Assembly (NCBI RefSeq): GCF_900101985.1
Contig: NZ_FNAR01000004.1
Span: forward strand, 1-64,000
Source of the DNA: Bhargavaea beijingensis
GTDB lineage: Bacteria; Bacillota; Bacilli; Bacillales_A; Planococcaceae
Direction: 5' to 3'
Length of the DNA stretch: 64,000 bases
Of this stretch, positions 1-64,000 are shown in pieces. The notes under the pieces are model-generated. The model saw only the letters and a program-made list of their open reading frames with translations, was not told the DNA's origin and made no database searches. Both the position numbers and the translations under genes were made by a program. The stretch's first letter is position 1, and the number at the start of each line of letters is the position of its first letter.

Positions 1-166
1 AGCCCCGGTTTCCCGGAGTTATCCCGATCTTACAGGCAGGTTGCCCACGTGTTACTCACCCGTCCGCCGCTGAATCAGGGGAGCAAGCTCCCCGTCATCC
101 GCTCGACTTGCATGTATTAGGCACGCCGCCAGCGTTCGTCCTGAGCCAGGATCAAACTCTCCATAA
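1..166 (-). rRNA. 16S ribosomal RNA, 5' end (partial)
   Basis: The reverse complement contains the universal 5' 16S sequence GAGTTTGATCCTGGCTCAG followed by the expected helix 6-8 region (CAAGTCGAGCGG, then GGCGGACGGGTGAGTAACAC). The gene reads leftward and is cut by the window start, so only about the first 165 nt are present. The mature 5' end was placed by comparison with the B. subtilis 16S start (TTTATCGGAGAGTTTG); here the matching bases are TCTTATGGAGAGTTTG. The sequence is of Bacillales type. Confidence 0.97.
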
Positions 167-339
167 GAGAGTATGAGTAAGCTCATACTTTAAAGCTGGC
201 ATATCAAGTGATATGTCCGATATCATTTGTTCCGATCTCGCCCGACGGGGTCGGGGATCGGGAACTCATTTCATCAGCGTTTTGCTGTTCAGTTTTCAAG
301 GTTCATTAATTGTTGTTGTATTTTTCATCGACTGTTATT

Positions 340-368
340 AATATAACACGCTGTGCTGATTGCGTCAA
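340..368 (-). promoter_or_regulatory. Probable rRNA operon promoter
   Basis: On the minus strand TTGACG (363-368) and TATATT (340-345) are separated by exactly 17 nt and preceded by an A-rich stretch that could act as an UP element. The start would lie near 333, giving a leader of about 165 nt to the 16S gene. The leader contains CCTTGAAAACTGAAC, a sequence common in Bacillales rRNA leaders. The assignment rests on position and consensus. Confidence 0.75.
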
Positions 369-815
369 CAACTTTTTCTTGTCTTTCCGTTCGCCGCGTC
401 ACTTGGAAACGCAACGTTGATAACTATACACCGCATTCCTGAACAGCGCAACCCCATATTTGATTATCGGAATCTTTCATTTTCAGCACTCATCTTTTTG
501 ATCTGCATATATAATGAAGAACTTCATTTATGTCATCAACCAAGCCATACATCTAAGCGAGGAGCGATGTCATCAACCGTCGGTTAATTTATCTTTGCAG
601 ATAGCTGTTGTGAGGCATCTTTCTTGGCGCGGGGATCAACGGATATGTCGTCTTTTTCAGATATGAGCCTTGAATTGCGACCAGTCCGGAAGCCATGGCG
701 CTGTTTATGCATGATGGTCAGCATACCGACAAACGGCGCATAAAGTAGATACTTCCCGCAAGATAAACACCAGGTCCACACACCGGCTCGCCAAAAGCGC
801 CAGCAGGAAAACAGA
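369..815. other. Intergenic stretch, no supported gene
   Basis: Between the rRNA promoter and the terminator of the next gene. Short open frames occur (for example a minus-strand one at 584-781) but none has a ribosome binding site or recognisable protein. Hydrophobic stretches appear in more than one minus-strand frame around 700-830, which could be a decayed small membrane-protein gene, but I cannot support this. Confidence 0.4.
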
Positions 816-854
816 TGAAAAACAACTGCAGGGATCGGCTATCGTCTGCAGTTG
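816..854 (-). terminator. Rho-independent terminator
   Basis: CAACTGCAG (846-854 read on minus) pairs with CTGCAGTTG (823-831), and the stem is followed on the minus strand by GTTTTTC. It sits directly after the hydrolase gene at 872-1696. Confidence 0.75.
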
Positions 855-871
855 CTATTGGCTTCGGTCAT

Positions 872-1696
872 TCAGGCTTTGGTTGCCGGAGTTCCTGCGG
901 CCTGCCGGATGACTTCCTCTACCCTTCCCGGATTCTCTGCCGTCAGCATATGGGTGCAGTTTTCGAACGCGATCACCGTTGAATCCGCGATTCGTTCGTT
1001 CAGATAGTCCGCGGTTTCTTTGGAATACAGCGTGCTCTTTTCACCATAGACAATCTGTGCCGGCACCGTGATGTCAGCAAGCATGTCCCGGTAGTCGGCC
1101 GTCACCATGGCATGCCACATGGCGGCCAGCACATGCGGCGAATTGGCAGCGGACAATTTCAGCGTTTTTTCAAGCTCGGTTGCGTTCAGGTATGGTACTG
1201 TCCGCTTCATGAAGGTTCTCGAGAAGCCTTCGAATTCTTCATACATCTGTGTCAGGTCCCGGTCGGCATCCGAGCGGGTGTATTCCCCGTGCCATAACCC
1301 CAGGTTCCATCCTTCGTCGTTGATCAGTTTCGGTGTCATATCCAAAATCGTGAAGGTGCGCAGCCGATCAGTGCCATGGTTGCGGATGTACTCAAAGCCG
1401 GTAGATGCCCCCATCGAGTGGCCGGCCAGCGTCACCTCACTCAGGTCGAGATGTTGCATCAATTCTTTAAGATCCCGGGCAAAGCGGCGGAGTGTCAGAC
1501 CCTGATCGGTACGGTCAGATTGTCCATGCCCCCTCAAGTCATAAGCCACCACCCGGAAATTGTTGCTCAGAGATTCGATCGGCTCAGCGAAGGTCGTGTG
1601 GTCGCCCGACCATCCATGAACGAGCACTATTGGTTGTCCCTTTCCTTTATCCACATAAAACAGCTTGACTCCATCACTAGTTTCGAAAAACGCCAT
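872..1696 (-). CDS. Alpha/beta hydrolase
   Basis: A 274-residue single-domain alpha/beta hydrolase. The oxyanion region IVLVHGWSG is near residue 25, the nucleophile elbow GHSMGAS near residue 94, and the late acid/histidine segment ends in FENCTHMLTAENP near residue 250, so Ser, Asp/Glu and His are all available. Family members include non-haem haloperoxidase-like and general esterases; the substrate cannot be read from sequence. The start is supported by GGGAGAG seven bases before ATG. It stands alone between terminators. No signal peptide, so cytoplasmic. Confidence 0.88.
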   Translation of the reverse strand: MAFFETSDGVKLFYVDKGKGQPIVLVHGWSGDHTTFAEPIESLSNNFRVVAYDLRGHGQSDRTDQGLTLRRFARDLKELMQHLDLSEVTLAGHSMGASTGFEYIRNHGTDRLRTFTILDMTPKLINDEGWNLGLWHGEYTRSDADRDLTQMYEEFEGFSRTFMKRTVPYLNATELEKTLKLSAANSPHVLAAMWHAMVTADYRDMLADITVPAQIVYGEKSTLYSKETADYLNERIADSTVIAFENCTHMLTAENPGRVEEVIRQAAGTPATKA

Positions 1697-1766
1697 TTGC
1701 TCTCCCCCTATCCAAGTCTGACTGATTGTTCCGAATCCAGTATACCAATAGAATTGGGTTTCATAT

Positions 1767-1793
1767 AAAAAGACACCCCGCAGGGTGCCTGTT
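1767..1793 (-). terminator. Rho-independent terminator
   Basis: On the minus strand GGCACCC-TGC-GGGGTGTC is followed by TTTTTAT, immediately downstream of the membrane-protein gene at 1810-2169. Confidence 0.8.
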
Positions 1794-1809
1794 GGCGTAA
1801 AGACTCAGT

Positions 1810-2169
1810 TTAAAGATTCATCTTGTTGAAGAATTCCTTGCGGTACTCCGGATAAAACCGGGTCCAGTATAGCTGTGTGAGCTTCAGCGTGACGATGCCG
1901 ACCAGCGGAAGCAACAGCAACGCAAAAAATCCTGGGTGGTCCGTGATTCCGAGAAACAGTCCCATCCCAATCCCCAGAATGACAAACAGGGCACTGACAT
2001 ACCAGCTGGCCAGGAACGCCAGCAGGAAAACGGCGCTCATAAAGAGGAACGTTAACATTCTGGTTTTGTCGCCACGGGTCTTCAGGCTGCGGAACTTGTT
2101 CCAATTCTGTTTGACTTCTGCGGCGATTTCCTTGGTGATGGCCCAGTTTCTTTTAATGAAAAAATCCAT
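1810..2169 (-). CDS. Small membrane protein, function unknown
   Basis: A 119-residue protein with a charged N-terminus (about residues 1-38) and two or three hydrophobic segments (about 40-58, 60-75 and 82-98) before a basic C-terminus. No recognised enzymatic motif. The start has a good site, GGAGGAAGAGAA before ATG. It lies 30 bp after a lipoprotein gene on the same strand and shares the terminator at 1767-1793, so the two are probably co-transcribed and may work together at the membrane; this is inference from position. Confidence 0.7.
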   Translation of the reverse strand: MDFFIKRNWAITKEIAAEVKQNWNKFRSLKTRGDKTRMLTFLFMSAVFLLAFLASWYVSALFVILGIGMGLFLGITDHPGFFALLLLPLVGIVTLKLTQLYWTRFYPEYRKEFFNKMNL

Positions 2170-2199
2170 TTCTCTTCCTCCGTCGTCTTGCCTGGTCCG

Positions 2200-2769
2200 T
2201 CAGTTTTCCAGTTCGAAGTTCGCATTTTCAAGTTTGACGACTTTGTTCTCTTCCGTGATCGACCCGAGAACTTCTGCGCCCTCAGGCGTGACCGGAACAG
2301 TGAACGGGATCACATGGCCCGGCTGGATGGTGCCCGCGAATGGCTCTAAAAGCTCGACCCGTTCCTTTTCCAAAACATATGCGATTCCGTTGCCCGTATC
2401 CACACCGAGCGTATAGTCGAATGTAATGTTCTTGATCGGCTTCTCAAGTCGGTTGACCCCCAGGAAAAACATCGCCTGGCCGCCTTCCGTCTGATTGGCC
2501 AAGGTCAGCGGATGGACACCAAAGTCGTCCGGAACCCCGACTTCAGGATTGCTTTCGAGGAAGGCAGACAATTGCTGGCACATCCCATTTTCAAGTGTCA
2601 CGCCGTTTTCTTCGTCAGCCTTAAGCACTTGGATCTCAACGGGCTCCATTTCTTGTTCTTGACTCACAGCTTCCTGTTCCTCCTTCACTTCCGGTTGGTC
2701 GCTGTCCGCCTGATCTCCGCAGCCGGCCAGGAGCACGGTTAAAGTTAAAAACATCGCAGTTCGTTTCAT
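2200..2769 (-). CDS. Predicted lipoprotein, unknown function
   Basis: A 189-residue protein with a lipoprotein signal peptide: short basic N-terminus, hydrophobic core and lipobox LLAGC ending at Cys17, followed by a Glu/Gln-rich linker to about residue 50. The rest resembles a beta-sandwich of the kind found in extracellular DUF4352-like lipoproteins (two strands around residues 95-180, with PGHVIPFTVPV), but I do not recognise a specific family. Anchored to the outer face of the membrane after cleavage at Cys17. Likely first gene of a two-gene unit with 1810-2169. Confidence 0.75.
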   Translation of the reverse strand: MKRTAMFLTLTVLLAGCGDQADSDQPEVKEEQEAVSQEQEMEPVEIQVLKADEENGVTLENGMCQQLSAFLESNPEVGVPDDFGVHPLTLANQTEGGQAMFFLGVNRLEKPIKNITFDYTLGVDTGNGIAYVLEKERVELLEPFAGTIQPGHVIPFTVPVTPEGAEVLGSITEENKVVKLENANFELEN

Positions 2770-2870
2770 GATGCATGCACTCCCGAAATACCGGATGATT
2801 TATCCGGTCATTAGTTTTTTCTGCCGTCAGGCGCTCAAGCTCTTTTCTGAGCTCAATTTCACCTAAGGTT

Positions 2871-2996
2871 TCAAGTTCCCGGATGTGTCGCCGCTTTGAT
2901 CAAGTCCATTCGTTCTTGCATGCACATGAGCTTTTTTAGATTCTGCTGCAAGCCCTCGCGAAATAAGGCTACGTTCAATCCTTTCATGCCTTTCAT
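2871..2996 (-). CDS. Possible small protein, 41 residues
   Basis: A short open frame with a good ribosome binding site (AAGGTGA seven bases before ATG at 2996). The product begins MKGMKGLNVALFREGLQQN and contains a charged helix up to residue 36. It ends near a second short frame encoding IELRKELERL in another phase, so this could also be a frameshifted remnant of one small helical protein. No homologue recognised; confidence is low. Confidence 0.3.
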   Translation of the reverse strand: MKGMKGLNVALFREGLQQNLKKLMCMQERMDLIKAATHPGT

Positions 2997-3042
2997 GCCG
3001 TTGTCACCTTTTTCATTGATCATTCCCGTGACCCGGCCGACA

Positions 3043-3086
3043 TGCAAACAACCCGCCGTGGATTACCGAGTCCGGGCGGGCTGTTT
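3043..3086 (-). terminator. Rho-independent terminator
   Basis: AACAGCCCGCC and GGCGGGTTGTT form an 11-bp stem on the minus strand with one G-U pair, followed by TGCATG. It lies downstream of the esterase gene at 3162-3905. Confidence 0.65.
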
Positions 3087-3161
3087 AGTATTTTAAGGCG
3101 TGTCCCCGGCAGATTCAGCCGTGCACGGTTCAAAATCCTAAACGTTGTTTAAGCTTGGATT

Positions 3162-3905
3162 TTAGGAATACTCCTTGAAGAAGCGCAGCACATTCTCGAT
3201 TATTTTATCCTTATCATTGTCCAACGTCGCGACATGATAGCTATTCTTAAGCTGCACTTTTTCGATTGCCTCGGATGAGAGCCCTTCACCGATGATATCC
3301 GAGTTGCCCGGCGGTACAACATGATCTTCATCAGAAACGAGAAGCAGAGCAGGACAGCTGATCTTGCCGAGGTCCGCACGCACTTCTTCCATCAGGGCAA
3401 GGATCTCCTTTACCGACTTGACCGGTGTTTTCTCATAGGCCAGTTCGGTGACGTCCGGCTTTTTGATATCCGAGCCGATCGCTTCAAGGAAGCGGATCTC
3501 TTCCGGGTCGCCGACTTCTTTGAGTGCAGGCATGTCGATGGCGGCGTTGATGAGCGCGATTGCCCGGATGTCCGGGTGCCGTTTCGCCATATAAAGCGTC
3601 AGCGTACCGCCCATCGACAGACCCGCCATGTAAATGGTGCCGCTGCGTTCCTTCAGCCAGCGGTAGCCTTCCTCGACCGATTCAATCCAATCATGCCGGC
3701 TTGTCCGTTCCATGTCTTCGTAATGGGTGCCGTGCCCTTTGAGGCGCGGAAGGCAAACGGTATAGCCCGCCTCCGCCAATGCTTCTGCGAGCGGCCGCAT
3801 GCTTTGTGTGGAACCGGTGAAGCCATGCGAGACCAGAACCCCTTCCTTCCCGCCTTCCGCATAATAAGGTTCGGCGCCTTTTAGAACCGGATACTTTTCT
3901 TCCAT
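3162..3905 (-). CDS. Carboxylesterase, Est30/YvaK type
   Basis: A 247-residue alpha/beta hydrolase. The order of motifs matches the thermostable Bacillus carboxylesterase family: VLVSHGFTGSTQSMRPLAEA near residue 24, LKGHG near residue 55, nucleophile elbow GLSMGG near residue 95, DEDHVVPP near residue 192 (catalytic Asp) and SYHVATLDND near residue 222 (catalytic His). The length is typical of the family. It hydrolyses short to medium-chain carboxylic esters in the cytoplasm. ATG is preceded by GGAGGGATCAAT. Monocistronic by terminators on both sides. Confidence 0.88.
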   Translation of the reverse strand: MEEKYPVLKGAEPYYAEGGKEGVLVSHGFTGSTQSMRPLAEALAEAGYTVCLPRLKGHGTHYEDMERTSRHDWIESVEEGYRWLKERSGTIYMAGLSMGGTLTLYMAKRHPDIRAIALINAAIDMPALKEVGDPEEIRFLEAIGSDIKKPDVTELAYEKTPVKSVKEILALMEEVRADLGKISCPALLLVSDEDHVVPPGNSDIIGEGLSSEAIEKVQLKNSYHVATLDNDKDKIIENVLRFFKEYS

Positions 3906-4140
3906 ATTGATCCCTCCCCGTGTGGAATGCCGTTTTGCTCTTTTTCCTATTCGTTATGAGTTTCCGTTTTCCTTCCTCGGCGCTCCGAATTGTTTACATA
4001 ATAATTTTATCTTCAACTAATCAGTTTTCTCCCCGATCTGTTATGTACAAGATTGGACTGCTAATACAGCCGTCCCACCTGTTCGCTATCTTGGCAAGCT
4101 TGCATTTAGTTTACCATTCCTGTTGCTTTTGAAGGATGAT

Positions 4141-4175
4141 GAAATCAAGCACCCGAGAATTGTCGGGTACTTGAG
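4141..4175 (-). terminator. Rho-independent terminator
   Basis: On minus, CAAGTACCCGA and TCGGGTGCTTG form a stem with loop CAATTC followed by ATTTC. It directly follows the stop codon of the gene at 4178-5305. Confidence 0.7.
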
Positions 4176-4177
4176 CG

Positions 4178-5305
4178 TTAGACTTGTGCGGTCTCTTTCT
4201 GGGTGTTTTTCAGGTCTTCGAACAGTTTCTCGATCGTTCCCGCCCCGACATGTTTGTACTTGGCTAGAATGACGAGTTCCTGCGGCAGCTGGCCGGCCTG
4301 CCGGATGCCCGATTCCCTCAGCTGGCGGATGAACCCGGGCGTGAGGGAAGGGAAATTCTCCTTGTTCAGCTCGGATTGGGCAAGCGTCTCCGTCACGATG
4401 ATCGCGTCGCCTTTATGGAACAGGAACAGCTCGCCCGGGCGTTCGATGCGGATCCGGCGGCGGGCTTTTTCTTCTTCGATGAATTCTTCAAGTTCCCCGA
4501 AAAACTGCTCATCATTTTTCTCTGTGTACCGGGTAACCGAAAGATGAAGGCCTGCGAGATCAGCCGGCAATTCGCTCATGATCCGGGCTTCTTCCGCTCC
4601 GTGCAGCTTGACAAGGAAGCGGACCGACTTTTCAAATCGCTGCGGCAAGAGGAAGGCGTCGCGGAGAAAATATGGGACGTCGAGTGTCCTGCCACCATAG
4701 CGGATCTGCCGGACAATCGTGTTGCCGGGGGATTCATCAAAAGGATGCTCTTGGGAGATCAGGGCTGCTGGTGCTTTCTCAGGTGCGTTGTCTTTCGCCT
4801 CACCACGAAGCGTATCTTTCAGCAGTTCTTCCAGGCGGCCGAGGCGGGATTCCAGCTCCGGCAGTTCGAAAGCCCGTTCCTTCGGCGGTGAAGGGTCACG
4901 GTATTCCGGGAAAGTGAATGTCGGATTTCCGTATACCTCTATGTACCATTTCATGACGATATACAACTGTTCCCACGCCGCGAGCGACTCGGTCACCCGG
5001 AATGCCCTCGGCTGATGGGCGGCGCGGTTGCCGGCCATGCGAATTTCATGAAGGGCATCCCTCACTTCTCCGGTCAGCAACCCCTGGCTGCCGATTTCGT
5101 CGAGGCGTTCTTTCAGGGATTTGTGCTGTCCGTCAGGGATCCTTTCTTGCTTCATGACCAGTTGCAGGACCGAGTCGATCAGCACCCGGGCATGTGTCAG
5201 CATTGTCCGGGGGCTTGTATAAACCGATTGTTCCAACTCCGCCGCCACGAGGGCGAGGTGCCGATTTTCTAAAAATGCGTAAAAATGTTCACCGTTTCCG
5301 TTCAC
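4178..5305 (-). CDS. DUF4145-like domain protein
   Basis: A 375-residue protein. Residues about 10-125 resemble DUF4145, the helical domain often fused to type I restriction and other nucleic-acid enzymes (LTHARVLIDSVLQLVMKQ, LHEIRMAGNRAAHQ). A central linker around residues 140-190 precedes an unassigned region; the C-terminus (about 330-370) has a helical, hairpin-like look (LRESGIRQAGQLPQEL). No helicase or nuclease motif is visible here, so the domain is not attached to its usual partner. GTG start with AAGGAG eight bases upstream. Transcribed alone, divergently from 5426-6010. Confidence 0.6.
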   Translation of the reverse strand: MNGNGEHFYAFLENRHLALVAAELEQSVYTSPRTMLTHARVLIDSVLQLVMKQERIPDGQHKSLKERLDEIGSQGLLTGEVRDALHEIRMAGNRAAHQPRAFRVTESLAAWEQLYIVMKWYIEVYGNPTFTFPEYRDPSPPKERAFELPELESRLGRLEELLKDTLRGEAKDNAPEKAPAALISQEHPFDESPGNTIVRQIRYGGRTLDVPYFLRDAFLLPQRFEKSVRFLVKLHGAEEARIMSELPADLAGLHLSVTRYTEKNDEQFFGELEEFIEEEKARRRIRIERPGELFLFHKGDAIIVTETLAQSELNKENFPSLTPGFIRQLRESGIRQAGQLPQELVILAKYKHVGAGTIEKLFEDLKNTQKETAQV

Positions 5306-5425
5306 AGCGTTGCTCCTTCTCTATTACAATAAACATAGTTTAACATTTACAAAACTAAGCCGACAAAGCATGTTTGATTGTGTCATAATAAAACGAAATA
5401 AAAGTCGTTCAGGATGGTGGATGAA

Positions 5426-6010
5426 GTGACAGAAAGAAAGTTAAACCGGATCGATGAAATGGAAAAACGGCTTGCGGCAATTGGCGACAGGGACCCTGCG
5501 GAAGCGGTCCATGACATCGTGCAGGATTTGTTCGGATTTGACTATGATTGCGTTCCTGTTCTCCGGGGCAAGCGGGAAGGTCTCACGAACCGGGAAATCC
5601 TTTTGGCAGAGCTGAAAAAACTGCCCTCTCTCACCGCCGATCACCTCTGCCCGCTTCTCCTGCATCTGTTCGGCACGAACCTGAAAGGGATCGTCTCTAT
5701 TGAAGAAGCGCCCATTTCCATCCGCTCCAAGGAAAACTGGGTCAAGCGCCATGACGGGGACCTAGTCATGATCACAGGCGGCTACGAGGATCTGGATGTT
5801 CTCGTAGCACCCACCGAGGAATTCATGACGGTCAATGGCGATGAATATCTCCCGGACAAGCTTCTGGATCGCCTGATCGCAATCGGTTATGTAAACCGGA
5901 ACGGCCATGCTTTTTACGCAGATCCGGAAGGCAAACCGGTCTCCGACGACTTTAAGACGCTGACCATCCGGACGATCACCGAATACTTTGAAGAGAATCC
6001 TTATGATTGA
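5426..6010 (+). CDS. Hypothetical protein
   Basis: I do not recognise this roughly 194-residue protein. It is mostly alpha-helical at the N-terminus (MEKRLAAIGDRDPAEAVHDI), with a mixed alpha/beta C-terminal half; no signal peptide or membrane segment. The GTG at 5426 is preferred because AGGATGGTGG lies at the right distance; an ATG at 5414 would have its AGG directly abutting the start codon. A strong terminator follows. It is divergent from the DUF4145 gene with a shared 108-bp promoter region. Confidence 0.6.
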   Translation: MTERKLNRIDEMEKRLAAIGDRDPAEAVHDIVQDLFGFDYDCVPVLRGKREGLTNREILLAELKKLPSLTADHLCPLLLHLFGTNLKGIVSIEEAPISIRSKENWVKRHDGDLVMITGGYEDLDVLVAPTEEFMTVNGDEYLPDKLLDRLIAIGYVNRNGHAFYADPEGKPVSDDFKTLTIRTITEYFEENPYD

Positions 6011-6018
6011 CCGCATCA

Positions 6019-6059
6019 GAAGAGCCCTGATCCGAATCGGATCAGGGCTCTTGCGTTTT
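6019..6059 (+). terminator. Rho-independent terminator
   Basis: A perfect 15-bp stem, AAGAGCCCTGATCCG / CGGATCAGGGCTCTT, with a short loop, followed by GCGTTTTC. It ends the gene at 5426-6010 and separates it from the convergent TPP enzyme gene. Confidence 0.9.
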
Positions 6060-6134
6060 CCCGGTGAAAGAAAAAGAGTATGTCGATGTCACCATTCGGT
6101 AAGGCAACGTCTCACTCCATACCCGCGACCAGCC

Positions 6135-7772
6135 TTATTCTGCAAAGCCGGCCAGGAATTTGACCCGGTCGCCCATCGGTGGCGGCGTGTCGTCGGTCAG
6201 GACGATTTCGAGGAGTGCCGGTCCGTCTGCGGACATCAGCTTCCCGATCGACTCAGCGTTCAGATCCTCCATCGATTCCACACGGGCGGCCGGTATACCG
6301 AGACCTTCAGCCATCTTTGCGAAGTCCATCGGTTGGGTGGAAAAGGTTTCGTGGACCCGCTTGAATTGCAGGCTGTGGCCATGGTAAACCAATCCCAGCC
6401 GGGAATTATTCATGACGATGAACAGGACGGGAACGCCGTATTCCTTCGCCGTGAGGATCTCCATGCCATGCATATGGAAGCAACCGTCACCCGTGATGAT
6501 CACCGTCGGGCGTTCCGGGTCTGCCATTTTGGCAGCGATTCCGACGGACAGGCCGCTCCCCATCGCCCCGAAGTGAACGTTGATGTCAAAAGCATCCGGT
6601 GAAAGAACGTTCAGATCATGAATGACATAGGCTTCCGTCTCCGTGATATCGACTGCGTACCTTGTCTGCTCGGGAAGCAGCTGCTGGAGTTTCAGCACGA
6701 CGTTTTTTGTCGTGAATTCTTTCCCGGGTTCCAGCCGCTCCGGATTGTAAGGCACCTTAACAGATTGCTCTGAAGTACCGAGGACGTTTAGCTCTGTCAG
6801 GATGGCCGGAAGCGTGTCGGCAAGATCTCCCAGGACAGGCAGATCCACCGGGTACTTCCTGGCGAACACGGTTTCGTCCCGATCAAGCTGGATGACGAAA
6901 CGGCCCTGTGCCAATCCGGCATTGTAGTTGCTCGTAGCCGTCTCCCCGAGGCTCGAGCCGAGTATGAGCAATGTGTCGGAATCACCTTCCTGGACGAGCT
7001 TGCCCGTTGATTCGTGGCCCGCAAACCCGTATACGCCCGCGAAATTGGGGTGCGTATCCTTAAACAGACCTTTGGCAACTGGAGTTGAGACGACCGGCCA
7101 GCCGAGCCGCTCGGAGAGGCGCATTACTTCCGGCACCATTCCCCTGACCCCCTGCCCGCAGAAAATCAGGCCGGAATTCCGGCTTTTGATCTCCCGCGCA
7201 GCTTGCCCGGCCGCTGCATAATCCGCTTTTACCCGGACTGTGCGGATGCCGTCCGGAATCGTAGCCGGATCGATAGCAGCCATCTGCACATCAAGCGGCA
7301 TGGCAATATGTACAGGGCCCGGTACACCGCTCACGGCGATTTCAAGCGCCTTTGCCACTTCGCTGACCAGATCTTCACCGCGCTCAACGAGTTTGGAATA
7401 CTTGGTGAGCGGCGCAAAAACCGGTGCAGCATCAAGCTCCTGTGAGGAATTCATGCCGACCGTGCTGCTCGGTACAGCTCCTGTCAAAAAAAGAACCGGA
7501 AGCTGTTCCCGCATGGCGTTCGCCGCCGGCGTGATCAAGTTCATCGCCCCGGGCCCGCTCGAACCGATGGCGACTGCCGGACCTCCCGTATATTTCGCAA
7601 ATCCTGCGGCCATATAGCCAGCTGCACCTTCATGTTTTGTGATGATCGGGCGGATGTCTGCGTAATCATTCATCCCGTCAAACAACACATTCACACTGCC
7701 TGCCGGTATGCCGAAAATCCGGTCGATGCCCACATTTTTCAGAAACTCAAGAACTGCAATGCCTGCTTTCAT
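6135..7772 (-). CDS. Thiamine pyrophosphate-dependent enzyme, acetolactate synthase/pyruvate oxidase family
   Basis: A 545-residue three-domain TPP enzyme. The N-terminal pyrimidine-binding domain carries the catalytic Glu in TKHEGAAGYMAAGF (about residue 48); a central FAD/nucleotide-type domain spans about 190-320; the C-terminal domain has the TPP-Mg motif GDGCFHMHG ... MNNSRLGLVYHG. This matches the IlvB/AlsS/PoxB superfamily, which decarboxylates 2-keto acids such as pyruvate. No regulatory IlvN-like subunit is adjacent, so biosynthetic acetolactate synthase is less likely than a catabolic or side-function enzyme. Start chosen at ATG 7772 because AAGGTGG lies eight bases upstream; a GTG at 7784 is also in frame. 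It begins 13 nt after the stop of the c-di-GMP gene, implying co-transcription. Confidence 0.85.
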   Translation of the reverse strand: MKAGIAVLEFLKNVGIDRIFGIPAGSVNVLFDGMNDYADIRPIITKHEGAAGYMAAGFAKYTGGPAVAIGSSGPGAMNLITPAANAMREQLPVLFLTGAVPSSTVGMNSSQELDAAPVFAPLTKYSKLVERGEDLVSEVAKALEIAVSGVPGPVHIAMPLDVQMAAIDPATIPDGIRTVRVKADYAAAGQAAREIKSRNSGLIFCGQGVRGMVPEVMRLSERLGWPVVSTPVAKGLFKDTHPNFAGVYGFAGHESTGKLVQEGDSDTLLILGSSLGETATSNYNAGLAQGRFVIQLDRDETVFARKYPVDLPVLGDLADTLPAILTELNVLGTSEQSVKVPYNPERLEPGKEFTTKNVVLKLQQLLPEQTRYAVDITETEAYVIHDLNVLSPDAFDINVHFGAMGSGLSVGIAAKMADPERPTVIITGDGCFHMHGMEILTAKEYGVPVLFIVMNNSRLGLVYHGHSLQFKRVHETFSTQPMDFAKMAEGLGIPAARVESMEDLNAESIGKLMSADGPALLEIVLTDDTPPPMGDRVKFLAGFAE

Positions 7773-7785
7773 CGAACCTACCACC

Positions 7786-10554
7786 TTATTTGTTGGTCAA
7801 GAAGTCACTTTCAAGCTTTCTGGCTGGGATCGGCGGACTGAAATAATACCCTTGCATGAGTGTGCAATTGCGGGAAACCAGATGATCGGCCTGCTCAACC
7901 GTTTCCACCCCTTCCGCTATCACCTCAAGGCCCATATTCTTCGCCATAGTAATAATCGTATCGGTCAATGCCCGGTCATCTTCGTCATGAAGAATGTCGC
8001 GGATGAACGTCCGGTCGATTTTGAGCGTGGATATCGGGAATCTCTGGAGATAGCTAAGAGACGAATACCCCGTCCCAAAATCGTCGATATCCAATTGGAC
8101 ACCCAGCTCCTTCAATTTGTTCATCGTGGAGATGGCCAGGTCCGTATTGCGCATGATCTGGTTTTCCGTCAGTTCAAGGTGAAGATGATCGGGGCGGATG
8201 CCCGTCTCGGCCAGCACCTGTTTGACGCTGCGATGAAGATTGCCCTGTTCAAACTGGGCAGCCGATAAGTTGACGGCCATGATCAGATCCGTGAAGCCCA
8301 GATCATGCCATTTTTCAAGCTGGAAAACGGCCTCCCTTAGAACCCATTCGCCAATCGGGACGATGAGTCCTGTCTGCTCGGCTAGCGGTATGAAAATATC
8401 CGGTGGAACAAGCCCCTCTTCCGGATGATTCCAGCGGATCAGCGCTTCTACTCCGAACAGCCGGTTGTTGCAATAATCAATCTGCGGCTGATAATACAGC
8501 GTGAACTCATCCCGCTCCAGCGCCCGGTATAGCGCGTTTTCGTATTTGACATTCTGTATCGTCCGCTTGCCGATTTTTTCATCATAGAAATGATAGCTTC
8601 CGCCGGCCACTTCTTTGGAGTGATACATCGCCGTGTCGGCATTTTTGATAAGCTGCTCGGCGGTGTCGCCGTCTTCCGGAAACATGCTGATGCCGATGGA
8701 ATTTTTGATGAACAGCTCATGGTCCTCGATCAGGATCGGTTTCGCAAAAGCTTTGTTGATTTTGGCAACTGCGCGGATGACTTCATTTCTGTTTTTGACA
8801 TCTAGAAGGATGATCATGAACTCGTCGCCGCCCTGCCGTGAAACAATACCGTTCACAGGGATCGCTCCACTCAGCCGATGCGCCACTTCCTTAAGGAGCA
8901 GATCGCCGAAGCTGTGTCCGAGCGTATCATTGACAAGCTTGAAACGGTCGAGGTCAAGAAACAGCACGGCCACTTTTTCGTTGTCCCTTGATGCGTTCTG
9001 CAGGGCCTCATCCAGTCGCTCTTTCATCTGCAGCCGATTCGGCAGATTGGTTAGGCTATCATAGTAAGCGTAGTATTTGATCTCTTCTTCCAGGTAACGG
9101 CGTTCGGTAATATCCTTGAAAATGACCACTTGGCCGAAGACCTGATCGTCTTCCTGGATAAACGAGATGTCATACTCGACCGGGAAGACGGAGCCGTCTT
9201 TTCTGTAGAAAACGTCGACTTCGTCATTTTGGCGCGGAAGCTCCCCGCCGGGCCGGTCTTCTCCGTGAAAAATCTTGGCGAAGGTCTCCCTTTCCAGTTC
9301 TTCAGGGCGGGAATATCCGAGCATTTTTAACGCAGCCGGGTTGCTGAACGTGATCATTCCATCGAGACCGATGCCGAATATCCCTTCCCCCGCGGATTTA
9401 AGGATCAGCTCCTTTTCCCTCGACAGTGATTCCAATTCGGTGATGACGCGCTGAAGTTCTTCGTTCTTTACTGTAACTTCCCTTGTGCGGCGGTTGATGA
9501 TCATCTCCTGCTTCTCAATATATAGAAGGTTTGACAAAGTGGAAGCCGTCATGTCGACGACCGACTGGGCAAGCTCAATGGTGGCTTCCGGGTACTCGAT
9601 GACCTTCCCCGAACGGTTTGGAACAGCGATGAATCCCAGAATTTCGTTCATCGCGATCATCGGCAAAATCACCATTCCGGTGATCGCGAATGTCCGGCAG
9701 ATTTCCTGATTTGGACGGTTGTCTTTCGTCACGTCCGGGATATAGACAGGGCGGCGAGTGCGGATGGCGTCCTGATACATTCTGTCCTCCAGGAGATCAT
9801 CGAGCTGCGCCTGGTGCATCTCCAGCCACTGATCCTCATTCATATCACTGCTTTTGGACAAATGGGCCGGCTTGATCTTTTTTCCAGCGACCGGGTCCAG
9901 CAGATGCACAGCAGGGTCATCGTTTTGAAGAAGTTCGCCGACGTACCGGAAACAGGTCTGGATGGCCTGGTCCATCGTCTCCGCCCTTGAAAGTTCACTG
10001 TTTGCATCAAGAAGCATCTGTTTATCTCGGATCAGATTCTCTTTGCGGGTCAGGTCATTGGCATTGCGGATGGCAACGGCCGCCATGTTGACAAATGCTT
10101 CGACGGTTTCCCGCTGCTCGCATGTGATGTTCATCGGCTGACCATAGTTGAACAGGAAGACGAGTCCATAAAGCTCGTCCCCGTATGAGATCGGCATCCC
10201 GAGAAGGGAACGGATATGAAACGAGTCGACTGCCCATCCGCTCGGCCTGGCATCCGACCGCGTATCTGGTATGTATACTGCCCGATTGGTTTTCGTGACT
10301 TCCCGGACAAGCGCGTCATCCTTCGGGTTGATTACGTGCATGCCAAGTGTCATGCCGTTCAATACATCCGGTTTTCCGGTAAAGCCCCGGAATGTGCCGT
10401 CATCCTGAGGGAGATAGATTCCGACAGAGTCACATTGGAAGACTTCCTGGGAAATCGCATCCGTCACGGCGGACAGCATGTCTTTCAGATTGAGTTTCGT
10501 GTTAATCAGTTTGGTCAAATTGGCTAATTGCCGGTATCGGGATTGGTCATTCAC
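7786..10554 (-). CDS. Bifunctional c-di-GMP protein: GAF-GAF-PAS-GGDEF-EAL
   Basis: A 922-residue soluble signalling protein. GAF domains lie at about 20-170 and 200-360, then a PAS domain (about 385-490, FSNPAALKMLGYSR), GGDEF (about 500-660) and EAL (about 675-920). The cyclase motif is intact (RQGGDEFMI) but there is no RxxD inhibitory site five residues upstream. The phosphodiesterase residues are all present: VEALIRW, VNLSAAQ, LELTEN, DIDDFGTGYSS, KIDRTF, AEGVET, so degradation is likely active. No membrane segment, so it senses a cytoplasmic ligand. GTG at 10554 has GGAGGTG upstream. The gene is tightly followed by the TPP enzyme gene. Confidence 0.92.
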   Translation of the reverse strand: MNDQSRYRQLANLTKLINTKLNLKDMLSAVTDAISQEVFQCDSVGIYLPQDDGTFRGFTGKPDVLNGMTLGMHVINPKDDALVREVTKTNRAVYIPDTRSDARPSGWAVDSFHIRSLLGMPISYGDELYGLVFLFNYGQPMNITCEQRETVEAFVNMAAVAIRNANDLTRKENLIRDKQMLLDANSELSRAETMDQAIQTCFRYVGELLQNDDPAVHLLDPVAGKKIKPAHLSKSSDMNEDQWLEMHQAQLDDLLEDRMYQDAIRTRRPVYIPDVTKDNRPNQEICRTFAITGMVILPMIAMNEILGFIAVPNRSGKVIEYPEATIELAQSVVDMTASTLSNLLYIEKQEMIINRRTREVTVKNEELQRVITELESLSREKELILKSAGEGIFGIGLDGMITFSNPAALKMLGYSRPEELERETFAKIFHGEDRPGGELPRQNDEVDVFYRKDGSVFPVEYDISFIQEDDQVFGQVVIFKDITERRYLEEEIKYYAYYDSLTNLPNRLQMKERLDEALQNASRDNEKVAVLFLDLDRFKLVNDTLGHSFGDLLLKEVAHRLSGAIPVNGIVSRQGGDEFMIILLDVKNRNEVIRAVAKINKAFAKPILIEDHELFIKNSIGISMFPEDGDTAEQLIKNADTAMYHSKEVAGGSYHFYDEKIGKRTIQNVKYENALYRALERDEFTLYYQPQIDYCNNRLFGVEALIRWNHPEEGLVPPDIFIPLAEQTGLIVPIGEWVLREAVFQLEKWHDLGFTDLIMAVNLSAAQFEQGNLHRSVKQVLAETGIRPDHLHLELTENQIMRNTDLAISTMNKLKELGVQLDIDDFGTGYSSLSYLQRFPISTLKIDRTFIRDILHDEDDRALTDTIITMAKNMGLEVIAEGVETVEQADHLVSRNCTLMQGYYFSPPIPARKLESDFLTNK

Positions 10555-10626
10555 TGCCCCCACCTCCTCATGGAAACTTGTTCCTCTCATTATACTACCC
10601 TATTTATAGTGGTGTCCCAACATCTG

Positions 10627-10674
10627 AAAAAAACGGCCTTCACCGGCATCATGGGTCAATGCAGGTGAAAGCCG
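10627..10674 (-). terminator. Rho-independent terminator
   Basis: On minus, GGCTTTCACC and GGTGAAGGCC form a stem with a 20-nt internal region (itself containing GCAT/ATG pairing), followed by GTTTTTTT. It separates the HprK-like gene from the c-di-GMP gene. Confidence 0.8.
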
Positions 10675-10701
10675 CCGGAACGGGCTTTTTGCCCGAAACC
10701 A

Positions 10702-11640
10702 TTATTCATCTTCCTCGTCATGGAATGCTTCCTCAAGCCGGTGCCTGAACTCTTCGGCCGCACTGTAGCCTTGCATCCGCAAATACCAGTTGTTCGCAGC
10801 GGCTTCGATCAGGCCGGCAACATCACGTCCCGGCTGCAGCTGGATCTGGATGTGCGGGATTTTGACACCCATATATTCCTTGTATTTCACATCCACCTCA
10901 AGCTCGTTGTTGAGCGCGTCTTTTTGCCACTCGATCAGTTCAATATCCAGTGCGATCCGCGTCTCTTCCTGGAAAGACGTCCTGCCGTACATCCTGACGA
11001 CATTCAGCAGGCCGACACTGCGAAGGGCGAGAAATTCCTTGTTGCTGCCGTCATGGGTGCCGAGAAGTGTTTGCGGGCTAAGTTTCCGCAACACGACAAT
11101 GTCATCGCTCACGAGCCGGTGTCCGCGGCCGATCAGCGTATGTGCTGTTTCGCTTTTCCCGACTCCGGATTTCCCGCGCAAAAGGACGCCGATGCCGGAT
11201 ACATTCACACAGACCCCGTGTATTGCGATTTCCTCCGCCAGCTGATTGAGCAGGAACCGGTTCAGTTTCTGCACAAATTCGGTCATCGAGTCAGGCGTCC
11301 TCAGCACCGGGATATGCGCTTCGCCGCAGTGCAGCAGCAGTCCGACCGGCTCTTCCTGGTTGGACGTGATGACGACACAAGGCGGGTCATATGTCACCAT
11401 GTTCCCGATCCGGTGCCTTGCCTCATCCGCATCCAATGTCCGCAGATAGCTGATTTCGTTGCGGCCCAATATTTGGACATGCCCCTTTGCGATAAAACTG
11501 AAATGATTCAAAAACTCCAGGCCCGGGCGCCGGACCTGTGATTTGGTAATGAACCGTCCGAGCTCTTCTTCGCCGCCCAGCACTTCAAGCGAAAAGGCTT
11601 CGGCTGCTTGTCTGACTGTTACATGTTTATTTTCCATCAT
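10702..11640 (-). CDS. hprK: HPr kinase/phosphorylase-like protein, divergent
   Basis: A roughly 312-residue protein that aligns along its length with HprK: N-terminal domain with RRPGLEFLNHFSF and VQILGRNE, P-loop GKSGVGKSE, then GHRLVSDD and the C-terminal PGRDVAGLIEAAANN. HprK phosphorylates or dephosphorylates Ser46 of HPr in carbon catabolite control. The family signature LxEIRGLGI is replaced by FLALRSVGLLNV, losing the conserved Glu and Gly, which in known enzymes affects dephosphorylation. The usual partner lgt is absent. It may be a second, specialised paralogue. Start uncertain: M at 11640, 11637 or 11697; none has a close ribosome binding site. Confidence 0.7.
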   Translation of the reverse strand: MMENKHVTVRQAAEAFSLEVLGGEEELGRFITKSQVRRPGLEFLNHFSFIAKGHVQILGRNEISYLRTLDADEARHRIGNMVTYDPPCVVITSNQEEPVGLLLHCGEAHIPVLRTPDSMTEFVQKLNRFLLNQLAEEIAIHGVCVNVSGIGVLLRGKSGVGKSETAHTLIGRGHRLVSDDIVVLRKLSPQTLLGTHDGSNKEFLALRSVGLLNVVRMYGRTSFQEETRIALDIELIEWQKDALNNELEVDVKYKEYMGVKIPHIQIQLQPGRDVAGLIEAAANNWYLRMQGYSAAEEFRHRLEEAFHDEEDE

Positions 11641-11730
11641 TCTATCTGGATCCCGACTTCCTGTAATATGATTCGTTCTGTCTGATACGTTGTCCATTAT
11701 ACAATTTAAAAAAACGATTGTAAGCGCAAA

Positions 11731-12936
11731 CTATCCTTCCAGAAGCGAGCCGGTGTCGACCGTCCACTTTTCAAGCGAATGGGCGTCGATTGCATGGACA
11801 TGGCCGCCGGGATCCGGGAAAACCGGGATATACACCAGCTCGTAGACCGGCACGCCACCCGCCGCCTCGTTCCTCGTCCGAACCGGGCGCATGCTGATAT
11901 CCGATACGAACAGCGCTTTTGCCGCACGCATGCTGATCGGCCGCTCTCTCAAAAGATGACTGAAGTCTTTTCCGGCGGCCCCGCTAGTATCAAACCGGAC
12001 CACTTTTCCGGTATGCCGGTCCACTTCGATTTCCACACCTTCATCCTCGACCTGGATGCCGTATTGGTGCCGGTCGAAAACAAATGTGAATGTAGATTTT
12101 TGTGTCTCATCGGAATTGCCGCTTTCTTTTCTCATGAGAAATCGCTGCTCAGCACCGGGAAATCGCTTAAACAATGTTTTGATTGCAACATCAAGTGCCA
12201 TTCTGTATTCAGCACAAGAACAGCTTTCTGCCTTCAAGGTTCCCTTACCGAGCGGTTCATGATCCGGCGGCCTGATACCCAAGTCTTCCGCAAGCGAGAT
12301 GACCGTGCCATCCATCTTGACTTCATCGGGAGAACCGGTAAGAAAATCATAAATAAGATGAAATTCATCGTCACCGTCCACATAGATTTCCGAATCGTAT
12401 TTGCTGACCTTGAGCTCTGCGGATAAGTTGGCCATGTACAGATCGAGGGCTGCGTCGGAACTGATTGTTTTTTGCTCATCGATCAACACGAGCGGTCCCA
12501 GATAGCTGACAAGTTCGTATAACACCCCGTCTTTCTGGAAGGCAAGGCTCACCCCTGAGTTCGGAAGCTCCAATCCATCCTCATCGACTCTGACAAAATC
12601 GATCGTATACACATTTTCCAGGTCGACGACGGATGAGAACTGAAGGCCGTCAGCGTCCGAACCGAACACCTCAGCGACGAATTGACCGGCGCGGTCGCGT
12701 ATTCCTGGAGGAGACAGGACAACAACCGGAGTTCGCTCTTCCGCATGGACATTCTGGAAATAACGGATGTCGCCCCTGCTGTCCAAGTGGAGTTCGCAAA
12801 CGGAGTCCCCTCCATTTTTCTTACTTAGCATCCAGTTCCCGGGCGAACACTCCGTTTCCTGTGCTTCGACATCTTCTATATTCAGACCATCCAGATACGG
12901 AAGGAATTTTTCAAACCATTTCATGACATTGTCCAT
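11731..12936 (-). CDS. Hypothetical protein, possibly YcdB/YcdC (DUF4901)-like
   Basis: A 401-residue acidic protein. It contains at least two copies of a beta-rich unit with a W/Y-x-L pattern (around residues 10-60 and 245-290, the second with DVAIKTLFKRFP and FTFVFDRHQYGIQVEDEGVEIE), reminiscent of the YPEB/PepSY and YcdB-type repeats seen in Bacillus extracellular or spore proteins. No signal peptide or membrane segment is visible, which is odd for that group. ATG at 12936 is chosen because GGAGGG lies seven bases upstream. It precedes the HprK-like gene by 90 bp on the same strand and could be co-transcribed. Confidence 0.5.
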   Translation of the reverse strand: MDNVMKWFEKFLPYLDGLNIEDVEAQETECSPGNWMLSKKNGGDSVCELHLDSRGDIRYFQNVHAEERTPVVVLSPPGIRDRAGQFVAEVFGSDADGLQFSSVVDLENVYTIDFVRVDEDGLELPNSGVSLAFQKDGVLYELVSYLGPLVLIDEQKTISSDAALDLYMANLSAELKVSKYDSEIYVDGDDEFHLIYDFLTGSPDEVKMDGTVISLAEDLGIRPPDHEPLGKGTLKAESCSCAEYRMALDVAIKTLFKRFPGAEQRFLMRKESGNSDETQKSTFTFVFDRHQYGIQVEDEGVEIEVDRHTGKVVRFDTSGAAGKDFSHLLRERPISMRAAKALFVSDISMRPVRTRNEAAGGVPVYELVYIPVFPDPGGHVHAIDAHSLEKWTVDTGSLLEG

Positions 12937-13008
12937 CGACCGACCCTCCAATTAAAGCAGTATTTCTATATGGTATTACCCAATTTCGCCGACCAATGAG
13001 CAATCTTC

Positions 13009-13052
13009 ATAAAGAAACGCCCCGGTCATGAGCAAAGTTACACGCCGGGGCG
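13009..13052 (-). terminator. Rho-independent terminator
   Basis: On minus, CGCCCCGG and CCGGGGCG enclose a 19-nt loop and are followed by TTTCTTT. It ends the NERD/UvrD-remnant gene. Confidence 0.8.
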
Positions 13053-13081
13053 GAGTTCCGCTTTTCTTTATTTGGGTGTTC

Positions 13082-13795
13082 TTAGCTTAATCGATCCTGG
13101 AGGAGTTTCTTCTTCCGCTCATCAGCGATTCCGGCAAAATAACGGGTATAGGCAGATTCCCCCGAGTAAGTGAGACACAGGTATTCCTGTGCCCGGGTCA
13201 TCGCGATATATAGAAGGGATGCTTCCCGCTCCTCATCCGTTTCCAATAGGAACGGCAGCATGTCCAAATGCACGATAAAGACGGCGCGGAAGTCCAGCCC
13301 CTTGCTGCTGTCGATCGTGCTGATCGTGACCACTTCGGCGCTGCGGTCATAGTTCCGCTTGGATTCCGTTGTTTCGGTCAGCCAATAATAAGGAAGCCCT
13401 TCTTTTTCAAACGCTTTTTCAGAGAAACCACACTGGTACTTTCCCTCAAGATGGACAAGAGCCTTGTCCTTCTCCAATACGTTCTTTATATGGAACATGA
13501 ATTCTTTTGCCTGCAGCGCCGGGTTCTTGACAGTCGCATGAGTGCCACAGGACGTCAACAGTGTCCACTCATCCTTATTCAATTGGAAGAGTGTGTTCCG
13601 GGTATAGTCTTTGACTTCGAGAACGGCCATTCCAAACTCCGGACTGATCAGCACGAAGTCCGGCCGGCGGCCATGGATTTCCGGTACGTAGTAAACGATA
13701 ACATCGTCTGGAAGCACTTGTTTCATCGTACGGAAAAGCAGACGTTCGCCTGCAGTCGCCGATGAGCGGATCGTTTCGGGGATCATATACGCCAA
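13082..13795 (-). CDS. NERD-UvrD helicase with deleted motor core
   Basis: A 237-residue protein made of two ends of a normally 600-700-residue NERD-UvrD DNA helicase. Residues about 1-120 are a NERD nuclease-related domain (ATAGERLLFRTM, RRPDFVLISPEFGMAVLEVKDY). At LVHLEGKYQ, where the family continues into the ATPase core, the sequence jumps to the C-terminal UvrD domain (LPYYWLTE, ISTIDSSKGLDFRAVFIVHL, LYIAMTRAQEYL). The P-loop and DExx box are absent, so no ATP-driven helicase activity is possible. The reading frame is kept. TTG at 13795 fits GGAGGGATCCGG and gives the family N-terminus xAYMIPE. Likely a decaying gene, though NERD could persist alone. Confidence 0.8.
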   Translation of the reverse strand: MAYMIPETIRSSATAGERLLFRTMKQVLPDDVIVYYVPEIHGRRPDFVLISPEFGMAVLEVKDYTRNTLFQLNKDEWTLLTSCGTHATVKNPALQAKEFMFHIKNVLEKDKALVHLEGKYQCGFSEKAFEKEGLPYYWLTETTESKRNYDRSAEVVTISTIDSSKGLDFRAVFIVHLDMLPFLLETDEEREASLLYIAMTRAQEYLCLTYSGESAYTRYFAGIADERKKKLLQDRLS

Positions 13796-14052
13796 CCGGA
13801 TCCCTCCAATATGAGTTAAGTACATTTATTGTAAGGAATCCGACAAGTTTTGGCAATATCCGGAACGACTATTCATTCCATGGAAAAAGCATCGTGATGG
13901 CAGACGCATTTCATTGCAGAGGCACACGTTAGCCGGGGAGCGCTGCCTTAGCCGAGGTCCAGACACAGATTGGCATCGGCGCACAAAAGCACAGTGTAAA
14001 TCAGGCCATCCCCTCACTAAATTGCATTTCTCCAAACCGGCATTTTTAAATC

Positions 14053-14094
14053 CAAAAAAATCGGGCCAGGAAACATTCTTCCAGGCCCGATTTA
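14053..14094 (-). terminator. Rho-independent terminator
   Basis: On minus, AAATCGGGCC and GGCCCGATTT form a stem extended by CTGGAA/TTCCTG-like pairing and followed by TTTTTGG. It ends the HExxH gene at 14105-14644. Confidence 0.88.
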
Positions 14095-14104
14095 TCTAAC
14101 GGAT

Positions 14105-14644
14105 TTACTCCCCCACGTCTTCCCCGGCAGCCGCGCGAAGAATTTTGACTTTGCCGGCAAGGCGGCGCTCATAGGTGGACAGTGACTGCCGTTTGATCGC
14201 CTCGAAATCTTTTTCGCTGACAAGCCGATATTTCCGGTTGAGCTCTTCCGCGTTTTCCCAGGCTGTTTTCTCGGCGAGCAGGTTTTGCTCTTCTTCCAGA
14301 ATGACTTTCGCCCGGTACTCGGGGTTCCGTTCCAAAATCCTTGATGGCGTCGTCTTTTTCATCTGATAAACCTCCCGGGAGAGTGACAGCCCTGCAAGAA
14401 GGGCCCTCCGGTCAAGTGCATGGCCAAGTTCGTGCATGGTAATGGCAGCCACATACGTTTTAAGCGAAACCGGGTACTCCTGTTCCGCTACCGCTTCAGG
14501 AATCCGGTCAGGATCATACGTGATATAGTCATGTATAAAGTGATAGGTCATATTGATGCCGTTTCTCTCCAAACGGACTTCACGCGTTACTCCGACACGG
14601 ATCATCGTCTCACGGATGACAGTTTCTAATTGATGTCGTTTCAC
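14105..14644 (-). CDS. Small putative zinc metalloprotease (HExxH)
   Basis: A 179-residue protein with a central HELGHALDRR motif at about residue 71, preceded by a hydrophobic helix (YVAAITMHELG), typical of zincin metallopeptidases of the IrrE/SprT-like size class. A downstream acidic helix (KVILEEEQNLLAEKTAWENAEE) supplies candidate Glu ligands. No signal peptide, so cytoplasmic. The family cannot be named with confidence and activity is inferred from the motif only. GTG start (14644). Similar short HExxH proteins in Bacillales are annotated as hypothetical integrase-like or protease-like proteins. Alone, with its own terminator. Confidence 0.65.
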   Translation of the reverse strand: MKRHQLETVIRETMIRVGVTREVRLERNGINMTYHFIHDYITYDPDRIPEAVAEQEYPVSLKTYVAAITMHELGHALDRRALLAGLSLSREVYQMKKTTPSRILERNPEYRAKVILEEEQNLLAEKTAWENAEELNRKYRLVSEKDFEAIKRQSLSTYERRLAGKVKILRAAAGEDVGE

Positions 14645-14885
14645 TTCTCATTTCCCCATTTTAGAATTTCTTTTTGTATAGTTTAACATTATTTCGATAT
14701 AAAGTCTTTAAACAAGCAACTAGACGGAATTGGCATAGAATTTAAGAGTGTAAGAAAATTGTATCTTGTGGAAAATAGCATTGTTTCAAGACGTACAATG
14801 ATCTTAAAACCCTTATTGAACCTGCTTTTATAGTATATGGAGAAGACGTTAAATATATTACAAATATTACGCTTCTTCTTCTTTA
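14645..14885. other. Intergenic stretch, AT-rich, no gene seen
   Basis: About 240 bp clearly richer in A+T than the rest of the window, between the HExxH gene and the stress-protein promoter. It has no frame with a ribosome binding site. It probably holds the divergent promoter of the gene at 14105-14644. Confidence 0.4.
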
Positions 14886-14910
14886 GTTTAGATGCACAGG
14901 AAACGGAAAT
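14886..14910 (+). promoter_or_regulatory. Candidate SigB-type promoter for the KGG genes
   Basis: GTTTAG (14886-14891), 13-nt spacer, GGAAAT (14905-14910). This is close to the SigB consensus GTTTAA-N12-14-GGGTAT (five of six and four of six matches). KGG proteins belong to the general stress response in related bacteria, which supports the reading. No transcript evidence. Confidence 0.4.
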
Positions 14911-14970
14911 ACAGAGGGTGAGGCTGCGATAGCTTCTTTCCAATAACAACAATTTGAGGAGGAATGCAAC

Positions 14971-15303
14971 ATGGCAGACAAAAACAAAAACAACAAGATG
15001 TCCGTAGAAGAAGCAGGCCGCATGGGCGGAGAAGCCACTTCCCGCAATCACGACCGTGATTTCTATGAAGAAATCGGACAAAAAGGCGGAGAAGCGACCG
15101 CAGAAAATCACGGCAGCGAGTTTTATGAAGAAATCGGTAAAAAAGGCGGAGAAGCCACGGCGGAAAGCCACGACAGCGACTTCTACGCTGAAATCGGCAA
15201 AAAAGGCGGAGAAGCCACTTCCGACAATCACGACCGCGAGTTCTATGAAGAAATCGGCGAAAAAGGCGGCAACGCCCGCAATAACAACAATAACAACAAT
15301 TAA
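14971..15303 (+). CDS. General stress protein with KGG repeats
   Basis: A 110-residue, strongly hydrophilic protein. Five copies of a KGG/MGG motif follow each other at about 22-residue spacing: AGRMGGEATS, GQKGGEATAENH, GKKGGEATAESH, GKKGGEATSDNH and GEKGGNARNN, each separated by a D/E-F-Y-E-E-I-G helix. This is the stress-induced KGG (YciG/GsiB-type) repeat, resembling hydrophilins that protect against desiccation and other stress. It ends in a run of Asn. Ribosome binding site GAGGAGG before ATG. First of two tandem paralogues; probably SigB-controlled. Confidence 0.9.
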   Translation: MADKNKNNKMSVEEAGRMGGEATSRNHDRDFYEEIGQKGGEATAENHGSEFYEEIGKKGGEATAESHDSDFYAEIGKKGGEATSDNHDREFYEEIGEKGGNARNNNNNNN

Positions 15304-15350
15304 TGAAGCAATCCCCTACCAAAAACGAGATGAATAAAGGAGGATTCACC

Positions 15351-15581
15351 ATGGCTAAAAACGACAAAAACAACAATAACAACGGTAAAATGACGGTTGA
15401 GGAAGCAGGCCGCAAAGGCGGCGAGGCGACTGCGGAAAACCATGGCCAGGAGTTCTACGAAGAAATCGGCCGCAAAGGCGGAGAAGCAACTTCCAAGAAC
15501 CACGACCGGGAATTCTACGAAGAAATCGGCGAAAAAGGCGGCAACGCGCGCAACAACAATAACGACAATAATAACAACTAA
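15351..15581 (+). CDS. General stress protein with KGG repeats, shorter copy
   Basis: A 76-residue paralogue of the preceding gene with three KGG units (AGRKGGEATAENH, GRKGGEATSKNH, GEKGGNARNN) and an Asn/Asp tail. The DNA repeats of the two genes are nearly identical over the last unit, which suggests a recent tandem duplication followed by gain or loss of repeat units. ATG at 15351 has AAAGGAGG eight bases upstream. It is 47 bp from the first gene and shares its terminator, so the pair forms one transcript. Confidence 0.9.
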   Translation: MAKNDKNNNNNGKMTVEEAGRKGGEATAENHGQEFYEEIGRKGGEATSKNHDREFYEEIGEKGGNARNNNNDNNNN

Positions 15582-15594
15582 TGATAGCTTTTGT

Positions 15595-15632
15595 CAAAAA
15601 CACGGATGAGGGTCTCCCTCTCCGTGTTTTTG
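15595..15632 (+). terminator. Rho-independent terminator
   Basis: AAAAACACGGA and TCCGTGTTTTT pair, with inner GAGGG/CCCTC, followed by TGTG. It ends the two-gene KGG transcript. Confidence 0.9.
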
Positions 15633-15647
15633 TGTTGAATTTTTTTG

Positions 15648-15683
15648 CGAAAAACCGGAGAGCAGAATGATTCTGCTCTCCGG
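15648..15683 (-). terminator. Rho-independent terminator
   Basis: A perfect 13-bp stem CCGGAGAGCAGAA / TTCTGCTCTCCGG with a 3-nt loop, followed on minus by TTTTTCG. It ends the gene at 15729-15926. Confidence 0.88.
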
Positions 15684-15728
15684 CCGGTGTGATCGGAAGG
15701 ATAAATAATACAAAAGATAAAGACATGA

Positions 15729-15926
15729 TCAATACTTGCGTTTGTCGACCACCGCGTGTGCTTCATCACAGATTTCGATTTTGCTTGGACTATTTGCCTT
15801 AGCCAGCATGATGGCTAAGGCAATCGCTTCATCCTTATAAATAAACAGCTCTTCCAAATCCTGATTTCCCTTGGTAATCATCCAGCGAGAAGCTTCCTTG
15901 TCCGGTGCAACACGATAGCACTGCAT
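15729..15926 (-). CDS. Small DUF2188-like protein
   Basis: A 65-residue protein with the layout of DUF2188: a short beta-hairpin (CYRVAPDKEASRWMITKGN), a helix carrying the conserved Asp-Glu-Ala-Ile pattern (YKDEAIALAIMLAKANSPS) and a final strand (KIEICDEAHAVVD). Function unknown; such proteins are common small cytoplasmic proteins. AAGGAG lies eleven bases before the ATG. Transcribed alone, with a strong terminator. Confidence 0.6.
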   Translation of the reverse strand: MQCYRVAPDKEASRWMITKGNQDLEELFIYKDEAIALAIMLAKANSPSKIEICDEAHAVVDKRKY

Positions 15927-16083
15927 GAACGGTTTCCACTCCTTGTAAAATGGTCCCGGCTAAGCCGAGTTTTGTTGCTTATAAGTATTTTGTATCTTAT
16001 TCACCAATTTGTCAAACTTTTTTTAGGGCTTTTGGACATGGCTAAATTGTAGACAGACCAAAGGTTCTTTGTGAAGTATTTCC

Positions 16084-16179
16084 CATACTTTTTTGAGTAT
16101 GACCAGACCCCGGTCTCTGGTCGGACAGGGCATTTTTCTGTGCTTCATTCATGTAGCCGGATCCGGTATGGATCCGGCT
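16084..16179. other. Cluster of three hairpins in an intergenic region
   Basis: Within the 390-bp gap before the protease terminator there are three perfect inverted repeats in a row: CATACT/AGTATG (16084-16101), GACCAGA/TCTGGTC (16101-16122, containing a nested GACC/GGTC) and AGCCGGATCC/GGATCCGGCT (16155-16179). None is followed by a T-run on either strand as a simple terminator would be. The remainder of the gap shows no gene. Confidence 0.5.
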
Positions 16180-16278
16180 CTCACGATCTTCCCTTCGTTA
16201 GCTTCCCTTTTTTGGTTCCGTCATTTGCGACGATCATTTCGACATTCAGCCGAATCCTTTCCGTTCTTCCGCAATGCA

Positions 16279-16320
16279 GAAAAAGCGCCCGAGGCTTTTG
16301 GGCCACAGGCGCTCATTTTT
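16279..16320 (-). terminator. Rho-independent terminator
   Basis: On minus, GAGCGCC and GGGCGCTT flank an 18-nt loop and are followed by TTTC; it directly follows the protease stop codon. Confidence 0.7.
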
Positions 16321-19300
16321 TAATCGATGTTGATAAAGATCTTACCTTCTGCTGTTTTGCGAGCCTCATTCCCGAAGTCGTCCTTGATCTTCACTTCGAG
16401 CTGTGCTCCATTCGCCTTCATGTCGGCAGGTACCGTCCAGTATCCGACGTAGTGGCCCGGCGATGTTTCCATCATCGGAAGTTCCGTCGGGTTGGCGGAA
16501 GGCAGGTTCGTCAATGGCATGTGAATGACGTAGCTTGCCTTGAGGCCCGGTGTGCTGTCGAATTCGAACTTGAACGACTGGCCCGTTTTCAGGTGTACAT
16601 CTTCGGCAGGTTTCAGGTTTTCAATGGCTGGTGCTTCATAGTTCGCCCGGATTGTGACACGCTTCGTCACTTTGTTTCCTGCACGGTCCTGCGCGACCAC
16701 GCGGATCACATTTTCTCCATTGTCGAGAAGAATCCGCTTGGAGTACTTGCCGTTGCGGACATCCGCTTTCTGGCCGTTGACTTTCACCCAGTCAAGGTGC
16801 AGATCGGCAACGGTTCCCTGTACTGTGACCGTTTCTTTGTTGGTCTTTTCCCCGTCAGCAGGGCTGGCGATCGTCAGTTCCGGCTTGGTTGTGTCCAGTG
16901 TGATGGTGACCGGGGCAGATGTGCCCGTCTCACGGCCATCGAGGATTGAGGTAGCCGTAAACGTATTCTCCCCTTCAACCATAGTGACATCAAACGAGAA
17001 CTTGCCATCTGCTCCGACTGTCACCGTACCGACTTCCTCGCCGTTGTTGTCGAGACGCAGATCGGTTGTAGCCGATGCCGTCCCCTCGATGGTGATGCCT
17101 GACTCATTTGTCAGCAGTCCGTCCTTGTGACTCGTGATGGCAGGCTTTGTCACTTCATAATCCACGCGCGCGCGGATCATGTAGTTGCCTTCTATTGCAG
17201 GGGACGGGGACCATGCGCCACCGACAAACTGATAGCTGCGCTTGGAATTCGGTCCGTCTTCATCCGTAGCAAGTCCCGGAGTGTTCGGATTGGCGCGGGA
17301 TTGGATATAGACCATGTAGAAGTCTTTGCCGACATTGATACCGTGCTCTTTCAGATCCACCACCGTCCATTCGCCATTGCGGAGAGCCGTCGCTTTGAAA
17401 GGTCCGGCAAGTTTCTTGCCAGGAGCCCCGTCCGCTCCGGATGCATCCCAAACTTCCACCGCAAAGTCTGTTCCGCCAGGTTCTGGCCAGGATGTATCCC
17501 AGAATCGGAAGACACCTGCGGAGACGATGCCTTGCTCTTTCCCGTCAGGAAGGGTCATCTTGACTGCCCAGCCGTTTCCGGCATCGTAAAATGCACGGGC
17601 ATTCTCCCCTGTTCCATCGTCATATCCGATTTCTCCTCCCGGTACCGTGTAGAACGGCTCGAGGGCGATATCATGCACAGCCGGCTCGTTGCCGATAGTG
17701 ACCGTCACTTCAGTTCCATGATAGCCGGAAGCGACAATCTTCAGGGTGTAGTCGCCTTCGTAGGCTTCGAGCTGGTAGCGGCCATCTGCATCGGTTGTGA
17801 CCGGGGAGATGTTCGCATCTTCCACGAGAAGGACAGTCGCGCCTTCAACCGGCGAACCGTCCGCCGAATCGGTGATGGTGCCGGATACCGTGTTCATCGG
17901 AACTTCTTCCAGCACAAAATCGGCTGTTGCCGTTTCATCGGCTCCGACGGACACGCTTTGATTTTTGGACCGGTATCCGTATGCCTCGGCAATCATCGTA
18001 TAGTCGCCTGCTGCCGTCCGCATCGAGTACGATCCGTCGGCAGGATTCGTGTAAACGGAAGACCCGGTTTCGAGCACACTCACCTGAGCATTCAGCGGAA
18101 GAAGCATCGGTGCCGGGCTTTTGCCGTCTTCTACAGGCTTCACTTCATTTTTAGGCATGACCGGCTTGATGGTTGCCGGGTCGACCGGATCGCCCTTTTT
18201 CAGCTCTTCGTTTTCTTTATTGATCACTCCAAGCTGATTACCGTTGTTGTCTTTCCCATTTTTATCCGTTTTGCCTTTTGCTTTGCCCTTGCCTTTATTC
18301 CCCTTAACTGCTGTGGATGCCGCATTGGAAGTGTCCGAAAGGGTGACATCGTCCAGATACCAGCCATCACGGTTTACACTTCCGTCCGAGAAAGCGTTGA
18401 AGCCGATGTATACGCGCTGGCCGGCATACTCGGAAAGGTCGACCTCAACCTCTGTCCAGTCAGAGGACTGTCCTTGGACCTTGAGAAGCTGTGTCCAGTT
18501 TTCATAGTCGGTGGAGATGACCACGTGTCCGTAATCCCACGCACGCCCTGTGGAAGTGGACTGCTCAAAATTGTGCCAGTGCTTGAACTGCAGGTAGCTG
18601 TTGCCTTCCGGCAGGTCGACCGGAGGCATGACGAGCGTGGCGTTCATGCGGCTCGAATAAGTACCCGCAAGGTTGGTTGCATAAACGTTTTCGCCGGAAG
18701 CCGCATTGCCCGGCCCGGAAGTCGGTACGCCCTGCTCCCAGCTGTTCTCCTCACCGAACGATACCCAGCCGTTCGCTTCCGCTTCGAAGTCAGTCGAGTA
18801 GCCGGTCGTGATGCCCGCTTTGACTTCAACGGAATACTCGTCGGTAGTCACTTCATTGTTGCCGAAGTCATTGATTGTGAACGAGTATTTAAACTGCTCG
18901 CCCCCGATATGGTCACCCGGAACGGTGAACGCATAGGTTCCGTCCGTGTAGCTGCCTGCCGTGCGGACGAGTTCTTCGGACTGGGCATTGCCCTCCGCAT
19001 CAGTATAATTAATCACTGCCGATCTGACCGAAATATTGTCCGTGATATCGACGGCAAGCGTCAGGTCCATCCCGGCGTAGGTCTCAGCAGGTGCCGTATG
19101 GCTGAACGCCGGCGCTTCTTCGTCATCGCCTTCCTTCATGACCTGGCCCTCGATCGTGCCGATGCCCGACATGAGGGAGGACACTGCAGCCATCGCGTCA
19201 ACCAGTCCATGCCCGTAGGCGTGGTTCGGCACAGTCGGATATTGGCTATCCGTCAGTGGAACGGCCGTATCGATGAGGATCTGTTCCATATCATCGACTG

Positions 19301-20696
19301 TGATGTCCGCATCCACCTGTCGCAGCATCGCCGCTACTGCGGAAACTGCAGGCCCGGACATCGAAGTGCCATTCCACCCGCCCTCATAGCCGTTGCCCGG
19401 CACAGTCGAGCGGATGTTCACACCCGGAGCGGTAATGTCCGGCTTGATTTCGTCATATGGAGATGGACCCCGAAGAGAGAAGCCGGCGACTTTGTTGTTG
19501 ATGTCGGTCGCCCCGGTTGCGAATGATTCAGGATAGTTGGCAGGAGCTGCCACCGATCCAGGCCCTCCCGGATTGAAGAGTGTCGTATTCCCCGCAGAGA
19601 ACTCCGGGAAGATTTGCGCCGCGCGCCAGTTCTGAACGACTTCGCGGTACCACTCGTCAAGGCCCGGTCCGCCGCCCCACGAGTTATTCACGACATCCGG
19701 CGCCATATCCACACGGGCATTGCCCTCGGAGTCAGTCGGCGCAAGGATCCACTGTGCCGCCGCGAGAAGGTCGCTGTCCGTTCCGCCCGCTGCGGTGAAC
19801 GCCTTGACTGCAATCCACTTCGCGCCCGGGGCGACACCGACCTGGTTGCTTCCGTTCGGCTCCGCACCGACCATCGTGCCGGTCACGTGCGTGCCGTGGC
19901 CCTGGTCGTCATAAGGCGTCGTGTTTCCGGCTGTTGCATCGAACCAGTTAAAGTCGTGGTTCACATCCCCGCTCGCCGCATTGTACCCGCGGTACTTTTC
20001 TTTCAAAGCCGGATGGTCCCACTGGACACCGGTATCAATGCTTGCGACAACCGTGCCCGTGCCGTCGATTCCGAGGTTCCACGCTTCAGGCGCCTTGACC
20101 CGCTCGACGTTCCACTCGACATTGGTCACTTTGGACTTTGGCGATTTTGCCTCAGGCGTCTTTGTTACGGACAGCTGGCGCTGTTCATCCGGAAGAATTT
20201 TTTCGACTTCGCTGAAGCCTGCAATCTTCTCTGCTACTTCCTTTGTCGATGTCACTGCCATGCCATTGACGATGTGGTATGGACGGATGTTTTCCGCTTT
20301 CCCGCTTTTCTCAAGTTGGACCAGATACTGTTTGACTTCCGCCTGCGAGGACTGCGCGGTCGCTTTCAGTTCGGAGACAACTGCGGAACGTGCCGCCAGC
20401 TTGGTCTGGCGGGAAGACAGGTCAGCTTTCTGGGCTGCTTTCCGTGCGGCTGATGCTGCCTTGGCCGTATCCGCTTTGTCCTTGAATTTGATGAGGAATG
20501 TGACTTTCTCATCGTTCTTGAACTCCGTCAAGAGCCGGTCGCTGAGTTTTTCCTGCGCTTCTTTGGCCGTATCGACCGCCGACACGCTCGTCCGCTTTTC
20601 CGCGGATACGAGACCCGGTGCGATCAGTGACGACACCATCAGCACCGTGGCAGCCATGCTCAGTAACTTTGTGGATTTCTTCTTCGATCCCGGCAT
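16320..20696 (-). CDS. bpr: Secreted subtilisin-family serine protease, bacillopeptidase F-like
   Basis: A 1458-residue secreted protease. Signal peptide at residues 1-32 (KKKSTKLLSMAATVLMVSSL), then an inhibitor I9 prodomain (about 50-175), then the S8 catalytic domain (about 190-500) with Asp in ASIDTGVQWDHP, His in DDQGHGTHVTGT and Ser in GTSMSGPAVSA. Downstream are a MAM/immune-inhibitor-A-like jelly-roll (about 625-800, ending GWYLDDVTLSD), a Lys/Gly/Asn linker, two carboxypeptidase-regulatory-like beta folds (about 890-1040), a further jelly-roll, and glucodextranase/Big-like repeats at the end. No LPxTG sorting signal, so it is released. Domain order matches bacillopeptidase F. GGAGG before ATG. 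Confidence 0.88.
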   Translation of the reverse strand: MPGSKKKSTKLLSMAATVLMVSSLIAPGLVSAEKRTSVSAVDTAKEAQEKLSDRLLTEFKNDEKVTFLIKFKDKADTAKAASAARKAAQKADLSSRQTKLAARSAVVSELKATAQSSQAEVKQYLVQLEKSGKAENIRPYHIVNGMAVTSTKEVAEKIAGFSEVEKILPDEQRQLSVTKTPEAKSPKSKVTNVEWNVERVKAPEAWNLGIDGTGTVVASIDTGVQWDHPALKEKYRGYNAASGDVNHDFNWFDATAGNTTPYDDQGHGTHVTGTMVGAEPNGSNQVGVAPGAKWIAVKAFTAAGGTDSDLLAAAQWILAPTDSEGNARVDMAPDVVNNSWGGGPGLDEWYREVVQNWRAAQIFPEFSAGNTTLFNPGGPGSVAAPANYPESFATGATDINNKVAGFSLRGPSPYDEIKPDITAPGVNIRSTVPGNGYEGGWNGTSMSGPAVSAVAAMLRQVDADITVDDMEQILIDTAVPLTDSQYPTVPNHAYGHGLVDAMAAVSSLMSGIGTIEGQVMKEGDDEEAPAFSHTAPAETYAGMDLTLAVDITDNISVRSAVINYTDAEGNAQSEELVRTAGSYTDGTYAFTVPGDHIGGEQFKYSFTINDFGNNEVTTDEYSVEVKAGITTGYSTDFEAEANGWVSFGEENSWEQGVPTSGPGNAASGENVYATNLAGTYSSRMNATLVMPPVDLPEGNSYLQFKHWHNFEQSTSTGRAWDYGHVVISTDYENWTQLLKVQGQSSDWTEVEVDLSEYAGQRVYIGFNAFSDGSVNRDGWYLDDVTLSDTSNAASTAVKGNKGKGKAKGKTDKNGKDNNGNQLGVINKENEELKKGDPVDPATIKPVMPKNEVKPVEDGKSPAPMLLPLNAQVSVLETGSSVYTNPADGSYSMRTAAGDYTMIAEAYGYRSKNQSVSVGADETATADFVLEEVPMNTVSGTITDSADGSPVEGATVLLVEDANISPVTTDADGRYQLEAYEGDYTLKIVASGYHGTEVTVTIGNEPAVHDIALEPFYTVPGGEIGYDDGTGENARAFYDAGNGWAVKMTLPDGKEQGIVSAGVFRFWDTSWPEPGGTDFAVEVWDASGADGAPGKKLAGPFKATALRNGEWTVVDLKEHGINVGKDFYMVYIQSRANPNTPGLATDEDGPNSKRSYQFVGGAWSPSPAIEGNYMIRARVDYEVTKPAITSHKDGLLTNESGITIEGTASATTDLRLDNNGEEVGTVTVGADGKFSFDVTMVEGENTFTATSILDGRETGTSAPVTITLDTTKPELTIASPADGEKTNKETVTVQGTVADLHLDWVKVNGQKADVRNGKYSKRILLDNGENVIRVVAQDRAGNKVTKRVTIRANYEAPAIENLKPAEDVHLKTGQSFKFEFDSTPGLKASYVIHMPLTNLPSANPTELPMMETSPGHYVGYWTVPADMKANGAQLEVKIKDDFGNEARKTAEGKIFINID

Positions 20697-20859
20697 TGCG
20701 TTTCCTCCCCTTCGAATGGTGTGGCCCGGTCCTGTTCAGGCCGCCCATTCCCCGGGAAGAAAAAAGACAGCCCATGCCCCACTCCTCCTTTCCGATCGTG
20801 AGTGATCCCGTCATGATGCCGTCTTGCCTCTTTGCTGTTAGCACTACTATACAACGAAA

Positions 20860-21381
20860 AAACTGATATTTTCGAATTGTTCCAAGGCCGTAAATGGAAA
20901 TGATTCAATGGAACCGTCGGCATTTAGGAAAAAAGCCATAAATGCCCACCACGCTTAATCCTGTAAACACCAAGATTATCAATCTTCCCATGGGGTCGGG
21001 GATGGGACTTTCGGATATGCATGGATGCATATTTTTCTTTAATATGGAAAATGATTATTTGGGAGGATGACGGTCAAAACCGCAACCGCGCAGTGCGGCC
21101 TCCAGTTGGGGCAGCTGGGCAAAAAGAGCTAGAGAGGTCCTTCCGAGCCGGACTTAATTCACATTACGGACATCAATAAACAACAAAAGAAGTTGGAGGG
21201 CATGATTGAACCAACCTTTTGCAATGGAAATCTTATACATGTCTTTATGTCCAGGTTTGTCATCTTTTTGTAATAATCCGGGTGAGGCACGGAGCGGAAA
21301 ATCGTGGAGCTGCGGTCGCGGAAGATCGTTTTGCGGATGCGAAGCATACAGCCGCCACGGATACAAACGGTTTCGAACCTA
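20860..21381. other. Intergenic stretch of about 520 bp
   Basis: Between the protease gene and the riboflavin-operon terminator. It must carry the protease promoter. It contains a Fur-box-like half (GAAAATGATTATTTG near 21046) and a 21-codon frame starting at 21068 directly behind GGGAGG, but the spacing is too short for initiation. I see no gene or RNA. Confidence 0.35.
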
Positions 21382-21442
21382 TTAAAAAGGCCACCCTATT
21401 TGCATACGAAACCGGGAAGTTTGCGCATGCAAAGTGGTGGCC
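21382..21442 (-). terminator. Terminator of the riboflavin operon, repeat-like
   Basis: On minus, GGCCACC (21436-21442) pairs with GGTGGCC (21389-21395) and inner TTTGCAT pairs with ATGCAAA, followed by TTTTTAAT. The inner arms (TTTGCATGCGCAAAC and TTTCGTATGCAAAT) resemble the TTCGTACGCGAAC repeat family found at 38988 and 48887. Confidence 0.75.
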
Positions 21443-21478
21443 CTCCAACCAGATTAATCAACTAAGAAATTGTTCCGT

Positions 21479-21946
21479 TTAGCCCAGCTGCCGCAGCAGG
21501 TTCGCCATTTCAATGGCGGCTGTCGCAGATTCGGCGCCTTTGTTGCCTGCTTTCGTGCCGGCTCGCTCGATGGCTTGCTCGATTGTGTCGGTGGTGATGA
21601 CGCCGAACAGGACCGGGACACCTGAGTCCGCAGCCGCTTTTGCGACACCTTTTGCAGCTTCGTTGCACACATAGTCAAAATGCGCCGTTGCACCGCGGAT
21701 TACGGCGCCAAGCGTGATGACAGCGTCATATTTGCCTGATTCGGCCAGTTTCTGCGCGGCAAGCGGGATTTCAAAAGCGCCCGGCACTTTCGCCACATCG
21801 ATGTCTTCCTCGCTGACCCCGTGGCGGCGGAGCGTATCCAATGCACCTTCGACCAGTCTTCCCGTGATGAATTCATTAAACCGACCCGCGACGATTCCGA
21901 TTTTAAGACCCGTTCCTACGAGATTTCCTTCCAGTACGTTAACCAT
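21479..21946 (-). CDS. ribH: 6,7-dimethyl-8-ribityllumazine synthase
   Basis: A 155-residue protein of normal length for lumazine synthase (RibH, beta subunit). It condenses 5-amino-6-ribitylamino-uracil with 3,4-dihydroxy-2-butanone 4-phosphate. Visible motifs are [15 protein letters not shown] (substrate site), [29 protein letters not shown] with the catalytic His, and [24 protein letters not shown], the phosphate-binding end. It normally assembles into a 60-mer capsid. ATG follows GAGGAGG. Last gene of the ribE-ribBA-ribH operon, 12 bp after ribBA. Confidence 0.97.
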
Positions 21947-21958
21947 TCCATGTCCTCC

Positions 21959-23152
21959 TCATATGTGGAGCAGATGCCCCAGCTTTTCCATTTTTGTATT
22001 CAGGTAGTGATGATTCTCTTGAACCGGTTCCATCTCAATCGGAAGCCGCTCCGTGATGCGGATTCCGTATGCGGTGAGCCCGTCCAGCTTTCTCGGATTG
22101 TTTGTCATGAGACGAATGTCCCCGACGCCGATATCTTTCAGCATCTGCGCGGCAATTGCATAATCCCTCATGTCATCAGGGAAGCCAAGCCGTTCATTGG
22201 CCTCGACAGTATCCAGCCCTTCTTCCTGCAGCCGGTACGCCTTGAGCTTATTGATCAGACCGATGCCGCGGCCTTCCTGTCTCATATAGAGCAGGACCCC
22301 CTCTCCTTCTTCCTCCATCTGGCGAAGGGCGGCATGTAGCTGAGGGCCACAGTCACATCTGCGGGAACCGAACACATCGCCCGTCATGCACTCTGAGTGG
22401 ATGCGCACGGGTACAGTCCTGCCATCACTGATTCCTCCCTTGATCAGGGCAACATGCTCCTGGCCGGTCAGCCGATCGGTATAGCCAATCATCCGGAACT
22501 CCCCAAAGTCGGTCGGCATCCGGATTTCCGCTTCCCTTGAAACGAGTCGGTCATGCGTTTTCCGGTATTCGATCAGTTGCTTGATCGTGATCAGTTTAAG
22601 TCCGAACTGCCTGGCCATGACCGTGAGCTCGGGAAGACGCGCCATCGTGCCGTCTTCATTCATGATTTCACAGATGACACCGCCCGGTGCATGGCCGGCA
22701 AGCTTTGCCAGATCAACGGCCGCTTCCGTGTGGCCGGGCCGCTGCAGCACCCCGCCAGCTTTCGCGATAAGCGGGAAAACGTGGCCCGGACGCCGGTAGT
22801 CCTCCGGCACGGCATCGTGATCCATTGCACGCCGGATGGTTTCAGCCCGCTCTCCCGCGCTGATGCCGGTAGTTGTACTGATGTGGTCGATGCTGACAGT
22901 AAAGGCCGTTCCGTAAGAATCGGTATTTTCAACAACCATCAGGGGGATTTTCAAGGAATCCGCTTTTTCTTCAGTGATCGGCATGCAGATCAGTCCCCGG
23001 CCGTGCCTTGCCATGAAGTTCACGGTTGCTGCATCAGTCAGTTCTGCGATGGAAACCAGATCCCCTTCATTTTCCCGGTCCTCATCATCTGTGACAATCA
23101 CGGGCCGTCCTGCTTTCAGGTCTTCAAGCGCTTCTTCAATCGTTGAAAACAT
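21959..23152 (-). CDS. ribBA: Bifunctional 3,4-DHBP synthase / GTP cyclohydrolase II
   Basis: A 397-residue fusion. The N-terminal RibB half (about 1-200) has [11 protein letters not shown] and the acidic metal site and makes 3,4-dihydroxy-2-butanone 4-phosphate from ribulose 5-phosphate. The C-terminal RibA half (about 205-397) has the zinc Cys set [26 protein letters not shown] and the final [10 protein letters not shown], and opens GTP. ATG at 23152 is chosen because AGGGAGAGGGAAAG lies just upstream; an in-frame ATG at 23170 would overlap the ribE stop. Middle gene of the riboflavin operon. Confidence 0.97.
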
Positions 23153-23169
23153 CTTTCCCTCTCCCTTCA

Positions 23170-23814
23170 TCAGGCAAATCCGTGTTCCTTGAGCGTATTG
23201 AGAGATAGGCCAACCGCCTGATTGGCAGAAGGCTGCAGCATCCGTTCTGCATATTTCGCCAGGATGTCACATTCCAGATTCACCAGGTCACCCGGCTTTT
23301 TCGCTCCGAGGATTGTCGCGGCACGGGTATGCGGGACGAGCGAAACTGTGATCAGATCCTGTCCGACATCAAATACCGTCAGCGAGGTTCCATCCAGTGC
23401 TACGGATCCTTTGCGGACCAGATAGATCAAGTACTCTGCCGGTACAGCAAGTTCCATGTAAACCGCGTTGCCTTCCGCCCGCATTGCCCGGATTTTCGCT
23501 GTACAATCGACATGGCCCGAGACGATATGGCCGCCAAGACGGCCGTCGGCCCGGAGTGCCCGCTCCAGGTTCACGCGGGTTCCGTGTTTAACCGTGGCAA
23601 GAGAGGTAGCCTTGAGCGTTTCCGGCATGAGGTCTGCCTTGAAAGTGTCACGGCTGAATTCAGTCACGGTCACGCATACGCCGTTGACCGCGATGCTGTC
23701 GCCGATCCGGACATCTTCCAGGACAACCGATGCAGCAATCTCGAGCGTGGCGGCATCCCGTCCGGGTGTCACCGACCGGACAGTGCCGGTTTCTTCAATA
23801 ATTCCGGTGAACAT
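23170..23814 (-). CDS. ribE: Riboflavin synthase, alpha chain
   Basis: A 214-residue lumazine-binding protein built of two similar barrels. It begins with the family hallmark [10 protein letters not shown] and has the first-barrel motif [12 protein letters not shown] and its second-barrel counterpart [12 protein letters not shown]. It converts two lumazines to riboflavin and recycles the pyrimidine. ATG at 23814 has AAAGGAAG upstream; a longer frame to 23940 has no support. First surviving gene of the operon. ribD, which normally precedes ribE, is absent. Confidence 0.95.
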
Positions 23815-24436
23815 GCGATCTTCCTTTCTTCCGCAATGCGATGAAGGGCACGGTACGGACCGGACAGCTATAAAGACAAGCAGGATAGAGATCCACGACA
23901 GACCTTCAACCTGGTGCGGTTGCTGCTTCCGGCCGGACAATGATCTTCGGCATTGCGGTTCTAATTGGTGTTGGATGGGACCGGCATCAGGAGAGCCGTG
24001 TCCTTCATGACTTGAATGGGATGTTTTCCTCCGCGGGGCAGACGGGAGGTCAGAAGAGGGGGGTGTGAAGGCTGGTCATTTTCCCGACAGAACATGAAGA
24101 CTTCTGATCGGGCATCTTACTTTGCATGCTAGATGATTGCAGCGGCTGAATCCTGCAAAAGCTGACATCCTGCCGCCGGCTAATACGGCAGAAGGTTTTT
24201 TTGTAAAAAGGGCTTCTAAGCAGCTGGAGAGTACGGACGGAAGAATATTGAACATTGTCCGCTTTCAATAAGCATCTAATTTTCCGACAGTCACGGGCCC
24301 AACGAAGCCAGGGATCTGTCCAGAAGTGCATCCGGCCTGCTTCGACGGACAACAGCGCTGGAATATTACGGGAATCATCAGTCAAAAAACAGGGCTCCTT
24401 TCACTTCTTTCAAAATCAGCCATCGTGCCGCAAGCA
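23815..24436. other. Gap between FMN riboswitch and ribE; ribD missing
   Basis: In Bacillales the FMN riboswitch is followed by ribD (deaminase/reductase, about 360 codons). Here about 620 bp separate the riboswitch terminator from ribE and no frame resembles RibD. A 111-codon minus-strand frame (24050-24385, TTG start with AAAGGAG ten bases upstream) is open but its translation is Ser/Cys/Arg-rich and looks random. The stretch could be a deletion scar or a long leader. Confidence 0.5.
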
Positions 24437-24476
24437 TGCAAAAGCCCCGCATCAAAAAACGATACGGGGCAAAAAA
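24437..24476 (-). terminator. Riboswitch-linked terminator
   Basis: On minus, GCCCCGTATC and GATGCGGGGC form a 10-bp stem with a T-rich loop followed by TTTTGC. It lies about 45 nt downstream of the FMN aptamer, the expected position for a transcription-attenuation expression platform. Confidence 0.8.
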
Positions 24477-24518
24477 CATAGCTAAATAAACGTCGGACAC
24501 AGGTGTGTTCAGACGCGG

Positions 24519-24651
24519 CTCCTTCTCCCATCCAGACTTTCACTGTCGGTCCCGGAGTTGCACCGGGTCCACCGTACGAATACGGGTCACGGACTGAGGG
24601 CATGCGCCCATCACCGCCGGCCGGGAATTTCACCCTGCCCCGAAGGATTGC
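24519..24651 (-). promoter_or_regulatory. FMN riboswitch (RFN element)
   Basis: The minus strand shows the conserved RFN core: TTCGGGGCAGGGTGAAATTC, CCGGCGGTGAT, AGTCCGTGACCC, GGTGGACCCGGTG, ACTCCGGGACCGACAG and AGTCTGGATGGGAGAAGG. FMN binding favours the downstream terminator and shuts off the rib operon. A TATACT-like -10 at about 24661-24666 would start transcription just upstream of the aptamer. This is the strongest RNA feature in the window after rRNA and rnpB. Confidence 0.95.
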
Positions 24652-24799
24652 CTATTCAAGTATACAGATATTGTTTCATAGGATACGGGGATGCGCAAGA
24701 GGAAATTGGAAGGATGCCGATTAGACTACACACACACCAGACAAAATGCCGGCATCTCTTGCTGCAATAACGGAGGCCATGGTGCAAATGGACGGTTCC

Positions 24800-24835
24800 G
24801 TAAAAAACCGGAAAGCTCGTTTGCTTTCCGGTTAA
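24800..24835 (-). terminator. Rho-independent terminator of fabI
   Basis: AACCGGAAAGC and GCTTTCCGGTT form an 11-bp stem followed on minus by TTTTACGG, 14 bp beyond the fabI stop. Confidence 0.88.
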
Positions 24836-24848
24836 AGGTCTAATAGGA

Positions 24849-25628
24849 TTAGCCCATAATATGATAGCCGCTATCGACATAGATGACTTCACCTGTCACG
24901 CCTGTTCCCATATTTGAAAGAAGCGCGACGGTCATGTCGCCGACTTCGCGCTGATCGACATTTCGCTTAAGCGGCGCAGTCTCTTCGATCTGACGCAAAA
25001 TCGTGTTGAACGAAGGGACTCCTTTTGCCGCGAGCGTACGGATGGCGCCTGCAGAAATTGCATTGACACGGATGCCGTCCTTTCCAAGGTCGTTGGCAAG
25101 GTATCGGACCGAGGCTTCAAGTGCCGCTTTCGCAACGCCCATGACATTGTAGCCGTCCAGCACACGTTCCGCTCCCAGGTAGGTCATGGTCACGATGGCG
25201 CCGCCATCTGTCATATATGGCTTCGCTTCCCGTGCGACCGCCACCAGGGAATAGGCACTTGTATCCTGTGCGAATGCATAGCCGTCACGGGATGTCTCGA
25301 CAAAGTCTCCTTTCAGGTCTTCCCCTTTCGCAAAGGCGACAGAGTGAACGATTCCGTGGATGGTTCCCACTTCTTCACCGATTGTGCGGAAAGCCTCCCT
25401 GACGCTTTCATCATTATTTACATCACACTGGACGATCATGCGGGCTTCGTATCCTTCTTTGTCGAGCGCCCTCTCAAGCTTTGTCCGCGACCGCTCCTGG
25501 CGGTTTGTAAAGATCAGGTTCGCCCCCGTCTCGTAAAGTTGCTTGGCAACACCCCAGGCAAGGCTGCGCTCATTCGCCACGCCCATGATGACAATGTTTT
25601 TACCTTCAAGTTTCAGCAAATCTCCCAT
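24849..25628 (-). CDS. fabI: Enoyl-[acyl-carrier-protein] reductase, FabI type
   Basis: A 259-residue short-chain dehydrogenase/reductase of FabI type, NAD(P)H-dependent, catalysing the last step of each fatty-acid elongation cycle. The N-terminal nucleotide site is IVIMGVANERSLAWGVA; the active-site pair is in TYLGAERVLDGYNVMGVAKAALEA, with the Tyr-x6-Lys arrangement typical of enoyl reductases. The C-terminus (VTGEVIYVDSGYHIMG) is characteristic. Start supported by GGGAGG. Monocistronic, with a FapR-type operator over its promoter, as in B. subtilis fapR-regulon genes. Confidence 0.97.
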   Translation of the reverse strand: MGDLLKLEGKNIVIMGVANERSLAWGVAKQLYETGANLIFTNRQERSRTKLERALDKEGYEARMIVQCDVNNDESVREAFRTIGEEVGTIHGIVHSVAFAKGEDLKGDFVETSRDGYAFAQDTSAYSLVAVAREAKPYMTDGGAIVTMTYLGAERVLDGYNVMGVAKAALEASVRYLANDLGKDGIRVNAISAGAIRTLAAKGVPSFNTILRQIEETAPLKRNVDQREVGDMTVALLSNMGTGVTGEVIYVDSGYHIMG

Positions 25629-25658
25629 TCAAAAAACCTCCCGGACATTAATACCAGT

Positions 25659-25679
25659 CATTAGCATCTGGTGCTAATG
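25659..25679 (-). promoter_or_regulatory. FapR-type operator in the fabI promoter
   Basis: CATTAGCATCTGGTGCTAATG is a near-perfect palindrome matching the FapR consensus TTAGTACCTGATACTAA in layout and central CTG. It starts three bases downstream of a -10-like TATACT (25682-25687 on minus), so repressor bound here would cover the transcription start. FapR represses fatty-acid genes and is released by malonyl-CoA. No fapR gene is in the window. Confidence 0.8.
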
Positions 25680-25718
25680 AGAGTATAGCACAGGATAACG
25701 GATCGGGGTGCAGTAGAA

Positions 25719-25746
25719 ATAAAAAAAGCACCGGATACCCGGTGCA
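25719..25746 (-). terminator. Rho-independent terminator
   Basis: GCACCGG and CCGGTGC with a 4-nt loop, followed on minus by TTTTTTT. It ends the amidotransferase-like gene at 25754-26476 upstream of the fabI promoter. Confidence 0.92.
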
Positions 25747-25753
25747 CATGGGA

Positions 25754-26476
25754 TCATGATTTGCTTTTCTTGTACTCCGCAGCAGCTTCGATAAATCCTT
25801 TGATAATGGATTTCGATGGCTCATGTCCCTTGAGCGCGAAGTTCTCCGGATGCCATTGGGTGCCAAGGACAAAGCGCTTATCCGGCATTTCAATGGCTTC
25901 CACCAGGCCGTCAGGTGACTGTGCCGCAATTTCCACCCCTTCTCCGACCGTCTTGATCCCCTGTCTGTGGGACGAATTCACACGTGTCCGGCCGCCGGGA
26001 TAAAGTGGCGGGAGGATTTCACCGCCGATAATCTCAACGTGGTGTACAGGATGTTCACGGCCATGCTCCTGCAAATGTTTGAGGGGCTCATCCAGTTGCT
26101 TTTCGATGCATTGATAAAGCGTGCCGCCGGTCATGACATTGAGCATCTGTGCGCCGCGGCAAGTCCCAAAAAAGGGCATGTCCCTTGCCATCACATTCTT
26201 GATGACCGAAGAATCAAATTCGTCCATCTCGAAATTGATCTGGCCTGTTTCCGGCATCGTTTCCTCTCCGTAAAGGTCCGGATCGATATCCCAGCCGCCT
26301 GTCATGATGACGCCGTCCACCCGGTCCAGCACGTCGTCCAAGTGTTCGGAAGGAACAATCGGAATGATGATCGGAATGCCGCCTTCCTGAATGACAACCT
26401 CAGGATACACGGGCTGCATTTTATAGTCGTACAAGTTCTCCTGCTGCTGTGCGGTAATGCCGATAATCGGTTTCAT
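25754..26476 (-). CDS. Gamma-glutamyl-gamma-aminobutyrate hydrolase family protein (peptidase C26)
   Basis: A 240-residue class-I glutamine amidotransferase-like hydrolase of the PuuD group. It starts MKPIIGITAQ, has VIMTGGWDIDP at about residue 62, the nucleophile in MPFFGTCRGAQMLNV (Cys near 105), and the His-Glu pair in GTQWHPENF near residue 210. Family members cleave gamma-glutamyl-GABA or related gamma-glutamyl amides. ATG at 26476 gives the normal family length; ATG at 26497 would add seven residues and neither has a strong ribosome binding site. Divergent from the cold shock gene. Confidence 0.88.
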   Translation of the reverse strand: MKPIIGITAQQQENLYDYKMQPVYPEVVIQEGGIPIIIPIVPSEHLDDVLDRVDGVIMTGGWDIDPDLYGEETMPETGQINFEMDEFDSSVIKNVMARDMPFFGTCRGAQMLNVMTGGTLYQCIEKQLDEPLKHLQEHGREHPVHHVEIIGGEILPPLYPGGRTRVNSSHRQGIKTVGEGVEIAAQSPDGLVEAIEMPDKRFVLGTQWHPENFALKGHEPSKSIIKGFIEAAAEYKKSKS

Positions 26477-26669
26477 ATGCGTCAACTCAACTTTCATTTG
26501 GATAGGTATAGTATTTCGTTCCCTATTCAGGGGACCTTCCAAACCTGAAAAAATATCCTGATTCCTCAGAGTATTCATGCGTCCATTGACGCTCTTTGTC
26601 AATTCATGTATATTGAAGGGTAGTTCCGGCCATGCTGGACAAAGACATTTGCGCTTTGGAGGGATGGGC

Positions 26670-26879
26670 ATGTACCAGGGCAAGGTGAAATGGTTCAGCA
26701 ACGAAAAGGGCTACGGTTTTATCGAACTCGATAATGGCGAGGACGTCTTCGTTCACCATACCGGCATCACCGGTGAAGGATTCAGGACACTGGACGAAGG
26801 TGAAACGGTTTCGTTCGAAGTGGTGGAAGGCAACCGCGGCCCCCAGGCGGCAAATGTCGTAAGATTAGACGCGCAATGA
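26670..26879 (+). CDS. Cold shock protein, CspD-like
   Basis: A 69-residue single cold-shock domain (OB fold) RNA/DNA chaperone. Motif RNP1 is KGYGFIEL and RNP2 is DVFVHHTGI, with VKWFSNEKG at the start as in all Csp proteins. The second His of RNP2 replaces the more usual Phe. ATG at 26670 is preferred over 26664 because GGAGGG is six bases upstream of the former. Its own terminator follows immediately. Probably binds single-stranded mRNA during cold or growth transitions. Confidence 0.95.
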
Positions 26880-26887
26880 TAGGCACA

Positions 26888-26919
26888 AATCCCGCTTTGC
26901 ACAGACGCAGAGCGGGATT
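26888..26919 (+). terminator. Rho-independent terminator
   Basis: AATCCCGCT and AGCGGGATT with inner TGC/GCA and a 6-nt loop, followed by TTTC. It lies between the convergent csp and ypeQ-like genes and may serve both. Confidence 0.85.
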
Positions 26920-26920
26920 T

Positions 26921-27109
26921 TCATTGGCCGAGTTTATTTAGTTCTGAACCAAGGAAGCGGAGCTGTTCCCCCACGGTGCATTGCTTGATGCAGAAGCGGT
27001 GGGCGGTCGCCTTTCCCTTTTCCGTCCGAAGTTGTTTTTTCAGGAAACAGCCGTCGCAATATTGGTCCAGCAGTTCATCGATATCCTGGATCAGGTTCAT
27101 TTTGTTCAA
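26921..27109 (-). CDS. Small zinc-finger protein, YpeQ-like
   Basis: A 62-residue protein with the spaced cysteines of the YpeQ family: YCDGCFLKKQLR (Cys-x2-Cys) and HRFCIKQCTVGEQLRFLG (Cys-x3-Cys), a likely zinc-binding set. TTG start with GGAGTG eight bases upstream. It is divergent from the RNase H-like gene by about 95 bp, the same pairing as ypeQ/ypeP in B. subtilis, which supports the assignment. Function unknown. Confidence 0.8.
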   Translation of the reverse strand: MNKMNLIQDIDELLDQYCDGCFLKKQLRTEKGKATAHRFCIKQCTVGEQLRFLGSELNKLGQ

Positions 27110-27204
27110 CAGCGTTCACTCCAGTTTTCTGATTCCCACATTGTACCGGCTTCCCGCTTCCATTTCAAGCAGGTTGTCCGGCCCCCCAAAAAGGAGGTGC
27201 TTGG

Positions 27205-27591
27205 GTGCTTGAAGTGTACATAGACGGCGCAGCAGCAGGAAATCCGGGCCCTGCCGGCATCGGGGTGCTGATCCGCGGCGAAGGACATGAGGTCAAAGTG
27301 TCGGAACCACTCGAAGACCTTGATAACCATACCGCCGAATTCCGGGCGTTTGTCAGAGGTGTCGAAGAAGCCGCGAAACTGACTTCCGGGTTGGTGTCAG
27401 TCCGTTCGGATTCCAAGGCTGTCGTCAGCGCGGTCGAAAAGCGCTATGCGAAAAACCCTGTACATATGGATATGCTTGAGCGTGCGCTCCGAATCGCTGA
27501 CGGATTTGATTTCTTTTTCATCAAGTGGATTCCCGACAGCCAGAACCGGGCCGCAGATGCGCTTGCCAGAGCCGCCATCCGGAGGAAGTGA
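27205..27591 (+). CDS. RNase HI-like protein, YpeP-like
   Basis: A 128-residue RNase H-fold protein. All four catalytic acidic residues are visible: YIDGAAAGN (Asp7), NHTAEFRAF (Glu), VSVRSDSKAVV (Asp) and NRAADALARA (Asp). It also keeps the family's AAAGNPGPAGIG loop. It probably cleaves the RNA strand of RNA-DNA hybrids; related B. subtilis YpeP is reported to be weakly active or inactive, so activity is not assured. GTG start with AAGGAGG seven bases upstream. Divergent from the YpeQ-like gene. Confidence 0.88.
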   Translation: MLEVYIDGAAAGNPGPAGIGVLIRGEGHEVKVSEPLEDLDNHTAEFRAFVRGVEEAAKLTSGLVSVRSDSKAVVSAVEKRYAKNPVHMDMLERALRIADGFDFFFIKWIPDSQNRAADALARAAIRRK

Positions 27592-27638
27592 TGGTTAGTA
27601 TGGCCCGGCATATCAGCTAAATTCACCGAAGAACAGAA

Positions 27639-27679
27639 TAAAAAACGGAAGTCGGCACTGGGCCTGCTTCCGTTTTTTT
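27639..27679 (+). terminator. Bidirectional terminator
   Basis: AAAAAACGGAAG and CTTCCGTTTTTT pair, giving T-runs on both strands. It serves the RNase H-like gene (+) and the phosphoesterase gene (-). Confidence 0.9.
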
Positions 27680-28277
27680 AGCCGATTACTTTCATGAATG
27701 TGACGGTTCCCTTGTCTGCCTCGTATAAAACCCAGTTACGGTCTCCTACAACCGCACCCACATTCACGAATGTCCGTCCTTTCCTGACGCTATACGGAAC
27801 ACCGAAACCGACCTCTTCCATTTGGCGGTCAATAGTCAGCCCGGAATCGTGGCTGTGGCCGTAGAAGATGAGATCCGGCCCCGTTTCCGGGAAAACTGGC
27901 ATCCACGGGTCTCCTCCCCACTTCCACTGGTGGCCGTGGATCACCTCGGCTGTTTTTTCAATGAGGATTCTCTCTTCCATCATCCGGATTCTGCGCAGGA
28001 GCGGCTCATCTGACTCGGTGATCAGCTCAATTCGCTCCTCCTGATTTCCCCTGACGGATGGAAAAGACAACATGTCGATCAGCTCATCTGAATAGAGCAT
28101 CACATCCTCCAGCTTGTTGAATCGCTCGAATGGCGCCCGCTTCTTACTGATGATGCACTCAAACAGGTCACCGGTGCCGATCAGTTCAGCATCCGGTGCC
28201 TGTTTTTTGATATCATTCAAAACATCCTTCAAATCTTCCACGGATGAATGGATGTCTCCCAATAATGCGTACTTCAT
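27678..28277 (-). CDS. Calcineurin-like metallophosphoesterase
   Basis: A 199-residue phosphoesterase with the full set of metal motifs in order: GDIH (residue 7), GTGDLFE (about 39), RGNQEE (about 77), HGHQW (about 114) and YGHSHDSG (about 139), followed by FVNVGAVVGDRN. This is the YfcE/MJ0936-like fold, a metal-dependent phosphodiesterase of unknown physiological substrate. Its ATG overlaps the stop of the DUF421 gene (ATGA, 28274-28277), so the two are translationally coupled. Confidence 0.88.
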   Translation of the reverse strand: MKYALLGDIHSSVEDLKDVLNDIKKQAPDAELIGTGDLFECIISKKRAPFERFNKLEDVMLYSDELIDMLSFPSVRGNQEERIELITESDEPLLRRIRMMEERILIEKTAEVIHGHQWKWGGDPWMPVFPETGPDLIFYGHSHDSGLTIDRQMEEVGFGVPYSVRKGRTFVNVGAVVGDRNWVLYEADKGTVTFMKVIG

Positions 28278-28978
28278 TCTCTACCCCCGGCATCGATCGT
28301 ATCGTCACACGTATTAATATAAAAACCTTCTGTCTCGGACCATTCACAATATAATATATGGTCTATGTCGTGGTAACCCATTTCTGAGAGCTGGTCATGG
28401 AGCCATTGCTTGTCCTTGCCGACCAATTTCAGCATGTCCTCTTTGAGGAACCCGCCATCGATCAGCAAGACGGAAGGATCTTCTTCCGCCTTATCAATTT
28501 TCAGGTCGCCGACAGTAACCGGCTTATACTTGGCAAATGTATTGACCGAGACAGAACCGCCCGGCTCGATGACCAGGTCTTTCACCTCGCGCAGCGAGAA
28601 GATGCCCTCTTGGCGGAGCATGATCCGCAACTGCTCCATTTCCAACATGTTCCGGCCCATTTCCTTAATATTAAGTTTGCCATCCTTGATGATATAGTCG
28701 GGTGTTCCCATGAGTGCAATCCTTGCCTTATCCGACTTTTCCGCGAACTTTTCAATGATGAATACAAGAAGGCCGAACAAAATAAGGGAAAATATCAGCA
28801 TCAAAATTGAAATTTTTTCGTCGTAGATGGATTCTTCAAGAATCCCTCCAAAAATCAAGAGATAGACAATATCGAATGGTGTCATCTCTGCGAGCTCTTT
28901 CCGCCCGAGAAGGCGGATGATGACTAACAGGAATACGATTCCAATCACCAGTTTCGCTGAAATCAGCAAATAGTCCAA
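28274..28978 (-). CDS. DUF421 membrane protein (YetF/YdfR-like)
   Basis: A 234-residue protein with three membrane segments at about 5-22, 35-50 and 58-76, followed by two cytoplasmic repeats of the DUF421 type (GTPDYIIKDGKLNIKEM and SVLLIDGGFLKEDML). YetF-family proteins include spore-membrane proteins such as SpoVAE-neighbour YdfS and others of unknown role. TTG start (28978) with GGAGGG nine bases upstream. Coupled by a 4-bp overlap to the downstream phosphoesterase, and separated from the sulfurtransferase gene by a promoter gap. Confidence 0.88.
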   Translation of the reverse strand: MDYLLISAKLVIGIVFLLVIIRLLGRKELAEMTPFDIVYLLIFGGILEESIYDEKISILMLIFSLILFGLLVFIIEKFAEKSDKARIALMGTPDYIIKDGKLNIKEMGRNMLEMEQLRIMLRQEGIFSLREVKDLVIEPGGSVSVNTFAKYKPVTVGDLKIDKAEEDPSVLLIDGGFLKEDMLKLVGKDKQWLHDQLSEMGYHDIDHILYCEWSETEGFYINTCDDTIDAGGRE

Positions 28979-29063
28979 AGCAATCCCTCCGTGACAATAA
29001 TTCTTTTATCATCACGGTAGATACCCTATTCCTGCCTATCTGAATCTGGCAAAGAGTGCCGCT

Positions 29064-29891
29064 TCAATTACTGTCTTTCTCTACCGGGTTGTCGGGATCA
29101 CTCACCCAGTCGCTGTAGCTGCCGACATAAAGGCGGAGATTCTTCTGCCCGACATGGTCCAGCATGGCGAAAAGCGGAGCGGCTGTCACACCGCTTCCGC
29201 AGTATACCGTCACCGGTTCATGGTCGGCGACAGATTCCATGAGAGATTGCTCCACTGTTTCTCCTGTGTCGAAGTAACTCCCCTTTTTCAGTCGGGTCCA
29301 GTCGTAATTCCGTGCGCCTGGAATGTGTCCGGCTACCGGATCCAGCGGCTCATGTTCCCCGCGGAATCGCCCGGAAGCGCGGGCATCAAGCAGAACGCCC
29401 TCTTCCCGGCCTTCCGATACCTTCTTCACTTCTTCTCTGGATGCCAGAATGTGTTCCTGCCATTGCGGCTTGACATCCGAAAGTTGCGGACGGCACGGCT
29501 CGGCATCGACCGGATAACCGGCTGTCCGCAGGCCTTCAAACCCTTCCTTCAGGATGAAAGCCTGTGTGAATCCGCCGTAGCGAAGCAAAAAATAAGCGCG
29601 TGCGGCAAACGGCTCGCCGCCCCCGTCATAGATGAGAATCCGGTCATCCAGGGACAGGCCGCTCCGCCGGAACAATTCCGTGAGTTGCTCGCGGGATGGC
29701 ATCGGATGGCGTCCGTTCTTCGATGCCATGTCCGACATGTCTTTTTCGAGATCCCAGTAAACCGCACCTGATATATGGCCTTCCAGATAGGCTTTTCTGC
29801 CCGCTTCCGAATCACCGAGCGAAAACCTGGCATCAATCAGCTTGTAGTAGCCTTCCGACAAATCGTCAACCGACTTGAACACGTCCGTCAC
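29064..29891 (-). CDS. Sulfurtransferase, tandem rhodanese domains
   Basis: A 275-residue protein with two rhodanese domains. The first (about 10-125) is inactive-looking with DGGGEPFAARA in place of the catalytic loop; the second (about 150-270) has the active loop VYCGSGVTAAP with catalytic Cys in the six-residue loop CGSGVT. This is the SseA/3-mercaptopyruvate-thiosulfate type, moving sulfane sulfur to cyanide or thiols. GTG at 29891 is chosen because GGGAGGG lies six bases upstream; the start overlaps the dynA stop (GTGA), so it is coupled to dynA. Confidence 0.92.
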   Translation of the reverse strand: MTDVFKSVDDLSEGYYKLIDARFSLGDSEAGRKAYLEGHISGAVYWDLEKDMSDMASKNGRHPMPSREQLTELFRRSGLSLDDRILIYDGGGEPFAARAYFLLRYGGFTQAFILKEGFEGLRTAGYPVDAEPCRPQLSDVKPQWQEHILASREEVKKVSEGREEGVLLDARASGRFRGEHEPLDPVAGHIPGARNYDWTRLKKGSYFDTGETVEQSLMESVADHEPVTVYCGSGVTAAPLFAMLDHVGQKNLRLYVGSYSDWVSDPDNPVEKDSN

Positions 29892-32800
29892 CTGGAACCC
29901 TCCCATTCACAAATGGCTTCGTAAACCTCTTTCCACTCCTGCAGATTCACAGTCTTCTCAAGCACTTCCCGCTCGGAAGCGATGCGGGCCAGCGCGCCGT
30001 GCAGCAGATGCTGGCGAAGACCTTCCGCCTCCAGCTCCGTCCACTGGGTAAAGGCTTCGATCATCCGTTTCTTCTCATTCTCCATATAGACCTCCGCATC
30101 CTTCCTAGCTGCAGTTTCAAGTGCATCCCGCAGCTTGTCACGTCCGCCGCCCTCGAAGAAGTCTTTGTCGTTTTTAAACAGACGATTGACCGATGCGTGC
30201 TTTTCCGGATCGGGGTAAACCGCCGGGAATGTGAGGGTTTCCTTGTCCTTGGGCTCATACGGCGTCAGAGAGAACATCGGGTCCAAGTCACGGAGCTTCC
30301 GCTGTTCTTCGACATACCGCATGCCAAGCCTCCGGATGGTGAAGTTCATGAGCCGGAAGTCGGTGACCTTCATTTCCTGGACGATGTCGAAACCGACGGC
30401 GTCCAGAGCTTCACGCAACGCGATGGCAAGGGCTTCCCTGGAGGGCTTTGAGGCAAATGTCGCCGGGTTATAGGCTTCGCCGAAAAACTCATTGAACCGG
30501 AAGAACACGCGTTGGATCACATAGTACATCAGCTCGTCCAGTTCAGCCTTGGAATCGTTCAGGATGACCGGCGCAGCCGATTGTGCGTAACGCTTCCGCA
30601 GTTCCTGTTCGAAACGGCGGAGCTCTTCCATCCTCTCCGCTTTCCTGGACCGGTTCCGCTCGGTGCGCTCAATCAGATCGCCGAGCCGCTCCGCAGTCTT
30701 TCGGCTTTCCTCGTTGAGCCCCTGGACCGCGAGACCGCTCAGTTCATCCCCAAGGAAGCGGTGGAAGGCTTCTTCGAAGTCCGGCATGCCGGAGTGATAA
30801 TCCGCCTGTTCCCGCTTTTCTTTCAGGGCGAGCAGGCTCGAGATGCCATAGAGCCGCGGATTTCGGATGCCGAAGCGCTGGAGTTCGCTGCCGACATATT
30901 GTTTGACCATATCCGCTTCCTCTTCGTTTGCCGCGAGGTCGATCGCATTGACGAGGAAGAACATCTTATCCATCTCGAACGCGTCTTTCACCCGGCCGAG
31001 CTGGATGAGGAACTCCCTGTCTGCTGCCGCAAATGCGTGATTGTAATAAGTGACGAACAAAATCGCGTCCGCATTACGGATGTACTCAAATGCGACATCG
31101 GTGTGACGGGCGTTGATCGAGTCTGCGCCAGGCGTGTCGACAAGCGTGATGCCGCGCCGTGTCAGCTCGCAGTCATAGTAGAAATCGATAGATTCGACAA
31201 AGCAGCTTCGGCTTTCCTCGGCAACATACTTGCGGAACTCGTCTTCCTCCACATTGACCGTCTGGCCGAGCAGCATGCCCCGCTCCGGATAGCCATCGCG
31301 GAATGCACGGATAAACGAGCGGTGCAGCTGCTTTCCGTCTTCGATGTCTTCCTTGCCGATTGCCTCATCAGCTAGTCTGAACGCTTCGTCGAGCGAGCGC
31401 ACGGTCATGCCGAGATGGGCGAACGCGCGTGTGACGTCTTCTGTCATGGCGTCCGCCGATTTCAGATGGATATCCGCAGTGCCGCTTACATGGCGCTCGT
31501 CTGCCGGCCGGATGCGGTTAATTGCGGCGGTTGTCGGATTCGGGGACACCGGAAGCACCGATTCCCCGATCAGGGCGTTCGAGAACGACGACTTGCCGGC
31601 GCTGAACGCCCCGAACAAGGCGATTGTAAAGTCCTGCTTGCCGAGCCGGTCGGCTTTCCGCATCAGGTAATCCGCAGTTTCCTGGAAGCCCGGTATCGGC
31701 CTGACTTTCTCTGCGATCATGCTTGCCTGGCGGATCGCGCCTTCCGTATCGACATGGCCGGCTTCTTCACGTTCGGTATCTTGTTCGATTATCCCCTGTT
31801 CCTCTTCCTTGTCAGGTGCCATCGACGGGTCGAATTCGAGCACCGACTCCCTCATCGTCCGCTCCCTGGCTTCCCAGTTTTCGGCGAGCACTCCGGCTTC
31901 CTTCGCCAATGCCGGAGTCGGGGCATCAAGGGATTTACGGAAATCGGCGATTTCGTTATCGGCTTCTTCAATGGCCCGGATGGCATCGGCTTTCCTGCCG
32001 AGCACGGAAGACTGCTGGAGCTCGGAATCTGTCCGCTCATTGGCGGCATCGGCAATCCGGGCTGCCTGCTCTTCTTTCCATCCGTCGGTTTCCCGGATAA
32101 ACCAGCGAATTGTCGACTGCCGGACCGATTCCGTGAAGTTTAGCACCGTATCCCCTGTAACGAGCGCTCCTTGCGGCACCTGGCTTTCAATGACGGAAAG
32201 AGGCACATCGAATGTCATGCCATCAATCCGGAGTGCTTCCTCGTCCGTCAGGAGCCCTGCTTCCCTGAGCGCCGTCTTCATCAGGCCTCGGAGGTGTACG
32301 GATACTTGCGCATCAACCGTTTTCCGGTATGTGGCAAGAACCGCATCAGCTCGATGTTGCCGCTCTTCCTCGGTCTTTTTCCCGCTGAACAGGAAACCGA
32401 CCTTGAACGATTTGGACTGCGCTTCCAGATAGTCCTTCATGAGGTCACGGACTTCAAACGGCATAAGCCCTGCGTTTTCCAGCAGATCTTTCCGCTTGGA
32501 TTCAAAATCATCCTGCCAGCGCTCCGGCGACAGCAGTTCGACCCGCCTTGAGGCATCGGCCGCTTCTTCCTTGATTTCCTCACGGCGTTGCCATTCCGCT
32601 TCGGACAGGACATCGGCATAAGTCGACTTCCGCTCTTCACGCTCATCCTCGAGGAACCGGATGTGCTCATCGGCCAGCTTCCGGAGGGTTCCCTCAGCCG
32701 ACGTCCGGAGGGATTCCTCGCGATTATGGATGGACATCGCGACCAGCGTCTTCACTCTTTGGAAATCGTTGTTCGGAAGGTCCGGTTCACGGAGCGAGGT

Positions 32801-33511
32801 GAAAAAGATTCCTTTCGGGTGCACACCCCAGGAAGCGAATGATTCACGCACAGACGTTCTGAAGTCTTCAAAACTCAGCTCCGCCTCGCGGTGTTTGTCA
32901 ATCTGATTGACGATCAGGTATACATTTTCATTGTAGGTCATGAGGTTCTTGGTGAACGTGAAGTTGAGTCCCGACTGGACATGGTTATAATCCATTACGT
33001 AGAACACGAGGTCCGCCACATGCAGGGATGACTCTGTCGACAAGCGGTGGGCATCATCGGTCGAATCTACACCCGGCGTATCCATCACCTTCACGCCCTC
33101 CGGAAGCTCGGAATCTTTGTGTCCGACTTCAATTTCGGAGACGGCCTGTCCGTCTTTCGAGAACTCTTTCACATATTGGACGTCGACCTCACCCGAGAAC
33201 CGGATCGGCGCGCCATCCGTCCGGTGGATGATCGCGAAATCATCATCTGCTTTATGGACGTTTACGATATTCGCACTTGTCGGAATCGGCCCGGTTGCCA
33301 GGATATCCACACCGGTCAGCGCATTGATCATGCTGGACTTACCCGCGGAAAAGTGGCCCGCAAACCCGACAATATAATCGTTTCTCATCAGTTTCCGTGC
33401 AAAACGTTCCGCCTTCTCGGCGCGCTCCCGGTCCCCGTTTTTGCGGAACAGGACCGCCAGCTGTGCAGCCTGCCGGATCAGTGGTTCGTGATGCTGTTCA
33501 AATTGCGCCAT
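29888..33511 (-). CDS. dynA: Dynamin-like protein DynA, two fused GTPase units
   Basis: A 1207-residue bacterial dynamin made of two tandem GTPase-plus-stalk units, as in B. subtilis DynA/YpbR. The first P-loop is AGHFSAGKSSMINAL (about residue 48), with DTPGVDS following; the second P-loop is FGAFSAGKSSFSNAL (about 640), with DTPGADS. Long charged coiled-coil stretches follow each. DynA fuses membranes and helps preserve integrity against pores, antibiotics and phage. The gene is followed, with a 4-bp overlap, by the sulfurtransferase gene, a linkage not seen in B. subtilis. Start preceded by GGAG at ten bases. Confidence 0.93.
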   Translation of the reverse strand: MAQFEQHHEPLIRQAAQLAVLFRKNGDRERAEKAERFARKLMRNDYIVGFAGHFSAGKSSMINALTGVDILATGPIPTSANIVNVHKADDDFAIIHRTDGAPIRFSGEVDVQYVKEFSKDGQAVSEIEVGHKDSELPEGVKVMDTPGVDSTDDAHRLSTESSLHVADLVFYVMDYNHVQSGLNFTFTKNLMTYNENVYLIVNQIDKHREAELSFEDFRTSVRESFASWGVHPKGIFFTSLREPDLPNNDFQRVKTLVAMSIHNREESLRTSAEGTLRKLADEHIRFLEDEREERKSTYADVLSEAEWQRREEIKEEAADASRRVELLSPERWQDDFESKRKDLLENAGLMPFEVRDLMKDYLEAQSKSFKVGFLFSGKKTEEERQHRADAVLATYRKTVDAQVSVHLRGLMKTALREAGLLTDEEALRIDGMTFDVPLSVIESQVPQGALVTGDTVLNFTESVRQSTIRWFIRETDGWKEEQAARIADAANERTDSELQQSSVLGRKADAIRAIEEADNEIADFRKSLDAPTPALAKEAGVLAENWEARERTMRESVLEFDPSMAPDKEEEQGIIEQDTEREEAGHVDTEGAIRQASMIAEKVRPIPGFQETADYLMRKADRLGKQDFTIALFGAFSAGKSSFSNALIGESVLPVSPNPTTAAINRIRPADERHVSGTADIHLKSADAMTEDVTRAFAHLGMTVRSLDEAFRLADEAIGKEDIEDGKQLHRSFIRAFRDGYPERGMLLGQTVNVEEDEFRKYVAEESRSCFVESIDFYYDCELTRRGITLVDTPGADSINARHTDVAFEYIRNADAILFVTYYNHAFAAADREFLIQLGRVKDAFEMDKMFFLVNAIDLAANEEEADMVKQYVGSELQRFGIRNPRLYGISSLLALKEKREQADYHSGMPDFEEAFHRFLGDELSGLAVQGLNEESRKTAERLGDLIERTERNRSRKAERMEELRRFEQELRKRYAQSAAPVILNDSKAELDELMYYVIQRVFFRFNEFFGEAYNPATFASKPSREALAIALREALDAVGFDIVQEMKVTDFRLMNFTIRRLGMRYVEEQRKLRDLDPMFSLTPYEPKDKETLTFPAVYPDPEKHASVNRLFKNDKDFFEGGGRDKLRDALETAARKDAEVYMENEKKRMIEAFTQWTELEAEGLRQHLLHGALARIASEREVLEKTVNLQEWKEVYEAICEWEGSR

Positions 33512-33645
33512 TGGCTAAATATCTCCTCTACGTCTGTTTTCTTGTGCTATCATATCATTTTTTTGCTTAGGCGTGGCAGGGCGGATGGAATTGGGAATGA
33601 GGCAGGACGGGAGTGTCTGGGGATGTTGAGAAAAGCCCGGGTTGG

Positions 33646-33769
33646 TTTCGTCATTCGTCTATCCGGTTTCGTCATTGGAGCGGCAAGTTTCGTCATTGGC
33701 CTCGGGAAACGGGATGAATGATGAAACTATTCGCCTGAATGACGAAACTGAATCGGCGAATGCAGAAAC
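33646..33769. repeat. Inverted-repeat cluster built from TTTCGTCATT
   Basis: Three direct copies of TTTCGTCATT (33646, 33667, 33688; 21-bp spacing) are followed by three reverse-complement-like copies, AATGATGAAAC (33718), AATGACGAAAC (33738) and AATGCAGAAAC (33759). The array can fold into one long hairpin. It lies between the 3' end of the helicase gene and the promoter of dynA. Confidence 0.75.
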
Positions 33770-33835
33770 CGCAGCAGGCGTGGGTGTTGCTGAAACAGGT
33801 CTATGCCTAGCAGCTGGCCCACTCTTTTCCAACTT

Positions 33836-33866
33836 AATAAAAAACCTTCCGCATTACACGGAAGGC
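33836..33866 (-). terminator. Terminator overlapping the helicase stop codon
   Basis: On minus, CCTTCCG and CGGAAGG flank the loop TGTAATG and are followed by TTTTTTATT. The TAA stop of the helicase gene lies inside the loop. Confidence 0.88.
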
Positions 33867-35749
33867 ATACTGTCTGGCTGGACGGGAAGCACCTTTAGGA
33901 TATCCTCCTCAGCCTTTATTTCATTTTCATCAAGCAGCAGTTGAATGTCGCCATGGTCTTCGGATGTCCGAATCAGGCGGCCGATGCCCTGCCGCAGACG
34001 CAGGAGCATGTACGGCATATCGATGTCACGGTGCGGATTTTCGGCAAAACGGCGCTTCGCTTCAAAGAGCGGGTCGTCCGGAGGATACGGAAGGTCATGG
34101 ATGATGACGCGTGTGAGCGCCTCCCCCGGAATGTCGAGCCCTTCCCATAGGTGCCAGGAGCAGAGTGCCTGTGCCTTGCCCTCCTGGAAGTCACGGACCA
34201 TTGCCGACAGCGCGCGGTCCCCTTCGAAAAGGTAGCGGGAATCCTGGCCCACCGCTTTGCGGAATGCATCCATCGAAGCCTCCGACCGGAAGAGGATGAG
34301 CGACTGCATTCCGTCTTCTGTGAGCCGCGCGACTTCGGCCGGCTTGTCGGCAGCGCGGCTCAAACGGATCGCCATCACTTCTTCATAGTCAAACGGCGAC
34401 TCGACGGAGAAAGACCTGTAATCCCGGATGCCGAGTGAGCCTGCAAGGAACGAGAAATCTCCATTCACAGACATCGTCGCGGATGAGAAGATGACCGGCA
34501 TTTCTCTTGAAAACATCAATTCCTCCAACATGTCTGTCACGAGCCGGGGCATGATAACCAGCGTCTCTTCGCCGTTCTCATCTTCCAGCCAGTCGACCGC
34601 TTCACCATTTTCCGCGAATAGTTTCATCGAGTGGATGTATTGCTCAAGGTATTCCTCGGCGATTTTCAGATCGTAGTCCGGTATCACATAAAGGTCCGCA
34701 TCGAAGACGAGTTCCTCCAGAATATCGACAGCGAGCTTGACGACGGCTGCCGCGCGGTCGCTGATTGCCTTGGATCGGACGATGGCACGCCGGTCGCCCT
34801 CTCCTTCCGCCGCCTCATGAAGCAGGCGGAACAGTTCTGCGTGGTGATCAATCAGCGCCTCCATGAGGACGAGTGTCTTTTCGCGCACACCGTCGACCAT
34901 GATGCGGGACAGCACCGTGTCGATCGTGCGCTCTTGGACGCGGTACGAAAACGCTTTTTGCGCAGCATACTCCAGCAGATGGCCTTCGTCAAAGACAACA
35001 ACAGAAGACTCCGGCAGGAGCGGAAGCTGTCCCTGTCGGCTGCGCGACTCTTTCGTCCAAAGATGTTCCATATAGAAATCCTGAGAGCAGATGATCAGGT
35101 CGGTCGATGCCCGGTAGTGGTTCCGGTGCAGCGTCTGGCCGCACCGGTTCCGAAGCTCGCAAGAACCGCACTGATAAAGCGGATGATAATTGACCGAGTT
35201 CCAATCCTCGTCGGACAGGTCCGGATAATCAGAGCGCGCACCGTACGGATCCAGACGCATCATCGAGCCGTGGCCACGCACGAAGTCCGGAAGGCTGGCA
35301 TCGATGGCGTCTGCAACATCCGTCACACCCTTTGATTCATCCAGGCGCTTCAGACACAAATACTGTTCGCGGGACTTGGCGAGCCGGACGTCCACCTTCA
35401 GATCGAGCGCCCGCTCCAGTTTGCCGATGTCCCCGGTTTCCTTGACCAGCTGGTCGATGAGGGTCTCGTCGGCACATGCGATAATTGCAGGCTTCCCGGT
35501 GTACCGCGCATACGCGACCGCCGGCAGCAGATAGGCGATCGTCTTGCCAGTGCCGACCCCCGCCTCCGCGAACAACACCGATTTGTCCTTGAGCGCCTGG
35601 CCGATCTTGAACGCCATGAACACCTGCTCATCGCGGAGGTCAAACCCCTTCTCGGTCAGTTCATCGTACAAAACATCCCCGATCCAGTCGTCGAGCGACT
35701 CAAAAAACGACCGCTCCCGGTCCAATGCAAACGGAATCGCCTGTTTCAA
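33854..35749 (-). CDS. XPD/DinG-family ATP-dependent DNA helicase with Fe-S cysteines
   Basis: A 631-residue superfamily-2 helicase without the DnaQ-like exonuclease of DinG. P-loop AEAGVGTGKTIAYLLPA (about residue 57), DEAH-like box FDEGHLLEY, and late motifs LCSWHLWEGLDIPGEA and RQGIGRLIRT. Four cysteines (YLCLKRL, YQCGSCELRNRC) sit between the P-loop and the DEGH box, as for the [4Fe-4S] cluster of XPD/YoaA helicases. It likely unwinds 5'-tailed DNA during repair. TTG at 35749 is chosen from AGGGGGC six bases upstream. A second family member lacking the cysteines is at 53672-56455. Confidence 0.85.
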   Translation of the reverse strand: MKQAIPFALDRERSFFESLDDWIGDVLYDELTEKGFDLRDEQVFMAFKIGQALKDKSVLFAEAGVGTGKTIAYLLPAVAYARYTGKPAIIACADETLIDQLVKETGDIGKLERALDLKVDVRLAKSREQYLCLKRLDESKGVTDVADAIDASLPDFVRGHGSMMRLDPYGARSDYPDLSDEDWNSVNYHPLYQCGSCELRNRCGQTLHRNHYRASTDLIICSQDFYMEHLWTKESRSRQGQLPLLPESSVVVFDEGHLLEYAAQKAFSYRVQERTIDTVLSRIMVDGVREKTLVLMEALIDHHAELFRLLHEAAEGEGDRRAIVRSKAISDRAAAVVKLAVDILEELVFDADLYVIPDYDLKIAEEYLEQYIHSMKLFAENGEAVDWLEDENGEETLVIMPRLVTDMLEELMFSREMPVIFSSATMSVNGDFSFLAGSLGIRDYRSFSVESPFDYEEVMAIRLSRAADKPAEVARLTEDGMQSLILFRSEASMDAFRKAVGQDSRYLFEGDRALSAMVRDFQEGKAQALCSWHLWEGLDIPGEALTRVIIHDLPYPPDDPLFEAKRRFAENPHRDIDMPYMLLRLRQGIGRLIRTSEDHGDIQLLLDENEIKAEEDILKVLPVQPDSMPSV

Positions 35750-35831
35750 TCGAAAGCCCCCTGTAAACGTAATGAAAGCATTTTTCCATTCAGGCGGAAA
35801 AATGCACGATTTTATGAGTATAGCATGACAT

Positions 35832-35869
35832 GAAAAAAGTGGGAAGCATTTAAGTGTATGCTTCCCACC
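35832..35869 (-). terminator. Rho-independent terminator
   Basis: GTGGGAAGCAT and ATGCTTCCCAC pair, followed on minus by TTTTTTC. It ends the sigma/anti-sigma operon and separates it from the helicase gene. Confidence 0.92.
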
Positions 35870-35880
35870 CGTTGTCCCTT

Positions 35881-37185
35881 TCATTCAAGACGGACGGTGA
35901 CGTCTCCCTCGATGTAATTCGGGTAGGCGAAGAAATGGATGGTGATCGGATTTGAGTAGTCTCCGTTCTTGAAAGTGAGGTCGCTGTAACTGTAATCGTC
36001 GATCTGCCAGGATCCGCCGGAAGCCAGATCAATCGTCTTTCCGTTTGAATCCACTGCATCCCGTAGGTATCCATAGCCGAATTCAGCACCTGTTTTCAGT
36101 TTTGTTTCAACCAATGTCGGTGAGAGTTTCGTCACCTCCAGCTTTCCGTCGGACGGCGTCTCCAGAACTTTCCCGGTAAGTGTATTGACGACCAGCTGTT
36201 CGGTTTTTTGAAGGGCCTGCAGGCGACTCATGCGGAACACGAGCCGGTCAGGCTGTGTGAAAAAGTTGCTCTGCAAAAAGTATGTCTCGCTTCCGTCTTC
36301 TTCCCATGTCGCTGTGATGCCGTTGGAAATGCTGCTCCATACCTCACCCGATTCGCTTTCGAGCCGCATGTCTTCATATTGAAGGATATCCATCGTATTG
36401 TCCGGATCCTCCATGACGTTCACCTCGACACGGAGCGGATGAATGTCAATCGAGCGGATCGTCAGCTTTTGGCCGCCGATCGTGACAGTCTGGTTTAGCT
36501 GATGGGATTTTGACTGGGCAATTGGTTTCTTCAAAGTAAACGGCAAGCTGAACACACTTGTATCCCCTTCGCGAAGCTTGAGCCTCAGCTCAAAGTCCGT
36601 GACATCCGGTGCAAGGGGCTCGGCGAAATTGTAATGGATCAGCTGCTCGTTGCTTATCTTACCGTCATCTGAAGGATAGTTGAAGCTGATTCCCCGATGT
36701 TCGATCAGCTGGCCATTGTGGTAAAGCTCCGGTGTTTCCAGGAAAGGATCCTTTAATCCCGCCGCTGAATCCACCGTGAAGGAAATCACCATCCCCGACT
36801 GATCGGCGATGATGCCATTGAGTGTGATGGTAAAAGACCCGTCATTGTCCGTCACATGGAGTTCTTCGTAATACTCGTTGTCGATGATCGCCTTCATGCC
36901 TTTGTCGTTTTGGATCAATTCGACGACCGGGGCCATTCCGGGCAAGCTGGAGACTGCCTGTGCAAATGCAGGCGAGATCCTGATTGACAAGACAAATGCC
37001 AAAAGCAAAACCGCTGCGGCCGCCGCCGGCCAAATCATCTTGATCGCTTTCTTTTTCAGGGTGCGCCCCTGGCTTTCCTGGCGGACACCCGCCCTGATCG
37101 CACAGGACAGCGCTTCCTCCGGAATAGGAATCTTATCCAGCCGGTCCTTCATATGCCGCAGCCGCTCCTCTTCACGATCAATCAT
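35881..37185 (-). CDS. Anti-sigma factor, DUF4179 membrane protein
   Basis: A 434-residue single-pass membrane protein. Residues about 1-48 form a short cytoplasmic sigma-binding part, 50-70 is the membrane segment (MIWPAAAAAVLLLAFVL), and the rest is extracellular, with the DUF4179 domain (FTITLNGIIADQSGMVISFTV) and a second beta-rich region. This is the layout of RsiV/anti-ECF regulators. The start overlaps the sigma gene stop by 8 bp, so the proteins are made in balance. It should hold the sigma factor at the membrane until an external signal releases it; the signal is not readable. Confidence 0.82.
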   Translation of the reverse strand: MIDREEERLRHMKDRLDKIPIPEEALSCAIRAGVRQESQGRTLKKKAIKMIWPAAAAAVLLLAFVLSIRISPAFAQAVSSLPGMAPVVELIQNDKGMKAIIDNEYYEELHVTDNDGSFTITLNGIIADQSGMVISFTVDSAAGLKDPFLETPELYHNGQLIEHRGISFNYPSDDGKISNEQLIHYNFAEPLAPDVTDFELRLKLREGDTSVFSLPFTLKKPIAQSKSHQLNQTVTIGGQKLTIRSIDIHPLRVEVNVMEDPDNTMDILQYEDMRLESESGEVWSSISNGITATWEEDGSETYFLQSNFFTQPDRLVFRMSRLQALQKTEQLVVNTLTGKVLETPSDGKLEVTKLSPTLVETKLKTGAEFGYGYLRDAVDSNGKTIDLASGGSWQIDDYSYSDLTFKNGDYSNPITIHFFAYPNYIEGDVTVRLE

Positions 37186-37696
37186 CTGAACGCCCTCCCT
37201 TCCCGTTGATGAACTCCCGCAGAGTCCGTAGTGTGTTGTGGAGTCGTGACTTCACCGTCCCCTCCGGAAGCTCCTCGATTTCTGCGATATCCTTGATCTT
37301 CATCTCCTCGAAATACTTCAGATGGATGAGCCGGCGCGACGGGTCCGGCAGGGCCAGGAGCGCTTCTTCCAGCATGAGGAGCTCATCGCCGGATTGGGCG
37401 ATGCGTTCCGGAATCAGGTCGGTCACCGGCTCGCGTCTTCTCTTTTTCAGTTCATCCTGGCAGTAATTGATCATGATTCGCGTCAGCCATGTTTTTGCAT
37501 AAGCCGGTTCTTTCAGCCGGCGGATGTTGCGGAACGCCCGCGCCGTCACTTCTTGAACAGCCTCGACGGAAGCGTGCTCGCTTTTCAGGAAGGCAAACGC
37601 CGTGCGGTAGAGCGACGTTTTATGCAGTTCCATCAAACTGACGAACGCCTCGGCATCTCCCCTTATTGAACGCTCAACCAGCTCTTTTTCTTCCAT
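37178..37696 (-). CDS. ECF RNA polymerase sigma factor
   Basis: A 172-residue sigma-70 family factor of extracytoplasmic-function type: sigma-2 (about 15-85, ELHKTSLYRTAFAFLKSE and AVQEVTARAFRNI) and sigma-4 (about 110-165, LPDPSRRLIHLKYFEEM with a helix-turn-helix at IAEIEELPEGTVKSRLHN). No sigma-3 region, as normal for the class. ATG is preceded by GGGGGTAGGCC. A sequence fitting an ECF promoter lies just upstream, so it probably drives its own operon with the anti-sigma gene. Regulon unknown. Confidence 0.93.
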   Translation of the reverse strand: MEEKELVERSIRGDAEAFVSLMELHKTSLYRTAFAFLKSEHASVEAVQEVTARAFRNIRRLKEPAYAKTWLTRIMINYCQDELKKRRREPVTDLIPERIAQSGDELLMLEEALLALPDPSRRLIHLKYFEEMKIKDIAEIEELPEGTVKSRLHNTLRTLREFINGKGGRSDD

Positions 37697-37730
37697 GGCC
37701 TACCCCCGCTTCCTGTGTCTCTGTACTTAT

Positions 37731-37759
37731 TAGACAGGCGAAGAGCAAGAAAGTTCAAG
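37731..37759 (-). promoter_or_regulatory. Probable autoregulatory ECF promoter
   Basis: On minus, TTGAAC-TTT (-35 part at 37754-37759) is separated by 16 nt from TGTCTAA (37731-37737). This is the TGAAC-N16-CGTCTA layout used by SigW/X/V-type factors. It lies about 35 bp before the sigma gene start. Confidence 0.6.
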
Positions 37760-37932
37760 GGAATTGGCGAAATTCGAATTTAATTTTGGACGAATCGCGG
37801 CGGGACGGTATTTGTTAGGAATTGAGAAGCGGCAAAATCAGATTTTGGTGCGATTTTGCAGGGGAAAATCGAAAAATGGGGATTTGCCTTTTCTCCCGTT
37901 CCCGACTTAAATACGGGAAAGGGGTGGGTGCA

Positions 37933-38937
37933 ATGGAGGAGCGGAACTATCCGCTGTACTTGTACGCGGCAGAGCGCATGTTGCCGAGAATGGCAGAGCA
38001 GGATCCGAAATACATCGAGGTCGAAAATGAAATCACGACTACCCGCATCGGCTATGAAGGGGAAACCCGATCTGACCAGATGATCCGGAGGGCCTGCCTG
38101 CCCCGGCACTCCCGGGTTCTGCATGATTTGACGATTCGGGTATTTGGTGAAGATCCCGTCCAGATCGACACGCTCGTCATCACGAAGCATTTCGCGTTTA
38201 TCATCGAGGTGAAAAACATCAGCGGAACCTTGGAGTTGGAGCGGCATCCCGCGCTGCTTAAACGGACGGCAAAGGATGGCAAAGTGAGTTACTTCCAATC
38301 CCCCTTTGTTCAATTGAACATGGCGATAGACACCGTAGCCTACTGGCTGCTTGCGCAAAATATCGAGATACCGGTCAAAGGCGCCGTGTTCCTGGCCTCC
38401 AAATACGCCGAGCCCCATTTTGAACCAGGAATGCCGATCCACTTTATCCGTGAAATCCCTGACCTTTTCCGCAATGAACTCAAAAACCATCCTCCCGCAA
38501 TAGACGAAGCAGCTGTTGAGTGGATTGCTTCTGCCTTGCGATACCAGGAGGAACCTTATGACCACTTTCCACTGGTACAGCATTTCAATCACACTCAAGA
38601 CAACCTCCATACGGAACCGCTCTGCACGGAGTGTCTCGGCAGACTGGAGACGCACACCAAACGAATGGGGACCTGCATGAAATGCGAATTGCGGCAATGG
38701 ATTCCGTACACCGAAACACTGGTCGACTATTTCCTGATCTACTGCAAAAAAGCCTCACTCACGGAGTGCTCCAACTTTATTAATCTCGGACGCTCCAAAA
38801 CAGCTGAACTATTGAAATCGCCTCTTTTCTTGCGGCACGGCAAAACCAACAATACTGTTTTCGAATTGAACCGGCCGAATATCCGCATTTCCCGAGAAGG
38901 AAAACTTATCGTGCCGGGGGATGAGAAAGTGAAATGA
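37933..38937 (+). CDS. NERD nuclease-related domain protein with zinc-finger C-terminus
   Basis: A 334-residue protein. Residues about 40-165 are a NERD domain (RSDQMIRRACLPRHSRVLHDL, DTLVITKHFAFIIEVKN), a PD-(D/E)xK-related nuclease fold whose catalytic pattern ends in the Glu-x-Lys of IIEVKN. A C-terminal four-Cys zinc finger follows (LCTECLGRL...GTCMKCELRQW, Cys-x2-Cys/Cys-x2-Cys), then a winged-helix-like tail (CSNFINLGRSKTAELLKSP). ATG at 37933 has GGGGTGG upstream. Unlike the NERD protein at 13082-13795 it never had a helicase part. Function unknown; DNA binding or cleavage is inferred. Confidence 0.78.
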   Translation: MEERNYPLYLYAAERMLPRMAEQDPKYIEVENEITTTRIGYEGETRSDQMIRRACLPRHSRVLHDLTIRVFGEDPVQIDTLVITKHFAFIIEVKNISGTLELERHPALLKRTAKDGKVSYFQSPFVQLNMAIDTVAYWLLAQNIEIPVKGAVFLASKYAEPHFEPGMPIHFIREIPDLFRNELKNHPPAIDEAAVEWIASALRYQEEPYDHFPLVQHFNHTQDNLHTEPLCTECLGRLETHTKRMGTCMKCELRQWIPYTETLVDYFLIYCKKASLTECSNFINLGRSKTAELLKSPLFLRHGKTNNTVFELNRPNIRISREGKLIVPGDEKVK

Positions 38938-38987
38938 GGTTATTTGTGTTCCGGGAACGGGACGGGAACCCAGGTAGCAATGATTTT

Positions 38988-39124
38988 TTCGCACGCGAAC
39001 TTCTTTGATTCGTACGCGAACCCGAAAGCGGAGAACTTTTCGTACGCGAACTTCTTCGATTCGTACGCGAACCCGGGGAGCGACGGACTTTTCGTACGCG
39101 AACTTTCTAGATTCGTACGCAAAC
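38988..39124. repeat. 21/51-bp TTCGTACGCGAAC repeat array
   Basis: Six copies of TTCGTACGCGAAC (first copy TTCGCACGCGAAC, last TTCGTACGCAAAC) start at 38988, 39009, 39039, 39060, 39091 and 39112. Spacings alternate 21 and 30-31 bp, so the array is three 51-bp tandem units. It lies between the convergent NERD and rlmL genes. Confidence 0.85.
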
Positions 39125-39140
39125 CCGGGAGTTTCTGAAT

Positions 39141-39168
39141 AAAAAAACCGGGCATCCGCCCGGTTTTC
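39141..39168 (-). terminator. Bidirectional terminator
   Basis: CCGGGCATCCGCCCGG hairpin with seven A on one side and TTTT on the other, so it can stop transcripts from both the NERD gene and rlmL. Confidence 0.85.
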
Positions 39169-39179
39169 CCAAATCCATA

Positions 39180-40313
39180 TCAATCCCGTTTCTTCTGTCC
39201 CCAGAACTGGTAATAGTCCGTGCGGATGAAGCCGTTGAAGAGTTTGCGTTTTTTCGTGGCCTGACGCCCATAGAGCTCTTCGAAGTTTTCCATCGAAGAG
39301 AGCATGTAGACGGACCAGGTCGGATAGTGTTTCATCACTTGGCCGAGTCCGCGGATGGCTTGTTCGACTTCTTCGACTTCGCCGATCCGCTCGCCGTATG
39401 GCGGGTTGGAGGCCATGACGCCGTTGTCTTTGTCGGAAGTGAAGTCGGCTGCCTGCATCTGTTTGAAGTGGATCAGGTCGGCGAAGCCGGCTTCTGCTGC
39501 GTTGGCTTCAGCGATTTTGATCATACGGTGGTCAATGTCGGTGCCGGTGATGTCGAGTTCGACGTCATAGTCAGCAGCGCTGTCCGCATGGGCGCGGACG
39601 TCTTCCCAGACAGAGGCGCTCATCCATGGCCATTGTTCACTCACAAATTCACGGTTGTAACCGGGTGCGAGGTTCTGGCCGATCATCGCAGCTTCGATTG
39701 CAAGTGTGCCGGATCCGCAGAACGGGTCGTGGAACGGGCGGTCCGGGCTCCAGCGGGTCAGCTGGACAAGCGCTGCGGCGAGCGTTTCCTTGAGTGGCGC
39801 GTCGCCCTGGCCCACCCGGTAACCCCGCTTATGGAGTCCGGCTCCGCTCGTATCGATCGTGAGCGTCGCCATGTCTTTCAGGATGGACACTTCGATTTTG
39901 AATAGCGCTCCCGTCTCGGGCAGGATGCCCCGCCGGCCGTATGCCCCGTTCAGCCGCTCGACGATGGCTTTCTTGGTGATGGCCTGGCAGTCGCGTACGC
40001 TGCCGAGCTGGGATTTGACGGATTTCCCGCTGACCGGGAATTCCGCATCGGCAGGTAGGAACTCTTCCCACGGGATCGACTTCACCCCTTCGAACAGATC
40101 GTCAAATGTGTACGCCTTGAACTCGCCCGCCACAATCTTAACCCGGTCCGCGACACGGAGCCATAAGTTCGCGCGTGCAATGGCGGTTTCGTCTCCTTCG
40201 AAATAGATCTTCCCGTTTTCAACGGTCGGCTCGTAGCCGAGCGCCCGGACCTCGTCGGCGACCGGCTTCTCCAGCCCCATCGCGGCGGTCGCCACCAACT
40301 TGAATGTCGTCAT
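39180..40313 (-). CDS. rlmL: 23S rRNA (guanine-N2)-methyltransferase, RlmL/YpsC type
   Basis: A 377-residue THUMP-plus-methyltransferase protein. The THUMP domain (about 45-155) binds RNA; the Rossmann methyltransferase part (about 165-377) has the SAM site DPFCGSGTLAIEAAM and the catalytic motif NPPYGERIG (NPPY is typical of N2-guanine/N6-adenine transferases). B. subtilis YpsC lies beside rnpB and gpsB in the same order. It modifies a guanine of 23S rRNA; the exact base is not deducible. ATG at 40313 is chosen because GGTGAGGAG lies upstream; earlier frame has none. Confidence 0.92.
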   Translation of the reverse strand: MTTFKLVATAAMGLEKPVADEVRALGYEPTVENGKIYFEGDETAIARANLWLRVADRVKIVAGEFKAYTFDDLFEGVKSIPWEEFLPADAEFPVSGKSVKSQLGSVRDCQAITKKAIVERLNGAYGRRGILPETGALFKIEVSILKDMATLTIDTSGAGLHKRGYRVGQGDAPLKETLAAALVQLTRWSPDRPFHDPFCGSGTLAIEAAMIGQNLAPGYNREFVSEQWPWMSASVWEDVRAHADSAADYDVELDITGTDIDHRMIKIAEANAAEAGFADLIHFKQMQAADFTSDKDNGVMASNPPYGERIGEVEEVEQAIRGLGQVMKHYPTWSVYMLSSMENFEELYGRQATKKRKLFNGFIRTDYYQFWGQKKRD

Positions 40314-40373
40314 CGTATCGAACCACTCCTCACCGCCGGTACATTGCCCGGCGAGTCTGCTGTATGTATCGTA

Positions 40374-40410
40374 CAAAAGAAACGCCCTCCTGTCATGGGA
40401 GAGCGTTCCG
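40374..40410 (-). terminator. Terminator of rnpB
   Basis: AACGCTCTCC and GGAGGGCGTT form a stem with a 6-nt loop, followed on minus by TCTTTTG, just beyond the rnpB 3' end. Confidence 0.85.
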
Positions 40411-40425
40411 TTGCATGCAAATATA

Positions 40426-40821
40426 CCGTCGCCATTCGATAAGCCATGTTTTGTTCCTTTGTACTCAGACGGCTTACGCCTCGTACTCCGGCGGTAATCA
40501 TCTATCTACAGGCGGCTGCCTGTCCCTTCCTCCGTTCAGTTCCTTCGGAAGGACGCCCCTACCAAAATTTGGGTTTCTCGCTCGAGGGGTTTACCCGTTC
40601 CACCCGCACCGTTTCCGATGCGACTACGTCACTGTGGCACTTTTCAGGGAATCTCTGCCGTATCCCGGAGGACTTAGGCATTATTCCCGCCGTCAGACCC
40701 GGAAGGATCTGCCCCGGCTTATGACTTCGCCGGGCACGAACACTACGGTCATCTCAGAACCGTGCGAGCATGGACTTTCCTCTACAACCCGAAGTTGCAG
40801 CGATTACCTGAATGGCGACTT
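40426..40821 (-). ncRNA. rnpB: RNase P RNA, Bacillus (type B)
   Basis: The minus strand carries the conserved core: GGTAATCGCTGCAAC near the start, GAGGAAAGTCCATGCTCGCAC, AAGTGCCACAGTGACG, GGTAAACCCCTCGAGCGAGA, AACCCAAATTTTGGTAGGGG and the closing ACAAAACATGGCTTA. Bases GTCGCCATTC at the 5' end (40810-40819) pair with GAATGGCGAC at the 3' end (40428-40437) to form P1, which sets both ends. This is the catalytic RNA of tRNA 5' processing. Located between rlmL and gpsB as in B. subtilis. Confidence 0.96.
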
Positions 40822-40840
40822 TGGCAACGTTCATCATACC

Positions 40841-40902
40841 ATAAACGCGCCCCGGAATCAACAGGAGACAGGCTTCTGCCTTTCTCCAATCCGGGGCGCG
40901 TC
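40841..40902 (-). terminator. Long hairpin after gpsB
   Basis: ACGCGCCCCGGA (40890-40901 on minus) pairs with TCCGGGGCGCGT (40845-40856), with an inner GGAGAAAGGCAG/CTGTCTCC arm. A weak T-run (TTTATGG) follows, so termination is likely but may be partial, allowing some gpsB-rnpB read-through. Confidence 0.7.
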
Positions 40903-40909
40903 CTTGAAT

Positions 40910-41209
40910 TCAGTCGCTCAGTTTATTTCCGAATACGTGGCGTTCCAGATTCGACAATCGCTTCAGGATGTCGAAATTCGTCGTACCTGTCTGCTGAGGC
41001 GCCGGTGCGGATGAACGGCTTTTCAGCTCTTCGATTTCCTCGGTAAGCCGCTTGTTTTCTTCAGTGAGCGCGGCAATCTTCTTGTTGAATGCTTCATAGT
41101 CTTGGATGATTTCATCGAGAAAATGATCGACTTCGTCCGGCTTGTATCCCCGGACTCCAGTTTTGAACTCGTGTTCGAGGATTTCCTTGGCGGTCAGTTT
41201 AGTCTCCAT
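40910..41209 (-). CDS. gpsB: Cell division protein GpsB
   Basis: A 99-residue DivIVA-like coiled-coil protein. The N-terminal lipid/peptide-binding part is [31 protein letters not shown] (about 5-37), followed by a long coiled coil and a helical C-terminal trimerisation segment ([16 protein letters not shown]). It moves between side wall and septum and hands PBP1 (PonA, also in this window) between sites. Located next to rnpB as in B. subtilis. Confidence 0.97.
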
Positions 41210-41368
41210 GACTCTCGTCCTTCCGTCTTTGCTAGCTTCCTTAAATTATAGCATATTTTGCCCGCGGGTGTTTATCCCTGTCGGAAAGAATAGGACCTGA
41301 TGTCGCAATCTGCGCTTGCCCGGGAAATATCCGCAACACTTCGGAGGAATCGTTCCCTGCTCCGGTGG

Positions 41369-42616
41369 CTATTTCCCCTGTTTCCTGCGGACTCTTGCCA
41401 GGCGGGTCTCGAAGCGCTCCTGCCACCGCTTTTTGCGGACGGGTTTCAGCGCCTTCATGTTTTTCAGGAGACCTGCCGCCCGAAGGCAGTTCATCTCCGC
41501 TTCCGAAAGCTTGCCCAGTCGGTGTTCCTGCAGTTTCGCCAGTTCCTCGAGTGCCTGGAGGGTCTTCCCCTCATCAAGTCCGCCTTTATAAGCCTGAAGA
41601 AAAGCGGATTCCGCATCTTCGTAGCGCTTTTCTTTTTTCAGAAGAAAGCCGAGGTAATAATACGCTTCGTCGGTTTCATCGAAAAAGACGTTCGTCACTT
41701 CCTCCAGCACTTCGCGGCTTTTTTCGTACGCTTTCAGGTCACCGAACCATTTGCCGATGTTCGTATGCGGAAGCGGGGTCTCTTCTTGATTCTCTTTCAT
41801 GAGCAATGTGGTCAGCTTGGTGAACAGCGTGACAAGAGACAGCAGGTCCCACTCATTATGACGAAGGACGCGGAGCAGGAGGTCGGGGTTCCCGCTACGT
41901 ACAGCATCGTTATAAATAATCGGCGCGAGAAACCCCGGAACATCGTCTTCCCGGTGAAAGCCGAGCACTTCCTCTTCAACAGATTTCAGTGAGAAGCTGT
42001 CGAGGCCTCCCTTCCACACACGCCGGGTGCCCTGGAGAAGATCGATATGCGCCGGGTCAGGAAGTTTCGGCAGGTGTTGGCGGTTCATCGTCCACCGGGT
42101 CTGCAGCTGGGGCCAATCAAAACTTTTCCCATTATAGGTGACAAGGGTATGTCCCGGCTTCCAAAGTCCCGTCTCAAACAGGAACGCCGTCTCATGTGCC
42201 GGGTCGGCCAAGACGTATTGATCGAGTATGAAATCCTCACCGTCCGTCGAAAGCAGGCCGGCCATGAAGATAAGCGAGCCGGTCCCCTTGAGACCTGTTG
42301 TTTCCGTATCAAAAAACAGCAGCTTTTTCTCGTCCCCTTCCGAAAACGGATGGACGCCGTCCGAGCCGGACCAGACCGAGGCGGCTTCTTCAAGCAAACC
42401 AAGTGCCAGTCCTCCATGCACGGTGTCCGCCGGGTAATGAGTCCGCTTCAGGAAAACCGTGCCGAATTGGTTGCCGATGCGCTCCAGTCCGGCAGCTTCC
42501 CATCGTTCTGAGTACGCCGGTACGGGCGGCTTCTTAAATGCGGTCTCCTTCACTTTTTCCGCAGGCGCCTTTTTCAGCATCTTCTTCATCTGCATCAGCC
42601 GGTTTTCATAAGACAT
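41369..42616 (-). CDS. mrfB: Mitomycin-repair exonuclease MrfB (YprB)
   Basis: A 415-residue protein. The N-terminal RNase H-like DEDD exonuclease domain (about 100-270) has LFFDTETTGLKGTGSLIFMAG, a central LVTYNGKSFDWPQLQTR, and a final NEWDLLSLVTLF. The C-terminal half (about 290-400) is alpha-helical with TPR-like pairs (AYYYLGFLLKKEKRYEDAESAFLQAY). B. subtilis MrfB works with the helicase MrfA (YprA) in a mitomycin-C repair pathway outside nucleotide excision repair. It starts 7 bp after the mrfA stop, so the two form an operon. Confidence 0.9.
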   Translation of the reverse strand: MSYENRLMQMKKMLKKAPAEKVKETAFKKPPVPAYSERWEAAGLERIGNQFGTVFLKRTHYPADTVHGGLALGLLEEAASVWSGSDGVHPFSEGDEKKLLFFDTETTGLKGTGSLIFMAGLLSTDGEDFILDQYVLADPAHETAFLFETGLWKPGHTLVTYNGKSFDWPQLQTRWTMNRQHLPKLPDPAHIDLLQGTRRVWKGGLDSFSLKSVEEEVLGFHREDDVPGFLAPIIYNDAVRSGNPDLLLRVLRHNEWDLLSLVTLFTKLTTLLMKENQEETPLPHTNIGKWFGDLKAYEKSREVLEEVTNVFFDETDEAYYYLGFLLKKEKRYEDAESAFLQAYKGGLDEGKTLQALEELAKLQEHRLGKLSEAEMNCLRAAGLLKNMKALKPVRKKRWQERFETRLARVRRKQGK

Positions 42617-42622
42617 GATGCA

Positions 42623-44890
42623 TCACCCCGCAAGCTTTCTGAGAAGCTCGGCGACGCGGCGCTTGATGTTCCCCCCGGATTCCTGGGCACCGATGCAGAC
42701 CGGGCATCCGGATTCGCACGGGCAATGTTCAACGTGGCCTGCCGTCTGCTCGAGCAGATCCGGCCACATGCCATGGATCCGCTTACTGAGGCCGATGCCG
42801 CCGGGATAGCTGTCATAGACGAAGATTGTCGGCCGCTTGGTATGGACCGCTTTTACCTGAGGGACGACATGGATGTCAGACCGGTCACAACTGACGAACA
42901 ACGGGATAAATGAATGCATCGCGTAAGCCGCTCCTGTCATCGTGTCGGTCAGGTCGGATTCGGTCCAGTCTGCCGGCCGTTCGAACGACAGCCAGGCGGA
43001 AGACGTGTGCATCTCTTCTGCGGGGAGCGTGATCGGCCCGGAACCGATATTGTCATGGGTGTCAAAACGGATCTTCTTGAAGATGGTCGGCATGGCAAGC
43101 ACCGCGATGTCTCCGAATGATTCCGTATGGCCGTTCCGTTCTTCGCATTCGTCTTCCGCGATGACCTTAAGCTCGACCGCCAGGTTGGCATCGGTAAAGT
43201 AGTCCACATCGACTTTGCGCACATACGCTTTCTTTTCTTCCCAATCGAGTTCCTCGACCTGGTATTGGGTGCCCTGGTGGATGTAGATCGCTTCTTCGTG
43301 AAGGAGCGTCATCGCGCTGTACCGGTCCATCTCACCGATGACCGTCGTGTCGCGCGGGACCGATTTGTCGATGATGATGACGTTTTCCTGCGAAGCGGAA
43401 CGCAGGCTGATCTCGCTTGCCGGGAAGCGCTCGCTCATCCAGTGCCATTTGTCTCCGGCCTGGACGAGGATGCCTTCTGACGCCAGGAATGCAAGCAACT
43501 CCTGCACGTCAAATTCGCCGTACTGTTCGTCAAGCGTGAACGGAAGTTCGAACGACGCACATTTCAGGTGGTCCATGAGAATGAGGATATTGTCCGGATG
43601 GATGCGCGCCTCTTCCGGTGATTGGCCGAACAGGTACTCCGGATGGTCGATCACATACTGGTCAAGGGGCAGCGACTGGGCGACATAGATGATGAGCGCC
43701 TCGTCCTGCCGGCGGCCGGCGCGTCCTGCCTGCTGCCAGGCACTCGCGATGTTGCCCGGATAGCCGGTCATGATGCATGCCTGAAGCTGGCCGATGTCCA
43801 CCCCGAGCTCAAGGGCATTCGTCGAGACGACCGTCTTGATGTCGCCGTTACGGAGGCCTTTCTCGATCTCCCGCCGCTCCGACGGCAGATAGCCGCCCCG
43901 GTATCCGCGGATCGTCGTGTCCGACAATTTCTTTTTGGTCATTTCTTTCATATAGGTCACGAGCATCTCGACACGCACCCGGCTTTTTGCGAATACAATG
44001 GTCTGGATGTTCTCCTGGTAAAGCCTGCGGGCAAGGTCGCGCACTTCAAGCACCGCCGACCGGCGGATTCCGAATGTCGGATGTACCACAGGCGGGTTAT
44101 AAAAGATGAAATGCTTTTTACCCGCGGGTGCGCCATTGTCCGCAATCAGTTCCATCTGCCGGTTTGCAAGCGACTCCGCGAGCTCCTTTGGATTGGCGAT
44201 CGTGGCAGACGTACAGATGACGACCGGGTCGCTGCCATAATAGCGCGCAATCCGGATCAGCCTGCGCAGCACATGAGAGACATGGCTGCCAAAGACCCCT
44301 TTATACGTATGAAGCTCGTCGATCACGATATACTTCAGATTTTCGAAAAGCGATACCCACTTTGTGTGGTGAGGCAGGATGCCGGAGTGGAGCATGTCCG
44401 GATTCGTCATGATAATATGTCCGGACTTCCGGACTTTCTGCCGGATGCCCGGGCTGGTATCGCCGTCATACGTGTGGCTGAGGATCTCCTCCCCGCTTTC
44501 CTCGATCAGCCGGTGAAGGTCCGCCATCTGGTCTTGCGCAAGAGCTTTTGTCGGGAACAGATAAAGCGCGCGGGACGACCGGTCTTCTAGCACCGACTGT
44601 AAAACGGGGAGGTGATAGCAGAGCGACTTCCCCGAAGCGGTCGGCGTGACCGCAGTGAACGACTTGCCCGAAAAAGCCAGGTCGAACGCCTCCCTTTGGT
44701 GCGTATAGAGCCGGCTGATCCCCCGCGACTCGAGCGCTTTCCGGATCGATGCATGGAGCCGTTCCGGAAACGGCGCGTATCGCGCCTCCTTTCCCTCGAC
44801 CACCCGGTGATGACGGATCGATTCGCGCATTTCCGGGTCCGACATCCACTCGCTGACCAGCTCGCTGATGGCCTTTTGCTTATTCAGCAC
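42623..44890 (-). CDS. mrfA: Mitomycin-repair helicase MrfA (YprA)
   Basis: A 755-residue DExH helicase. P-loop TPTASGKSLCYHLPV (about residue 82), box VIDELHTYKG, SAT as TSATIANP, and later motifs GVDIGQLQACI and QQAGRAGRR. The C-terminal DUF1998 domain holds a four-Cys zinc site (CPCESGCPVC near residue 725) typical of MrfA. It acts with MrfB to remove mitomycin-C crosslink damage. GTG start (44890) with GGAGGAG upstream. Its start overlaps the yppE-like gene stop by 11 bp, so three genes (yppE-like, mrfA, mrfB) are probably co-transcribed. Confidence 0.93.
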   Translation of the reverse strand: MLNKQKAISELVSEWMSDPEMRESIRHHRVVEGKEARYAPFPERLHASIRKALESRGISRLYTHQREAFDLAFSGKSFTAVTPTASGKSLCYHLPVLQSVLEDRSSRALYLFPTKALAQDQMADLHRLIEESGEEILSHTYDGDTSPGIRQKVRKSGHIIMTNPDMLHSGILPHHTKWVSLFENLKYIVIDELHTYKGVFGSHVSHVLRRLIRIARYYGSDPVVICTSATIANPKELAESLANRQMELIADNGAPAGKKHFIFYNPPVVHPTFGIRRSAVLEVRDLARRLYQENIQTIVFAKSRVRVEMLVTYMKEMTKKKLSDTTIRGYRGGYLPSERREIEKGLRNGDIKTVVSTNALELGVDIGQLQACIMTGYPGNIASAWQQAGRAGRRQDEALIIYVAQSLPLDQYVIDHPEYLFGQSPEEARIHPDNILILMDHLKCASFELPFTLDEQYGEFDVQELLAFLASEGILVQAGDKWHWMSERFPASEISLRSASQENVIIIDKSVPRDTTVIGEMDRYSAMTLLHEEAIYIHQGTQYQVEELDWEEKKAYVRKVDVDYFTDANLAVELKVIAEDECEERNGHTESFGDIAVLAMPTIFKKIRFDTHDNIGSGPITLPAEEMHTSSAWLSFERPADWTESDLTDTMTGAAYAMHSFIPLFVSCDRSDIHVVPQVKAVHTKRPTIFVYDSYPGGIGLSKRIHGMWPDLLEQTAGHVEHCPCESGCPVCIGAQESGGNIKRRVAELLRKLAG

Positions 44891-45248
44891 GATGCGTCTC
44901 CTCCTCCATTGACATCAACATCGTCTTCAGCAAATACTCTGCAGACTGGATTGAATCATAGAAACGCTTTTTTCCGGTTTTCGGATAAAACGACTGGACG
45001 ACAAACTGTGTCATCATTTCAGCCGCGTTTTCAATTTGCGCTTCCCGAACATGTTTCGGGTGTTCTTGCAGGATCCATTCTTTCGATCGGTTCTGCCACT
45101 CGGCAATCAATGAGTGAACTTGGTCAGCGTAGGGCTTCACCTCGCCGAAAAAGTCCGGCTCCCTCTCTTCTTCCCTCATGCGGGCATGACGGGGGCGGCA
45201 TTTGCCGCATTCGTCCAGCAGCTGTGAAGTCAATTCATGAAGTTTCAT
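44880..45248 (-). CDS. yppE: YppE-like protein (DUF1798)
   Basis: A 122-residue all-helical protein of the YppE/DUF1798 family, recognised by its length, its helical pattern (LTSQLLDECGKC, WQNRSKEWILQEHP, NAAEMMTQFVVQSFYPKTG) and its place between recU and yprA as in B. subtilis. The function is not known. Start has AAAAAGGAAG upstream. Overlaps the MrfA gene by 11 bp. Divergent from recU with about 190 bp between them, which contain the two promoters. Confidence 0.82.
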   Translation of the reverse strand: MKLHELTSQLLDECGKCRPRHARMREEEREPDFFGEVKPYADQVHSLIAEWQNRSKEWILQEHPKHVREAQIENAAEMMTQFVVQSFYPKTGKKRFYDSIQSAEYLLKTMLMSMEEETHRAE

Positions 45249-45437
45249 ATATAAGGTCTTCCTTTTTAGTTGGTTTTCTTCATCCTACCAAATATGATAG
45301 TAAGTGACCACCAAGAGGGGAACAGACATTCCTCGGACGGCGACTGTTAAAATAATCCATGCAGGCATCCGCAACCCTGGGCTGCCATAACCCGTCCTAT
45401 GATTGTGGTATGATAGGTGGAATGCGAGGTGAGAAAG

Positions 45438-46043
45438 ATGGCAATTCGCTACCCCGGCGGAAGAAAATATACTCAGGCCGCCAAGCCTGCTGTGAAGTCG
45501 GCGAAAAAAGACTACTCATTCAGCAACAGGGGGAAAACATTGGAGGATGAATTGGACGAGTCCAATGCCTACTATCTCGCAAACGGCATCGCGGTTATCC
45601 ACAAAAAACCCGTACCCGTCCAGATTGTGAAGGTCGACTATCCGTCCCGAAGTGCCGCGGTCATCCGCGAAGCCTACTTCAAAACGCCCTCGACGACCGA
45701 TTACAATGGGATTTACCGTGGCCATCATATTGATTTTGACGCGAAGGAAACCGGAGTCAGTTCCTCCTTTCCGCTGAAAAACATTCACGGACACCAGATC
45801 GAGCATATGCGGAGTGTGACGGATCAGGGAGGCATCGCTTTCCTGATCGTGAAGTTTACAGAAACCGAACGTTATTTTATCGTGCCGTTTGATCTGGTCG
45901 ACCGCGCATGGAAGCGGATGAAAGACGGCGGCCGGAAATCGATTCCGGTTGCCGAACTGGAGGAAGAGGCCGTCGAGTTTCACGCCGGATTCCGGCCAAG
46001 GCTCGACTATCTGGGCGCCATCGCGAAATTAGGCATTTCTTGA
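45438..46043 (+). CDS. recU: Holliday junction resolvase RecU
   Basis: A 201-residue resolvase of the RecU family. It starts MAIRYPGGRKY and contains FSNRGKTLEDELDESNAYY (Glu for metal), STTDYNGIYRGHHIDFDAKET with the Asp-Glu-Lys catalytic triad, and FPLKNIHGHQIEHM. It cleaves four-way junctions with RuvAB and aids chromosome segregation. ATG at 45438 has GAGGTGAGAAAG upstream. Paired with ponA 24 bp downstream, the same two-gene operon as in B. subtilis. Confidence 0.97.
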   Translation: MAIRYPGGRKYTQAAKPAVKSAKKDYSFSNRGKTLEDELDESNAYYLANGIAVIHKKPVPVQIVKVDYPSRSAAVIREAYFKTPSTTDYNGIYRGHHIDFDAKETGVSSSFPLKNIHGHQIEHMRSVTDQGGIAFLIVKFTETERYFIVPFDLVDRAWKRMKDGGRKSIPVAELEEEAVEFHAGFRPRLDYLGAIAKLGIS

Positions 46044-46067
46044 CGCAATAGAAAGAGAGGAAAACCT

Positions 46068-48794
46068 ATGAGTGACCAGATTCAATCACGCTCCGAAAGG
46101 CGAAAACAGCAGGAGCAGGCCCGCAAGACGGACCGCAAAAGCGCCAAAAAACCCGGCAACAATAAGAAACAGCCACTTTGGAAAAAAATCCTCAGAATTG
46201 CCGTTGTTTTGGCGGTCATCGGCTTCGTATTCGGCGCCGGGCTATTCACCTACTATGCAGCGACCTCGCCAAAACTGGACGAAGAGTCACTGAAAGACCC
46301 GCTTGCGTCTGAGCTGTATGTGCAAGGCTCGGATGAACCGCTCCTTACACTCGGTCCAGAAAACAGGGAGTATGTGGAATACGATCACATTCCGCAAATC
46401 ATGGAAGACGCCATTCTCGCCACCGAGGATGTCCGTTTCTACAAGCACCACGGGATGGACCTGTGGCGACTTGGCGGAGCGGTGCTCGCCAACTTCCGCG
46501 ACGGCTTCGGCGCTCAGGGCGCAAGCACAATCTCCCAGCAAGTCGTGAAAAACTCATTTCTCCAGAACGAGAAAACGCTCAAGCGGAAAGCCCAGGAAGC
46601 TTGGCTCGCTTTCCAGCTTGAGCGGAAGTACGAAAAAGAGGAAATCTTCGAGATGTACTTCAACAAGGTTCTGATGACCGACAATATCTATGGCTTCGGT
46701 ACAGCGGCCGAACAGTTCTACGGCAAGGAGCCGGAAGAACTCAAGCTGCATGAAGCGGCCCTTCTCGCAGGGATGCCGCAAAGTCCGAACCGCTATAACC
46801 CGTACCGTCATCCCGAGCGGGCCGAAAAGCGGCGGAATATCGTCCTTGGCCTGATGGTCCAGCACGGCAAAATTTCCCAAGAGCAGGCGGATGCGGCAAA
46901 AGAAGTGCCGGTCACAGAAGGGCTGATTCCGCCCGAGCAGCAGAAACATCACGGCAGCAACAAATATGCTGCATTTGTCGACATGGTGAGGGAAGAACTT
47001 GAAGAACATGACCTCTCCATTGCCGACGGCCTGAAGATTTACACCACGCTGGATCCGGCAGCACAGGAAACCGTCGAATCCACCATCACCCATGAAAAGA
47101 TTCCGGGCGAAGCGTCATCAAGTGCAGTGGTGATCGATACAAAGACCGGCGGTGTCAAGGCGGTTGCCGGACGGCCCGATTATAAACCGCGGGATAAAAA
47201 CCTTGCATTGGTGACCAGCCGTTCCGTAGGGTCGACGATCAAGCCGATCCTGGATTATGGCCCTGCTATCGAATACCTCGGCTGGTCAACCGGCCAAACG
47301 GTAGATGACACGAGCAGAACGTATAAAGGCAGCGACCAGGTGATCCGAAATGCGAACGGCCGCTACCTGGGCAAGATGACGATGCGCAAAGCGCTCTATC
47401 TGTCCCAGAACGTACCGGCTATATCGACATTCGAGGAAGTCGGCGCTGAGAAAGCGGCCGATTTCGCAAAGAAAGTCGGTATCGATGTGGAAAGCCCTAA
47501 TCCATCGTCCGCCTTGGGCGGCGGCGTCGGCGCTTCCCCGCTCCAGATGGCCAGCGCCTATGCGGCATTCGGCAACGGCGGGATGTACACCGAACCATAC
47601 ACGATCACTAAAGTCGTCCTTCGTGACGGCAAGACGGAACGTAATCTCCGCCCGAAACCGGTCAGTGCCATGAAGGACTCCACCGCATACATGATTACGG
47701 ACATTCTGCGTGATGTGGTGAAAAACCCTCAGGGTACAGCATACAGCAATGTGAAATCATATGGTCTAGACGTTGCAGGCAAGACGGGAACGACCAACTA
47801 TGATACGAAAACATTCGAGGAACGATTCAGCGGCCAGAAAATGGCGGTTCCGGACAGCTGGTTTGTCGGCTACACGCCGGAATACTCCATTGCGGTCTGG
47901 ACTGGACATGAGGACTACTACACGCCGCTTACCGAGTGGGAAGAGCGCTGGTTCCCTCAAAAAGCCTTCTCCGAGATTCTTGGAGACCTTGCCCAGCGCG
48001 GAGAGCACTCGTCGTTCAAGAAACCGAAATCTGTCGTGGAAGCGACGATCGAGATCGGCACTGACCCTCTCCGGCTTGCAAGTGACTGGACACCGTCCGA
48101 CCGCAAGAGTACGGAACTGTTCGTCCGGGGCACAGTCCCTGAACGCGTGTCCAAAAAATACGAACCCAAGGAAGAAGAAAAAGAAACGCTGCCGGCACCG
48201 ACCGGACTCAGCGCAGACTATGACGAAGCACAAAACCTCGTCCGCCTCAGCTGGAACCACAAAGGCGGAGAAGATATCGAATTCGCGGTTACCTACAATG
48301 TCGACGGGGGCAGCGCCAAGAACCTGACCACCACTACCGAGAAGACTGCTGCGGCCACCGGAGTCGAACCCGGCAAGACCTATACATTCTCGGTTGTGGC
48401 GAAATCCGGTGAAGCCACCAGCGCCCCTGCTACCGTTTCCATCCAGATCGAGGGCGCCCCTGAAGAGGAGCAACCGGAAGAACCCGAAGAAAATGAACAG
48501 GAACCGGATGAAAACGAGCAGGAGCCGGGTGCAAACGAACCAGAACCGGATGAAGAGGAACAGGGTGACGGCGGCAATGCCGAAAACCCCGGAAACCAAA
48601 ATCCGGGCCCTGGCCAGGGTGACGGGTCCGGCAACCAAGGCAATCCGGACAACGGCCAAGGCGGACAGGACGGTTCAGGCAACCAGGGCGGCGGACAGCA
48701 GCAAAACCCTGGCGGCCAGACCAATCCCGGTAATGGCAATGGCAACGACGGCCAAGCCGATGACGGGAACGGCGAGGAAAACCAGAATCCATAA
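46068..48794 (+). CDS. ponA: Penicillin-binding protein 1A/1B
   Basis: A 908-residue bifunctional peptidoglycan synthase. Short cytoplasmic Lys/Arg-rich N-terminus, membrane anchor at about 43-65, GT51 glycosyltransferase (about 85-260, LATEDVRFYKHHGMD, GASTISQQVVKNSFL), then transpeptidase (about 330-640) with active Ser in SVGSTIKPILDY, SQN as LSQNVPA and KTG as AGKTGTTN. Residues about 700-790 are a fibronectin-type III-like domain, and the tail is an unusually long Glu/Asn/Pro then Gly/Gln/Asn repeat of about 115 residues. ATG has AGAGAGG upstream. Partner of GpsB. Confidence 0.96.
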   Translation: MSDQIQSRSERRKQQEQARKTDRKSAKKPGNNKKQPLWKKILRIAVVLAVIGFVFGAGLFTYYAATSPKLDEESLKDPLASELYVQGSDEPLLTLGPENREYVEYDHIPQIMEDAILATEDVRFYKHHGMDLWRLGGAVLANFRDGFGAQGASTISQQVVKNSFLQNEKTLKRKAQEAWLAFQLERKYEKEEIFEMYFNKVLMTDNIYGFGTAAEQFYGKEPEELKLHEAALLAGMPQSPNRYNPYRHPERAEKRRNIVLGLMVQHGKISQEQADAAKEVPVTEGLIPPEQQKHHGSNKYAAFVDMVREELEEHDLSIADGLKIYTTLDPAAQETVESTITHEKIPGEASSSAVVIDTKTGGVKAVAGRPDYKPRDKNLALVTSRSVGSTIKPILDYGPAIEYLGWSTGQTVDDTSRTYKGSDQVIRNANGRYLGKMTMRKALYLSQNVPAISTFEEVGAEKAADFAKKVGIDVESPNPSSALGGGVGASPLQMASAYAAFGNGGMYTEPYTITKVVLRDGKTERNLRPKPVSAMKDSTAYMITDILRDVVKNPQGTAYSNVKSYGLDVAGKTGTTNYDTKTFEERFSGQKMAVPDSWFVGYTPEYSIAVWTGHEDYYTPLTEWEERWFPQKAFSEILGDLAQRGEHSSFKKPKSVVEATIEIGTDPLRLASDWTPSDRKSTELFVRGTVPERVSKKYEPKEEEKETLPAPTGLSADYDEAQNLVRLSWNHKGGEDIEFAVTYNVDGGSAKNLTTTTEKTAAATGVEPGKTYTFSVVAKSGEATSAPATVSIQIEGAPEEEQPEEPEENEQEPDENEQEPGANEPEPDEEEQGDGGNAENPGNQNPGPGQGDGSGNQGNPDNGQGGQDGSGNQGGGQQQNPGGQTNPGNGNGNDGQADDGNGEENQNP

Positions 48795-48796
48795 TG

Positions 48797-48831
48797 AAAA
48801 CGGCCATGCGGTAAAACGCATGGCCGTTTTT
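48797..48831 (+). terminator. Rho-independent terminator
   Basis: AAAACGGCCATGCG and CGCATGGCCGTTTTT with a 6-nt loop, ending the recU-ponA operon. Confidence 0.95.
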
Positions 48832-48858
48832 CTGTGCATACAACTGGGGTGATTCACT

Positions 48859-48920
48859 TTTCGCAGAGAACACAGGGACCTCTCTTTTCGTGCGTGAACT
48901 TCCCAGTTTCGTACGCGAAC
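48859..48920. repeat. Short copy of the TTCGTACGCGAAC repeat
   Basis: TTCGTGCGTGAAC (48887) and TTCGTACGCGAAC (48908) are 21 bp apart, with a degenerate TTCGCAGAGAAC (48859) 28 bp earlier. Same unit, spacing and partial TTCCCAG/TTCTTTG filler as the array at 38988-39124. It lies between two convergent genes, ponA and nth. Confidence 0.75.
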
Positions 48921-48950
48921 CCATACCCCCCCACTTCCACCCGTCCGACA

Positions 48951-48989
48951 GAAAAACCCGGGATTGCCTGGTCATCGCAATTCCGGGTA
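48951..48989 (-). terminator. Rho-independent terminator
   Basis: On minus, CCCGGAATTGC and GCAATCCCGGG form a stem followed by TTTTTCTG. It ends nth, directly beyond its stop. Confidence 0.82.
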
Positions 48990-48993
48990 GTAT

Positions 48994-49662
48994 TCACTCG
49001 GCGTCTTCCTCTTTTTTATTGAGTCCCATGCGCTTGCGCCCTTCGCGGCACATGTTGAGGATCGGACAGATGCCGCATTCGGGTCCTTTTGCTTTACAGA
49101 AGTAGCGTCCGAAGAAGATCAGCTGATGGTGGGTCTGGGACCATTCATCTTCCGGTGTCCAGCGCATGAGTTTCTGCTCCACTTCAAGCGGGCTGTCTTT
49201 CCAGCGGTTGAGGCCGAGCCGCTTGGAGACCCGTTCCACATGTGTGTCGACGGCAAATGCAGGGACGCCATATGCGACGGAGACGACGACGTTTGCGGTC
49301 TTGCGGCCGACGCCGGGCAGCGTCATGAGGGTGTCCCGATCGTCCGGCACGATGCCGCCGTGCTTCTCGAGCAAGATTTCGCTCATCGCCCGGATGTTTT
49401 TTGCTTTGTTGCGGAACAGGCCGATTGAACGGATGTCGTCTTGAAGCTCTTCCAGGGGCACACCGAGGTAATCTTCCGGACGTTTATACTTTTGGAAGAG
49501 ATCTTTTGTCACCCGGTTGACCAGTGCGTCAGTGCACTGGGCCGATAGCATTGTTGCGACAAGCAACTCGAACGGATTGTCGTGGACGAGCTCGCAGTGC
49601 GCTTCCGGGTACATGTCGGCAATTTCTTCACGGCAAACATTCCATTGGGCTTTCGTCAGCAT
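48994..49662 (-). CDS. nth: Endonuclease III (thymine-glycol DNA glycosylase/AP lyase)
   Basis: A 222-residue DNA glycosylase. The helix-hairpin-helix DNA site is LMTLPGVGRKTANVVVSVA with catalytic Lys, the catalytic Asp is in FAVDTHVERV, and the [4Fe-4S] loop is the canonical Cys-x6-Cys-x2-Cys-x5-Cys in CKAKGPECGICPILNMC. It removes oxidised pyrimidines. Start with AAAGGACATCGAC. In B. subtilis ypoC follows nth; here a repeat element occupies that place. Confidence 0.97.
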   Translation of the reverse strand: MLTKAQWNVCREEIADMYPEAHCELVHDNPFELLVATMLSAQCTDALVNRVTKDLFQKYKRPEDYLGVPLEELQDDIRSIGLFRNKAKNIRAMSEILLEKHGGIVPDDRDTLMTLPGVGRKTANVVVSVAYGVPAFAVDTHVERVSKRLGLNRWKDSPLEVEQKLMRWTPEDEWSQTHHQLIFFGRYFCKAKGPECGICPILNMCREGRKRMGLNKKEEDAE

Positions 49663-49677
49663 GTCGATGTCCTTTCT

Positions 49678-49711
49678 GAAACGGCCGGCTCCCCATTGTG
49701 GGAGCCGGCCG
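49678..49711 (-). terminator. Hairpin between dnaD and nth
   Basis: CGGCCGGCTCCC and GGGAGCCGGCCG, a 12-bp stem with a 6-nt loop, followed on minus by TTTCAG. The T-run is weak, so read-through into nth is plausible. Confidence 0.6.
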
Positions 49712-49728
49712 TCCGGTTATTGTGCCGG

Positions 49729-50442
49729 TCAGTCGCGTTCTTCCAGCCAGTTGTAGAACGGGACTTTCCGGTTGGTTTCGTTGCCGGATGCATGCCGGGG
49801 CTGCTGCTGGGAATGGCCGCGGAAGTTCCGCGCCTCTCCTTCCGCTTCCTGGACGGTCCGGATATTTTTCTTTTTCCACTCGAAAAGGATCCTGTCGATG
49901 TAGCGGAGGCTCACCTTGCGGGCGATCACCGCTTCGCGGAGCGCCGCCTTGATAAGGTCGGCGGAATGGCCGTCCTGGTCAAACCACATGGAAATCGTCT
50001 CGCATTCCATCGGAGATAGAAGCCGACCAAACTCCTGCTCAAACAGGGCAAAAATCTCCCCTTCTTCCGCTTGCCGATTTTCTTCCTCCTGTCCCGAACA
50101 GCCGAGCAGCCGGGCATCGACCAGACGTGTCCAGAGCGGCTGAAGGCTGTAGTTTTCGTTCAGCACGCCGTTTTCATCCATTGTTCGCTCGATCGTCAGG
50201 AATCCTGATTGCATCAGGCGCTGGAGACCGTGGCCGATCTCCTCATCGGACAGTGACATCCTTGCCGAAAGATCCGACGGTCCGGGAAGGCCCTGCCCGC
50301 CTTCTGCAAACGACAACAGCTGCAGGACCAGCAGGGCATCGAGATCCCGGATGCCGAGCTGCTTGTAAGAGCTAAAAAAGAGCTGGGAAATGGAAACATT
50401 CCCCTGCTCAATCCAGATGTGGAGCCGATCCTGACTGTTCAC
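49729..50442 (-). CDS. dnaD: Replication initiation protein DnaD
   Basis: A 237-residue primosomal protein. N-terminal winged-helix DnaD domain (about 5-100, LFFSSYKQLGIRDLDALLVLQLL and SDEEIGHGLQRLMQSGFL) and C-terminal DnaD/DnaB2 domain (about 130-205, FEQEFGRLLSPMECETISMW, AVIARKVSLRYIDRIL), with a basic tail. It loads the helicase with DnaB and DnaI and is essential in B. subtilis. GTG at 50442 is chosen from GGAGG eight bases upstream; longer frames are unsupported. Downstream of asnS, as in B. subtilis. Confidence 0.94.
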   Translation of the reverse strand: MNSQDRLHIWIEQGNVSISQLFFSSYKQLGIRDLDALLVLQLLSFAEGGQGLPGPSDLSARMSLSDEEIGHGLQRLMQSGFLTIERTMDENGVLNENYSLQPLWTRLVDARLLGCSGQEEENRQAEEGEIFALFEQEFGRLLSPMECETISMWFDQDGHSADLIKAALREAVIARKVSLRYIDRILFEWKKKNIRTVQEAEGEARNFRGHSQQQPRHASGNETNRKVPFYNWLEERD

Positions 50443-50465
50443 CGAATCAACCTCCTTCATCTTCA

Positions 50466-51761
50466 TCATGGGTAGAGCCTGTTCAGAAGACGCGGGAACG
50501 GAATTGCTTCGCGTACGTGTTCTGCACCGGAGATCCATGCGACCGTCCGCTCGAGCCCGAGACCGAAACCGGAGTGCGGTACGGAGCCCTGCTTGCGGAG
50601 TTCGAGATACCATGCGTATGCTTCGGGATCAAGCTGATGCTCTTCGATCCGCTGTTTCAGAAGGTCATAGTCATGGATCCGCTCGGAACCTCCGATGATT
50701 TCACCGTAGCCTTCCGGCGCAATCAGGTCTGCGCAAAGTACAACATCATCACGGTCCGGATGTGGCTGCATGTAGAAAGGCTTGATTGCCGTCGGGTAAT
50801 TCACGATGAATACAGGTTTGTCATAATGTTCGGCGATGGCTGTTTCGTGCGGTGCGCCGAAGTCATCCCCCCATTGGATGTCATCGAAGCCTTTTTCATG
50901 AAGGAATTCGATTGCGTCATCGTAAGTGATCCGCGGGAATGGCGCTCGGATTTTCTCGAGTTGGGACGTGTCGCGGCCGAGCACGCCGAGTTCAAGCCGG
51001 CAGTTTTTCAGCACGGATTGGACAATGTGCTCGATATACTGCTCCTGGACCTCGAGACTTTCCTCGTGTTCCGTGAATGCCATTTCCGGTTCCATCATCC
51101 AGAATTCGATCAGGTGGCGGCGGGTCTTTGACTTTTCCGCACGGAATGTCGGTCCGAATGAGAAGACCTTGCCCAGCGCCATCGCTGCTGCTTCCAGATG
51201 CAGCTGTCCGGACTGGGACAGGAATGCGTCTTCTTCAAAATATTTGGTGTGGAACAGTTCGGATGTGCCTTCCGGCGATGAACCCGTCAAAATCGGCGGG
51301 TCGATTTTCACGAATCCGCGGTCATTGAAGAATTCATACGTCGCGCGGATGATTTCGTTCCGGATTTTCATGATGGCATGCTGCTTCTTGGAACGGAGCC
51401 AGAAGTGGCGGTTGTCCATCAGGAATTCGGTACCGTGTTCTTTCGGGGTGATCGGGTAGTCTTCCGCTTCTCCGATCACTTCGATGCCTGAAACCTGAAG
51501 CTCGTATCCAAATGCGGATCGCTCGTCTTCGACGACTGTGCCGGTCACGTACATCGACGTTTCCTGGTGGATCGATTTCGCTGTGCCGAACACGTCATCC
51601 GGAACATCCGCCTTGACGACGACGCCCTGGACGAAGCCGGAACCGTCGCGGAGCTGAAGAAAAGCGATCTTCCCGCTCGAGCGCTTGTTCGCGAGCCAGC
51701 AGCCGATGCGGACTGTTTCCCCGACATGCTGCGGCATTTCTTTGATCATGATTTTATCCAT
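50466..51761 (-). CDS. asnS: Asparaginyl-tRNA synthetase
   Basis: A 431-residue class IIb aminoacyl-tRNA synthetase. N-terminal OB-fold anticodon-binding domain (about 15-105), then the class II core with [25 protein letters not shown] (motif 2) and [13 protein letters not shown] (motif 3). The overall length and the ending [22 protein letters not shown] indicate AsnS rather than AspS. ATG is preceded by GGAGG. First gene of the asnS-dnaD-nth cluster, 24 bp before dnaD. Confidence 0.96.
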
Positions 51762-51784
51762 AAAGAAAACCTCCGATTATCGTT

Positions 51785-52978
51785 TCAGTCTTGCCAGCGG
51801 GCCTCCACAAATTCACGGATCCGGCGAACGGCTTCCTTGAATTGCGAAAGTTCGGTCGCGTAGCTGAGCCGGATCGTGTCCGGTGCCCCGAAGCCGCTTC
51901 CCGGGATCACCGCGACCTCCGCTTCTTCGAGCAGGGCGCGTGCAAAGGCATCCGTGTCTTCGAAGCCGGTCTTCCGGACCGCCTCTGACACCTCAGGAAG
52001 CAGGTAGAATGCCCCCTGCGGCTTCAATACGTTGAAGCCTGGAATATCGGAAAGGAGCGGATACACGGCATCCAGGCGCTTTCCGAAGTCCTTGCGCATC
52101 GTCTCAACCGCATCCTGCGGTCCGTCATAGGCTTCAATCGCCGCGTATTGCGATGTCGTGACCGGGTTTGACGTGGAGTGGCTCGCAAGGTCCGTCATCG
52201 CTTTGATGACCGCCTCGTCGCCGCAAGCGTAGCCGATCCTCCAGCCTGTCATCGAGTGGGATTTCGAGACGCCATTGATGACGATTGTGCGGTCTTTCGC
52301 ATCGTCCGAAAGCGTCGCGATGGAGACGTGCCTGGCGTCCCCGTAGATCAGCTTTTCATAAATCTCATCGGAGATGATCCAGATGTCTGCTTCCCTGCAG
52401 ACTTCCAGGAGAGAGTTCAACTCCTCCTCGGTATAGATCATGCCGGACGGGTTGCTCGGTGAGTTCAGGATAAACGCTTTCGTCTTGTCCGACACCGCTT
52501 CTTTCAATTGTTCTGCCGTGATCTTGAATCCGGAATCGACGGATCCTTCAACGTATACAGGCACTCCTCCCGCAAGCTTCACTTGTTCGGGGTAGCTGAC
52601 CCAGTATGGGATCGGGATGATGACTTCGTCACCTGGGTCCAGGATGACCTGGAAAAGCGTATAGAGAACGTGCTTCGCCCCGATGCCGACGAGCACTTCA
52701 GATGGCCTGTATGTAAGTCCGTGGTCCCTCGACATTTTCCGGATGATGGCATCCTTCAGCTCCGGAAGACCGCCGGCCGGCGTGTATTTCGTCTTGCCTT
52801 CCTTCATCGAGGCGTAGGCCGCTTCGATGATAGGGTCCGGCGTATTGTAATCCGGCTCCCCGGCACCAAGTCCGATGACATCGATGCCCTCTTTTTTCAT
52901 CTGCTTCGCTTTGGCCGTGATCGCGAGCGTTGAAGATGGTGTAAGCGTTTCAGTCCGTTTTGCAAGTCTGCGGTCCAT
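51785..52978 (-). CDS. aspB: Aspartate aminotransferase (pyridoxal phosphate)
   Basis: A 397-residue fold-type I PLP enzyme of subgroup Ib (B. subtilis AspB). The start MDRRLAKRTETLTPSSTLAI, the N-terminal GLGAGEPDYNTP, the PLP-binding Lys in GVSKSHSMTGWRIGY, and Arg in FGAPDTIRLSYAT that binds the substrate carboxylate are all present. It interconverts aspartate and 2-oxoglutarate with oxaloacetate and glutamate. It is 24 bp upstream of asnS, matching the B. subtilis order. Confidence 0.94.
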   Translation of the reverse strand: MDRRLAKRTETLTPSSTLAITAKAKQMKKEGIDVIGLGAGEPDYNTPDPIIEAAYASMKEGKTKYTPAGGLPELKDAIIRKMSRDHGLTYRPSEVLVGIGAKHVLYTLFQVILDPGDEVIIPIPYWVSYPEQVKLAGGVPVYVEGSVDSGFKITAEQLKEAVSDKTKAFILNSPSNPSGMIYTEEELNSLLEVCREADIWIISDEIYEKLIYGDARHVSIATLSDDAKDRTIVINGVSKSHSMTGWRIGYACGDEAVIKAMTDLASHSTSNPVTTSQYAAIEAYDGPQDAVETMRKDFGKRLDAVYPLLSDIPGFNVLKPQGAFYLLPEVSEAVRKTGFEDTDAFARALLEEAEVAVIPGSGFGAPDTIRLSYATELSQFKEAVRRIREFVEARWQD

Positions 52979-52993
52979 GCCGGGAACCCCTTC

Positions 52994-53473
52994 CTATAAG
53001 TTCAATATTTTCTTTCGGGTGCTGCCGTCCTTAAAATTCATGTAGACATAATTCAGCTTGTCATCCTGCCCGACAAAGGCGACTTCCCAGAACGGTCCGG
53101 AACCGTCTGTTCCGAGATGGACGTGAAGAATGTCCGATACATTCATTTCCTCCCGAATAGCCGAAAGCACTTCTTTTGAGCTGATGCCCTCCGATAGGAG
53201 AACGCTACGTATGTCCCCTTTTTTCCCGTCCGGGACAAATGCTGCCTTCGGGCGGCCCTCCTTGTCTTTACCAAGCACCGTAATCGACGGCTCGGTGCCG
53301 TTCACCGGATAAGATCTGGTGATTTCAATAAGGTGGCCCTCCTCGATTGCACGCGCTTCCGCTTTCTCTTCCGCTTTTCCGATCGGCTTCTGTGCCTGAT
53401 AAAAGACGATGACACCGATCAGCGTGAAAAAGGCAAGCGAGAAGATGACGATGAACCTGATCCAGTTTCTCAT
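52994..53473 (-). CDS. ypmB: YpmB/TseB cell-wall elongation regulator
   Basis: A 159-residue membrane-anchored protein with an N-terminal membrane segment (WIRFIVIFSLAFFTLIGVIVFY, about 3-25) and two PepSY-like beta units outside (about 40-155). This matches YpmB, called TseB in B. subtilis, which works with the elongation transpeptidase PBP2A. Located 15 bp upstream of aspB and 7 bp after ypmA, so it is in the same transcript. The start has a weak site (GGACGTGATGG). Confidence 0.85.
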   Translation of the reverse strand: MRNWIRFIVIFSLAFFTLIGVIVFYQAQKPIGKAEEKAEARAIEEGHLIEITRSYPVNGTEPSITVLGKDKEGRPKAAFVPDGKKGDIRSVLLSEGISSKEVLSAIREEMNVSDILHVHLGTDGSGPFWEVAFVGQDDKLNYVYMNFKDGSTRKKILNL

Positions 53474-53480
53474 GAAGCCA

Positions 53481-53675
53481 TCACGTCCTGTAGATCGTGA
53501 AAACAGCCGTTTCCTGATCTTCCGGGTCGAGCGCCAGGCCGAACATCAGGTCGTCTTCCTTCAATGTCCGGTTGAGCGCATCAACGATTTTGTAAAGGTC
53601 CGGCTGATACTTGACCTTGACTGTGTTCACAATTTCAATTCTGCTTTCCATATTAGACCTGCCTTCTGTCTTCAT
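53481..53675 (-). CDS. ypmA: YpmA (DUF4264)
   Basis: A 64-residue protein of the YpmA/DUF4264 family: MESRIEIVNTVKVKYQPDLY, then KIVDALNRTLKEDDLMFGLALDPEDQETAVF. Function unknown. The position between dinG and ypmB is exactly that of B. subtilis ypmA. Its ATG lies inside the last bases of dinG's frame (4-bp overlap 53672-53675), indicating translational coupling. Confidence 0.85.
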   Translation of the reverse strand: MKTEGRSNMESRIEIVNTVKVKYQPDLYKIVDALNRTLKEDDLMFGLALDPEDQETAVFTIYRT

Positions 53676-56455
53676 ACTTCGTCATTATACCAACTTTCCA
53701 ATTCAATCACCATATCGGCGAGGCCGACTTTCTCGACCGGAACGGGCGGCAGTGCGCGGATAAACTCGCTGCCGTATGATTTCTTTTCAATCCGGCGGTC
53801 CAGGACGATGTAAGCGCCACGATCGGCAGTGGAGCGGATCAGCCGCCCGAATCCCTGGCGGAACTTGATGATGGCCTCCGGCAGGGAAAGTTCCTGGAAC
53901 GGGTTTTTCCCGGAGGCAGCGATTTTTGCCGCTCGCGCCTTGAACAGCGGGTTCTCCGGAGAACTGAATGGCAGCCGGACGACGATGACGGCTGCCAGGG
54001 CATCCCCCGGCGCGTCGACGCCCTCCCAGAAGCTGTCCGTGCCGAATAGGACGGAATGGCTGAACCGCTGAAACGACTTCAGCAAGCGCATCCGGCTCCC
54101 GGGCGTAATCCCCTGCGCAATCAGCATATACTCCGCGAGCAATTCACTATCCACGATCAGCTCGTAAGTTTTGCGGAGCATGTCATGGGAGGTGAAGAGC
54201 ACGAAGCACCTGCCGCCAGTCGCGATCACCGCCTGGACAACCGCATCGGCAACGGATTCGATATATTCCTGCTGCGGAACATTCAGGATATCCGGCATAT
54301 CGCTGACGATGAACATTTTCGCCCCCCGGTAAAATTCCGGAGGTGCGGTGAACTTCCGGATCTCAACCGTCTCGGGAAGGCCGATCTGATCGGCGATGAA
54401 TCGCTCCCTGCCCGGGAGAGAAAGCGTCCCGGAAGTCCAAACCACGCCAAATCGCCCGTCCGGGTTCACCGCTTTCCGGATCATGCCGGAAACGTCCGCC
54501 GGCTGCCGGACTATCTTCAGACTGCCAGGGATGCTTCTCATATCCGCCTCGATCCAGGCAGCCGCATCATCCATGCCCGCCGGGCCAAACAATTCCATCC
54601 AGCCGGCAGCCTGGAGTCTGATTTCGCGGATCCAATGCTGCCATTCTGACAGGAACCTGGCTATTTCAGGCTCATGGTGCCAGGAAGAGACGAGCGGCAC
54701 AGTGAGTTCCGTGACTTTGTCCAGATACGCGTACAACCGCTCGCCCGCCTCCCTGCACACATGAACAAGCGGTTCGAGATCAGCAAGCGCATACGTCCGT
54801 TTTTGTTCATGCGGGCGATCCTCTCCCAACGTCTGGATGAGTAGCTGGATGCCCTCGAAAGCGGCATCGAATGCATCCATCGCCCGTTCGTACTGTTCGG
54901 TCGCACGTACGGCTTCCCGCTCTCCGGGCATGCCGTTTTTGCGGGCAAGTGAAACAAACCTGTCCTGAAGAAGGCCCTCGCCGGACCTGCCCATCTGGCC
55001 GATCGTGTACTTAAAGTCTGTGTACGAAAAGAGCGTCTCCGCATGGGAGCGCGCCGCCGTGATAAACTGGTGGGCCTCATCAATGATCATTCCCGACAGA
55101 GGCGGAAAAGGAGACTTGCCCCTGTCCTGCGCTGAAAGGAGCATCGCATGGTTGGTCACAATGAGATCCGAATTCCTCGCAAAATCCAGTGTCCGGAGAT
55201 AAAAGTCTATCTTCTCCAGTTCCCCGTCCCGGACGGCAGCCCGGTATTTGCGGATTTTGTCCAGGAACAGCCGGCCGCCGCCGGAAACATTGAGTTCTTC
55301 AAGATCTCCGGTCTTGGTTCCCGCCAGCCAGACCACCACCTGCAAGATCGCAAGAGTTTCGTCATAAGACTCATCGGTCGCCGCCAGGATGCCGGCAAAC
55401 CGCTCGAGATCGATATAATGGCCGACCCCCTTCAGGAGGGCAGCACGCAGCGGTACGCCGATGGCCCGCTCCGCCTTCTCCAAATCACGACCGATGATCT
55501 GCTCGGTCAGGTGGTTGGTGTACGTGCTGATAACAGCCGGTTTTCCTTCACGCAAAGCGTATACCGCGGCCGGGAGAAGATAAGCGAAGGTTTTGCCGAT
55601 GCCGGTCGCGGCTTCGGCCGCGAGCTCGGACTTCAACTCGAGCGTATGGTGCACAGCATCCATCATCGCGCTTTGTGCAGGCCGCTCCTCATACGGATCA
55701 AACGCATGCCGCAATAACGATTCCTTCTCCTGAGGGTCCCCGGGATAGGAGATATCGGCAGTGATCCTTTTTTTTTGATGTGGCGGCTCTTTTATGGCCA
55801 TGCCTTTCCAGACCAGATAGCCGCCTTCAGTGGCGGCATGCCTGCGCTTTTTCCTGAGCGCGCTGTAGAACAATGAGCTCAGGTCCGATTTCAGTCGGAA
55901 TGACCGCTTATGGAGAAGGGAGAGCGTCGGCTCCGGAAGCCGTTCGGTCTCTTTTTGCAGGCGGATCAGGAGTTCGGCGGTCGCTTTGGCATCCTCAATG
56001 GCGCGGTGGGCGTTTTCCAGGCCGATGCCGAATTCTGCGGCAATATCCTGAAGTTTGAAGCTTGGTGCGGACGGACAAATCACTTTTGCGAGTTCCACCG
56101 TATCGATTGTTTCCCCGCTCCATTTGGGCAGCCCCGCCCGCCGGAATTCATGCTGCAGGAACGGCAGGTCAAACGACACATTGTGGGCGACAAACACGCA
56201 GCCCTCCAGCCACTCTCTGATCTCGGCGGCCCTATCCTCGAATATGGGAGCATCCGCCACATCGCTGTCGCGGATGCCGGTCAGGTTGCTGATGAAAGCG
56301 GGAATTTTCCGTCCGGGATTAAGAAAAGTGGAGTATGTTCTCGTCACGGTTCCGTTTTCCACGAGCGCCATGCCGATCTCGATCATCCTGTCTCCGCTTT
56401 TCGGTGAATGTCCGGTCGTCTCAAGATCCACGACCGCATATCGTTTACCATCCAT
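53672..56455 (-). CDS. dinG: DinG-type helicase with DnaQ-like exonuclease domain
   Basis: A 927-residue protein. N-terminal DEDD exonuclease domain (about 1-165, VVDLETTGHSPKSGDRMIEIG, AHNVSFDLPFLQHEF, AHRAIEDAKATAELL) fused to an XPD-type helicase with P-loop AATGIGKTFAYLLPA, DEAH box MIIDEAHQF and late motifs GTDSFWEGVDAPGD and RQGFGRLIRS. The region between P-loop and DEAH box contains no cysteine cluster, so unlike the helicase at 33854 it should not carry [4Fe-4S]. Repair and 3'-5' exonuclease roles are known for the family. Located downstream of panD as in B. subtilis. Confidence 0.93.
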   Translation of the reverse strand: MDGKRYAVVDLETTGHSPKSGDRMIEIGMALVENGTVTRTYSTFLNPGRKIPAFISNLTGIRDSDVADAPIFEDRAAEIREWLEGCVFVAHNVSFDLPFLQHEFRRAGLPKWSGETIDTVELAKVICPSAPSFKLQDIAAEFGIGLENAHRAIEDAKATAELLIRLQKETERLPEPTLSLLHKRSFRLKSDLSSLFYSALRKKRRHAATEGGYLVWKGMAIKEPPHQKKRITADISYPGDPQEKESLLRHAFDPYEERPAQSAMMDAVHHTLELKSELAAEAATGIGKTFAYLLPAAVYALREGKPAVISTYTNHLTEQIIGRDLEKAERAIGVPLRAALLKGVGHYIDLERFAGILAATDESYDETLAILQVVVWLAGTKTGDLEELNVSGGGRLFLDKIRKYRAAVRDGELEKIDFYLRTLDFARNSDLIVTNHAMLLSAQDRGKSPFPPLSGMIIDEAHQFITAARSHAETLFSYTDFKYTIGQMGRSGEGLLQDRFVSLARKNGMPGEREAVRATEQYERAMDAFDAAFEGIQLLIQTLGEDRPHEQKRTYALADLEPLVHVCREAGERLYAYLDKVTELTVPLVSSWHHEPEIARFLSEWQHWIREIRLQAAGWMELFGPAGMDDAAAWIEADMRSIPGSLKIVRQPADVSGMIRKAVNPDGRFGVVWTSGTLSLPGRERFIADQIGLPETVEIRKFTAPPEFYRGAKMFIVSDMPDILNVPQQEYIESVADAVVQAVIATGGRCFVLFTSHDMLRKTYELIVDSELLAEYMLIAQGITPGSRMRLLKSFQRFSHSVLFGTDSFWEGVDAPGDALAAVIVVRLPFSSPENPLFKARAAKIAASGKNPFQELSLPEAIIKFRQGFGRLIRSTADRGAYIVLDRRIEKKSYGSEFIRALPPVPVEKVGLADMVIELESWYNDEV

Positions 56456-56542
56456 CTATATCATCTCGCTGTCCGTCGGTGTCTTACCGAAATTGTACCA
56501 CATCCCCGCGCTTAGAATCGTCCGGCCCGCTGCCCCGAAAGT

Positions 56543-56607
56543 TGCGGACATAAAATCACGGGGTGCGGTCGCGAATTTCATGCATTACGGTCGCGAGCTC
56601 CAATCAC
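56543..56607. repeat. Three tandem 21-22-bp units (CGGTCGCGA family)
   Basis: TGCGGACATAAAATCACGGGG (56543-56563), then TGCGGTCGCGAATTTCATGC.. (56564-56585) and TACGGTCGCGAGCTCCAATC.. (56586-56607). The last two share TxCGGTCGCGA. It lies between the panD remnant and dinG, and is similar in unit length to the other repeat families. Confidence 0.5.
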
Positions 56608-56674
56608 ACATATTCCGAGTGACTCCCTTGCACACCTGAGGTGACCCCGTTCCGGCAACAAACCATCCCTGCAT

Positions 56675-56733
56675 AAAAGAAAAACACCCTGGAATCGGAT
56701 TCGCTTTGAACAACACGCAAACCCGATTCAGGG
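56675..56733 (-). terminator. Rho-independent terminator of the pan genes
   Basis: On minus, CCCTGAATCGG pairs with CCGATTCCAGGG around a 24-nt loop with GCG/CGC, followed by TGTTTTTCTTTT. Confidence 0.8.
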
Positions 56734-56772
56734 AGTCTTCCCTGCGACCGTGCAGTTACTGCACGCCTCGTC

Positions 56773-56967
56773 TCAGTAAATAGTCGCTTCCGGCTCGTAG
56801 CCGATGACTTCATCGATCCGGTTGTTTACTCCCATCAGCACGATGTTCGGCCTGTGCTGTTCCGCTTCTCTCGCATCGACATGGACGTAGCTGAGGATGA
56901 TGACGATGTCACCGGGCTGGACAAGACGGGCGGCGGCTCCGTTGACACACATGACCCGGCTTCCCTT
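56773..56967 (-). pseudogene. panD: Truncated panD (aspartate 1-decarboxylase), C-terminal half only
   Basis: The last 64 codons read [33 protein letters not shown], and end NNRIDEVIGYEPEATIY, a clear match to the C-terminal half of PanD (family form [16 protein letters not shown]). The N-terminal half, including the Gly-Ser self-cleavage site that forms the pyruvoyl cofactor (about residue 25), is missing. Immediately before it the frame meets a TGA, and the upstream DNA is the end of panC in another phase. PanD normally has about 127 residues. This gene cannot make beta-alanine as it stands. Confidence 0.85.
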
Positions 56968-57808
56968 TCAGCGGAATCAGGATGTTGTCGATCAGGCGCG
57001 CGCCGGAAAACCGGACCGCCGCGGCGATGATGGCTTCCCGCGATTCCGAAGAAAGCGGGAAAAGGGATGGGTATTCAAGGATTTCCGCGTAATCGGTCTC
57101 TGCCCCAGGGATGCTTCCGAGACTGTGGCCGACTGTGCCAAGCGCCAGTTCCGCATCGCCGGTTTCCCGGAGCACCCTGGCGCCTTCACGGAGCGCTTCA
57201 TAGATGGAGGGCGCTTGCCGCCTCTCTTGGGCAGTCAGCCGCACATTCCGCGAGCTTTTCGCCAGGCCGTCTTTTTCCCGGACGGTCGGCACACGCCGGA
57301 TTTCCAGCGGGAAGTTGTAGTCCCTGACAAACGTTTCAATGATAGCCAACTGCTGTGCGTCCTTCTGGCCGAAGTAGGCCCGCTCAGGCCTTGCCAGGTG
57401 GAACAGCTTGGTAAGGACCTTCAGGACGCCGTCAAAATGACCCGGACGGCTTGCGCCGCATAATACGCCCGCCTGCCGGCCCGGCAGGATGCGGATATCA
57501 CTGTCTTCCGGATACATTTCTTCAGACGACGGATGAAACAGGAGGTCGACGCCCGCTTTTTCCGCGAGTTCCGCGTCCCGCTCCAAATCCCTCGGGTAGC
57601 CCTCGAAATCTTCGCCCGGCCCGAACTGTGCAGGGTTCACAAAAATGCTCATGATGACAACGTCATTTTCTTTCCTTGCTTCTGCCGCAAGCGCCAGATG
57701 GCCTTCGTGAAGAAAGCCCATCGTCGGGACAAAGCCGATGCTTTTCCCTTCCGACGCAAGGCGTCTTGCCGCTTGCGCCATGTCGGCGACTTTCTCAATG
57801 CGCTTCAA
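56909..57808 (-). CDS. panC: Pantothenate synthetase
   Basis: A roughly 299-residue ATP-dependent ligase joining pantoate and beta-alanine. It has the HIGH-type motif [47 protein letters not shown] and the KMSKS-like region KSSRNVRL. The normal C-terminus is reached at [13 protein letters not shown]; the following 15 or so residues ([16 protein letters not shown]) are out-of-frame translation of panD DNA. TTG at 57808 has GGAGGGG six bases upstream. It overlaps the panB stop by 14 bp. Confidence 0.92.
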
Positions 57809-58643
57809 CGGGATCCCCTCCATACAATTTCCCTGCCTCTTCCTCTTTCATCGTGAAGCGGTGTGCTTCTGTCGGGAAAGAACCGTCCCTCACCGCTGAT
57901 GCGTAGGCAGTGATGCCATCATGGATCGGCGTGCCGGCATCGGCAAACTGGCGGACGAACTTCGGCACATGGTGGCTTCCATAGCCGACCAGGTCATGGA
58001 AGACGAGCACTTGGCCGTCTGTTTCCGAACCGGCCCCGATCCCGATGACGGGGATCGACAGCTCTCCGGTGATCCGGCCGGCCAGTTGGTGCGGAATGCA
58101 TTCAAGGACAAGCATGCAGGCACCGGCCTCCTGGACTTCTTTTGCCTCCCGGATGAGCCGGAGCGCATCTTCCGCCGTCTTGCCCTGTACTTTGTACCCG
58201 CCTGTCACGCCGGCTGACTGCGGCAGGAGCCCGAGGTGTGCCACAACCGGGATTCCCGCCGAAACGAGCCTCCTGATGACGTCTGTGACGATTCCCGCAC
58301 CCTCCAGTTTCAGGGCGTCCGCTCCGGTTTCACGGAACATGCGGACGGCCGCTTCGAGCGTCCGGTCGATACTCCCATGGTAAGATCCGAACGGCATGTC
58401 CACCACCGTGAATGTCTGTCCTGCTCCGCGTCGTACCGCCTTGCCGTGATGGATCATGTCCTCCACCGTCACCGGGACGGTCGATTCATAGCCTAGCACG
58501 ACCATCCCGAGAGAATCGCCGACAAGCAGGACCTCGATTCCAATTTCGGCTGCCATTTTCGCCGTCGGAAAGTCGTACGCCGTCATCATCACAATTTTTT
58601 CACCGTTCTTCTTTTTGTTCATGAGATCTGCAGTGGTGATCAT
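57795..58643 (-). CDS. panB: Ketopantoate hydroxymethyltransferase
   Basis: A 282-residue TIM-barrel enzyme transferring a hydroxymethyl group from methylene-tetrahydrofolate to ketoisovalerate. It has [42 protein letters not shown] (metal site Asp), [23 protein letters not shown] and [18 protein letters not shown], all at expected places. ATG at 58643 is preceded by AAAGGAG. First gene of the panBC(D) unit; no other pan gene is nearby. Confidence 0.96.
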
Positions 58644-58670
58644 CTGTTCTTCTCCTTTCCTGGAGAAAAC

Positions 58671-58706
58671 CAAAAGCCCTCCCGCCAAAAAAATGGCAGA
58701 AGGGCT
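58671..58706 (-). terminator. Rho-independent terminator of birA
   Basis: On minus, AGCCCTTCTGCCA and TGGCGGGAGGGCT enclose a T-rich loop and are followed by TTTGG. It separates birA from panB, so the pan genes have their own promoter in the 190 bp further on. Confidence 0.78.
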
Positions 58707-58896
58707 GAATAATCATTCCGGTCTTCTCCGTCCCTGTCTTTTCGGATCAAGGCGGATCAAGTGTAGTGGCGACCCGTGCCGCTCGGGAACGGGTTCGCTT
58801 GTCCGGTCGTTCAGCTTTGTTTCAGGTGCAGTTCGGTTACGATACCGCCCTTCTCCGCCTTCAATATAGCAGAAAGCGGTTTCGGGGCGCAAGCGG

Positions 58897-59886
58897 TTAT
58901 TCTGCCGGCTCGATGTCCGCCGAATAAATGCCTCGGATAGCGCCATCTTCCGTACGGATTTCAAGAACGCCTTCTTCTGTGATGCCGATGGCCGTTCCGG
59001 TGACCGTTTCCCGCATCATGACTGCGTTCACTTTCCGGCCGATCGTGTCGGAGTTTTCCTCCCAAAGCGTCTTGATGGGCGCAAACCCCTCTTCAAGATA
59101 GATTTTCGAATAAAAGCCGATATTCCGCAGTACAGCGGCTGCAAGTGCCGCACGGTCAATCCGATGTCCGGATTGGATCCTGACTGAAGTTGCGATATCC
59201 GCAAGTTCTTCAGGGAAGTCTTCGGTTTCCTGGTTGACGTTGATGCCGATGCCGATGATGATTGCCTGGACACGGTCGGGGTCGGCCTGAAGCTCGGTCA
59301 GGATGCCGGTCACCTTCCGGCCGCCGATCAGCAAGTCATTCGGCCACTTGATACGCGCTTCCACCCCGGCCGTCTCGCGGATCGCCCGGCAGATGGAGAC
59401 GGCGGCGATCAGGGTGAACTGGGGCGCCCGGTGCGGCGGGATGTCGGGTTTCAGGATAACGCTCATCCAGATTCCCTTGCCGGCAGTGGAAGACCACGGA
59501 CGGGCGAGCCGCCCGCGTCCCTCCGTCTGTTCTTCCGCGACGATCACCGTTCCACCGGAAGCACCGTTTTGTGCTTCCCTATGGGCAATCGGCATCGTCG
59601 AACCGACGGATTCATAGTGGATGATGTCGCTGACAAACGGATCATCTTTAAGATGCCTCCTGATCAGCGCGGGCGTCAGCAGGTCTGGCATGGCTTCCAG
59701 CACATACCCCTTTTTCCGGACGGACCGGACGGTATAACCTTCCTCCTCCAGTTCACGCACCCACTTCCAGATGGCCGTTCTGGAAACACCGGCCTCATCC
59801 GCCAGCATCTGTCCCGAAACCGGTTCTCCGCCGGCTTCCATGAGCCGCCTCAGTAAACTGTCTTTATCCTTCACTTTCGATTCCAT
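58897..59886 (-). CDS. birA: Biotin-protein ligase / biotin operon repressor BirA
   Basis: A 329-residue bifunctional protein. N-terminal winged helix (about 10-70, VSGQMLADEAGVSRTAIWKWV) for operator binding, central BPL/LipB catalytic domain (about 85-270) with the biotinyl-AMP motif EQTEGRGRLARPWSS and IKWPNDLLIGGRKVTG, and C-terminal SH3-like domain (about 275-329). It biotinylates acetyl-CoA carboxylase and represses biotin genes. Start with AAGGATGG upstream. It overlaps cca by 23 bp, in the same order as B. subtilis. Confidence 0.96.
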   Translation of the reverse strand: MESKVKDKDSLLRRLMEAGGEPVSGQMLADEAGVSRTAIWKWVRELEEEGYTVRSVRKKGYVLEAMPDLLTPALIRRHLKDDPFVSDIIHYESVGSTMPIAHREAQNGASGGTVIVAEEQTEGRGRLARPWSSTAGKGIWMSVILKPDIPPHRAPQFTLIAAVSICRAIRETAGVEARIKWPNDLLIGGRKVTGILTELQADPDRVQAIIIGIGINVNQETEDFPEELADIATSVRIQSGHRIDRAALAAAVLRNIGFYSKIYLEEGFAPIKTLWEENSDTIGRKVNAVMMRETVTGTAIGITEEGVLEIRTEDGAIRGIYSADIEPAE

Positions 59887-61057
59887 TTAAAAACCATCCT
59901 TTTATGTCTTCCCGGTTATTATCCAGATGCCCGGTGACGACCGCTTCCTCGATATTCGCCAGCCACTCCTTCACCCAGGGCCCGCCTTTTTTGCCGCACC
60001 ATTTGATCAGATCGTTGCCGGTGATGGCCAGATCCTTCAGGGAAGAAATCGGAAGACTGTTTTTCAGCCTGCTGATCGCCCCGGGTTCAGCTGATACGGA
60101 AGCCTCTCCCGTCATATTGGCCAAACGGGCGCCTGCAATAAGCGCGGTTTCCGGAAGCCGGTAAGCATCCATCCGGCTGTACGGGCGCTCCCGTCCAATT
60201 CTGAAGGCGGCCAGAATGTCCCTGACCGACCGCTTTTCGGAGTTCGATAGTTTATATGGGTTCCCATCCGGCTCCCCGGCCAGGAAGCAGAGCAGCGCCC
60301 AGCCTTCGACTGTCCGCTCCGGTTTGTCGAATTTTTCCCAAGTGCCCAGTGTCTCGCCTGAAAATGCCCGGTCCATAAGCGGAAGGTGTCGCGCAAGACC
60401 TGTCTCTGCCATCAGCTGTACCGCCAGGCCCGCCCGTCCGCTTGTCCAGATTTTGTCCATTTCCATTTTGACGCGTTCCACGGACACATGGCGGATGCTC
60501 CCGGCATGCCTGGAGATGGCGGCTTTTGTTCCGGCTTCAATTTCAAAACCGGTTTTCGCTGCAAACCTTACCGCACGCAGCATCCTGAGCGCATCTTCAG
60601 CAAACCGCTCGTCCGGCTTGCCCACTGCACGGATGATGCCCCGCATGATGTCTTCTTCCCCGCGGAATGGATCGTAGAGCGAGCCGTCCCCGCGGATTGC
60701 GATGGCATTCATCGTAAAATCCCTGCGGCGGAGGTCCTCTTTCAGCGAAGTGACATATTCCACATGGTCGGGCCGACGGTGGTCGGTATAGGTGCCTTCC
60801 GTCCGGTAGGTAGTCACCTCCACCGGCGGCGCCGGATCGAGCACCATCACTGTGCCATGGGCGATTCCGACGTCAGCCGTTTTCGGAAAAATCGCCTTGA
60901 CCTCTTCCGGCAATGCTGCCGTCGCGACATCCACATCATGTGCCGGAAGTCCCATCAGCCGGTCACGGACCGCACCGCCGACAATGACCGCCTCAAAACC
61001 GGCTTCCCTGAGGCGCCCAACAATTTCAAATGCTGACTGCCAGTGCTTCTCCGTCAA
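59864..61057 (-). CDS. cca: CCA tRNA nucleotidyltransferase
   Basis: A 397-residue class II nucleotidyltransferase of the bacterial CCA-adding type. Catalytic motif GGAVRDRLMGLPAHDVDVAT with the two Asp, DFTMNAIAIRGDG, and RRMLRAVRFA-like EDALRMLRAVRFAAKTGFEIE, then the HD-less neck/body region. It adds CCA to tRNA 3' ends. TTG at 61057 fits GGAAGGAACC and overlaps the bshA stop by 4 bp (TTGA). No rnpB or tRNA genes sit beside it here, but it lies in the conserved birA-cca-bshA order. Confidence 0.94.
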   Translation of the reverse strand: MTEKHWQSAFEIVGRLREAGFEAVIVGGAVRDRLMGLPAHDVDVATAALPEEVKAIFPKTADVGIAHGTVMVLDPAPPVEVTTYRTEGTYTDHRRPDHVEYVTSLKEDLRRRDFTMNAIAIRGDGSLYDPFRGEEDIMRGIIRAVGKPDERFAEDALRMLRAVRFAAKTGFEIEAGTKAAISRHAGSIRHVSVERVKMEMDKIWTSGRAGLAVQLMAETGLARHLPLMDRAFSGETLGTWEKFDKPERTVEGWALLCFLAGEPDGNPYKLSNSEKRSVRDILAAFRIGRERPYSRMDAYRLPETALIAGARLANMTGEASVSAEPGAISRLKNSLPISSLKDLAITGNDLIKWCGKKGGPWVKEWLANIEEAVVTGHLDNNREDIKGWFLNGIESEG

Positions 61058-62193
61058 GGTTCCTTCCGCTCCAGCAGTTCGTAGTAAGCCGACTCGTATT
61101 CCATGACGATGCGCTCCGAGCTGAATCGCTCCCGTACCGACCGGATCGCTTCCTTAGAGAACCTCGAAGCAAGTTCGGGGTCTTTCAGGATGCGGATTGC
61201 CGCCTCAGCATAGCCCTCGATATCACCGAGCGGGCGGATAAATCCATTTTTTCCGTCTTCGATCACTTCCGGAATCCCGCCGATGTCTGAGCCGACGCAC
61301 GGAACGCCGCACGCCATCGCTTCGATGAGGACAAGACCGAACGCTTCTTTTTCGGATACGAGCATGTTCAGGTCGCTGATTGAAAACAGGTCGGGCAAGT
61401 CATCGCGCTTACCGAGGAAGAGCACTTCAGTCCCGAGCCCTTCCTCCGAGACAAGCGTATGGATCGACTCGACTTCCGGCCCGTCTCCGACAAGGAGCAG
61501 CTTGGACGGTACTTCCCTGTTAATGATGGCAAAACTCCTGACGACATCCTCGATACGCTTGACCTTGCGGAAATTCGATACGTGGATGACGATCTTGTCC
61601 GACTCGGCGAGACCAAGGCCCGCCTTCATGTGGTGCGCATTGACGGGACGGTAATGCCGCTCATCTATAAAGTTGTAGATGGTCCGGATTTCCTTAGCCG
61701 GCCGGATCAGTTCATAAGTCTCTTCCTTGAGAGAATGAGAGACAGCGGTCGTCATATCGGATTTATTGATCCCGTATTTGACAGTTCCGGAAAGTGTCCG
61801 GTCGTGGCCGAGAATGGTCACATCTGTCCCGTGGAGCGTCGTGATGATCGGAATTTGTACACCCGCCATGTCGCGTCCCAGCGCCGAGCAGATGGCATGC
61901 GGGACGGCATAGTGGGCATGCAGGATGTCGAGATCTTCGTCGACGATGACTTCCGATATTTTATTGGCAAGCGCGATATCATAGGGCGTGAACTTGAAAA
62001 CAGCGTAAGAGCCGACTTCCACTTCATGCACGGTGATATTCGGCTGGTCCATGTAAAGACGGAACGGGCGGCCGGAGGTGATGAAATGCACGTCGTGGCC
62101 CCGCTCCGCCAAAAGGATGCCGAGCTCGGTTGCGACAACTCCCGATCCGCCGAGTGACGGATAGCAGGTGATGCCGATCCTGAGTTTTCTCAT
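61054..62193 (-). CDS. bshA: N-acetyl-alpha-D-glucosaminyl L-malate synthase
   Basis: A 379-residue GT4 glycosyltransferase. It makes GlcNAc-malate, the first intermediate of bacillithiol. Motifs: [30 protein letters not shown] at the N-terminus, [28 protein letters not shown], and [31 protein letters not shown], the donor-site motif. ATG (62193) overlaps the mgsA stop (62190) by 4 bp. In B. subtilis bshB1 (ypjG) lies between mgsA and bshA; here it is absent. Confidence 0.95.
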
Positions 62194-62606
62194 GTCAGGT
62201 CACCGCCTTCCGGATTCTTGTTGAGCCGCCAGTCGAGATGGTCCTCCGACAAGCCTCGCAAAAGTACTTCTGCTGTGCCCATATTCGTGGCAAGCGGCAC
62301 CTTGTACACATCCGACAAGCGGAGAAGCGCCGACACATCAGGCTCATGGGGCTGCGCGGTGAGCGGATCGCGAAAGAAGATGACGAGGTCGAGGCGGTTT
62401 TCCGCCACCATTGCCCCGATCTGCTGGTCGCCACCGAGCGGCCCGGACTTGAACCGATGAACGTCCAGCCCAGTCGCCTTCGCGACCAGCTTGCCCGTCG
62501 TACCGGTCGCAAACAAAGCATGTTCCTTGAATATGGGCAGGTAGGCGATGACAAATTGGATCAGGTCATCTTTCTTCCTGTCGTGCGCGATCAGTGCAAT
62601 ATTCAT
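62190..62606 (-). CDS. mgsA: Methylglyoxal synthase
   Basis: A 138-residue enzyme turning dihydroxyacetone phosphate into methylglyoxal and phosphate. It begins [17 protein letters not shown], has [11 protein letters not shown] (phosphate-binding), the catalytic Asp region [13 protein letters not shown], and ends in [11 protein letters not shown]. Length is normal. Start supported by GAGGG. It is coupled to bshA by a 4-bp overlap and lies 13 bp downstream of dapB. Methylglyoxal is detoxified by bacillithiol, so the neighbouring bshA fits functionally. Confidence 0.96.
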
Positions 62607-62619
62607 TCAAACCCTCCTG

Positions 62620-63381
62620 TTACCCGATGATTTTATCTAACCCGTTTATGAGGCAATCCCTGTTCATGACTTCTTTTACGGCGAGCACCATACCGGACAC
62701 GTAAGACTGCCTGCTGAATGAATCATGCCGGAGAGTGAGCAGTTGCCCCTCGCCGCCAAAAAGCACTTCCTGATGGGAAAGCAGGCCCGGCAGGCGGACG
62801 CTGTGAATCGGGATTCCGGAGACGTCTGTACCCCGCCCGGCCCCCTTTTCTCGGGCTCCGCTGTCTCCGGACGCTTCCTCCATCATCCTTGCGGTCAGTG
62901 CCGCGGTGCCCGACGGATAATCTTTCTTGCCGTCATGATGAAGCTCAATGATTTCCGCGTCCGGCATATAGCTGACCGCCATCGAGGCGAACTTCATCAG
63001 GAGGGCCGCGCCGATTGAGAAATTGGGGGCAAGGATACAACCGACTCCGTGCTTCCTGGAGAGTATGTCGAGTTTCCCGATTTGCTCCTCTGTCAGCCCG
63101 CTCGTCCCGACTACCGGGCGGATCCCGTGCAGAATGGCGTCACGTGTATTCGGATAAACGGATTCGTGGTTGGTCAATTCGACCAGCACATCCGGCTTCG
63201 CCTCATCGGCGAGCGTGAACATATCCGTATAGATCGGCACGGCCCCCCCCAGCGTATTCGCTCTTTCTGCCATTTTCCTGTCCAGGACACCGACGAGCAA
63301 AAATTCCCGGCCGGTGATCATCGCCTCGACCGCGAGCGCGCCCATGCGCCCCCGGGGCCCTGCTACTGCCACACGGATCAT
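62620..63381 (-). CDS. dapB: 4-hydroxy-tetrahydrodipicolinate reductase
   Basis: A 253-residue NAD(P)H-dependent reductase for lysine and diaminopimelate synthesis. The nucleotide motif is VAGPRGRMG, the substrate region has LVELTNHESVYPNTRDAILHG, ELHHDGKKDYPSGTA contains the catalytic His-His and Lys, and the C-terminus has SFSRQSYVSGMVLAVKEV. ATG at 63381 is chosen because GGGAGGA is at six bases; the ATG at 63387 directly abuts it. The next gene upstream overlaps it slightly. Confidence 0.96.
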   Translation of the reverse strand: MIRVAVAGPRGRMGALAVEAMITGREFLLVGVLDRKMAERANTLGGAVPIYTDMFTLADEAKPDVLVELTNHESVYPNTRDAILHGIRPVVGTSGLTEEQIGKLDILSRKHGVGCILAPNFSIGAALLMKFASMAVSYMPDAEIIELHHDGKKDYPSGTAALTARMMEEASGDSGAREKGAGRGTDVSGIPIHSVRLPGLLSHQEVLFGGEGQLLTLRHDSFSRQSYVSGMVLAVKEVMNRDCLINGLDKIIG

Positions 63382-63383
63382 CG

Positions 63384-63719
63384 TCATTCCTCCCCAATTT
63401 TTGTCCAGCGTCCACTGTCACGGCGGTTGAACTTCTCCATGACCCTGGCCAGTGCCCGGTCAAGGTCGATTCCGTTCGCATTGGCAAAACAGACGAGGAC
63501 GAATAAAAGGTCACCCGTCTCCTCCTCAAGGGACTTCTCCGCTTCCCCGGGCTTTTTCTTTTTCGTGCCGTGCACATGCTGCACTTCCCTCGACAGCTCG
63601 CCCAGTTCTTCAGTCAGCCTGGCAAGCATCTCCATCGGCGGGAAATAGCCCTCCTTAAACTGGGATATGTAACGATCCACTTCTTGTTGCATGTCCTTCA
63701 TTGTACGGGGTTCTTTCAT
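63384..63719 (-). CDS. ypjD: MazG-like nucleotide pyrophosphohydrolase, YpjD type
   Basis: A 111-residue all-helical NTP pyrophosphohydrolase. The metal-binding pattern is present: GYFPPMEMLARLTEELGELSREVQH (first Glu-x2-Glu pair) and EEETGDLLFVLVCFANANG (second Glu and Asp). It probably cleaves non-canonical NTPs to NMPs. First gene of the ypjD-dapB-mgsA-bshA-cca-birA operon by position. Start with GGAGTGATCTGAGAA before ATG. Confidence 0.92.
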   Translation of the reverse strand: MKEPRTMKDMQQEVDRYISQFKEGYFPPMEMLARLTEELGELSREVQHVHGTKKKKPGEAEKSLEEETGDLLFVLVCFANANGIDLDRALARVMEKFNRRDSGRWTKIGEE

Positions 63720-63831
63720 TTCTCAGATCACTCCTTTGTCAATCGTATATAATCCCCTGCTCTATTGTCAAAACTAATTGAATACAGGATACTTGATATG
63801 GGGTGAAGACTTGTTCGGAGGGGTGATGTGA

Positions 63832-64000
63832 TTGTTGCGCGGAATCAAAATTAAAAACCTGATCATGATTATAGTGGGTGCGGCCATCTTCAGCTTCGGC
63901 CTTGTCCATTTCAATATCCAGCATGAACTGGCGGAAGGCGGTTTCACCGGCCTGACACTCATCCTGCTGTTTGTTTTTGATCTGGACCCGGCTATCATGA
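63832..64000 (+). CDS. YitT/YpjC family membrane protein (partial)
   Basis: The first 56 codons of a gene running off the window end. TTG at 63832 has GGAGGGG eight bases upstream, and the frame before it is closed by TGA. The translation has a charged N-terminus followed by a membrane segment (IMIIVGAAIFSFGLVHF) and the YitT-family pattern HELAEGGFTGLTLILLF. B. subtilis ypjC lies at this place, divergent from ypjD. Function is unknown; the family may be membrane transport or attachment proteins. Confidence 0.78.
   Translation, partial: MLRGIKIKNLIMIIVGAAIFSFGLVHFNIQHELAEGGFTGLTLILLFVFDLDPAIM

Follow-up and report, generated by a model that had tools for sequence, protein, structure and literature searches.

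The window is a stretch of 64,000 nucleotides from Bhargavaea beijingensis and forms part of a 187-kb contig (contig 18) of a 2.99-Mb draft assembly in 43 contigs, for which the completeness tool gives 99.8%. We compared this genome (G000) with the others of its genus (G001 to G007), a search of the genus having returned eight genomes in all. The minus strand of the window carries panB, panC and part of panD one after the other, with the following features:

56773..56964, minus strand: panD remnant, recognized by profile searches and alignment; the last 63 codons and the stop, ending EPEATIY, without the pyruvoyl-forming Ser and the panD start
56773..56952, minus strand: 59-codon open frame within the remnant, starting at an ATG that stands in place of an Ile codon present in the seven other genomes
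56960..56965, minus strand: deletion joint (coding strand GGGAAG), at which the two ends of the missing 202 bp come together
56909..57823, minus strand: panC with an altered, longer C-terminal tail from panD DNA in another phase
57795..58688, minus strand: panB, whole as judged by family score, with its start codon unsettled

Downstream of panD there is also a 927-codon frame (53672-56455, minus strand), whose start resembles that of a DinG-like fusion of exonuclease and helicase.

The Pfam profile Asp_decarbox (PF02261) matches the whole genome at a single place, the remnant, and covers it from profile position 63 to 114 of 115. The half gene is plainly not a chance match. Its 57.2 bits exceed the Pfam cut-off of 25, yet the domain is not full-length, and the NCBIfam panD model (TIGR00223) gives 64.9 bits, below the cut-off of 106 for membership. 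In six of the seven other genomes panD extends over profile positions 1-114. PanD cleaves itself at a Gly-Ser site, and this site (YVGSIT in intact relatives) lies within the lost DNA. The lost stretch covers the panD start and first half of the gene, and measures 202 bp against G001, G002, G003, G004 and G007, 199 bp against G005 and 200 bp against G006. Because 202 is not a multiple of 3, panC and panD change phase at the joint: counted from its ATG, panC runs for 304 codons, its stop-to-stop frame spans 312 codons versus 298-301 in the other seven genomes, and out-of-frame read-through places its stop 11-14 codons later than in the relatives. Where PanC of G004 ends in IDNILVNLEGKRS followed by the stop, the window PanC has a different tail. 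Judged by family score the enzyme is complete, with 322 bits for TIGR00018 (cut-off 212.75) and a PF02569 match over positions 3-267 of 268. An earlier note, made from the letters of the window, had described a panC frame running into panD DNA in another phase, a whole PanC and an out-of-frame loss of half of panD together with its Gly-Ser site; alignment to the relatives and the family scores agree with it on each of these points, and the second intact panD that it proposed looking for is absent from the genome by the Pfam search. This arrangement probably arose by one deletion of about 202 bp, reaching from the end of panC just before the panD start to the Gly-Ser codons in the middle of panD.

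Could the gap instead be an assembly or consensus error, with panD intact in the strain? The genome is indeed a draft, but the joint lies well inside its contig, any repeat there is at most 7 nt and thus far shorter than the reads, and the adjoining 1495 bp on the panC-panB side align with zero gaps to G007, the closest relative, whose flanks are 88% identical to the window. A query of 221 bp from G007 that spans the missing piece matched nothing in the genome; this search had no positive control and is weaker than the others. The remnant also departs in four residues from what five close relatives have in common, and the corresponding number for those relatives is zero to three. We regard such an error as very unlikely. 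An alternative, that the remnant of 59-63 residues has been kept as a small functional protein, could draw on the lineage-specific ATG that opens it and on its still open frame, but the remnant has lost the pyruvoyl Ser along with the front half of the domain, and its residues differ from those of all seven other genomes at three sites where these are identical. Among six close genomes, the base changes unique to its lineage comprise 3 non-synonymous and no synonymous ones; the five relatives pooled have 15 and 20 (Fisher p = 0.097). We do not think the 59-codon frame functional, and we give this alternative hardly any credence.

Other counts bear on the age of the lesion. By parsimony the remnant branch has 6.5 non-synonymous to 3.5 synonymous changes and the G007 branch 6 to 7, while for the end of panC the ratios are 6 to 8 in the window and 4 to 8 in G007. 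The dN/dS of the remnant for the window-G007 pair, 0.37, is the highest of 28 pairs, the others ranging from 0.04 to 0.33. In panC, too, many of the lineage-unique changes are non-synonymous (10 to 9 in the window, 10 to 6 in G007), and the sign of relaxed selection in the remnant may accordingly belong in part to the lineage. Taken together, the numbers lean, without significance, toward a real pseudogene of some age.

Short direct repeats, at which the earlier note had guessed, may have caused the deletion through slippage or recombination. At the joint, the longest exact direct repeat in register measures 7 nt in G001 (GGGGAAG), 5 nt in G007 (GGAAG) and 4 nt in G004, and only 1-2 nt in G002, G003, G005 and G006. 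At that distance in G007, a match of at least 5 nt occurs at 0.67% of positions and one of at least 6 nt at 0.25%. The guessed repeat is thus seen in two of the seven relatives (G001 and G007) and not in the other five; the mechanism is plausible and the repeat suggestive only.

A second lesion in the genus affects G006, where an apparent frameshift from a 2-bp deletion, different from the lesion in the window, breaks panD into two pieces that overlap and lie in different frames, one matching profile positions 1-45 and the other 41-114. It is located on contig 8 at 69935-70274 (L008 1501-1722, L009 1501-1635). The two genomes with a broken panD are the smallest of the eight, at 2.99 and 3.0 Mb versus 3.1-3.3 Mb for the rest (rounded sizes). 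In a per-genome table of 247 genomes of the family that are at least 95% complete, a panD match is present in 241 and absent from 6; the best E-value is 3.4e-48 or lower in 239 of the 241, the exceptions being G000 (3.3e-15) and G006 (1.4e-27). We checked panC in the six genomes without a panD match and in the eight of the genus: two of the six (G017 and G018) keep it, and four have no panC match. Loss of panD as such is ordinary, and panC without a whole panD is rare within the family and not unique to the window strain.

Two other sources of beta-alanine that the earlier note had named, a pyridoxal phosphate (PLP)-type decarboxylase and uracil breakdown, find no support in the gene content. 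PLP-type aspartate decarboxylase (PF00282) has no match in the window genome; four of the eight genomes of the genus have matches below the cut-off, and none of the eight has one above it. For the reductive uracil route (PreA, dihydropyrimidinase and beta-ureidopropionase), the best dihydropyrimidinase match in the window genome reaches 200.5 bits against a cut-off of 393.25 and the best PreA match 145.8 bits against 335; these are presumably pyrC and pyrD. Among ten genomes searched, dihydropyrimidinase exceeds its cut-off in one (G003) and PreA in none. The route is therefore incomplete in the window genome, where the amidase family alone passes its cut-off.

That family (TIGR01879), which includes the N-carbamoyl amino acid hydrolases, is above its cut-off in all eight genomes of the genus, with two members in the window genome. 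The one on contig 27 has an ortholog in 8/8 genomes and, its own copy counted, is divergent from an adjoining panE-like gene in 7/8. The pair is found at L113 9009-11458 and at matching places in L115 and L140-L144, and the amidase alone in L114; within the stretch examined, G006 has no panE-like gene beside its amidase. In G001 (contig 6, 133105-137496; L145) an amidase accompanies PreA-like and hydantoinase-like genes, both below their cut-offs, and in G003 (contig 3, 90318-92986; L146) an amidase adjoins the dihydropyrimidinase that is over the cut-off. An enzyme of the genus such as the contig-27 amidase might make beta-alanine, which would leave panD redundant and subject to repeated loss. 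The presence of the amidase throughout the genus and two different panD lesions among eight genomes are in keeping with this idea, as is Rhizobium etli, which is without panD and is reported to obtain beta-alanine from an enzyme of uracil breakdown (PMC7142369). Against it, the window genome has neither dihydropyrimidinase nor PreA at cut-off, the nearest solved structure to the contig-27 amidase is an N-carbamoyl-L-amino acid hydrolase, and six genomes with the amidase have kept panD. We consider this explanation unlikely.

Uptake agrees better with the gene content than do the PLP or uracil routes, whether the compound taken up would be pantothenate or beta-alanine. The window genome encodes two predicted symporters of the PanF equivalog (TIGR02119), at 696.6 and 694.4 bits against a cut-off of 328.05; each of the other seven genomes has one copy above the cut-off, and one of 14 control genomes has any. 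We considered whether panF was doubled upon the loss of panD and rejected the idea, since the two copies are 86% identical to each other and one is 95% identical to that of G007, as expected of old paralogs. BioY-family proteins, among which we place the PanU-type pantothenate transporter by assumption, number four in G000, four in G007, three in G003 and two in each of the other five genomes. As for the remaining pathway genes, ilvC is present in 8/8 genomes and the panE-like gene of G000 scores over its cut-off. A cluster on contig 41 of G000 (L112 2610-15070) comprises a GABA-permease-like transporter, a solute symporter, an amidohydrolase, a C45 acyltransferase, an amidase, a regulator that we take to be of the PucR type, a methylmalonate-semialdehyde dehydrogenase (MmsA) and a class III aminotransferase. 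Its permease, at 673.8 bits, is just below the GABA permease cut-off of 678.1, and the aminotransferase (782.1 bits; cut-off 488) and MmsA (630.5 bits; cut-off 448.5) are above theirs. From these family matches, the permease, aminotransferase and MmsA are candidate genes for the use of beta-alanine.

We conclude that panD is probably a pseudogene created by one deletion of about 202 bp, that no PanD would be made, and that CoA is probably supplied by uptake and by PanC joining beta-alanine to the strain's own pantoate. Pantothenate taken up through transporters of the PanF type, perhaps also of the BioY/PanU type, may be the working supply, and the still complete PanC could use beta-alanine that is taken up or salvaged, the latter conceivably by cleavage of pantothenate or another N-acyl-beta-alanine. 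Possession of uptake genes is not enough to explain the loss, because PanF is present in all seven relatives and six of them keep panD. The earlier note had held that the strain needs beta-alanine from another source. This need is open to doubt, since a panD mutant of Bacillus subtilis is reported to be viable on minimal medium, and a residual beta-alanine route is inferred there (PMC11487621). By analogy, such a route may exist here as well, and auxotrophy need not follow from the lack of PanD.

The second panF copy of G000 heads a row of genes that may bear on the salvage of beta-alanine:

G000 contig 41, about 65.9-72.1 kb (L150 8903-13446, L154 146-1582): panF, M20 amidohydrolase, tartrate/isopropylmalate-type dehydrogenase, short-chain dehydrogenase (SDR), aldehyde dehydrogenase

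Through the SDR the genes overlap by 4, 8 and 4 bases, and about 200 bp, hairpin-like by eye, separate the SDR from the aldehyde dehydrogenase. All five genes occur together in G000, G003, G004, G005 and G006; in the stretches examined, G001 and G002 have panF and the M20 gene without the rest, and G007 has panF without the M20 gene. An apparent frameshift divides the aldehyde dehydrogenase of G003 between two frames (L158 13846-16260). The M20 protein belongs to the ArgE/DapE family (TIGR01910, 271.1 bits; cut-off 217.6) and ten aligned members share residues that are presumably the M20 metal ligands. The dehydrogenase passes as a tartrate dehydrogenase (TIGR02089, 489.9 bits; cut-off 470.4), and the SDR and the aldehyde dehydrogenase have no telling family name.

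In Pseudomonas, pantothenate is broken down by pantothenase (EC 3.5.1.22), which splits it into pantoate and beta-alanine, followed by D-pantoate 4-dehydrogenase, aldopantoate dehydrogenase and 3,3-dimethylmalate dehydrogenase. This classical pathway thus calls for an amidohydrolase and for three dehydrogenases, one acting on an alcohol, one on an aldehyde and one decarboxylating, and the enzymes predicted beside panF fall into these four classes. Judged from gene content and family membership, the row could be a pantothenate catabolic operon, with the M20 enzyme as pantothenase, the SDR as D-pantoate 4-dehydrogenase, the aldehyde dehydrogenase as aldopantoate dehydrogenase and the remaining enzyme as 3,3-dimethylmalate dehydrogenase; the beta-alanine set free would make panD expendable, hence the two breaks in the genus. 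We advance this reading tentatively and with somewhat less than even confidence. The TIGR02089 score speaks for the dehydrogenase probably having a substrate other than 3,3-dimethylmalate, and the M20 enzymes related to ArgE and DapE may have a wide range of N-acyl amino acid substrates, which argues against the pantothenase assignment. Both genomes with a broken panD have the full row, G007, which is without the M20 gene in the stretches examined, keeps panD, and G001-G005, which have the M20 gene, keep panD too; over eight genomes this association is compatible with the expendability of panD, no more.

Relatives of the row were also sought in plasmid records, which gave 19 matches to the M20 protein and, for the dehydrogenase, the best 25 of 482. 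Five of these 44 were examined, three of which are unannotated and were searched with the row proteins by tblastn; PanF had no match in the five, so that none of them contains the whole row. The distant M20 relative on a Deinococcus plasmid (42%) adjoins PreA and dihydropyrimidinase, a neighborhood in which an enzyme that frees beta-alanine would be expected, and the one on a Thermus oshimai plasmid (39.5%) lies by an SDR, a methylmalonate-semialdehyde dehydrogenase and ABC transporter genes. Among the matches listed for the literature on pantothenase and pantothenate breakdown, with subscription papers mostly outside the scope, none named a pantothenase gene. If the M20 enzyme cleaves pantothenate, pantothenase activity would gain a gene, and a link between use of the vitamin and loss of its synthesis would become testable. 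The panF row is thus an interesting lead, and the best use of the panD finding is as a pointer to it.

Where beta-alanine comes from in genomes that have panB and panC and lack an aspartate decarboxylase is a recognized puzzle. The window genome still shows the lesion, and the two usual answers, a PLP-type decarboxylase and the uracil route, are unsupported in it. In a survey of gut bacteria, 95 strains are panBC positive and PanD/PanP negative, and the source of their beta-alanine is given as unknown; they resemble the window genome in keeping the rest of the pathway while the aspartate decarboxylase is missing, but there the gene is described as simply missing, whereas here half of it is in place and the event can be read (PMC6593275). 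R. etli CFN42 is similar in having no panD, in keeping panB and panC and in possessing an amidase of the same broad kind; it is reported to use the beta-alanine synthase of uracil breakdown, the mutants studied being in AmaB, and the window genome, in contrast, is without two enzymes of the route at family cut-offs (PMC7142369). The B. subtilis panD mutant is a further case of PanD loss, in a bacterium able to take up both pantothenate and beta-alanine, as is predicted for the window strain, although its loss was made in the laboratory (PMC11487621). Finally, Escherichia coli and four of six further species are reported to rebuild pantothenate from its beta-alanine part, in a 2023 paper that cites older work of 1966 and 1979 and calls the pantothenase protein unidentified (PMC10393543). 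Such a shunt from pantothenate to beta-alanine would leave a strain that lacks PanD with a continued use for panB and panC, and for its pantothenase the window genome offers a candidate, the M20 enzyme encoded in a row with panF.
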